A DNA stretch of 35,760 bases from Candidatus Komeilibacteria bacterium (lineage in GTDB: Bacteria; Patescibacteriota; Patescibacteriia; UBA1558; GWA2-36-10), in NCBI GenBank assembly GCA_018656655.1, contig JABHYW010000063.1, positions 1 to 35,760 of the forward strand. The letters are read 5' to 3'. Below the pieces are notes generated by a model. It was not told where the DNA came from. It did no database searches and saw only the letters and a program-made list of their open reading frames with translations. The stretch's first letter is position 1. Every line of letters starts with the position of its first letter. The position numbers and the translations under genes are program-made. This document shows, piece after piece, positions 1 to 35,760 of this stretch.

Positions 1-627
1 AAAAATAATACTAAAACTTGTTGGGTGCTCAAATGTGATATAAAGAAGTTTTTTGCCAATATTGATCACAAAATACTCAAAAATATTTTAGGGAAACATA
101 TTAAAGACGAAAATACATTTTGGCTTCTTTCGCAGATTATAGATAGTTTTGATAAGGGTTTACCACTAGGTAATTTGACCAGTCAACTCCTCGTAAATAT
201 TTATATGAATGAGTTTGATCAGTTTATAAAACGAAGATTGAAAATAAAATATTATATTAGATATGCAGATGATTTTGTAATATTTTCTAGGGATAAAATA
301 TTTTTAGAAAAACTTATTTTGGAAATATCAGATTTTCTTGAACAGCATTTGAAACTTTCTCTTCATCCTAATAAATTATCTATTGAGACCATTTCTTCTG
401 GTATTGATTTTTTAGGTTGGATAATTTTTCCTAAGCATATGATTTTACGAACTAAAACAAAAAAGCGAATATTTTATCGTCTTGAGCAAAATTACAATGA
501 GCAGAGCTTAGCTTCTTATTCGGGATTATTAAGTCACGGTAATGCTTTTGGTTTGAGTAATAAAATTTTAAGGGAATACAAAAGTAAGTTAAACAAAAAA
601 ACAGCTTCTTATGAAGTTGTTTTTTAG
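1..627 (+). CDS. Reverse transcriptase, DGR-clade-like, 5'-truncated by window edge
   Basis: Frame is open back to base 1 (KNNTKTCWVLKCDIKKFFANIDH...). Motifs: CDIKKFFANIDH, GLPLGNLTSQ (SQ at motif 4 as in diversity-generating retroelement RTs), YIRYADDFVIFS, GIDFLGW. Confidence 0.85.
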   Translation, partial: KNNTKTCWVLKCDIKKFFANIDHKILKNILGKHIKDENTFWLLSQIIDSFDKGLPLGNLTSQLLVNIYMNEFDQFIKRRLKIKYYIRYADDFVIFSRDKIFLEKLILEISDFLEQHLKLSLHPNKLSIETISSGIDFLGWIIFPKHMILRTKTKKRIFYRLEQNYNEQSLASYSGLLSHGNAFGLSNKILREYKSKLNKKTASYEVVF

Positions 628-628
628 T

Positions 629-776
629 ATCCTCGTGCTAGCTCTATGACCCTTATAAAATAGGATCCTCGTGCTAGCTCGAAGTGGCGGGCTACCTCGG
701 GCTGGAACCGCCAAACGTTAAGCCCGGTAAGGAGATTCTACACTATTTTTATCTATAAATCAAGAGATCCTCGTGC
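629..776. repeat. Short direct repeats ATCCTCGTGCTAGCTC (629-644, 665-680) and partial ATCCTCGTGC (767-776)
   Basis: Direct reading: two exact 16-mers and one 10-mer downstream of the RT gene. Confidence 0.8.
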
Positions 777-846
777 ACCTTATATTTTTTAAAAAGTGAC
801 AAAAGTTACACATATTAGACTTAAAAAATTACACCTACTTGTAACT

Positions 847-1098
847 TTATGGCACAAACTGTATAGCTTTCTCAATTGCCTTCCCCTTTGCAGGATCTAT
901 CTGTTCGCTCCAACAGGTGCTCACATCCCACCTTGGTGGCCATTCTAATACACAATTTGAGATAAACCCAAACATCGTATAGAAGACAAACAAAACAATA
1001 AAAATTATGCCAGCAATAATCAACTGGAATTGTTCTTCTTTTGATATCTTTTTTGAACGGGGTTTATACCTCCGTTTATATTTTCTGTACCTTCCCAT
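847..1098 (-). CDS. Small single-TM protein with basic N-terminus
   Basis: 83 aa ORF: MGRYRKYKRRYKPRSKK... followed by hydrophobic segment LIIAGIIFIVLFVFYTMFGF. Confidence 0.5.
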   Translation of the reverse strand: MGRYRKYKRRYKPRSKKISKEEQFQLIIAGIIFIVLFVFYTMFGFISNCVLEWPPRWDVSTCWSEQIDPAKGKAIEKAIQFVP

Positions 1099-1127
1099 AT
1101 TGCCTTGATAATAACTTTGACATGAGT

Positions 1128-1781
1128 TTATTTAAATTTTAAATAATTTATAATCTTATACCCCTTCAAATGTTTAATTGGATCAACAAATCTATACCAA
1201 GGTTCGGAATGAAACCATTCCTCACCATCTTTTTTAACCTCTTTTACTAGATGAGATTCAGTTAATTTTTTTGGAGGTAGCACCTCTTTGTTGTCTTTAA
1301 TCAAAAAGAGATATACATACGGTCTTCCTGATGCGCTAGGAACAATACGGGGCTTTAAAACACCCTCTTTAACGGCTTGCTTCATTGCGTTCTTATTTAT
1401 ACTAAATCGACTCTCTAAGTCATATATGGAGTACCAACTATTATCACTTCTAGCCAAAGATCCAGGAATGATCTTCTTATCTATAGCTTTTTGGCATATA
1501 AGACACTTAATGCCCCATTTATCATACCAAGTTTCTTCGTTTGATACAGTTTTACCACAAATAGCACAAGTATAGCCATTTCCCTCTAAATGAAATCCCT
1601 TAGGACTATCTTTTAATTTTAATTCGCGTCTATGCTCTATATTTGCTTGTTTATATAGAACCTCGGCAAAACCTGCTAAATTACGAGCACCTTCTTCTGC
1701 CTCTCCCCAAGAAACCTCTTTACCTGTCTTTTTTTCAAGAATTGTTTTAAATTCTTTGATTGTTTTATCTGATAATCCCAT
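1128..1781 (-). CDS. Hypothetical protein with zinc-ribbon-like CxxC...CxxC
   Basis: 217 aa ORF containing YTCAICGKTV...GIKCLICQKA. Confidence 0.65.
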   Translation of the reverse strand: MGLSDKTIKEFKTILEKKTGKEVSWGEAEEGARNLAGFAEVLYKQANIEHRRELKLKDSPKGFHLEGNGYTCAICGKTVSNEETWYDKWGIKCLICQKAIDKKIIPGSLARSDNSWYSIYDLESRFSINKNAMKQAVKEGVLKPRIVPSASGRPYVYLFLIKDNKEVLPPKKLTESHLVKEVKKDGEEWFHSEPWYRFVDPIKHLKGYKIINYLKFK

Positions 1782-1800
1782 ATATTATATATTACTATTA

Positions 1801-1829
1801 TTGACGTTTTTTGTGTAGAGGCCTATAAT
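1801..1829 (+). promoter_or_regulatory. Sigma-70-type promoter, -35 TTGACG (1801-1806), 17-bp spacer, -10 TATAAT (1824-1829)
   Basis: Near-consensus hexamers with optimal spacing, upstream of a long non-coding stretch. Confidence 0.7.
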
Positions 1830-2035
1830 ATCTATAGGAGTTCTTAAAAAATATGTATTATGCGCAGTTCCTTGAGTGCATACCAGTTTGGATCGGGCAG
1901 TACCCACCAAATTAACGAGGAACAGTCTACTCACAAATGGGAAACCCCAATGTGAAGGCAAAACCTATCGTAGACGAAGAGATTTACATCGGAAAAACCG
2001 TGGTAGATCTAGGTAACAAAAAACTATGAGCCATA

Positions 2036-2056
2036 ATGATTTAAATTTTAAATCAT
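2036..2056. repeat. Perfect inverted repeat ATGATTTAAA-T-TTTAAATCAT
   Basis: 10-bp arms, 1-nt centre. Confidence 0.8.
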
Positions 2057-2104
2057 ATGTCTTTTGTGTTTTTGTTTTCTAGATCTGTTACGTTTCTAAA
2101 AAGC

Positions 2105-2135
2105 AAAAACACTACTCAATTAAGTAGTGTTTTTT
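2105..2135 (+). terminator. Rho-independent terminator
   Basis: CACTACT-CAATTA-AGTAGTG followed by T6; flanking A/T runs lengthen the stem. Confidence 0.8.
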
Positions 2136-2169
2136 CATTACTCCTAGATTAACAATTAAGCATAAAAAT

Positions 2170-3444
2170 ATGCCTAAATTAAAATGGACAACAGAAAAAA
2201 GAAAGATTAATGATTTAGTGCCTTTCGAAAAGAATCCACGAATTATTAATCCAAAACAATTAAAAGACTTAACCAAAAGTCTTAAAAAATTTAATTTAGT
2301 TGAGATACCTGCAATAGATGCGGATAATAAAATCTTAGCAGGTCATCAGCGTCTAAAAGTTCTTCAGCTTCTTGGTCGAGGTGATGAAATGATTGATTGC
2401 AGGATACCGAATCGTAAACTTACCAAGAAAGAATCTGAACAATACCTTATTTCAAGTAACGCCCTAGGTGGAGATTGGGATTTTGAAAAATTAAAATCCT
2501 TTGACCTTGATTTACTAACAGACATAGGCTTTGACCAAATTGAACTAGCAAAGATTTGGGATAATGAACTAGAGGTGCAAAATGAGGATTTTAACGTTGA
2601 AGAAGAAATTAAGAAGATTAAGAAACCCAAAACAAAATTAGGAGACATTATTCATCTTGGTTCACATAAATTACTTTGTGGTAGCTCTGCTGACCCAAAA
2701 AATCTTAAACGATTATTCGGAAAAGAAAAAGCCTCAATGATATATAGTGATCCGCCATACAATATAAACTTAGATTATTCAAAGGGCATTGGAGGAAAAC
2801 AAAGCTATGGAGGAACTGTTAATGATAATAGAAACGATAATGAATATAAAGAGTTTATTAAGAAAAGTCTTAAAACTGCATTGTTGGTAACAAAACCAGA
2901 CGTACATGTGTTCTATTGGTCTGATCAAACCTATATTTGGCTTATACAAGAGCTTTATAGAGAACTTGGGATAATAAACAAACGAGTATGCTTATGGATT
3001 AAAAACGGACAGAATCCTACCCCAGGAGTAGCATTTAATAAATGTTACGAGCCTTGTACTTATGGAATTAAGGGTAAACCATATATTGCCGAAAGCATTC
3101 AAAATCTTAATGAAGTTATGAACAAGGAGATAACAACCGGAAACAACTTACTTGAAGAAACACTTGATGAACTTGATGTATGGCTTGTTAAACGTCTTTC
3201 TCACAAGGATTATGAACATGCTACTAGTAAGCCACCAAAACTTCATGAAAAGGCAATACGTAGGTGTACAAAGCCTGGTGATATCATTCTTGATTCATTC
3301 TCTGGATCAGGAAGTACATTAATTGCTGGAGAGCAACTCAAAAGAAAGGTCTATGCTGTCGAACTAGAACCTATGTTTTGCGATATTACAATCAAAAGAT
3401 ATGAAAAATTAACAGGCAGAAAGGCAAGGGTGTCTCATGTCTAA
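2170..3444 (+). CDS. ParB/Srx-like domain fused to DNA (N4/N6) methyltransferase
   Basis: N-terminal ParB-like region (LVPFEKNPRIIN..ILAGHQRLKVLQLLG); MTase motifs SDPPYNINL and DSFSGSGSTLIAGEQLKRKVYAVELEP. Confidence 0.9.
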   Translation: MPKLKWTTEKRKINDLVPFEKNPRIINPKQLKDLTKSLKKFNLVEIPAIDADNKILAGHQRLKVLQLLGRGDEMIDCRIPNRKLTKKESEQYLISSNALGGDWDFEKLKSFDLDLLTDIGFDQIELAKIWDNELEVQNEDFNVEEEIKKIKKPKTKLGDIIHLGSHKLLCGSSADPKNLKRLFGKEKASMIYSDPPYNINLDYSKGIGGKQSYGGTVNDNRNDNEYKEFIKKSLKTALLVTKPDVHVFYWSDQTYIWLIQELYRELGIINKRVCLWIKNGQNPTPGVAFNKCYEPCTYGIKGKPYIAESIQNLNEVMNKEITTGNNLLEETLDELDVWLVKRLSHKDYEHATSKPPKLHEKAIRRCTKPGDIILDSFSGSGSTLIAGEQLKRKVYAVELEPMFCDITIKRYEKLTGRKARVSHV

Positions 3445-3856
3445 GAAAAATAAAATTCAAGATTCTTTTCTAGAAGAATTAAAAAAGATTCCTATAATAC
3501 AAGTAGCCTGTGAAAGAGTGGGTATTTCTCGTAACAGTATCTATAGGTGGAAGCGAGATGATAAAGATTTTTCTAAATTAATGGATAAAGCTTTAGCCGA
3601 GGGTGAAGAATTGGTAAATGATATGAGTGAGTCTCAGTTATTAACTCTTATTAAAGAAAAAAACTTTTCAGCCATAAGGTTTTGGCTTAATCACAGGAGT
3701 CCAAAATTTAAAGATAAGGTTGAAGTTACAACAAAGGTCGATATTAATGATGAGGAATTAACACAAGAACAACAAGATGTTGTACACAAAGCTCTTAGTC
3801 TTGCTTCAATTATAACAAACGTAAGCGATAAACAAGATGAAAAAACAAATAGTTAA
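3437..3856 (+). CDS. Phage terminase small-subunit-like HTH protein
   Basis: 139 aa; HTH-like VACERVGISRNSIYRWKRDDKDF; immediately upstream of and overlapping the TerL-like ORF. Confidence 0.65.
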   Translation: MSKKNKIQDSFLEELKKIPIIQVACERVGISRNSIYRWKRDDKDFSKLMDKALAEGEELVNDMSESQLLTLIKEKNFSAIRFWLNHRSPKFKDKVEVTTKVDINDEELTQEQQDVVHKALSLASIITNVSDKQDEKTNS

Positions 3857-5381
3857 AACCATACCTGAAGAGCTATTTAATCAGATGATTAAAGATCGGC
3901 AAATTAGAAGAGCCATAACCAAAGAAAGTTTCTTATATTTTTTTAACTTCTACTTTGCCCATTATGTTACACATCCAACCGCTGATTTTCAAAAAGAGAT
4001 TATTCACTCACTAGAACAAAGTGCCACGGAGAGTCTTTATATTGTAAGTTTTAGAGATTCTAGTAAATCAACGATGGCTGCTACTGCCTATCCTCTTTGG
4101 AGTATATTGGGGATACAAAAGAAAAAATATATTTTAATCTTTTGTAGAACTCAAGGCCAAGCTAAACAGGCCTTAAGGAATATTCGTGATGAAGCAGAAG
4201 ATAATGATTTACTTAAAAAAGACCTAGGACCTTTTAAAGAAATATCAGAAACTGGGAAAAATGGAGAATGGACATCAACTACCTTAGTGTTCTCTAGTAC
4301 AGGATCTAGGATAAAGGTAGCTTCAGTTGATGAGAGTATCCGTGGTTTAAGACATAAACAGTACCGACCTGATTTGATAATCGCAGATGATGTAGAAGAT
4401 ATTAATTCAACCAGAACTAAAGAAAGTAGAGATAAAACCTACAGGTGGCTTCGAGGCGACGTTATACCTGCTGGCGATAGTAATACACGTCTCATTGTTA
4501 TTGGTAACCTACTTCACGAGGATTCATTACTGATGCGGCTTAAAAGAGATATTGAAGAAAAAAGAGCCTTGGGTAAATTTATGGAATTTCCGCTTATTAC
4601 CGAATCAGGTAAATGTTTATGGCCAGGAAAATACCCTAACCAAAAAAGTATTGAGTTGCGTAAAAAACAAATCGGTAATGAGATTCAATGGCAAAGAGAA
4701 TTTTTACTTAATATTGTTCCAGATACTGATCAGGTAATTCACACCGAGTGGATCAAATATTATTCAGATCTTCCATTACAAGACAGGTCATTTGCTGGGG
4801 TCTGTATTGGAATTGATTTAGCCTTTTCTCTAAGAAATGGAGCAGATTATACTGCTTTGGTGAGTGCTTATATTTATTGGATTAAAAAAGAGATGTATAT
4901 CTATATTTTACCTAATCCAATAAATGAACAAATGGGTTCTCCTGAGTTAGTTAAAAGATGTATATCTATACATAGGCATTACACTAAAGAAAAAGCTTAT
5001 CCTAAATTTATAGTTGAAGAGGCAGGACAACAATTAAGTGTTATCCAACATTTAAAAGACGCCGGATTAAATGCAGGTGGTTTTAGTCCAGGTAGAATGG
5101 ATAAAAGAACTCGTCTAGCTTTGGCTGCACTTAAGATTAATTCTGGGCATGTTCTGTTTCCTAAAAAAGGTTGTGAAGATCTCATCAGACAACTAACGCA
5201 CTTTGGAGTTGAAAAGCACGATGATCTTTCTGATGCATTTTCAACTTTAATTTTGGGAATAACAGAATCTCCACCAAGAGGTAGAAGTTCTATTCAAGAT
5301 ATTATTCTAATAGATGAGTCAAATGATTCATCATGTATAGATATTGATGAATTTAGAGTCACTAGAGATACGAGATTTTAA
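3837..5381 (+). CDS. Phage terminase large-subunit-like protein (ATPase plus RNase H-like nuclease)
   Basis: ATPase region SFRDSSKSTMAATAYPLW, Walker B-like PDLIIADDVED, coupling-like LIVIGNLLHEDSLL, nuclease GIDLAFSLRNGADYTALV and HDDLSDAFS. Confidence 0.85.
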   Translation: MKKQIVKTIPEELFNQMIKDRQIRRAITKESFLYFFNFYFAHYVTHPTADFQKEIIHSLEQSATESLYIVSFRDSSKSTMAATAYPLWSILGIQKKKYILIFCRTQGQAKQALRNIRDEAEDNDLLKKDLGPFKEISETGKNGEWTSTTLVFSSTGSRIKVASVDESIRGLRHKQYRPDLIIADDVEDINSTRTKESRDKTYRWLRGDVIPAGDSNTRLIVIGNLLHEDSLLMRLKRDIEEKRALGKFMEFPLITESGKCLWPGKYPNQKSIELRKKQIGNEIQWQREFLLNIVPDTDQVIHTEWIKYYSDLPLQDRSFAGVCIGIDLAFSLRNGADYTALVSAYIYWIKKEMYIYILPNPINEQMGSPELVKRCISIHRHYTKEKAYPKFIVEEAGQQLSVIQHLKDAGLNAGGFSPGRMDKRTRLALAALKINSGHVLFPKKGCEDLIRQLTHFGVEKHDDLSDAFSTLILGITESPPRGRSSIQDIILIDESNDSSCIDIDEFRVTRDTRF

Positions 5382-5933
5382 CTATTCTTTCTTGGCAAAT
5401 TCATAAGGCACCCAACCTGTCTCATATAACAATAAACTGGTATCACCAATAAATCTCACATTGGCTATACTACTCAAAGTTCCTCCGGAGCCTATCTTTA
5501 ATATTGGCGTGCAATTATCAACCATAAATATACGTCCTTCTGCCAAAAGATCCATTTGGCCCTTTTTATCGTTAGCTACAGAAGCACTGATTGATGCTTC
5601 AATATCTTCTTGAGTTGCGCCAACAACGACCACACCATCGCATAAGGCAATGTCATTGTTGTTACTAAGAACACCTTCTTCACCCGTTGATAGTGTTGAT
5701 GATTTTGAAGAGGGTGATTCGTTATTATTGCTATCACCGCCACTAAGTGCAGAAACAATCATAATAAAGATAACGATCCAAAAAATACCCATTATTGCTT
5801 TGAACTTTTTACTTGATTCCTTTTTTTGTTTCTTACCACAATGTTTACATACCTTAGCATTCTCTTGTATGTTTTCGGCACATTCTGGACATTTTTTTAA
5901 TTGATTAGGATCCAATTTTTTTTCTTTGCTCAT
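5382..5933 (-). CDS. Zinc-ribbon, single-TM protein of unknown function
   Basis: KKCPECAENIQENAKVCKHCGKK zinc ribbon, TM helix AIMGIFWIVIFIMIVSAL, exported C-terminal domain. Confidence 0.7.
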   Translation of the reverse strand: MSKEKKLDPNQLKKCPECAENIQENAKVCKHCGKKQKKESSKKFKAIMGIFWIVIFIMIVSALSGGDSNNNESPSSKSSTLSTGEEGVLSNNNDIALCDGVVVVGATQEDIEASISASVANDKKGQMDLLAEGRIFMVDNCTPILKIGSGGTLSSIANVRFIGDTSLLLYETGWVPYEFAKKE

Positions 5934-6038
5934 ATAGGATAGGCTTTAATTATTAAACTGGTCGAGAAAACACAAAAGGCCCCCCGAGCCAGCTGACGAA
6001 TCCTTACGGAGACGCCACTACACCCTTTCGAGCATAGA

Positions 6039-6085
6039 CCTATCCTACAAGTACTGGTCGGAAGACCATTAATATGTAGGATAGG
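6039..6085. repeat. Long inverted repeat / hairpin with inner GNRA-capped stem
   Basis: CCTATCCTACA(6039-6049)...TGTAGGATAGG(6075-6085), enclosing TGGTC-GGAA-GACCA(6055-6068). Confidence 0.8.
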
Positions 6086-6203
6086 ATTTACGACCATATC
6101 TCGATAAATCAAGGGTTAGGTCATCAAATTACTATTAAATTGTTAACTAAATTATACATAATTTGTATATATTAGTCTATACATTATAACGCACATTTGG
6201 TGT

Positions 6204-6254
6204 TTTGCTAAGGAAAGTTGCCAACAAGTTGTCGACAGCTAAAAGCTTAGCAAA
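6204..6254. repeat. Inverted repeat TTTGCTAAG...CTTAGCAAA upstream of recombinase
   Basis: 9-bp perfect arms (6204-6212, 6246-6254) just before the serine recombinase start. Confidence 0.65.
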
Positions 6255-6282
6255 GGCTATAAAGTGTGTCATCAATTAATGT

Positions 6283-7593
6283 ATGGATATGTCACAACAA
6301 ACCAAGTTTGCAGTAGCTCCAGACGTTAAAATGAAGTACTGTCTATATGCTCGAAAAAGTACTGAATCAGACGAAAGACAGGCATTATCAATTGAATCTC
6401 AAGTTAAAGAAATGCTTCAAATTGCAGAGCGTGAAAAGCTAGATATAATTGATATTAGAAGAGAGTCTAAATCAGCTAAAGACTCTGATAAACGCCCTGT
6501 ATTTAAAGAATTAATTAATGACATATCAGATGAGAGATTTAATGCTATTCTCACATGGGCACCAGATAGACTATCTAGGAATGCAGGAGATTTAGGATCA
6601 CTTGTTGATCTAATGGATGCTAAAAAACTTCTTGGCATTCGTACATACGGACAAACTTTTAGTAACTCACCAAACGAAAAGTTCTTATTGATGATTCTTT
6701 GTTCTCAAGCCAAACTCGAAAATGATAATAGAGGTATAAATGTAAAACGTGGATTGCGAACACGATGCGAAATGGGACTCTGGCCTACATGTCCTCCAAC
6801 TGGATATTTTAAAGAAAAAAGAGTTGATCACAAAGGAGAGTGCCTAACTGATCCTGATAGAGCGCCCATAATAAAACAAATGTTTGAAAAAGTTGCTTAT
6901 GAAAAATGGTCGGGTCGAAAACTTTATCATTGGCTTAAGTTTGATTTAAATTTCAGAACTGCCCTAGGGAAAAAGCATTTAAGTCTTGGCAATATCTATC
7001 GAATGTTAGAAAATACTTTTTACTATGGCGCATTTGAATATCCACGAGGATCAGGTAATTGGTATCAAGGTAAGCATAGTCCAATTATTACTAAAGAGTT
7101 GTTTGATTTAGTACAGAAACAAGTTAAGAACTCTCAATTAGTTAGAAATGAAAATATTGAGTTTGCATTTACTAAAATTATGAAATGTGGATTATGTGGT
7201 TCAGGCATTTCAGCAACTGAAAAATTTAAAAAACTTAAAGACGGTAACCACAATAGACATGTGTATTATGGATGCACAAAAGCAAAAGATAAAAATTGTA
7301 AATGTGGGTATATAAATGAAATATCTTTAATTAAGCAGCTACAAAAGCATATTGATAAAATTGATATCAAAAAAATGCCTATAGAAAATAAAATTAAGTC
7401 TGAAATAAAACGTTTTAAAAAATTTCAAAGCATGGTGACAGGTAAGAATGATAATATCAACATAAACGATATTGATATAAAAAATTATGCCAAATTTTTA
7501 TTAAGGGAGGGTGGCATACAAGAGAAACGAGAAATAATGGCATGTTTTAAATCATCAATTATTATTAACAATAAAATAGCCTCACTGGACTAA
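6283..7593 (+). CDS. Large serine recombinase
   Basis: YARKSTESDERQALSIESQ N-terminal catalytic motif, APDRLSRNAGD, recombinase domain, zinc-ribbon KCGLCGSGISA...CTKAKDKNCKCG. Confidence 0.93.
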   Translation: MDMSQQTKFAVAPDVKMKYCLYARKSTESDERQALSIESQVKEMLQIAEREKLDIIDIRRESKSAKDSDKRPVFKELINDISDERFNAILTWAPDRLSRNAGDLGSLVDLMDAKKLLGIRTYGQTFSNSPNEKFLLMILCSQAKLENDNRGINVKRGLRTRCEMGLWPTCPPTGYFKEKRVDHKGECLTDPDRAPIIKQMFEKVAYEKWSGRKLYHWLKFDLNFRTALGKKHLSLGNIYRMLENTFYYGAFEYPRGSGNWYQGKHSPIITKELFDLVQKQVKNSQLVRNENIEFAFTKIMKCGLCGSGISATEKFKKLKDGNHNRHVYYGCTKAKDKNCKCGYINEISLIKQLQKHIDKIDIKKMPIENKIKSEIKRFKKFQSMVTGKNDNININDIDIKNYAKFLLREGGIQEKREIMACFKSSIIINNKIASLD

Positions 7594-7633
7594 GAAAAAC
7601 CCCATTTAATCATTTTCTATTTTCTTTCTAGTA

Positions 7634-7642
7634 TGCTATAAT
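7634..7642 (+). promoter_or_regulatory. Extended -10 promoter TGC-TATAAT immediately before the lexA-dam ORF
   Basis: -10 ends 6 nt before the ATG at 7649, implying a leaderless or near-leaderless mRNA. Confidence 0.6.
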
Positions 7643-7648
7643 TTTCAT

Positions 7649-9148
7649 ATGATAACCAAGAAACAAAATAAGGTACTAGCTTATATAAAATCATACATGG
7701 GAGATAAGGGTTACTCCCCATCGCTTGAGGACATAAGGAAACATTTTAAATTATCCTCTGTGTCTACTGCTCATCATTATATAAAAAAATTAGAGGAAAA
7801 CGGATATCTAGAGAAAGAAAATAATCATCCTAGATCTATACATCCTTCTGATGTGGGAATGACAAATATAAAAATAGTTGGTTCTATAACCGCAGGCCAA
7901 CCGATAGAAGCTATAGAATATAACTTTGGAACTATTGCAATACCAAACAGAGAATTAGATAATAATAGTAATTATTATGCTCTTAAGGTTTCTGGAGAAA
8001 GCATGATAGATGAAGGTATTTTTGATGGTGATCTAGTATTAATAAAAAGACAAGAGACAGCAGATGATGGGCAAACTGTAGTCGCTGTTATAGATGATAA
8101 TGAAGCTACACTAAAAAAAATATATCGAGAAAAAGGAAGAGTTAGATTACAGCCAGCAAATAAAACAATGCTACCTTTTTATAGAAAGGTAGTTGAAATA
8201 CGGGGGATTGTTGTAAAAATAATAAGAGAATTAGAGGATAATAATAGCTATAGTAAATTTATTGATATTATAAAAAATGAACCTATAACATTAAACTCTA
8301 CAAGAAAATCTACAACAGAAATTAATACTAAAGCCAAGCCCTTTGTGCAATGGGTTGGTGGTAAACGTGAAATGATAGCACAGTACAAGAAGTATATACC
8401 TAAAAAATTTAATAACTATTTTGAACCATTCTTAGGGGGCGGTGCTATGTTTTTTTATCTCCAGCCAAAACAAGCGGTATTAACAGATAATAATATAGAA
8501 TTAATAAAAACATATGAGGCTGTTAGAGATAATCCCGAGGGCGTAATAAATATTCTATTGGAATTAAAATCTAGACACTCCAAAGAATTTTATAGCATGG
8601 TAAGAAGTGTAGATAGAGGCATGGATATGTTTTTAGAGTTAGACAATACTGAAATAGCTGCTAGAATGATATTTCTTAATCAAACATGTTTCAATGGTCT
8701 ATACAGAGTAAATAAAAATGGACAGTTTAATGTACCTATAGGTAGTTCCCTAAATCGTTTGATATGTGATGAAAATGGTATAAGAAATACTAGCAAGTTA
8801 TTGCAAGATGTTATAATTAAATATTCAGATTTTGACGATACTCTATCAGATGCAAAGAAAGGAGATTTTATTTATCTTGATCCACCATATTATCCTGTCT
8901 CAGCCTTTTCTGATTTTACAAGATATACTAAAGAAAAATTTTATCAAGAAGATCAAATTAGACTTAAAAAAAAGATAGATAAATTAAATAAAATGGGTTG
9001 TAAAATAATGCTATCTAATTCAAATTGTGATTTTATAGAAAAATTATATTCAAATTATAAACAACACACTGTTTTATCTAGTAGGTCTTTGAACTGTAAA
9101 AAAGATAAACGAGGTAAAGTCACAGAATTACTCATTACAAACTACTAA
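7649..9148 (+). CDS. LexA-like S24 repressor fused to D12-class (Dam-type) DNA adenine methyltransferase
   Basis: LexA wHTH (KVLAYIKSYMGDKGYSPSLEDIRKHFKLSSVSTAHHYIKKLEENGYLEK), cleavage-site-like ITAGQPIEA, Ser motif VSGESMIDEGI, Lys motif EATLKKIY; then KPFVQWVGGKREMI, NYFEPFLGGGAMFF, FIYLDPPYYP. One continuous 499-codon ORF. Confidence 0.92.
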   Translation: MITKKQNKVLAYIKSYMGDKGYSPSLEDIRKHFKLSSVSTAHHYIKKLEENGYLEKENNHPRSIHPSDVGMTNIKIVGSITAGQPIEAIEYNFGTIAIPNRELDNNSNYYALKVSGESMIDEGIFDGDLVLIKRQETADDGQTVVAVIDDNEATLKKIYREKGRVRLQPANKTMLPFYRKVVEIRGIVVKIIRELEDNNSYSKFIDIIKNEPITLNSTRKSTTEINTKAKPFVQWVGGKREMIAQYKKYIPKKFNNYFEPFLGGGAMFFYLQPKQAVLTDNNIELIKTYEAVRDNPEGVINILLELKSRHSKEFYSMVRSVDRGMDMFLELDNTEIAARMIFLNQTCFNGLYRVNKNGQFNVPIGSSLNRLICDENGIRNTSKLLQDVIIKYSDFDDTLSDAKKGDFIYLDPPYYPVSAFSDFTRYTKEKFYQEDQIRLKKKIDKLNKMGCKIMLSNSNCDFIEKLYSNYKQHTVLSSRSLNCKKDKRGKVTELLITNY

Positions 9149-9150
9149 AT

Positions 9151-10212
9151 ATGAGATTTATAGGAAATAAAGAAAAATTGTTAGATGATATATATCAGGC
9201 TGTATCAGATAAGAACATAAGCAAGGGTGTCTTTTGTGATTTTTTTGCTGGCACTTCCAATGTGGGTAGATATTTTAAACAAAAAGGATTCAGAGTTATA
9301 TCATCAGATCTTTTGTATTTTTCTTATATTCTACAAAAAGCCTATATAATGAATAATGGCGAGCCAAAGTTTACAAAGTTAATTAAAGAAATAGGACATT
9401 CTAAAAAAAGGTTTTTTTCTTCATCTTTTGATTCAATCAGAGATCACTTAGATGATTTGAATGGAGTCGAAGGTTTTATTTATAAAAATTATACCGAAGA
9501 AGGAACGCGTGATAATACTCATGTGAGAAAATACTTTACTGCCGAAAATGGTAAGCATATAGATGCTGTTAGACAAAAAATTGAAGAATGGAAAAACAAT
9601 AAAATCATAACAACTAAGGAATATTTTGTTTTATTAGCCGCCCTTATAGAGAGCGTGCCATTTTATTCAAATATATCTGGTGTATATGGTGCTTTTTTAA
9701 AACAATATGACCCGCGAGCACTAAAAAAGCTCAAAATAAAACCAATGCAATTTTATGGTGGAGAAAAAGATCATAAAGTCTATAATGGTGATAGTATGAA
9801 GTTAATAGGAAAAGAAAGATTTGATATTTTATATATAGATCCTCCTTATAATAATAGACAATATGCACCTAATTATCATATATTAGAAACTATAGCAAAG
9901 TATGACTCCCCAGAAATAAAAGGTGTTAGTGGTATGAGAAATTATGAAAATCAAAAATCAGATTTTTGTAATAAAAATAATGCTTTACTAGCTTTAGAAA
10001 AGATAGCTAGCACCGCTAAATATAAGCATTTAATATTAAGCTATAATTCAGAAGGAATTATGGCAAAAGATGATATATTAGGTGTATTGAAAAAATTTGG
10101 AGAAGTAGAACTAAAGAATATAAATTATAGGAGGTTTAAAAGTAATAGTAATGGTAAATCAAAAGATAAAAAATTAATTCAAGAGCAATTATATTTATTG
10201 ACTAGCAAGTAA
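9151..10212 (+). CDS. D12-class DNA adenine methyltransferase (second MTase)
   Basis: RFIGNKEKLL, FCDFFAGTSNVGRYFKQKG, LYIDPPYNNRQYAPNYHILETIAKYD. Confidence 0.9.
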   Translation: MRFIGNKEKLLDDIYQAVSDKNISKGVFCDFFAGTSNVGRYFKQKGFRVISSDLLYFSYILQKAYIMNNGEPKFTKLIKEIGHSKKRFFSSSFDSIRDHLDDLNGVEGFIYKNYTEEGTRDNTHVRKYFTAENGKHIDAVRQKIEEWKNNKIITTKEYFVLLAALIESVPFYSNISGVYGAFLKQYDPRALKKLKIKPMQFYGGEKDHKVYNGDSMKLIGKERFDILYIDPPYNNRQYAPNYHILETIAKYDSPEIKGVSGMRNYENQKSDFCNKNNALLALEKIASTAKYKHLILSYNSEGIMAKDDILGVLKKFGEVELKNINYRRFKSNSNGKSKDKKLIQEQLYLLTSK

Positions 10213-11634
10213 TTTATCTATTACTACTTTAAAAATCTCTGGTGCGTTTGGTCCAAGTATCATCGCGCCTTTTTCGTTTAAATAAAATCCAATCTCTTTT
10301 TCTTCTATTGATTCTTTTTTATCACCAGCAATAACAACAGTTCTTACTATAGATTTTGGTTTATATGAAGGCTTAATCATTTTATCTTCTATATAATCAT
10401 AATTTTTGAGTTCAGCTATACCTTTCTTTCTAGTAGAGTATTTTTTACCTTCAACATTTATTATTTCTTTTCTATCTACATCGTAAATTATCAAATCTGG
10501 TAAATAAATAATAGCTTTTTTATTTCCAGCTTTATATTCTTCCTTTCTACCCTCTTGATATTTCTCTATAGCAACTGGTTTACCATCTGGGTATATAAAA
10601 TAACTACGTTCAGTGCCACCATGATTAGAATATACAATCAAACTATTGGTATATTCTAATAATGCCACATGCAAAAATATTGTACCTAATTTTTCCTGGG
10701 TTGTTTCATAATGCCAATAATTAGGTTTAGTATTTACTTTTGGCACAGTGAGTCCGGCTAGTTGTATATTTAATTTATTGGCAATCTGTATAAATTTATT
10801 ATCACGACCTACATGTTTTTGTTCTAAACCATGCCTAGTAATAATAATTGGTTTTTTCTTCTCCCATTTTCTAATACATTGAGCAATAATAGATAAAGCA
10901 CCTATATTAGGATCATAATCTAAACCTGTTTGGTTATATAACCTACCAGACACTTTTATAGCGTCAGACTCTACTATTATTTCTATCGGAACATTACCCT
11001 TGGGTGGTTTTCTCATGGTTTTTTTAAAATCAACCAATTCATCAATATTCTGGAATGGAACCATTAGCTTATCATCTATCTCTTTTCCAATAATTTCAAC
11101 CTCAATTGCTCTTAGCATTCGTGTGCCAAAGACATTTGTTGCTGTTGGCTTTTTGTTTTCAGGGGTTAATAGATTATATAGCATTATCTTTTTTATTCCA
11201 GGATAGAAAAAATCAACGTAGACAAATTTGCTACAACGTTGGTACACGCCGGTATTTCTAGACTCCGCATCAGTTGTTTTTGTTTCCTCAATTGCATACA
11301 GAGGAATATCGTTATTATTTGGTTTTTCTTTTTTAAGAAATATTAAAAAATCTACAAAGCTAGAATCACCACTTATGATACTAATAAAAATTCTCCGAAA
11401 GCCTTCACTTGATGCGCCCGTCACTTCGTATAACGAGGTAAACAAATTATTTTCTATGATTGGTAATATTTTAAGAGTATCTAGTTTAACTGAAAAATTA
11501 CCATCATCAGCTAATTTTTTTAGTATTGCCATTATAACCTCGTGTTTTGGCATTTCTTCAGTCAAAATCCAAAGATTGTTCATTTTGATATGGTTCATTA
11601 TTAATACGTAAATATATTTTATTAACCTAAACAT
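10195..11634 (-). CDS. Candidate type II restriction endonuclease; true start may be internal (MNNLWILTEE)
   Basis: PD-(D/E)xK-like LPDLIIYDVDRKEIINVEGKKYS; conserved-looking EETKTTDAESRNTGVYQRCSKF; convergent with and 18-bp 3' overlap with the adjacent methyltransferase. Confidence 0.65.
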   Translation of the reverse strand: MFRLIKYIYVLIMNHIKMNNLWILTEEMPKHEVIMAILKKLADDGNFSVKLDTLKILPIIENNLFTSLYEVTGASSEGFRRIFISIISGDSSFVDFLIFLKKEKPNNNDIPLYAIEETKTTDAESRNTGVYQRCSKFVYVDFFYPGIKKIMLYNLLTPENKKPTATNVFGTRMLRAIEVEIIGKEIDDKLMVPFQNIDELVDFKKTMRKPPKGNVPIEIIVESDAIKVSGRLYNQTGLDYDPNIGALSIIAQCIRKWEKKKPIIITRHGLEQKHVGRDNKFIQIANKLNIQLAGLTVPKVNTKPNYWHYETTQEKLGTIFLHVALLEYTNSLIVYSNHGGTERSYFIYPDGKPVAIEKYQEGRKEEYKAGNKKAIIYLPDLIIYDVDRKEIINVEGKKYSTRKKGIAELKNYDYIEDKMIKPSYKPKSIVRTVVIAGDKKESIEEKEIGFYLNEKGAMILGPNAPEIFKVVIDKLLASQ

Positions 11635-11699
11635 TCAGCTCTAATTTGTTTATTATACTAGATGTAAAATAATAAAACAAAAATGTTTCAATAAAAAAT

Positions 11700-11987
11700 T
11701 TAAAAAGGAATATCATCTGGGTTGATTTCTTCTTCGTCTTCACCAACACTCTCATCAACGCTGTTAGTTTCTTGATAATCTGCTTCTTCTATATTATTTA
11801 TACTCTCAAGCATTGATTTAACGCTAATTTCTTCTTCTTCGGTAATATCGCTTCCAAACTCAGCATCTATTTTCTTTTCATTCTTTATTTCCTTAATCAT
11901 TTCTATATAATCTTTAGTGGAAAAAGTTTTTTCATCAACCTTAACAATGATTTCCCCATCTTTATTTTTTTCAAATCTTAACTTCAT
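11700..11987 (-). CDS. Small acidic protein with SSB-like C-terminal tail (DDIPF)
   Basis: 95 aa, C-terminus ...EDEEEINPDDIPF; lies 6 nt downstream of the PHP-ATPase ORF on the same strand. Confidence 0.75.
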   Translation of the reverse strand: MKLRFEKNKDGEIIVKVDEKTFSTKDYIEMIKEIKNEKKIDAEFGSDITEEEEISVKSMLESINNIEEADYQETNSVDESVGEDEEEINPDDIPF

Positions 11988-11993
11988 ATGCTA

Positions 11994-14333
11994 TTATTTA
12001 AAATTTTTTAAATTATATTTTTTAAATCTTTTTTTAATTGAGGGCTTACCTCCGTCTGTTATCTTCGCTATATGATCAACAACATTGATATTATTAATCT
12101 TGCCTTCAAGTGGATTTGAGCTTATTTTTATTTTGCCATTATTATTTTCACAAAGTATTACATTTTGAGCATCACCAGCCATTGGTATTGTGGCATTATG
12201 AGAAACAAAAATAATTTGTTTCTTATTCTTCATCTTCTTAATAGATTTTACAAGCCCTTCATTAATATAACTTGTTGCGAGATTATCCTCTGGCTGATCT
12301 ATAATTAGAGGTGCACGATCTTCCTCAAAATTTAATATTAATTCTAAAATAATTGAGGTTTTAAGACCAGGACTCAAACCATCAAAATCCCTTCCCTTTG
12401 GATCTTTAATTTTATAACTAATTTTATCATTTTCAACAAAATCTGCGTAAATTTTTTCTTTAATTAACTTATATGTAGCACCACTTCCTTTTTGGCTTCC
12501 CTTAAGAATGCTACTAAAATTACCCCTAAACAGATTCTCGGGTAAAATATTATCAAATTCTTTAATCCCTTTTGCATTTAATAAAAGTTTATTAAGTTCA
12601 TCTCTTAATATTTCCTTGTTTAACTCAAATTTATTTTCTATAGATAATGTATGATTATTAATTTCAACTTTATTTGATTCGGCTTCTATTGAGTACTCCG
12701 AGATTTGTTTTAATGTTTCTTCAAATTTTAATAGATAATCATAATATCCTTTCATCTTATTTATAAGTGAATCAAAATATTGTTTTTTTTCCTGTGATTC
12801 TCCTTCTCTCTCTTGAAGCTCTTTATCTACAGCAAGCTTCTTATCTTGAATTGTTTTCTTTATGTTAATTTCAAGAACAGAATAATTTCTCATTTCCTGG
12901 AGCTCATCTTTCAGATCCTGAATGATTTTTTTATTATGTTTAACAAATGGATTATTAGTTAATTTTGTATCTAAACTATTTAAAAATTCCATATCTTCTT
13001 CTTCGTCAAAATCACTATAATCTGTATATTCTACAGAGCTTATGGTAGCCAAAAATTTTTTAAGTATATTCTCATTTACTTTCTCAGATACTATTAAAGA
13101 TGCTAATACGGGGATTCTTTTTATCTCTGCCTCTAACGTTTCCATTTTCTCCACCGCATTAAATAAAGAATCTAAATGTTCTTTTAACTTTTCTAGACCC
13201 TTCTCAATTTTTTTCCTTGCAACATTATTTTCAGGGAGCATTTTTTCTATAATTGGTATATCATTAATTTTTTTATCTTCCCTCGTTACACTTATTATAA
13301 AATTTTGTTCTATAAAGTGTGGATCCAAACCATCTGGATAGTTTATCTTTATACGATTAACTTCGTATTCTTTATATTTACTATCCTCAAAACTAGATTC
13401 TGTTATTTTTCTATATAAAGAATCAGCAAGCAAAGTCTTGCCACTGGATGATTCACCAATTATCACATTTAATCCCGGAGTCAAATTAACATTTATATCA
13501 ATCTTATCACCTTGCAATTGTATACCTTTAATTGATTCTTGCCATTTTTTAGGTTTTTCATGGCTATACTCTAATCGTGAACTATCTGATAATGATAATC
13601 TTAATCCTCCAAATGTTGGTGTTGCAAATATCCAAGTAGGTATAAACCCATATTCTTCTTTGCTCTTTGGTTTTGGATACACAGAAGGATTGTAGTTGTC
13701 TGTGCAAGTTATTAGATTAACAAATTCCTGAACACCAAGTCTTTCAAGATATTCTTTCGTTTTCTCGGTCTTTTTATCGGATCTTGATGTGAACCCATCA
13801 AAAAAATTGTAATAGATACTTCTCTCCATGGCATTATCGAACTCCTTACCTTTAGGCATGGCCTCATCAAAAGTCGAATGAGTTTGTCCGCCATGTGGCA
13901 ATAGAATAAAATCATATTCATCAAATACTTCTATTATCTGTTGAATGATTGGAATATTCTTATCTGTTCGTGATGGTGTTTTATTTGGATATAAAATATC
14001 AAGCTTAGAATTTATATCTTTTATACTCTTTGAATCAATTTCCTTACCATCAAAATTAAAATATATATGACAATGATAAGCTTTTGTAGGTTCGTCTTGA
14101 TGCGTCTGTATATGAAGTTCAACTCCAAGTATTAGATTATCTCCTATACTTTTTGCGGCTTTCAGGTAAACTTTCTCGTTTATTGTGTTATGATCCGTGA
14201 GGGAAATTAAAAAATCATCGCCTTGAGCTTTTTCTCTGACATTCTTAATTAGTGTATCCAAGTCATAATTTTCATTAAGGCTGCTTGGGTCACCAGATGT
14301 GTGTATATGTAAGTCTAAATAAACTGGATTCAT
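11994..14333 (-). CDS. PHP-domain phosphoesterase fused to SMC/ABC-like ATPase (resembles TrlF-type AAA ATPases)
   Basis: N-terminal PHP motifs LDLHIHTSGD, ISLTDHNTI, LLPHGGQTH; Walker A VIIGESSSGKTLLADSL; coiled coil; signature GLSPGLKTSIILELI; Walker B APLIIDQPEDNL; H-loop FVSHNATIP. Confidence 0.85.
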   Translation of the reverse strand: MNPVYLDLHIHTSGDPSSLNENYDLDTLIKNVREKAQGDDFLISLTDHNTINEKVYLKAAKSIGDNLILGVELHIQTHQDEPTKAYHCHIYFNFDGKEIDSKSIKDINSKLDILYPNKTPSRTDKNIPIIQQIIEVFDEYDFILLPHGGQTHSTFDEAMPKGKEFDNAMERSIYYNFFDGFTSRSDKKTEKTKEYLERLGVQEFVNLITCTDNYNPSVYPKPKSKEEYGFIPTWIFATPTFGGLRLSLSDSSRLEYSHEKPKKWQESIKGIQLQGDKIDINVNLTPGLNVIIGESSSGKTLLADSLYRKITESSFEDSKYKEYEVNRIKINYPDGLDPHFIEQNFIISVTREDKKINDIPIIEKMLPENNVARKKIEKGLEKLKEHLDSLFNAVEKMETLEAEIKRIPVLASLIVSEKVNENILKKFLATISSVEYTDYSDFDEEEDMEFLNSLDTKLTNNPFVKHNKKIIQDLKDELQEMRNYSVLEINIKKTIQDKKLAVDKELQEREGESQEKKQYFDSLINKMKGYYDYLLKFEETLKQISEYSIEAESNKVEINNHTLSIENKFELNKEILRDELNKLLLNAKGIKEFDNILPENLFRGNFSSILKGSQKGSGATYKLIKEKIYADFVENDKISYKIKDPKGRDFDGLSPGLKTSIILELILNFEEDRAPLIIDQPEDNLATSYINEGLVKSIKKMKNKKQIIFVSHNATIPMAGDAQNVILCENNNGKIKISSNPLEGKINNINVVDHIAKITDGGKPSIKKRFKKYNLKNFK

Positions 14334-14414
14334 AAGTTATAATCTTTTAATTTTAGCTTTGATCATAGTCATACATCAAACATAGCATAAAAATTATGAG
14401 AAATCTATATAATA

Positions 14415-14437
14415 CACAAAAACACCCAAATTGGGTG
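14415..14437 (-). terminator. Terminator of the minus-strand tRNA transcript
   Basis: On minus strand CACCC-AATTT-GGGTG followed by TTTTTGTG. Confidence 0.6.
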
Positions 14438-14456
14438 CTTCTTCTTAATATAAGGT

Positions 14457-14474
14457 CATCGTGCTAGCACGATG
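14457..14474. repeat. 18-bp perfect palindrome CATCGTGCTAGCACGATG abutting the tRNA-Ser CCA end
   Basis: Exact self-complementarity; related to the direct repeats at 629-690. Confidence 0.8.
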
Positions 14475-14566
14475 TGGCGGAGAGAGAGGGATTCGAACCC
14501 TCGATCCCGAACAAACGGAATAACACCTTAGCAGGGTGCCGCATTCAACCACTCTGCCATCTCTCC
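14475..14566 (-). tRNA. tRNA-Ser(GCT), CCA encoded
   Basis: Revcomp GGAGAGATGGCAGAGTGGTTGAATGCGGCACCCTGCTAAGG...GGTTCGAATCCCTCTCTCTCCGCCA; anticodon loop with GCT, long variable arm. Confidence 0.95.
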
Positions 14567-14605
14567 AAAGTTGAATAATATATAAAATGTAGCTAATCTT
14601 TGAAC

Positions 14606-14681
14606 TGGTGTCCCCGGCAGGAGTCGAACCTACGACCTTTTGGTCCGCAACCAAATGCTCTATCCACTGAGCTACGAGGAC
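14606..14681 (-). tRNA. tRNA-Arg(GCG), CCA encoded
   Basis: GTCCTCG-TA-GCTC-AGTGGATA-GAGC-A-TTTGG-TTGCGGA-CCAAA-AGGTC-GTAGG-TTCGACT-CCTGC-CGGGGAC-ACCA; loop TTGCGGA gives anticodon GCG. Confidence 0.92.
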
Positions 14682-14769
14682 TGGCGGAGAGTAAGGGATT
14701 CGAACCCCTGGAACCTTGCGGTTCAGTGGTTTTCAAGACCACCGCATTCGACCACTCTGCCAACTCTCC
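14682..14769 (-). tRNA. tRNA-Ser(TGA), CCA encoded
   Basis: GGAGAGTTGGCAGAGTGGTCGAATGCGGTGGTCTTGAAAACCAC...GGTTCGAATCCCTTACTCTCCGCCA; anticodon TGA; directly abuts tRNA-Arg. Confidence 0.95.
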
Positions 14770-14821
14770 ATAATGTCTTAAGACTGCTATATGATAGTAT
14801 ATTATTGACTTTTTGTAAAGA

Positions 14822-15475
14822 CTAGTTCTTGGCGATTGTCAGGCAAACAATTTTGGTATAATTAAGCTTTTTTAGAACCTTAGATGCCTGATTGAGTGTT
14901 GAGCCAGTAGTCACCACATCGTCTATTAATAATATATTAGGTCGTTTATTTGGAACGACTTTTTTGTTTATAGCAAAAATATCAGCTACATTTTTTTGAC
15001 GAGCTGTTTTATCTAGTTTAGCTTGAGCAGGATTATTTTTAGTTCTAATAAGAAGAGGAGAGTAGTCTAGTGACAATCTCTTGGCTAATTGTTTGGCTAG
15101 AATCTCTGTTTGATCAAAACCCCGTTGGCGTTTTTTATTTTTATGCAAGGGTGCATTAACAACTATAGTATTTTTGTCTAAATTTAATCGGCGAGCTTGT
15201 TTTTCTAGAATATCTATTAAAAGCTCTGCTAGATTTTCTAAATAATTATATTTGTAGTTTTTAATTATTTTTTGAACTAATTTATCTTGATAATTACAAC
15301 AATTATAACAAGCCTCAAAATATAATTTATTTTTGTCAGGCCAGCTGATAGTTTTCAGATCATCTAATAAGATATCATTTAGACAAAAACCACAACACAG
15401 TGATCCTTCTCTATTACAGCCTAAACAAAATTGAGGCCATATAAAATCTAGCAAATTGTTGAGTAATTTTTTCAT
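14822..15475 (-). CDS. comF: ComF family phosphoribosyltransferase-like protein
   Basis: CLGCNREGSLCCGFC, APLHKNKKRQRGFDQTEILAKQLA, ILLIDDVVTTGSTLNQASKVLK. Confidence 0.93.
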   Translation of the reverse strand: MKKLLNNLLDFIWPQFCLGCNREGSLCCGFCLNDILLDDLKTISWPDKNKLYFEACYNCCNYQDKLVQKIIKNYKYNYLENLAELLIDILEKQARRLNLDKNTIVVNAPLHKNKKRQRGFDQTEILAKQLAKRLSLDYSPLLIRTKNNPAQAKLDKTARQKNVADIFAINKKVVPNKRPNILLIDDVVTTGSTLNQASKVLKKLNYTKIVCLTIAKN

Positions 15476-15942
15476 TTTTTAACCCCCTCCGGCTCCCCCT
15501 TAACAGGGGGAGTGCCTTTTCTACCTAGCTCCCGCTTTCTAATTTTTATTTGTTTTTTTATATCACCATGAGTTTTTTCAATATCATTTATGATATTTGA
15601 GTTTGTATATCTTAAAACTTTGATACCAGCAAAATTTAATCTATCACTTCGAGCTTGATCATAATCTGATTGGTCTTTTATATAATGGATACTACCGTCT
15701 ATTTCTATTGCTAAAAATAACTTAGAACAATAAAAATCCAAAATAAACTGGTCTATTGGCCTCTGCCTTGAAAATTTATAACCAGTTTTTTTATTATTTA
15801 AAATTTCTTGCCAGATTTTATTTTCAGCTCTAGTAGGATTTTGTCTATTTTGTCTAGCAAAAGTTTTTAAATCTAAATTGTAATTTATTATCCCTCTTTT
15901 ATTTCTAAACATAAAAATCGCCTTTCTTTCTTCTTTCTTCAT
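15472..15942 (-). CDS. DUF559 (Vsr/PD-(D/E)xK-like) endonuclease-domain protein
   Basis: NPTRAENKIWQEILNNKKTGYKFSRQRPIDQFILDFYCSKLFLAIEIDGSIHY...KVLRYTNSNI; C-terminus PPVKGEPEGVKK encoded by a REP-like repeat; TGA overlaps comF ATG. Confidence 0.9.
   Translation of the reverse strand: MKKEERKAIFMFRNKRGIINYNLDLKTFARQNRQNPTRAENKIWQEILNNKKTGYKFSRQRPIDQFILDFYCSKLFLAIEIDGSIHYIKDQSDYDQARSDRLNFAGIKVLRYTNSNIINDIEKTHGDIKKQIKIRKRELGRKGTPPVKGEPEGVKK
15479..15516. repeat. REP-like repeat family A, copy 1
   Basis: TTAACCCCCTCCGGCTCCCCCTTAACAGGGGGAGTGCC; inverted relative to copy 2. Confidence 0.85.
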
Positions 15943-15985
15943 TATAGTCTTCTAAGCTTTCTTTGGCAAGATGGTTTGAAAAAAA

Positions 15986-16016
15986 GTCCCCCTGTTAAGG
16001 GGGATTTAGGGGGTTA
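15986..16016. repeat. REP-like repeat family A, copy 2
   Basis: GTCCCCCTGTTAAGGGGGATTTAGGGGGTTA; reverse complement matches copy 1; supplies clpC TAA stop. Confidence 0.85.
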
Positions 16017-18557
16017 TTTAACTTGTATCTTGTAGCCCAGGCCACCCTCTCTGGCTGCGCCATTCACCTTGTCTTTCTCCAGACTAATTTTTATTTTTTT
16101 AGTGGGTTTATCTAATAAATTATGAGCTAAAACGTTAGATATATGTTGATCTACTAACCTTTTTAAACTACGGGCGCCTTCTTTGAGGATATCAGGTTGT
16201 TTTAATAAGTGATTTATAATTTTAGTATCAATATCTATATTTATACCTTGTTCATTTAATCTTCGAGATAAATCAGCTAATTCTTTTTTGATTATTTTTC
16301 TAGCAGTGTTTTTATCTAATGGCTCAAAAACAATAATATTATCTAAGCGGTTACTAAACTCAGGAGGAAAATGTTTATGCAATGAAGCGAGTATTTCTTC
16401 AGACTTCTTTTTAAAACTAGATTTATTTTTATCAGTTTCAAAGCCCATAACTGCCTCTTGATTGAATATATTTAAACCAACATTTGAAGTCATGGCAATA
16501 ACGCAATTTCTAAAATTAATAGTTTTTCCGGTAGCATCAGTCATTTCTCCCTCTTCTAAGATTGGCAAGAGTAAGTTGAAAACATCTGGATGAGCTTTTT
16601 CTATTTCATCAAATAATATTAGGCTATATGGTTTATTTTTAACCATATCAGTTAATTTATTGCCTTCTCGATAACCTACATAGCCAGCTGGAGAGCCAAT
16701 TAATTTTGAAATATTAAATTTTTCAGAAAATTCTGACATATCAATACGAAGGAGATTTTTTTCACCACCAAATACATGTTTGGCAATTTGTTTAGCGGTA
16801 GCTGTCTTTCCTACGCCACTGGGCCCTAAAAACATAAAAGAAGCTAATGGTTTATTTTTATTATTTAAACCAGTTTTAGCTTTACGAATATTATGTGATA
16901 TCTTAGACAAAGCTTTATCTTGACCAAAAATATCTTTAGCGATGCTATTTTCTAATTTTAATAGTTTTTTACTCTCATTGGTAGTAATAGAGGATAGAGG
17001 TATGCCAGTAATTTTAGACAAGACAAGCTTAATATCATCTTTAGTAATTTGACCTAAGTTTTTATTTTTTACTTTATCTTGTTGAGCTTTTAGGCGTAAT
17101 AATTTTTCTAATATTTGCTCTTCTTGTTCTTTGTATTCTAAAGCTTCTAAATATTTTTCATCTAGAATGGCTTGTTTTTTATTAGCTTGTTCTTGAGTTA
17201 ATTCACCTTGAAGTTTTTTTATTTTTTTGAGTAAACCATGTTTAGTTTTTTTCACTCTAAGACGAGCAGCTGCTTCATCTATTAAATCAATAGCTTTATC
17301 GGGTAGTTTCTTATCCGGCAAAAAGCGTTTGCTAAGTTCTACAGCGGTTTTTAAAGCTTGATCATCAATAGATACATTATGAAATTTTTCATAATTACTT
17401 CGCAGACCTTGTAATATTTGATAGGCTTCATCGTCAGAAGATTCCTCAACAATTATAGCTTGAAATCTTCTTTCCAGAGCTTTGTCACTTTCAATATGTT
17501 TTTTGTATTCTTCAAAAGTAGTAGCACCAATACATCTTAAATGACCACGAGATAGGGCAGGCTTTAGTATATTAGCTGCATCTAGAGAGCCAGTAGTTGC
17601 TCCAGCGCCCATGATGGTATGTAATTCATCAATAAATAATATAGTGTTAGGATTTTTTTTAATATCAGATATAACCTGCTTCAATCTATTTTCAAATTCA
17701 CCTCTATACATAGTGCCGGCTATTAGACTAGAAATATCTAAGTTTAAAATAGTTTTATTTAACAATACATCTGGTACTTTATTTTCAGTAATTCTTTTAG
17801 CTAGACCTTCTATAATAGCAGTTTTTCCTACACCGGCATCACCTAGCAATATTGGATTATTTTTTGTACGACGAGAAAGTATTTCTATTAGTCGGTCAAT
17901 TTCTTTGGCACGACCTATAACTGGATCAATATCTTTTTGGACTTCATCGCTAGTTAAATTAATAGTGAAGCCTTCTAAATTATCAATACCTTCATTATCT
18001 TCATCTAAAATATTTTCAATTTCTTTGAGCTCTTCATCAGTTGTAAGGGCGCTAAATTTAGAAGTGCTTTTTAAGATAAGATTAAGATGTTGTTTAAGAT
18101 TTTGCAGGTTTACTTTAGCTTTTTGTAATATTTGAGTAGTTTTTTCGTCAGAACTTTGGCTAATTCCCCATAATAAATGTTCAGTACCAATATATTTGTG
18201 TTTATGTTTGTAGGCTGTAACAACTGCTTTTTCAATAATTTTTTGTGTTTCTATGGATGGTTGAGGTAAGGTTTCCCCCAGGGGATCCTCTCTCGCTTCG
18301 CGATTCACCTTGTCAGGATTAATAGCTATGCTTTGGTAAGAGCTATGTCCCGCCATGTGTAAAAAATTAATATCAATGTTTTGTTTTATTAAAATATCAG
18401 AGCCCAAAGACCCCTTAGTTTTTATTAATGAAATTAATAAATCAGCTGGCTCTATATTTTTGTGCTTTTTACTAAAAGCAGTGTTTTGTGCATTAATCAG
18501 CACCTGTTTGAAGTGCTGAGTAAATTTATTTAATATATTTTGAGTATTATTTAGCAT
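16014..18557 (-). CDS. clpC: ClpC-like AAA+ ATPase
   Basis: Clp N domain, GDAGVGKTAIIEGLA, LFIDELHTIMGAG, short M domain, GPSGVGKTATAKQIA, ILFDEIEKAHPDVFNLLLPILEEG; MGF loop candidate after MTSNVG. Confidence 0.93.
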   Translation of the reverse strand: MLNNTQNILNKFTQHFKQVLINAQNTAFSKKHKNIEPADLLISLIKTKGSLGSDILIKQNIDINFLHMAGHSSYQSIAINPDKVNREAREDPLGETLPQPSIETQKIIEKAVVTAYKHKHKYIGTEHLLWGISQSSDEKTTQILQKAKVNLQNLKQHLNLILKSTSKFSALTTDEELKEIENILDEDNEGIDNLEGFTINLTSDEVQKDIDPVIGRAKEIDRLIEILSRRTKNNPILLGDAGVGKTAIIEGLAKRITENKVPDVLLNKTILNLDISSLIAGTMYRGEFENRLKQVISDIKKNPNTILFIDELHTIMGAGATTGSLDAANILKPALSRGHLRCIGATTFEEYKKHIESDKALERRFQAIIVEESSDDEAYQILQGLRSNYEKFHNVSIDDQALKTAVELSKRFLPDKKLPDKAIDLIDEAAARLRVKKTKHGLLKKIKKLQGELTQEQANKKQAILDEKYLEALEYKEQEEQILEKLLRLKAQQDKVKNKNLGQITKDDIKLVLSKITGIPLSSITTNESKKLLKLENSIAKDIFGQDKALSKISHNIRKAKTGLNNKNKPLASFMFLGPSGVGKTATAKQIAKHVFGGEKNLLRIDMSEFSEKFNISKLIGSPAGYVGYREGNKLTDMVKNKPYSLILFDEIEKAHPDVFNLLLPILEEGEMTDATGKTINFRNCVIAMTSNVGLNIFNQEAVMGFETDKNKSSFKKKSEEILASLHKHFPPEFSNRLDNIIVFEPLDKNTARKIIKKELADLSRRLNEQGINIDIDTKIINHLLKQPDILKEGARSLKRLVDQHISNVLAHNLLDKPTKKIKISLEKDKVNGAAREGGLGYKIQVK
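16036..16073 (-). repeat. 38-nt in-frame palindromic element, copy near clpC 3' end
   Basis: Minus strand GACAAGGTGAATGGCGCAGCCAGAGAGGGTGGCCTGGG, encoding DKVNGAAREGGLG. Confidence 0.75.
18277..18314 (-). repeat. 38-nt in-frame palindromic element, copy near clpC 5' part
   Basis: Minus strand GACAAGGTGAATCGCGAAGCGAGAGAGGATCCCCTGGG, encoding DKVNREAREDPLG; 32/38 identical to the copy at 16036-16073. Confidence 0.75.
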
Positions 18558-18566
18558 ATTTTTGTT

Positions 18567-18642
18567 GTCATTTCGACCGAAGTGGAGAAATCTAGTTTAT
18601 TAATTTTTAAATAGTAGATCCTTCGACTTCGCTCAGGATGAC
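18567..18642. repeat. REPIN-like inverted doublet of REP family B
   Basis: GTCATTTCGACCGAAGTGGAGAAATCTA (18567-18594) and TAGATCCTTCGACTTCGCTCAGGATGAC (18615-18642), inverted. Confidence 0.8.
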
Positions 18643-18653
18643 GACGGATGTCA

Positions 18654-19523
18654 TCACATGTTTCTTAAAGCTTTTATCCTTTCGGTTACTGGAGGATGAG
18701 TAGAAAATAATTTAGCCATACCTTTGCGCTTGAAAGGGCTAGAAATATAAAGGTGGGCTGTAGCCTTATTTGCTCTTTTTAGTGGTATATTTTGAGCAGA
18801 TATTTTTTCTAAGGCGCTAGCTAATCCTTCTGGATAGCGAGTTAAAAGAGAGGCAGAAGCGTCAGCTAAAAATTCTCTTTTCCTAGACACGGCCATTTGG
18901 ATTAATTTAGCAAATAGTGGCGATAAGATAGCTAAGACAATACCGACTATCATTAAAATATTACCTTTATTATTATCACGGCCTCGGCCTCGGAATATAA
19001 AACTACGCATCATCCAATCAGCTAATAGTGTAATAATACCTACGCAAACTATTACCACCATCATTAATCTAATATCGTAATTTTTAACGTGAGATAATTC
19101 ATGAGCTATAACTCCTTCTAGCTCTTCATTTTTAAGGTTTTTCAATAACCCAGTTGTAACAGCAATAGAGGAGTGGGCTGGATCTCGACCAGTTGCAAAA
19201 GCATTCATAGATGAGTCTTCTATAATATGGACTTTAGGCATAGATAAACCAGCAGTAATACTAAGATTCTCTACCATACGCCAAAGATAAGGGTTGTCAT
19301 TTTTTTTGATTTCTTTAGCTCCAGCTGTACTTAGGGCTATTTTGTCGCCAGCGAAAAAACTCATAGCACTCATACCAGTTGCAAATATAGTAGCTGGTAT
19401 AATCATGTAATAGCCACCTTCAGAATACTGAGCCCAGGCCCAAACCATTCCGGCTATAACCAATACAAAAAGGATCATTAAGGCTAAACTTTTGCGTTTA
19501 TTACTATCTATTTGTTTGTACAT
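18654..19523 (-). CDS. htpX: HtpX-family M48 membrane metalloprotease
   Basis: VIAHELSHVKNYDIRLM (HExxH), TM segments, REFLADASASLLTRYPEGLASALEKI. Confidence 0.95.
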   Translation of the reverse strand: MYKQIDSNKRKSLALMILFVLVIAGMVWAWAQYSEGGYYMIIPATIFATGMSAMSFFAGDKIALSTAGAKEIKKNDNPYLWRMVENLSITAGLSMPKVHIIEDSSMNAFATGRDPAHSSIAVTTGLLKNLKNEELEGVIAHELSHVKNYDIRLMMVVIVCVGIITLLADWMMRSFIFRGRGRDNNKGNILMIVGIVLAILSPLFAKLIQMAVSRKREFLADASASLLTRYPEGLASALEKISAQNIPLKRANKATAHLYISSPFKRKGMAKLFSTHPPVTERIKALRNM

Positions 19524-19597
19524 TTTTTCTTGTTTTTATTAGTTTTTGTAAGCTTAATATAACAATATTAAAGCTTATTTGTCAATAATTTTTTTTC

Positions 19598-19718
19598 AAA
19601 TCCCTCCCCAGCCCTCCCTTTGACAAGGGAGGGAGCTTAGTTTGTTTTTTGATTAATTTTTATACAAAAAAGCCCCCTTGACAAAGGGGGCAATCCCGCG
19701 TAGTGGGATGGGGGATTT
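19598..19718. repeat. REPIN-like inverted doublet of REP family A
   Basis: AAATCCCTCCCCAGCCCTCCCTTTGACAAGGGAGGGAGC (19598-19636) and AGCCCCCTTGACAAAGGGGGCAATCCCGCGTAGTGGGATGGGGGATTT (19671-19718). Confidence 0.8.
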
Positions 19719-19724
19719 GGAAGT

Positions 19725-20279
19725 TTAGAATTTTACTTTTACGTTTTCTTTTTCTTTTTCATCAATAGCAAAGAAATCCCAAGCTTTAAATTTCAGCATG
19801 CCAGCCACTAGGTTGTTTGGAAATACTTCAATTTTAGTATTGAAATCTCTAACTTGCCCGTTATAGAAACGACGGGAAGCTTGAATTTTATTTTCAGTAT
19901 CAGAAATTTCATCCTGAAGTTGTAGAAAGTTTTGTGAAGCTTTTAAATCTGGATAGCTTTCAGCTACAGCAAAAAGACTTTTTAGAGTTTCAGACAACAT
20001 ATTTTCAGCCTTACCTTTTTCTCCAATACCTTTAGCATTCATAGCATTAGCTCTAGCTTCGGTTACTTTAACCAGAACTCCTTCTTCATGTTTCATATAA
20101 CCCTTCACTGTTTCCATTAAATTTGGAATCAGATCATAACGACGTTTTAATTGTACATCTATGTCAGACCAAGCCTCTTTAACTCGGTTTTTTAGCCTAA
20201 TTAGGCTATTATAGACGCCAATTAGCCATAAAACTAGTAATACTATTACTACTAATATGATAATCAAAACATTATTCAT
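19725..20279 (-). CDS. lemA: LemA family protein
   Basis: N-terminal TM, NRVKEAWSDIDVQLKRRYDLIPNLMETVKGYMKHEEGVL, RRFYNGQVRDFNTKIEVFPNNLVA. Confidence 0.95.
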   Translation of the reverse strand: MNNVLIIILVVIVLLVLWLIGVYNSLIRLKNRVKEAWSDIDVQLKRRYDLIPNLMETVKGYMKHEEGVLVKVTEARANAMNAKGIGEKGKAENMLSETLKSLFAVAESYPDLKASQNFLQLQDEISDTENKIQASRRFYNGQVRDFNTKIEVFPNNLVAGMLKFKAWDFFAIDEKEKENVKVKF

Positions 20280-20406
20280 AGTGTTTAAGTTTAAATTATT
20301 TAAATTAATAATATAATTCTACCTTGCGTTACTTTGTTAGTCAATAAAATAATTAAGCTAGCTTGGAGTGTATTTTTTAGTAAATATTACTATTTGTAAT
20401 AAAATG

Positions 20407-20415
20407 TGGTATAAT
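20407..20415 (+). promoter_or_regulatory. Extended -10 promoter TGG-TATAAT
   Basis: Upstream of the surface-protein ORF at 20463. Confidence 0.55.
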
Positions 20416-20462
20416 ATATCTACTATCTGTCTACTAATAGATAGGAGATTAAAATAAAAACT

Positions 20463-21578
20463 ATGTATAAAGGAATTAAAAATTGGCACCTGTCAGTTTT
20501 GGTAGGTATTATTTCAATTATTAGCGTTGCTCTTATTCAACAATATGCCTCGGCGCAATGGAATGACCCTATAGGACTACCAGGGGAGACTAGTGGTTTT
20601 CGTTTGGTGGTAAATCCCATGACAGAAGATTTATTACTTAATGGGCATGATTTAGTAGATAGTAATTTACTAATTGATGGTGATGGACTGCAAGTTATCC
20701 AAGTATTTAATGGAGGAGAAATTTGTTTTGAAGATGATTGTATAGGCTCTTGGGATGAAGATAATGGAGTTTTTAATCCTATGAGAGAAGATTTAGATTT
20801 AAATAACTTTGTTATTAGAGATAATACTAATTTAGATTTTATTTTAGAACCAGGCGGTTATGGTTTAGAAATTATAGGAGACCAAAGAGGTGTCTATGGT
20901 AGTTCTGGTAGTTTTTCTGGAGTAGGAGTATACGGTCAAGCAACCAGTGGAGAGGGAGATGGTGTATGGGGCGTTGGTTCTCCGCACGCTGGTGGTACGG
21001 GTATCTATGGTGAGGGTTATAGTGGCCTCAAAGGATCTGGTTTACAATATGGAGTTAAAGGCGTAGTGGCTGACAATAGTACTTTAGGAGATAGTGCAGG
21101 TATTCAAGGAGAAAGAAATGTTGGTGATTACGCTGGTTATTTCGTTGGTCGTGTTACTATTGATGGTTCAAATACTCCTAGTTATGAACATATTTTAGAA
21201 CTTTTTGACAATACTGACGTTATTTTAAGGCTAGATAGTAATGCTAAAACTAACACAGCTCAGGTGGAATTTGTTAGGGGTGATGTTGTGAATACTGATT
21301 ATTCTTGGATTGGTCCAACTGACAATGATACTTTTGATTTTTGGACAACAGAAAATATTCCTATGACTTTTGGCATTAATAATACCGAAGTATTAAACAT
21401 CAGCACAACTGGTAATTTAAGTACAACTGGCACCATACAATCGGGTTCATATAGTACAATGCCAATTTGTAATAATGCAAATTATGGTGCTCTAGGTTGG
21501 CAGCTAGATTGCGGAACAGGTGCCGGCTGTTTAGAGGTTTGTACTGAAACAGGCTGGCTTCAAGTGGCTACTAATTAA
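20463..21578 (+). CDS. Secreted surface protein, paralogue 1 (NWHLSxL leader family)
   Basis: Signal/TM segment MYKGIKNWHLSVLVGIISIISVALIQQYASAQW; shared N-terminal block PGETSGFRLVVNPMTEDLLLNG. Confidence 0.8.
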   Translation: MYKGIKNWHLSVLVGIISIISVALIQQYASAQWNDPIGLPGETSGFRLVVNPMTEDLLLNGHDLVDSNLLIDGDGLQVIQVFNGGEICFEDDCIGSWDEDNGVFNPMREDLDLNNFVIRDNTNLDFILEPGGYGLEIIGDQRGVYGSSGSFSGVGVYGQATSGEGDGVWGVGSPHAGGTGIYGEGYSGLKGSGLQYGVKGVVADNSTLGDSAGIQGERNVGDYAGYFVGRVTIDGSNTPSYEHILELFDNTDVILRLDSNAKTNTAQVEFVRGDVVNTDYSWIGPTDNDTFDFWTTENIPMTFGINNTEVLNISTTGNLSTTGTIQSGSYSTMPICNNANYGALGWQLDCGTGAGCLEVCTETGWLQVATN

Positions 21579-21600
21579 ATATATTAAATAATATAAACTT

Positions 21601-22578
21601 ATGTTTAAAAGAGTAAATAATTGGCATTTGTCAGTTCTAGTGGTTATTGTATCAATATTTAGCTTAGCAGTGGTACAACAGTATGCAGAAGCTCAATGGC
21701 AAGAACCAGGTGCTTTACCTGGTGGTACGCCAGCTAATAATTTAGTTGTCAATCCAATGATTGAGGATTTACAGATAGGTGGTTAGCGAATAATAGGAAC
21801 ATATTTGAATATTGATGCAGATAATTCTTTAAATGATAATAAAATATTAAGTATCTCAGATGGTATGAAGTTGTGTCTAAATGATGATTGTATAGCTGCT
21901 TGGCCAAGTACTGACGGTTTATGGACAGATCATTTGAACGGTGTTTGGTATGCTGATAGTGTTGGTATAGGTGTTGAGCCAGATCAGAACTATAATTTAA
22001 CGTTAGGAGGGGCTACTAAAGGTAGTTTATTACAATTAAAACATGGTTTAATTTTGAATACCACAGGTGATTTATTAATTGAGGCATCAGAGGATGTTTA
22101 TTTTAATAATAAAGTGGGCATTGGTACTAATTCTCCAAACAAGAATTTACATATTTTGTCACCTTCTGGAGAAAATGCAGAGATAGATATTCAAAGTGGA
22201 TCTGAAGCCTATTGGGGAATATATCAAGATGAAACTACTGCTGATCTTCGTTTCTGGAATGGAAATAATAGAGTAACTTTTACTGACGATGGTAGAGTAG
22301 GTATAGGGACTATAGATATTGATTCCGATGCTTATCTACATGTTGATAAGGGTCCAGGAGAAAATTATGCTGCCTGGTTTAATGGTAATGTAATTTTACA
22401 ACATAATACTGGTGAGCCATATAATTATTTACAAATTGATCATTTATCACTTGGTATAACAACACCTCCTGAGGAAGATTGTGATGGGCCAGTAGATAAG
22501 GGAAGAATGATTTACTCTTACGCAAACAAGCAATTACATATTTGTGATGGTGTTTGGCTATCTGTAACTTTAAATTAA
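21601..22578 (+). pseudogene. Secreted surface protein, paralogue 2, interrupted by an in-frame TAG at 21784-21786
   Basis: ORFs 21601-21786 and 21805-22578 share one frame; concatenated product aligns with paralogues 1 and 3. Confidence 0.75.
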
Positions 22579-22589
22579 TATTTATTTTT

Positions 22590-22654
22590 AAAACCGCCCG
22601 TTCGACTTCTCCCCTTCGGCCTCGAGCTCAGGGCCGAGAGGTCAGGGCGGTTTT
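22590..22654 (+). terminator. Terminator-like hairpin AAAACCGCCC...GGGCGGTTTT with a palindromic insert in the loop
   Basis: 10-bp arms; loop carries TTCGGCC...GGCCGA. Confidence 0.65.
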
Positions 22655-22676
22655 CTTGTTGCCTAATAGTCTTTTA

Positions 22677-22685
22677 TGGTATAAT
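22677..22685 (+). promoter_or_regulatory. Extended -10 promoter TGG-TATAAT
   Basis: Upstream of the surface-protein ORF at 22719. Confidence 0.55.
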
Positions 22686-22718
22686 AGGCTTATTAATAAT
22701 AAAATTTAATATAAAATT

Positions 22719-23963
22719 ATGTTTAAAAAAGTAAACAATTGGCATTTATCTTTTTTGATAATTATAGTGTCAGTTTTGAGTGTATCTATTGTACAAAAAT
22801 ATGCTATAGCTGCCTGGCAGGAGCCTACTAGTGTTCCTGGTACTACAGCAAATCAAAATATTGTCTTAAATCCAATGACTACTAATTTAGATTTAGATGA
22901 ATATTTATTAACAGGCTATAGCGTTGATATAGATGGTGATGGAAGCAATGCTATTACTTTAAAAAATGGTGCTAATTTATGTTTTGGCGCGAGTGATTGT
23001 CGTAATACTTGGCCAACAGAATCTACTCAAATATGGAGTGATAATGATGTTGGTATTGATTATGTAAATGTTCAAAATCCAAATGTAGGTATTGGTACGG
23101 ATGCTCCTAGTGAATTCTTCCATGTTAGTGGCGGTAATATGTTAGTGAGTGACGGTAGTATTATTATGGATGATGATGTTAGTATTCAGGGCTTTCATAA
23201 AAACAGCTTCGTTAATATTATGTATTTAGAGAATGACACTGGCGATCTCGTTTTAGCTGGCGATGATATTAATTTTCAAGATTTAAGTGGTAATAGTTTA
23301 GTTTACGTTGATGACATAGGAACTATTGCTAATGTAGGCATTGGTACTAATATTCCTAATAAGTCTTTGCATATTAAGACACCTGCTAACATTAATGCTG
23401 AGATTAATTTAGAATCAGGCACTAATACTCACTGGGGAATGTATCAAGATGAAACTACTACTGATCTTCGTTTTTGGCATGATGACGATGTTGTGGTATT
23501 TGATAGTGCTGGTTATGTAGGTATTGGTACTAGTAATCCAAATCATCAATTGCATGTTGAGTCAACTAATGAAAATGCAGTGTATGGAGAAGCTCAGTTA
23601 ACTGGTAAATATGGTGTTCTGGGAGAAAATACAGTAAGCGGGGGCTTTGGTTTAGGGGGTATTGGACAATATGGCATTAGAGCTGAATCTAGTATTGCTG
23701 GAGGAGCTGGTTTATTAGCTTTTCAAGGTTCTAGTGATTATGCGGGCGTGTTTCGTGGAGCCTTAAGACTTTATAATGCTGGTAGTAATAATGCTTATTT
23801 ACATTTAGCTACTGTGTCTGTTGATCCACCTACTACAGATTGTGATTCTATTGATGAAACAGGTAGGATGATTTATAATTCTGCGGATGATCAATTGTTT
23901 ATTTGCTCAGGCAGTAGCGGTTGGAGCTATCCAGATATGCAGGTTGTTATCGAAAAAAAATAA
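22719..23963 (+). CDS. Secreted surface protein, paralogue 3, with VGIGT repeats
   Basis: MFKKVNNWHLSFLIIIVSVLSVSIVQKYAIAAW; repeats NVGIGTDAPSEFFHV, NVGIGTNIPNKSLHI, YVGIGTSNPNHQLHV; C-terminal GRMIYNSADDQLFICSG. Confidence 0.85.
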   Translation: MFKKVNNWHLSFLIIIVSVLSVSIVQKYAIAAWQEPTSVPGTTANQNIVLNPMTTNLDLDEYLLTGYSVDIDGDGSNAITLKNGANLCFGASDCRNTWPTESTQIWSDNDVGIDYVNVQNPNVGIGTDAPSEFFHVSGGNMLVSDGSIIMDDDVSIQGFHKNSFVNIMYLENDTGDLVLAGDDINFQDLSGNSLVYVDDIGTIANVGIGTNIPNKSLHIKTPANINAEINLESGTNTHWGMYQDETTTDLRFWHDDDVVVFDSAGYVGIGTSNPNHQLHVESTNENAVYGEAQLTGKYGVLGENTVSGGFGLGGIGQYGIRAESSIAGGAGLLAFQGSSDYAGVFRGALRLYNAGSNNAYLHLATVSVDPPTTDCDSIDETGRMIYNSADDQLFICSGSSGWSYPDMQVVIEKK

Positions 23964-23996
23964 TTTTAATTTTAAAATTTAAGTTTTTATATATCA

Positions 23997-26252
23997 ATGA
24001 AGTCTGACTTTCATTTCCATTTTTATAGTCGTATAGTGATTATGGCTGTTTTAGCAGTTTCATTGTTTTTGATTCAAAAATCAGTAACTAGCACTGCCGA
24101 AATAACTGATTATCCCTATCCAATTGGAGGTTGGGCTTGGTCTTCAGCAGCTGGTTGGCTTAGTTTAAATTGTTATAATGATTTTGATACTCCAGGTACA
24201 GCTTCTTCAACTTGTGAAGCTGTAGGGGGCTTGGATTATGGCTTAGAAGTAGATACATCAGGCAATGTAGAGGGCTGCATTTGGGCTGGTAATGCGCTTA
24301 GTGGGGCAGGTGCTCCTTTGGGATGGGTTTGTTTTTCTGATCAAGATCTTTCGAATGGGCCAAATTATGCAGTAGTAACTTCTACTACACATTTAAATGC
24401 TCTAGCTAGTACCACTTTTGCTAGTATTATTAGCCAAGAGGATTGGCGTTGTTCTGGTGGAGCTGACGATGGTATATCTTGCTATGAAAATGCTAATTGT
24501 GCTAGTGGTAACTGTGCTTTTGCAGCGATAGATAATGAAGCTTGGAAATTAGGTTTTCCGATTGCTTCTCCAGCAGATGCTGATGATGATGCTCCAAGCG
24601 CAGATAATCCATTGGAAGGTTGTTTTAATTGTTATGAAGAGTATGAGTATGCTTGTAGTATTGATCGTAGCGTTTGTATTGATGATAGTGGATGTCTACC
24701 CACAGGTGATCCAGCTGTAGCTCAAACTTGCTCTGTTATTACAGCTGTAAATAAAAATTGTGAAAATTGTTTAGAATATTTTTATTATCCAGGTCAGTGT
24801 GATAATTCAGGTGGTGACGGAAGTCATACATCTTGTCAGAATGCCGATGATTGTACTGTAGTTAGTGAGACATGCGAAGAAATAAGCACTTGTTATTATA
24901 ATATAGAAAGCGCATGCGAAATACTCAGTGATTGTACACAGTATGGTACTTGTTCAGGAGGATCCTGTACGCTCAATCCTTCTATTAGCTGTATTAGTGA
25001 TTTAGATTGTGTTAATTCTTGTATTTCCCGTCCAACTGGCTCCTTAAAAAAATTAATTGGGGCTTATAATTGTAGTGAGTGTACTATTGAGAATTATAAT
25101 AATGTTTGCGGTATTAATACCTATCAAGGCAATATTAATAGTTGTGACTCTTGCGTAGATACTTATTATTCTCCAGGCGTTATGCTTGATCATAAATATT
25201 ATAATCTTGATGTAGGTAATTTCCCGCCTGCTGATCCTAATGGAGAAAGGGCCAGTCTTTGTGGTTGGGGATGGAACGCTTGGGAGGAAGGTGGCCCTAC
25301 CTATGGCTTGGGTTGGTTTCAATTTGGTCCTAGAGTAGTAACTTCTACTAAGCCTTATCTATCTGTAGATGGAGGAAACATTTACTCTAGAGGCAGTATT
25401 ACAGGTAAATATCTACCTCCTTTTGGTCATTATAACGCTTCCTATCTTATTGAGTCAGGTGGAAGTATTACTAACTTTGTTAGTTCTAGTACTCTGGCTG
25501 GTATTTACCAAGGTGAGTTTCCTTATCGGCCAATGATTGATTTTTTTAGTCTGGGTGACGATGGTAAATATTCTAATGCTTTGGGTGAGATTGATCGTTA
25601 TGGCTTAATTACAGATTTTAGTGGTGCCGCTGCGCTTGGAATTAATAAATATGGTTCAGATATTAGAGTTATTTCTAGTGTTGACTTTGAGGATAATACA
25701 CCTAGAGATGGTGCTATTCACCACTATCAGCCTTCAAGTGGTTCAGTAACTGTAGAGGACCCTATAACAGTGCCAAGAGGTACTGATGGATTAGGGCGAA
25801 ATGCTGCAGGTATAATTTGGGTAGAGGGTGATTTAATTATCAATGAAAATATTGAGTATGATTTAGTTGGTGTTGAAAATTTAATTAGTATTCCATCTTT
25901 GGTTTGGGTAATAGAAGGAGATTTAAAAATTAATTATTCGGTTACTGATTTGGCAGGTACTTTTATTGTTTTGGGAGATGGTAATTCTTGTGCCTTTACA
26001 CCGCCAGACGTACCAGATCCTCATTGTGGGCAAATTATTACTTGTGTAGGTAATACTACGGATTGTGCTATCAATCCATTGACTATTTCTGGAAATGTTA
26101 TGGCAAAATATTTTGACCTAGGAAGATATTATATAGACCCAGCTACTGGTCAGGCAGCAGAAAGTTTTATAAACGATGGACGCCTTCAAGCTAACCCACC
26201 ACCTGGTTTTGAAGACTTTTCTAGCGTTATCCCCAGATTTAGTGATTATTAA
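23997..26252 (+). CDS. Large Cys-rich secreted surface protein
   Basis: Signal/TM at N-terminus, GGWAWSSAAGWLSLNC, many Cys pairs, no recognisable enzymatic motif. Confidence 0.75.
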   Translation: MKSDFHFHFYSRIVIMAVLAVSLFLIQKSVTSTAEITDYPYPIGGWAWSSAAGWLSLNCYNDFDTPGTASSTCEAVGGLDYGLEVDTSGNVEGCIWAGNALSGAGAPLGWVCFSDQDLSNGPNYAVVTSTTHLNALASTTFASIISQEDWRCSGGADDGISCYENANCASGNCAFAAIDNEAWKLGFPIASPADADDDAPSADNPLEGCFNCYEEYEYACSIDRSVCIDDSGCLPTGDPAVAQTCSVITAVNKNCENCLEYFYYPGQCDNSGGDGSHTSCQNADDCTVVSETCEEISTCYYNIESACEILSDCTQYGTCSGGSCTLNPSISCISDLDCVNSCISRPTGSLKKLIGAYNCSECTIENYNNVCGINTYQGNINSCDSCVDTYYSPGVMLDHKYYNLDVGNFPPADPNGERASLCGWGWNAWEEGGPTYGLGWFQFGPRVVTSTKPYLSVDGGNIYSRGSITGKYLPPFGHYNASYLIESGGSITNFVSSSTLAGIYQGEFPYRPMIDFFSLGDDGKYSNALGEIDRYGLITDFSGAAALGINKYGSDIRVISSVDFEDNTPRDGAIHHYQPSSGSVTVEDPITVPRGTDGLGRNAAGIIWVEGDLIINENIEYDLVGVENLISIPSLVWVIEGDLKINYSVTDLAGTFIVLGDGNSCAFTPPDVPDPHCGQIITCVGNTTDCAINPLTISGNVMAKYFDLGRYYIDPATGQAAESFINDGRLQANPPPGFEDFSSVIPRFSDY

Positions 26253-26281
26253 AATATTTTTTGGATTAAAAGGGTGAAATA

Positions 26282-26290
26282 TGTTATAAT
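26282..26290 (+). promoter_or_regulatory. Extended -10 promoter TGT-TATAAT for the pil locus
   Basis: Upstream of pilM. Confidence 0.5.
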
Positions 26291-26333
26291 TATATAAATA
26301 TTTAGAGAATTTTAAATAAAATTAAACAAAAAT

Positions 26334-27515
26334 ATGGGTTTATTTTCTAGTACTACTAGTTATTTAGGAATTGACATTGGCACATCTAGTATTAAGATGG
26401 TTGAGCTTGAAAATTATAAAAATCAAGCTAAATTAAAGACTTATGGTTATGCTGATATTTCTATAAACGTACTTAGTGGTGCTATAGATAAAAACAATCA
26501 AATTATAGCGGATTATATAATAGATATTGCTCAAAAATCTAATGTTCAAACTAGGCAAGTGGTAGCTGCCCTACCTACTTTTTCTGTATTTAATTTTATT
26601 ATCAATTTGCCGCCCATGCCAAAGAAAGATTTATCTTCAGCAATAAAATGGGAGGCTAAAAAGTTTATTCCAGTACCCTTAGAAGAGATGATTTTGGACT
26701 GGAAAATACTTAATAAAAAGAAAGTTAAAAAAACAGATAAAATAACTAAAACAGTAGATGCAAAAGAAAGTTTACCTGAAGAATTAAACAAAGATTTTAA
26801 AGATGCTAAGGCAGATATTAATAGTAGCGCAAAAAATACTTTAAAGAATGAAGATAAATTAATCACTTCCAGCGCAGATAATAGTAATTATAGAATACTT
26901 TTGACAGCTGCTCCTAAAAATTTAGTAGCTCGTTATATAGATATTTTTAAAAGGGCTAAGTTGAATTTACTTAGTTTAGAAACAGAGGCCTTTGCTTTAT
27001 CTCGTTCTTTGATTGGTAATGATAATTCAACGGTAATGATAGTAGATATTGGAGCTACTACAGCAGATATTTGTATTATAGAAGAAGGAGTACCAATTTT
27101 GAACAGAGGTATAGACACGGGCGGAGAATTTATTACCAAGACTATTATGAATAGTCTTAATATAAATAAAGAGAGAGCCGAGCAGTTTAAAAGGGATTTT
27201 GGTTTAGCAGGTGGAGGTTTTAAGAATGTTCCAGACACAATTCAAAAGTCTCTTAATTCTATTATCAATGAAATAAAATATGTTTTTGAATTATATCAGA
27301 GGCAAGGTAATAGTCGTATAGATAAAATTGTTTTGACTGGCGGTAGTGCATTTTTGCCAAGTTTACCAGAATATTTAGCAGAGCTTTTAAATATTCAAGT
27401 TATAGTTGGTGATCCTTGGGATAGAATAGTTTATCCATTGGATCTTAAACCAGCTCTTCAAGAGGTGGGGCCAAGAATGTCTACGGCAGTAGGATTAGCT
27501 ATGCGTGATATTTAA
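26334..27515 (+). CDS. pilM: Type IV pilus assembly protein PilM
   Basis: YLGIDIGTSSIKMVEL, VVAALPTFSVFNFIINLPPM, IVDIGATTADICIIEEG, KIVLTGGSAFLPSLPEYLAELL. Confidence 0.93.
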   Translation: MGLFSSTTSYLGIDIGTSSIKMVELENYKNQAKLKTYGYADISINVLSGAIDKNNQIIADYIIDIAQKSNVQTRQVVAALPTFSVFNFIINLPPMPKKDLSSAIKWEAKKFIPVPLEEMILDWKILNKKKVKKTDKITKTVDAKESLPEELNKDFKDAKADINSSAKNTLKNEDKLITSSADNSNYRILLTAAPKNLVARYIDIFKRAKLNLLSLETEAFALSRSLIGNDNSTVMIVDIGATTADICIIEEGVPILNRGIDTGGEFITKTIMNSLNINKERAEQFKRDFGLAGGGFKNVPDTIQKSLNSIINEIKYVFELYQRQGNSRIDKIVLTGGSAFLPSLPEYLAELLNIQVIVGDPWDRIVYPLDLKPALQEVGPRMSTAVGLAMRDI

Positions 27516-27518
27516 TTT

Positions 27519-29069
27519 ATGGATAAAAATGGTGAGAAAAAAGGAATAAATTTAATGCCAGAGGATCTTAGGTCTAAGGAATCTAGCATTTTATCTAAAG
27601 TCAAAAATAAAGCAGAATTTGACTTTGATTTTGTATCACCAGATAAAGCCACTCAAAAGAAAGAAAAAGCTTCAGGGGCTTCTCTTTGGAGTAAATTAAA
27701 AAAAGTTTTTAATAAGCCTAAAAAATTTGGAGATAGCCTAGATAAACCTAAGCAAGAGCCAAAGAAAGATAAAGGTAGGCCAAAAATAATTTATAACCCT
27801 AATAAAAAGAAAAAAGATAAAGTAGAAGATAAGAAAGTAAAGACTACTTTACATATTCCAGATAAAGAAGCTAAAAAACCCATAAATAATTTTACTATAG
27901 ATTATAAGGATGGTGTTTTAGGGGGCATTAAAGATGATAAAAAAGACGTGTTATCCAAAACTTCAGTGAAGGATGAAACTAAACCTAAGTCAGTTGAAAA
28001 AGTAAAGAAGTCATCTTTCCTTGATAAACTAAAAGCTTTTTTTGCTTCTAAGCCAAAGGCTCCCAAAGTAGTTAAGGTTCCAGCTAAGCCAATAATAGCT
28101 CAAGAGATAAAAGAAATTAAAAAAACTAAAAGTGATCAATTACCAAAACTTGATAAAGACAAGATTAAAGCTATTCCAGAGTTAAAAGATTCAAAACCAA
28201 AGACTTTTAAAGTTGAAGAAAAAGCTTCTGAACCAGTAAAACCTGAAGAAACTAAAACAAGTGATTTTTCTATTCCTATTATTCCAGGACTTCAAGATCA
28301 AAAGTTACCTCCTGTAAAAAATGAAGCTTCAAAATCAAAGAAAGACGCGCCTCGCGGCGACGCGGGAAAAAAACAAGTATTATCAAAATTTCATCAACCT
28401 CAACCAAGGATTAGAGCCAAACTTTTAGATAATGGAGGGGGTGTAGATTTAATCCCAGCTGCCGCTAGAACTAGAAGTTGGGGACAGATAATAAATTTAT
28501 TATTAACTGCCATTTTAGGCTCAGCTTTTATTGTCGGTATATTCTATGGATTTTTGTTTTTTCAAGTTAAAAATGTAGAATTACAAAAAAATACTAGGTC
28601 AGATCAGATTACTACACTTGAAAAAAAGATTTTGGATTATGAAGATTTAAATAATGATATAAGTCAATTAGGTGACGAGATAAAAGCAGTACATAAATTA
28701 TTGAGTTTTCATTTATATTGGACAAACTTTTTTCAATTGTTAGAAAAATATACCGTAGGTGAAATTTATTATTCTGGTTTAGCTGCTGGTAATAGCGGCG
28801 CTATAACTTTGCAGGCCGTTGGAAGAGATTTTGATTCAGTGGCTCGTCAGATTAAAGTTTTGCAACAGGAAGAGGCTTTAGAATTTGTAGTATCGGCAGA
28901 TGTGTCGGCTGCTCAATATAATAAAGCTAATGCCAATGTAGAATTTGATATAACATTAGTATTAAATCCATTATTGTTTACATATAATCCAGATTATATT
29001 TACCACCCAGAGGGTGGTCACCCTTTGGGTGATGAAAGTGATAACGAAGAAGAGGGTGGCGAAGAATAA
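27519..29069 (+). CDS. pilN: PilN-like protein with a long Lys-rich N-terminal extension
   Basis: N-terminal GINLMPEDLRSKE, about 300 aa of K/P/D-rich linker, then GGVDLIPAAARTRSWGQIINLLLTAILGSAFIVGIFYGF and coiled coil. Confidence 0.8.
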   Translation: MDKNGEKKGINLMPEDLRSKESSILSKVKNKAEFDFDFVSPDKATQKKEKASGASLWSKLKKVFNKPKKFGDSLDKPKQEPKKDKGRPKIIYNPNKKKKDKVEDKKVKTTLHIPDKEAKKPINNFTIDYKDGVLGGIKDDKKDVLSKTSVKDETKPKSVEKVKKSSFLDKLKAFFASKPKAPKVVKVPAKPIIAQEIKEIKKTKSDQLPKLDKDKIKAIPELKDSKPKTFKVEEKASEPVKPEETKTSDFSIPIIPGLQDQKLPPVKNEASKSKKDAPRGDAGKKQVLSKFHQPQPRIRAKLLDNGGGVDLIPAAARTRSWGQIINLLLTAILGSAFIVGIFYGFLFFQVKNVELQKNTRSDQITTLEKKILDYEDLNNDISQLGDEIKAVHKLLSFHLYWTNFFQLLEKYTVGEIYYSGLAAGNSGAITLQAVGRDFDSVARQIKVLQQEEALEFVVSADVSAAQYNKANANVEFDITLVLNPLLFTYNPDYIYHPEGGHPLGDESDNEEEGGEE

Positions 29070-29078
29070 AATATTATT

Positions 29079-29822
29079 ATGAAGAAAAATAAAAAAGAAA
29101 TCGAGTTTGAGCAGCCTTCAGATTTATTATTACTGGCAAACCGTTATATAATATTTATTATAGCTTTTATTGTTTTGGCTATTTTATTAGCTAGTTATTT
29201 GTTTATATTAAAACCAAAGATAGATAATATTAGTATAGTTAATTTAGAAAATACAGAAGAATTGGATAGAAAAGTGAAGAATGAATTGTTACTTACAAAA
29301 TTGGAAGAATTAGACGCAGAATATAAGGATATAATGTATAATCGTCAGTCAGATTTAGATTTATTAAAAAAGATAGTTCCTTATGGTGCTCAAACAGCTG
29401 AACTTTTTGTGATGTCTGATCTTTTGGCTAAAAAGCATAATTTTCAATTATTAAATATAGACCTTAGTGTTGGTGCTCCAAAAAAATTATCATTCAATGA
29501 ATCAGCGTCTAATATTAGTAATTTATCAGAAGATGATGCCGAGTTTATTGAACCTCAAGAGCCTGCTATGAACTCAATTGATGATGTATTATCTATGACT
29601 GGTATTAAGGCTACAATAGTGCATCTTAGTATTTCAAAGCTTATACCTGAAGGTGATGAAACAACGGGTGCTGAAGTTTATAGGCAATTCAAAGATTATA
29701 TTTCAGATTTAGAGAATAATATTCGCTTATTAGATGTGCAATCCATTGGTTTTGCGGAGATAGCTGTCGAAGGAGAAGCTAATTATATTTTTAACTTAGA
29801 TCTAATAACTTATCATCAATAG
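29079..29822 (+). CDS. pilO: PilO-like pilus assembly protein
   Basis: N-terminal TM, coiled coil, periplasmic domain; position between pilN and pilB. Confidence 0.75.
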   Translation: MKKNKKEIEFEQPSDLLLLANRYIIFIIAFIVLAILLASYLFILKPKIDNISIVNLENTEELDRKVKNELLLTKLEELDAEYKDIMYNRQSDLDLLKKIVPYGAQTAELFVMSDLLAKKHNFQLLNIDLSVGAPKKLSFNESASNISNLSEDDAEFIEPQEPAMNSIDDVLSMTGIKATIVHLSISKLIPEGDETTGAEVYRQFKDYISDLENNIRLLDVQSIGFAEIAVEGEANYIFNLDLITYHQ

Positions 29823-29828
29823 TTTCTT

Positions 29829-30185
29829 ATGAAAAAAAAGAGCGACAAAAAAACTATTATAATTTTATTAGCAGTACTAGCTGTAGCGGCTATTGGTAGT
29901 GGTATTTGGATTTATAAAACTTTAAAACCTCTTGATATTGAACAGACAGAGTTGTCCAATATACAAATAGATTATGTTTTTAAAGTTAAATCAGATGCCA
30001 TAAGTAATATAAATGATTTTTTGGATGTTGATTTTTTCCCAGGCACTATTTGGGAAAATTTTTATGCTAATGATCAATTTAATAGATTGCAAGATATAGA
30101 AATAAATATAGATATAGAAAAAGACATTGGTAATCCAAGTCCTTTTGTGATTAATACTTCTACTGGCGATGGCGTTGAGGATTAA
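29829..30185 (+). CDS. Pilus-locus small TM protein of unknown function
   Basis: 118 aa, single N-terminal TM, embedded in the pil operon. Confidence 0.6.
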   Translation: MKKKSDKKTIIILLAVLAVAAIGSGIWIYKTLKPLDIEQTELSNIQIDYVFKVKSDAISNINDFLDVDFFPGTIWENFYANDQFNRLQDIEINIDIEKDIGNPSPFVINTSTGDGVED

Positions 30186-30224
30186 GGGAATAATAAATAA
30201 AATTTACAATCTAAAGTATTTTTA

Positions 30225-31961
30225 ATGACAAAACAAGAAGCACAAAAACTTTTAGATTTTTTAAAAGAAAAAGATTTATTAAATAGTGATCAATATAAAG
30301 AACTAGCTACTAGCGAGTATGCTACTTTTGACGAACTGGAAAAACAAACTCGTCGGGCTATTTTGATATCTGATGAAGATTGGGTACAAGCTAAAGGTGT
30401 TTTTTATGATCTTGAATATACAAGTTTAATAGGTCGTAAAATTGATTCAGAAATATTAAATATTTTGCCAGAAGACTTATCTGAAAATTATAAGATGGTA
30501 GTCTTTAATAAAGAGGGGGTAAATTTAGAGGCTGGTATAGTTGATCCTACTAACTTTAAAGCTACCGAGGCTCTAAATTATTTAGCACGTAAAAAGAAAT
30601 TTAAAGTCAAATATTATATAATTTCTGAAGATAGTTATCGGACAGCAGCCAAACAATATGAAAGTTTAGGTGAAGAAGTAGGCGAGGCTTTAGATACAGC
30701 TGAAGCTATTTTTGCTCCTAAAGAAGAAGAGATAGATTTAGATGGTGATGTTAGTGAGGTAGTGAAAAGCGCTCCAGTTTCTAAAATTGTTTCGGTAGTG
30801 CTTCGTCATGCTATAGAAGGGCGTGCTTCTGATATTCATATAGAACCAGTAGGTAATCAATCTAAGGTAAGATATAGAATTGATGGTGTACTTCATACTA
30901 CTATAGTATTACCAATATATGTTCACGCAGCTTTAGTTTCTAGGATTAAGGTAATGGCTAATCTTAAGATTGATGAAACTAGGATACCTCAAGATGGTCG
31001 TATTCGTATGAAAGTACATAATCGGGATATTGATTTTCGTATATCTACTATTCCATTAATGGGCCAAGAAAAGGTAGTAATGCGTATTTTAGCCACTCCA
31101 GATAAAGCGCCTACTTTTTCTGATCTTGGTTTTTTAGGTTTACAACTTAAAATAATTGAAAAAAATGTTCATAAACCGAATGGAATGTTTTTATTGACTG
31201 GTCCGACCGGTTCTGGTAAATCTACCACTTTGTTTGCTTTTTTATCATTTCTTAATCAAGAAGATGTAAATATTGCCACTTTAGAAGATCCAGTTGAATA
31301 TTATATTCCAGGAGTTAATCAATCACAAATAAGACCCGAAGTTAATTTTACTTTTGCTAGTGGGCTTCGTGCCTTACTTCGTCAAGATCCAGATATTATT
31401 ATGGTTGGTGAGATTCGTGATAATGAAACAGCTGAATTAGCTATTCATGCTGGTTTAACTGGTCATTCCGTATTAACTACACTTCATACTAATAGTGCTA
31501 TTGGAGCTATTCCTAGACTTTTTGATATGAAAGTTGAGCCATTTTTATTAGCTAGTACTATTAATGCAGTAGTAGCTCAGCGATTGGTACGTAAAATTTG
31601 TTTAAAATGTAAAGTAGAAGATAAATTACCAGCGGAAGTAGAAGCTACTCTTAAAGAACATTTAAGTACCATTCCAGACGAAGCTTTCTATGGGGAAGTT
31701 GATAAGAATAGTTTTACTTTCTATAAAGGCAAAGGCTGTGCTAGTTGTGCTCAAACAGGTTATAAGGGAAGACTATCTATTGCTGAGGCCATTCATGTTA
31801 CTAGGGGATTCAAAGATATTATTGCCAAAGGTTTTGATAGAGGTGAGGTAGATAAGGAATTAGCTAAACAAAAGTTTATTACGATGGAACAAGATGGTGT
31901 TATTAAAGCTTTATTAGGTATGACTACTATTGAGGAAATCATGAGAGTTTCTAAAATGTAA
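30225..31961 (+). CDS. pilB: Type IV pilus assembly ATPase PilB (GspE family)
   Basis: GPTGSGKSTTLFAFL, DPDIIMVGEIRDNETAELAIHAGLTGHSVLTTLHTNSA, CLKC...CASC zinc site. Confidence 0.96.
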   Translation: MTKQEAQKLLDFLKEKDLLNSDQYKELATSEYATFDELEKQTRRAILISDEDWVQAKGVFYDLEYTSLIGRKIDSEILNILPEDLSENYKMVVFNKEGVNLEAGIVDPTNFKATEALNYLARKKKFKVKYYIISEDSYRTAAKQYESLGEEVGEALDTAEAIFAPKEEEIDLDGDVSEVVKSAPVSKIVSVVLRHAIEGRASDIHIEPVGNQSKVRYRIDGVLHTTIVLPIYVHAALVSRIKVMANLKIDETRIPQDGRIRMKVHNRDIDFRISTIPLMGQEKVVMRILATPDKAPTFSDLGFLGLQLKIIEKNVHKPNGMFLLTGPTGSGKSTTLFAFLSFLNQEDVNIATLEDPVEYYIPGVNQSQIRPEVNFTFASGLRALLRQDPDIIMVGEIRDNETAELAIHAGLTGHSVLTTLHTNSAIGAIPRLFDMKVEPFLLASTINAVVAQRLVRKICLKCKVEDKLPAEVEATLKEHLSTIPDEAFYGEVDKNSFTFYKGKGCASCAQTGYKGRLSIAEAIHVTRGFKDIIAKGFDRGEVDKELAKQKFITMEQDGVIKALLGMTTIEEIMRVSKM

Positions 31962-32057
31962 CCCCTCCGCCCTTCGGGCACCTCCCCTTGACAAGGGAGG
32001 GCTAATTAGTAAGATTTTGGCAAGTCCCCCTTGTCAAAGGGGGATTTAGGGGGATTA
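31959..32057. repeat. REPIN-like inverted doublet of REP family A
   Basis: TAACCCCTCCGCCC...CCTCCCCTTGACAAGGGAGGG (31959-32005) and GTCCCCCTTGTCAAAGGGGGATTTAGGGGGATTA (32024-32057). Confidence 0.85.
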
Positions 32058-32077
32058 AATATTAATTATATAATTAT

Positions 32078-32461
32078 ATGGAAGATAAAAAAGTACTAAT
32101 TGTTGAAGATGACGAATTTTTATTGCAGATGTATTCTACTAAATTAGAGTTAGAAGGTTTTCAGGTTTTGGAGGCTATTAATGGTTTGCAAGGTTTAAAG
32201 GTTGCTCAAAAAGAAAAGCCTGATTTGATTCTCTTAGATCTTAATCTGCCTGAGATGAGCGGTTTTGAGGTACTCAGTCAGTTAAAGAGGGAAGAGGACA
32301 CCAAAGGGATAAGAGTATTAATATTAACTAACTATTCTCAAAAAGAGGATATTGATCGTTGTTTAAAACTTGGAGCTGATGATTATTTAATTAAAGCTCA
32401 TTTTGTACCATCAGAGGTAATTAGTAAAATAAAAGTAATTTTAGAAGGCGAACAAAAATAA
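32078..32461 (+). CDS. CheY-like response regulator
   Basis: VLIVEDDEFLLQMY, LILLDLNLPEMSGFEVL, VLILTNYS, DDYLIKAHF. Confidence 0.95.
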   Translation: MEDKKVLIVEDDEFLLQMYSTKLELEGFQVLEAINGLQGLKVAQKEKPDLILLDLNLPEMSGFEVLSQLKREEDTKGIRVLILTNYSQKEDIDRCLKLGADDYLIKAHFVPSEVISKIKVILEGEQK

Positions 32462-32465
32462 AGTT

Positions 32466-33518
32466 ATGTCAGATACTTTGATTATAAATGATATATTAAA
32501 TGCAGCTGCGGAAAGAAAAGCCACAGATGTTCATTTGGTGGCTGGTAATAATCCAGTCATTAGAGTGGATGGTAGGTTGGTTACTTTGGCAGACCAGGCA
32601 ATATTGACTGGAGATATTTTAAATACTTTAGCGGAAGTTTTTTTGACTAAAGAAGACTTTGATAAGTTGAGCAAAGAAAAAGAAGTCGTTGCTGTATATA
32701 ATTGGGCTGATCGTAGTAGATATAGAGCTAAAGTTTTTTATCAAAAAGGATTTTTAGCTATTTCTTTACGTTTAATATCACCGTTTATTAGAGCACCAAA
32801 GGATTTGGGTGTTCCAGCTGCTTTATTGCAACTTCTAAATAGAGAGAAGGGTTTGATTATTATTACAGGTCCTTTTGGCAGTGGTCGTACATCTACGGCA
32901 GCTTCTCTGGTAGAGACACTTAATCAAAACAAGGGAATTCATATTCAAACTTTAGAAAAGCCAATAGAATATTTATTTTCTAATAATCAATCAGTAATTG
33001 AACAGAGAAGTGTGGGTAAAGATGTAAATACTTTTATTAGCGGTCTTAAAAATATGCTTGATGAAGATATCGATGCTGTTTTTGTAGATTGCATGCATGA
33101 AGTTGGTATGGAGGAATTAATATTAGAATTATCTGAAAGTGGTAAATTAATTATATTAGTTATGGATGCAGATTCAGTAATATCTGCTTTGGAGAGATTT
33201 ATTAGTAATATATCAGCTGATAAAAAAGAGTGGGGTAGAGATTTATTAGCTCACTCTTTATTAGGAGTTGTGGCTCAAAGATTAATGCCTAGAGTAGGCG
33301 GAGGATTGACAATGGTTTCAGAGGTATTAGTAAATATTCCAGCTGTTAGGAGTTCTATTAAAGACGATAAATTACAGCAGTTAAATAGTATTATGCAAAC
33401 TTCTAAACAAGAGGGTATGGTTTCTTTAGATAAAGCATTATTAGAATTAGTAAGAGTAGGTGAAATTAGCTTAGAAGATGCTAGAAATCAGGCTGTAGAT
33501 CCACAGAGTTTGAATTAA
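32466..33518 (+). CDS. pilT: PilT-like protein with degenerate ATPase motifs
   Basis: PilT fold features (ATDVHLVAGNNPVIRVDGRL, RYRAKVFYQKGFLAISLRLI) but Walker A GPFGSGRTS and Walker B-region DIDAVFVDCMHEV. Confidence 0.85.
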   Translation: MSDTLIINDILNAAAERKATDVHLVAGNNPVIRVDGRLVTLADQAILTGDILNTLAEVFLTKEDFDKLSKEKEVVAVYNWADRSRYRAKVFYQKGFLAISLRLISPFIRAPKDLGVPAALLQLLNREKGLIIITGPFGSGRTSTAASLVETLNQNKGIHIQTLEKPIEYLFSNNQSVIEQRSVGKDVNTFISGLKNMLDEDIDAVFVDCMHEVGMEELILELSESGKLIILVMDADSVISALERFISNISADKKEWGRDLLAHSLLGVVAQRLMPRVGGGLTMVSEVLVNIPAVRSSIKDDKLQQLNSIMQTSKQEGMVSLDKALLELVRVGEISLEDARNQAVDPQSLN

Positions 33519-33549
33519 ACCCCTCCAGCCTCCCCTTGTCAGGGGAGAA
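33516..33549. repeat. REP-like repeat family A, solo copy
   Basis: TAAACCCCTCCAGCCTCCCCTTGTCAGGGGAGAA; overlaps the pilT stop codon. Confidence 0.7.
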
Positions 33550-33565
33550 TTATCAGAATATTTTT

Positions 33566-34774
33566 ATGGCAATATATAAATATAGAGCAAGAACAAGTGA
33601 TGGCAGATTGACTAATGGCGCTGTAGAAGCAGTTACTGAAAGTGATGCCGCAGAATTATTAAGTGAAAAAGGCTTAATTGTTTTGGCTTTGTCAGAAACT
33701 AGTAAAAAGCAGGACAAGGGTTGGAATATAAATATTGGTAAGGTTAAGCATAAAGATTTAGTGATATTTTCTCGTCAATTATCAGTAATGATATCAGCTA
33801 CAGTGCCTATTGTGCAGTCTCTACGAATATTAGCTCAACAAACAGTTAATCCTATTTTTATAGACAAAATAATAGAGATGGCTGATGATGTAGAGGGTGG
33901 CATGAGATTTTCTGGCGCTCTATCTAAGCATGGTAATACATTTAGTAATTTCTATATAGCCATGGTTAAGTCAGGCGAGACTTCTGGTAAATTGGATGAA
34001 ATATTGCAGTATTTAGCCGATCAAATGGAAAAAGATTATGATTTGATTTCTCGTATCAAGAGTGCCATGATTTATCCTGTTTTCATAATATCAAGTATGG
34101 TAGTAGTTGGTTTTTTAATGATGACTTTTGTAGTACCAAATATGACAAAGATGCTTCTGGAAACTGGTGCAGAACTACCACTTGTAACAAGAATATTGAT
34201 AGGTACTTCAGACTTTATGAGTAACTATTGGTATTTTATAATTTTTGGAGTAGCTGGATTAATATTACTTTTTAGGCTTTGGTTAAAATCAGGAACAGGT
34301 AAGCTTACTTGGGACGCAGTAAAAATTCAAATACCTATTTTTGGAGCCCTTTTTAAAAAGGTATATATAGTACGTTTTACTCGGTCTTTAGCTACTCTGA
34401 TTAGAGGCGGAGTTCCAATTACTTCTGCCTTAACTATTACGGCAGAGGTAGTAGATAATAGAGCCTATGAAAAATTAATACTTGATACAGTGGATGAAGT
34501 AGAGGGTGGTAATTCTTTGGCTACTTTATTTGTTAAATCAAAATTAATGCCTAAGATGCTTTCACAAATGATGGTAATTGGTGAAAAGACTGGTAAATTG
34601 GATAATGTTTTAGAGAAATTGAGTAGTTTTTATAGTAGAGAAATTGATAATTTGGTAGATGGTTTAACCTCTTTGATTGAACCTCTGATTTTGATTGTGA
34701 TGGGTGTAGGTGTGGGCGGTATGGTAGCAGCTATAATGTTGCCAATGTTCAAAGTGGCTCAGACTATTTCATAG
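33566..34774 (+). CDS. pilC: Type IV pilus inner-membrane platform protein PilC
   Basis: MAIYKYRARTSDGRLTNGAVEA..., VFSRQLSVMISATVPIVQSLRIL-type T2SSF domains; start at 33566 preferred over ORF-track 33536, which begins inside a REP. Confidence 0.93.
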   Translation: MAIYKYRARTSDGRLTNGAVEAVTESDAAELLSEKGLIVLALSETSKKQDKGWNINIGKVKHKDLVIFSRQLSVMISATVPIVQSLRILAQQTVNPIFIDKIIEMADDVEGGMRFSGALSKHGNTFSNFYIAMVKSGETSGKLDEILQYLADQMEKDYDLISRIKSAMIYPVFIISSMVVVGFLMMTFVVPNMTKMLLETGAELPLVTRILIGTSDFMSNYWYFIIFGVAGLILLFRLWLKSGTGKLTWDAVKIQIPIFGALFKKVYIVRFTRSLATLIRGGVPITSALTITAEVVDNRAYEKLILDTVDEVEGGNSLATLFVKSKLMPKMLSQMMVIGEKTGKLDNVLEKLSSFYSREIDNLVDGLTSLIEPLILIVMGVGVGGMVAAIMLPMFKVAQTIS

Positions 34775-34795
34775 CCGTCATTACAAACATAAACC

Positions 34796-34829
34796 CTTTG
34801 TCATCTCGAGCTTGTCGAGAGATCTATAA
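34796..34829. repeat. REP-like repeat family B, left flank of the GIY-YIG gene
   Basis: CTTTGTCATCTCGAGCTTGTCGAGAGATCTATAA. Confidence 0.75.
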
Positions 34830-34838
34830 ACTGAATTT

Positions 34839-35159
34839 ATGAGAGAATATAACTTTTATGTATATATAATGTCGAGTATATCGAAGGTGTTATATATTGG
34901 AGTTACTAATAATTTAGCTAGAAGAGTAGAAGAGCACAAACAAGGAGAGATAAAAGGATTTTCTAGTAAATATAAGGTATATAAATTAGTTTATTTTGAA
35001 CATACAAATGATATAAGTAGCGCAATAGAAAGAGAGAAACAATTAAAAAAATGGCGACGTGAGAAAAAAGTTAATTTAATAGAAAAGGATAATGATAGGT
35101 GGGTTGATTTATCAGGAGGATTATTAGATTTCTCCACTCGCTCCGCTCGGTCGAAATGA
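34839..35159 (+). CDS. GIY-YIG nuclease domain protein
   Basis: FYVYIMSSISKVLYIGVTNNLARRVEEHKQGEIKGFSSKY..LVYFE; C-terminus LLDFSTRSARSK encoded by a REP copy. Confidence 0.9.
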   Translation: MREYNFYVYIMSSISKVLYIGVTNNLARRVEEHKQGEIKGFSSKYKVYKLVYFEHTNDISSAIEREKQLKKWRREKKVNLIEKDNDRWVDLSGGLLDFSTRSARSK

Positions 35160-35164
35160 CAAAG
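35124..35164. repeat. REP-like repeat family B, right flank of the GIY-YIG gene
   Basis: TTAGATTTCTCCACTCGCTCCGCTCGGTCGAAATGACAAAG; inverted relative to 34796-34829. Confidence 0.8.
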
Positions 35165-35201
35165 AAGGGTGATTAAACTTGTAGTCAAAAATCAAAAAAA
35201 A

Positions 35202-35210
35202 TGATATAAT
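35202..35210 (+). promoter_or_regulatory. Extended -10 promoter TGA-TATAAT for the pilin
   Basis: Upstream of the pilin ORF, followed by a structured 5' leader. Confidence 0.5.
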
Positions 35211-35368
35211 AAGTATGTTCTTTATTATATCCGCCAGAGGCGGAGTAAACAAATAAAAATTAGTAATATCCCCGATATATTTTTATTGGAAATATAGTTA
35301 GAACCTTAGGAGATCTCAGGCTGTAACTATTTTAATAAATATGTGTTGGTCTGAGAGGAGGTGAAAAA

Positions 35369-35760
35369 ATGAAAATAAACAAAAAAGGTTTTACTTTAGT
35401 TGAGTTGTTAGTAGTTATTGCTATTATTGGTATTTTATCTACTGTAGCAGTAGTCAATTTAAATTCAGCTCGTGATAAGGCTAAACTTGCATCAGTTCAG
35501 GGTAGTTTATCTAGTATAATACCAGCAGCTATAATTTGTCAGGATGATGGTTTGAATCTAACATATACAGGTGCTACTGTATGTGATGATTCTAGCGCTC
35601 CAGTAGCAGGACAAGTTATTTGTGTGGGTTCTTCAGGTCTTTGGCCAACCTTGCCATCTGGTTATACATATAGTGCTACCTGTAGTTCAACTTTTGGTTC
35701 CAATACTTATGATTATACTGCCTCTGGTGATGGTAATACAATTGCCTGTGATCAAGATGG
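35369..35760 (+). CDS. Type IV pilin / pseudopilin, truncated by window edge
   Basis: MKINKKGFTLVELLVVIAIIGILSTVAVVNLNSARDKAKLASVQGS: canonical class III signal and N-terminal helix; AGGAGG RBS. Not in the ORF track because the stop lies outside the window. Confidence 0.93.
   Translation, partial: MKINKKGFTLVELLVVIAIIGILSTVAVVNLNSARDKAKLASVQGSLSSIIPAAIICQDDGLNLTYTGATVCDDSSAPVAGQVICVGSSGLWPTLPSGYTYSATCSSTFGSNTYDYTASGDGNTIACDQD

Follow-up and report, generated by a model that had tools for sequence, protein, structure and literature searches.

Within the 35,760 nucleotides of DNA analysed here (the window), the first methyltransferase (M1) of a type II restriction-modification (R-M) system carries a full LexA controller. 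This enzyme probably represses its own synthesis and would be SOS-inducible, its derepression upon damage then raising the ratio of modification to restriction (M:R). As addiction modules, R-M systems can be lethal to the host if methylation falls behind, and their cutting is known to induce SOS. With LexA as part of the modification enzyme, the loop between cutting and SOS would be closed directly, which would solve the long-standing problem of how M:R balance is restored. If true, it is a built-in safety valve against self-restriction, and it also ties the barrier posed by restriction to the SOS state. For gene exchange in Patescibacteria, whose genomes are tiny, control of restriction by DNA damage may be of consequence.

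A LexA and a Dam methyltransferase in one reading frame

A reading of the window from its sequence only had proposed that one 499-codon frame encodes a complete LexA and a complete D12 methyltransferase, and Pfam, NCBIfam and relatives of known structure agree (Table 1). Matches to LexA_DNA_bind (residues 2-62, E 1e-13), Peptidase_S24 (76-189, E 2e-27) and MethyltransfD12 (235-475, E 4e-56) each exceed the Pfam gathering cut-off, and the S24 plus D12 architecture which that reading had put forward for a domain search is thereby found. The NCBIfam lexA equivalog TIGR00498 covers residues 2-195 with 174 bits (cut-off 111) and the dam model TIGR00571 residues 230-498 with 263 bits (cut-off 115). 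The nearest solved relatives in the PDB are Thermotoga maritima LexA (3k2z) for residues 2-195 and DpnM (2dpm, E 1e-70) for residues 229-499. The fusion thus satisfies the profile and sequence definitions of the LexA and Dam families alike.

The Ala-Gly site, serine and lysine that had been picked out for self-cleavage align with those of LexA as Ala82-Gly83, Ser118 and Lys156, and all three features are kept in 82/82 fused-clade sequences. On the methyltransferase side D411, P413, Y414, G237 and G263 are invariant in the alignment. Two AlphaFold runs give both halves fair to good confidence (LexA in one run, the methyltransferase in the other), and the S24 part of the model superimposes on RecA-bound LexA (8gms) at 2.0 Å over 124 columns. 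The linker between the halves, earlier estimated at roughly 40 residues, is present as a stretch of low pLDDT but is about 35 residues long (~193-228). Derivation of the fusion from a phage or a plasmid was considered and rejected, as no phage or plasmid record spans at least 80% of it; viral contigs gave one locus, and that was Dam-only.

Table 1. Coordinates of the LexA-Dam fusion, its predicted operator and the adjoining genes
Feature	Position	Strand	Basis or remark
Serine recombinase (large integrase type)	6283..7593	+	PF00239/PF07508/PF13408; phrog_95 integrase
Predicted operator for the LexA part: TTCTA-N6-TTCTA, a direct repeat with a period of 11 bp	7615..7630	+	only exact copy in window
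TATAAT, -10-like hexamer	7637..7642	+	sequence; straight after operator
LexA-Dam fusion, M1 of the R-M system	7649..9148	+	single unbroken ORF, 499 aa
LexA winged-helix DNA-binding domain, residues 2-62	7652..7834	+	PF01726
Recognition helix of LexA part, around residues 38-50			
S24 autoprotease domain, residues 76-189	7874..8215	+	PF00717
Ala82-Gly83, predicted self-cleavage site	7892..7897	+	alignment with LexA
Ser118 codon (S24 domain)	8000-8002	+	
Lys156 codon (S24 domain)	8114-8116	+	
Linker, residues 193-228	8225..8332	+	low confidence over most of its length in either model
Complete D12/Dam-family adenine methyltransferase domain, residues 229-499 (EPFLGGG, DPPY)	8333..9145	+	PF02086, TIGR00571
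M2, second D12 adenine methyltransferase	9151..10212	+	PF02086; PADLOC MTase_II
R, restriction endonuclease, convergent	10195..11634	-	PADLOC REase_II PDLC03445, E 4e-52

The restriction-modification locus and its relatives

As judged from the gene sequences and their order, the fusion is M1 of a type II R-M system composed of LexA-Dam, M2 and a convergent, overlapping R. The ATG of M2 is 2 bp after the M1 stop codon, and R, the cognate endonuclease beside the two methyltransferases, overlaps the end of M2 by 18 bp. Neither R nor M2 has a sequence relative in the PDB.

The M1-M2/R set recurs in the same convergent order in two of 380 sampled Patescibacteria genomes, G143 and G361. Identity to the window's proteins (BLASTP) is 59-61% for the Dam part, 57% for M2 and 47% for R, and on these alignments the true M1 orthologues are in these two genomes. 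Their M1, however, has a Cro/C1-type HTH (HTH_26) at its N-terminus in the position of LexA, and a 22-bp palindrome common to both genomes, TATATCAACTnnAGTTGATATA, is just upstream of both M1 genes and absent from the window. Within one orthologous R-M system, the N-terminal controller and the DNA site differ together. In G143, the gene for a 277-aa S24-family protein (L135:2515-3348, minus strand) is within a few kb of this Cro-HTH system. The sole fused Dam homologue found here besides that of the window is in Ca. Buchananbacteria (L014), where the contig stops before M2 and R would be reached.

M2 (51-52%) and R on Bartonella and Psychrobacter plasmids match those of the window at about 50% identity, but the M1 there is a different D12 enzyme, 25% identical and without a fused controller. 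It was rejected as an unfused orthologue, given that M2 and R are at about 50%; the disparity suggests that M1 may have been replaced in the history of the system. In the records NZ_CP104892.1 and NZ_CP012536.1, M2 and R are ~50% identical and M1, another D12 enzyme, 25%.

The serine recombinase adjoining the R-M genes is probably a mobility gene outside the mechanism, and a search for attachment-site repeats around it gave nothing convincing. Just upstream of it on the minus strand is a LOOT RNA (RF03000, 64.9 bits; 5995-6122). Further left are a phage-like pair at 2170-5381 on the plus strand (a CcrM-type methyltransferase protein and a terminase large subunit) and a reverse-transcriptase domain at 25-627; this part of the window may be a prophage or satellite remnant. 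On the other side, an acidic ORF of 95 aa (11700-11987) separates R from a gene for a 779-aa protein (11994-14333, minus strand) whose N-terminus, judged by eye, looks PHP-like and whose C-terminal part resembles the AAA ATPase of TrlF/Ppl. The latter is probably another defence gene beside the R-M system.

Predicted operator, recognition helix and recurrence of the fusion

The direct repeat ahead of the fusion is predicted to be an operator on the M promoter, matched to the recognition helix of the LexA part. An operator had been anticipated near 7620-7650, where the repeat indeed is, but the other region then suggested, 6120-6280, holds no such repeat even with one mismatch allowed. The start codon of the fusion follows 6 nt after TATAAT, a gap so short that the transcript may be leaderless, and a generic promoter scan misses this hexamer owing to its weak -35. 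The operator repeat was not found at the R promoter of the window, and the R promoters of 48 systems have it in 5/48, which is background.

Repeats of the same 11-bp period (TTCTA-N6-TTCTA, TTCGG-N6-TTCGG or TTCGA-N6-TTCGA) are upstream of 90 of the 99 LexA or LexA-methyltransferase genes; stretches drawn at random from these loci give 7.6 ± 2.9. Among LexA-domain columns, recognition-helix position 43 has the highest mutual information on repeat type, and it fits the operator in 91/91: E, Q or D with TTCGG (42/42), and H, Y, F or A with TTCTA or TTCGA (49/49). A tree of the peptidase domain only has 15 operator changes. On its well-supported branches three independent changes of operator and helix can be counted and all three agree, though the number is small. 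Operators that are legible in the DNA and change in step with a single helix residue provide ready-made tests and orthogonal LexA-operator pairs.

The sequence-only reading knew of no characterised protein of this architecture, and a search of the open-access literature (not a complete one) found no report of a LexA-methyltransferase fusion. The fusion is nevertheless no isolated oddity. Eighty distinct LexA-methyltransferase fusions were found, mostly in Patescibacteria. The species-genome scan that yielded them used the fused LexA as query, and its set therefore leans to relatives of that domain; a fairer count comes from 287 evenly drawn Patescibacteria genomes, 19 of which have long LexA ORFs. 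LexA domains in the best 80 loci of the scan are mostly 50-64% identical, and the complete ORFs among these loci usually run to about 500-650 aa. By their C-terminal sequence the 80 fusions form seven clusters: a 420-aa N6_N4 type (42 fusions), C5-cytosine (19), beta N6/N4 (13), Dam (2), two groups of other D12 enzymes (3 together) and an Eco57I type (1). In the tree the methyltransferase-linked LexAs are one clade of 85 rows, with support of 100/98, apart from the sampled host LexAs, and a tree of the S24 part needs at least 9 changes of methyltransferase class.

A convergent ORF meets 62 of the 68 fusions with readable downstream DNA, 37 of the 62 with an identical 4-bp overlap. The convergent genes that were tested include MvaI/BcnI, Bsp6I, TaqI, BsaWI-type and PD-(D/E)XK endonucleases, with a few lacking a match. 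A small gene for a Cro-type HTH protein lies close to R, and in its orientation, in 16 of the 47 systems that could be read. Recurrence of the fusion over many unrelated methyltransferases and restriction families makes it look selected rather than accidental. On balance, the fusions seem to represent a widespread class of R-M regulation, found chiefly in Patescibacteria, where a LexA cassette, mobile and linked to its operator, sits on nearly every type II methyltransferase class and the antitoxin enzyme would sense DNA breaks and selectively raise modification over restriction.

Unfused members of the LexA clade also occur. At L033:5105-7311 a separate LexA is 4 bp ahead of a C5 methyltransferase, which may continue into a second methyltransferase domain where the contig ends. 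Another, at L110:1-3055, converges with the gene of an AlwI-family endonuclease on one side and diverges on the other from that of a nucleotidyltransferase with weak likeness to SMODS (CBASS-like); its control may extend beyond R-M genes. LexA-methyltransferase loci in metagenome-assembled genomes labelled as other than Patescibacteria (L085, L086, L048, Omnitrophota; L050, Deltaproteobacteria; L034, Armatimonadetes, cut by a contig end) reflect either transfer or mis-binning.

Proposed regulation and known systems

LexA self-cleaves at Ala-Gly once it is activated by RecA-ssDNA, and the genome from which the window comes (a 0.78 Mb assembly, 84% complete) encodes RecA. The course of repression, RecA-triggered cleavage, derepression and effect on R that we infer is as follows. 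A LexA-M1 dimer on the TTCTA repeat, just upstream of the -10, would repress the M1-M2 operon and thereby hold the methyltransferase low yet sufficient. Chromosome breaks, for instance where R cuts under-methylated DNA, would lead to RecA-ssDNA filaments and these to cleavage at Ala82-Gly83. The 82-aa winged helix would then depart, vacating the operator, with the S24-methyltransferase remainder staying active. M1 and M2 would rise and R, whose promoter lacks the operator, would not; strong M transcription into the convergent overlapping R may damp it further. This damage-triggered rise in M:R would rescue the cell from self-restriction. That repression is tied to a cleavable LexA, as was proposed from the sequence, is well supported by the conserved site and dyad and by an operator on the fusion's own promoter which tracks the recognition helix. 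The accompanying proposal that cleavage splits DNA binding from catalysis needs modification: just the winged helix would be lost, the S24 C-terminal domain remaining on the methyltransferase, and what would be expected is less a catalytic switch than release of the M1-M2 operon from repression.

The main uncertainty is whether cleavage occurs, as dimerisation could be reason enough to retain the S24 fold. The LexA part might bind the operator and dimerise via S24 as a plain autorepressor, with cleavage absent or irrelevant. Autorepression through an N-terminal HTH is a known mode, and in G143 and G361 M1 appears to fulfil this role through a Cro-type HTH which, having no S24 domain, cannot self-cleave. 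A mere role in dimerisation, however, would not be expected to keep the Ala-Gly and the dyad in 82/82 sequences; their integrity favours cleavage, and the plain autorepressor is accordingly a possible but unlikely reading. Less likely by far is the emphasis of the sequence-only reading, in which cleavage mainly alters methylation activity or targeting (free versus operator-tethered enzyme) as a damage-dependent epigenetic switch. Cleavage would indeed part the winged helix from the methyltransferase, and host LexA and the fusion do coexist. However, the fusion enzyme is in an R-M operon, where the task is protection, and its operator is essentially confined to its own promoter, which makes targeted methylation elsewhere improbable.

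This confinement is seen in the host genome, which has a separate 200-aa LexA, 45% identical to the fused one. TTCGG-N6-TTCGG has one copy there, before host lexA, and TTCTA-N6-TTCTANTA has three sites, of which the fusion's own is the only one outside ftsH/hisS coding sequence (gene names by eye from translations; exact matches, genome 84% complete). With one promoter-placed site of each type, the two LexAs of one cell appear to be separately addressed. In the same exact-match search, the one promoter-placed operator of the fusion's type does not amount to a multi-gene SOS regulon. It is thus very improbable that the fusion acts on host genes as an additional SOS repressor, in competition with host LexA or in its place: about half of the sampled genomes bearing a fusion have no separate LexA match at E <= 1e-25, but half-sites (TTCTA versus TTCGG) and recognition helices differ, with one promoter-placed site each in the host genome. 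An assembly chimera or a frameshift joining two genes, suspected at 8250-8340, is rejected as having a negligible chance, and homologues are not always separate ORFs as had been feared, since Ca. Buchananbacteria has an end-to-end homologue, 64% identical, in an independent assembly, one of 80 distinct fusions.

Taken as a damage-inducible autorepressor, the fusion would combine the action of an autorepressing M enzyme with that of a LexA. Modification enzymes of the Ecl18kI/SsoII type repress their own promoter through an N-terminal HTH, and R-M imbalance induces SOS (PMC3874152). The likeness to them is in the N-terminal DNA-binding domain (here the LexA winged helix), the predicted operator over the M promoter (the repeat immediately before TATAAT) and an M that is both antitoxin and regulator. 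The HTH here, in contrast, is part of a full LexA with self-cleavage features, its putative operator is a direct repeat and it would be damage-sensitive; moreover the fusions are on many methyltransferase classes, and R is mostly convergent rather than divergent. C-protein R-M systems likewise have a dedicated HTH controller, whereas the LexA controller is part of M, with its site on the M promoter only.

With S24 repressors of the LexA, UmuD and phage CI type the fusion shares the winged helix, the S24 domain with its Ala-Gly, Ser and Lys, and an operator on its own promoter, but it has a C-terminal methyltransferase and a private operator, and it falls in a clade separate from the host LexAs sampled. 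The alpha-proteobacterial LexA box, GTTC-N7-GTTC, is similar in layout to the repeat upstream of the fusions (PMC3323433). Fold and motifs are those of Dam and DpnM (M.DpnII), and a hairpin, NGLYRVN..QFNVP, resembles the recognition hairpin of DpnM; the differences are the LexA in front, and partners that are a second D12 methyltransferase and an unrelated endonuclease. In SOS-regulated toxin-antitoxin systems (symE/symR, tisB/istR and yafN-yafO) the repressor is host LexA and its target the toxin or the operon. They too are addiction-type modules under LexA control, but here LexA is built into the antitoxin enzyme, and it is the antitoxin that it would repress.
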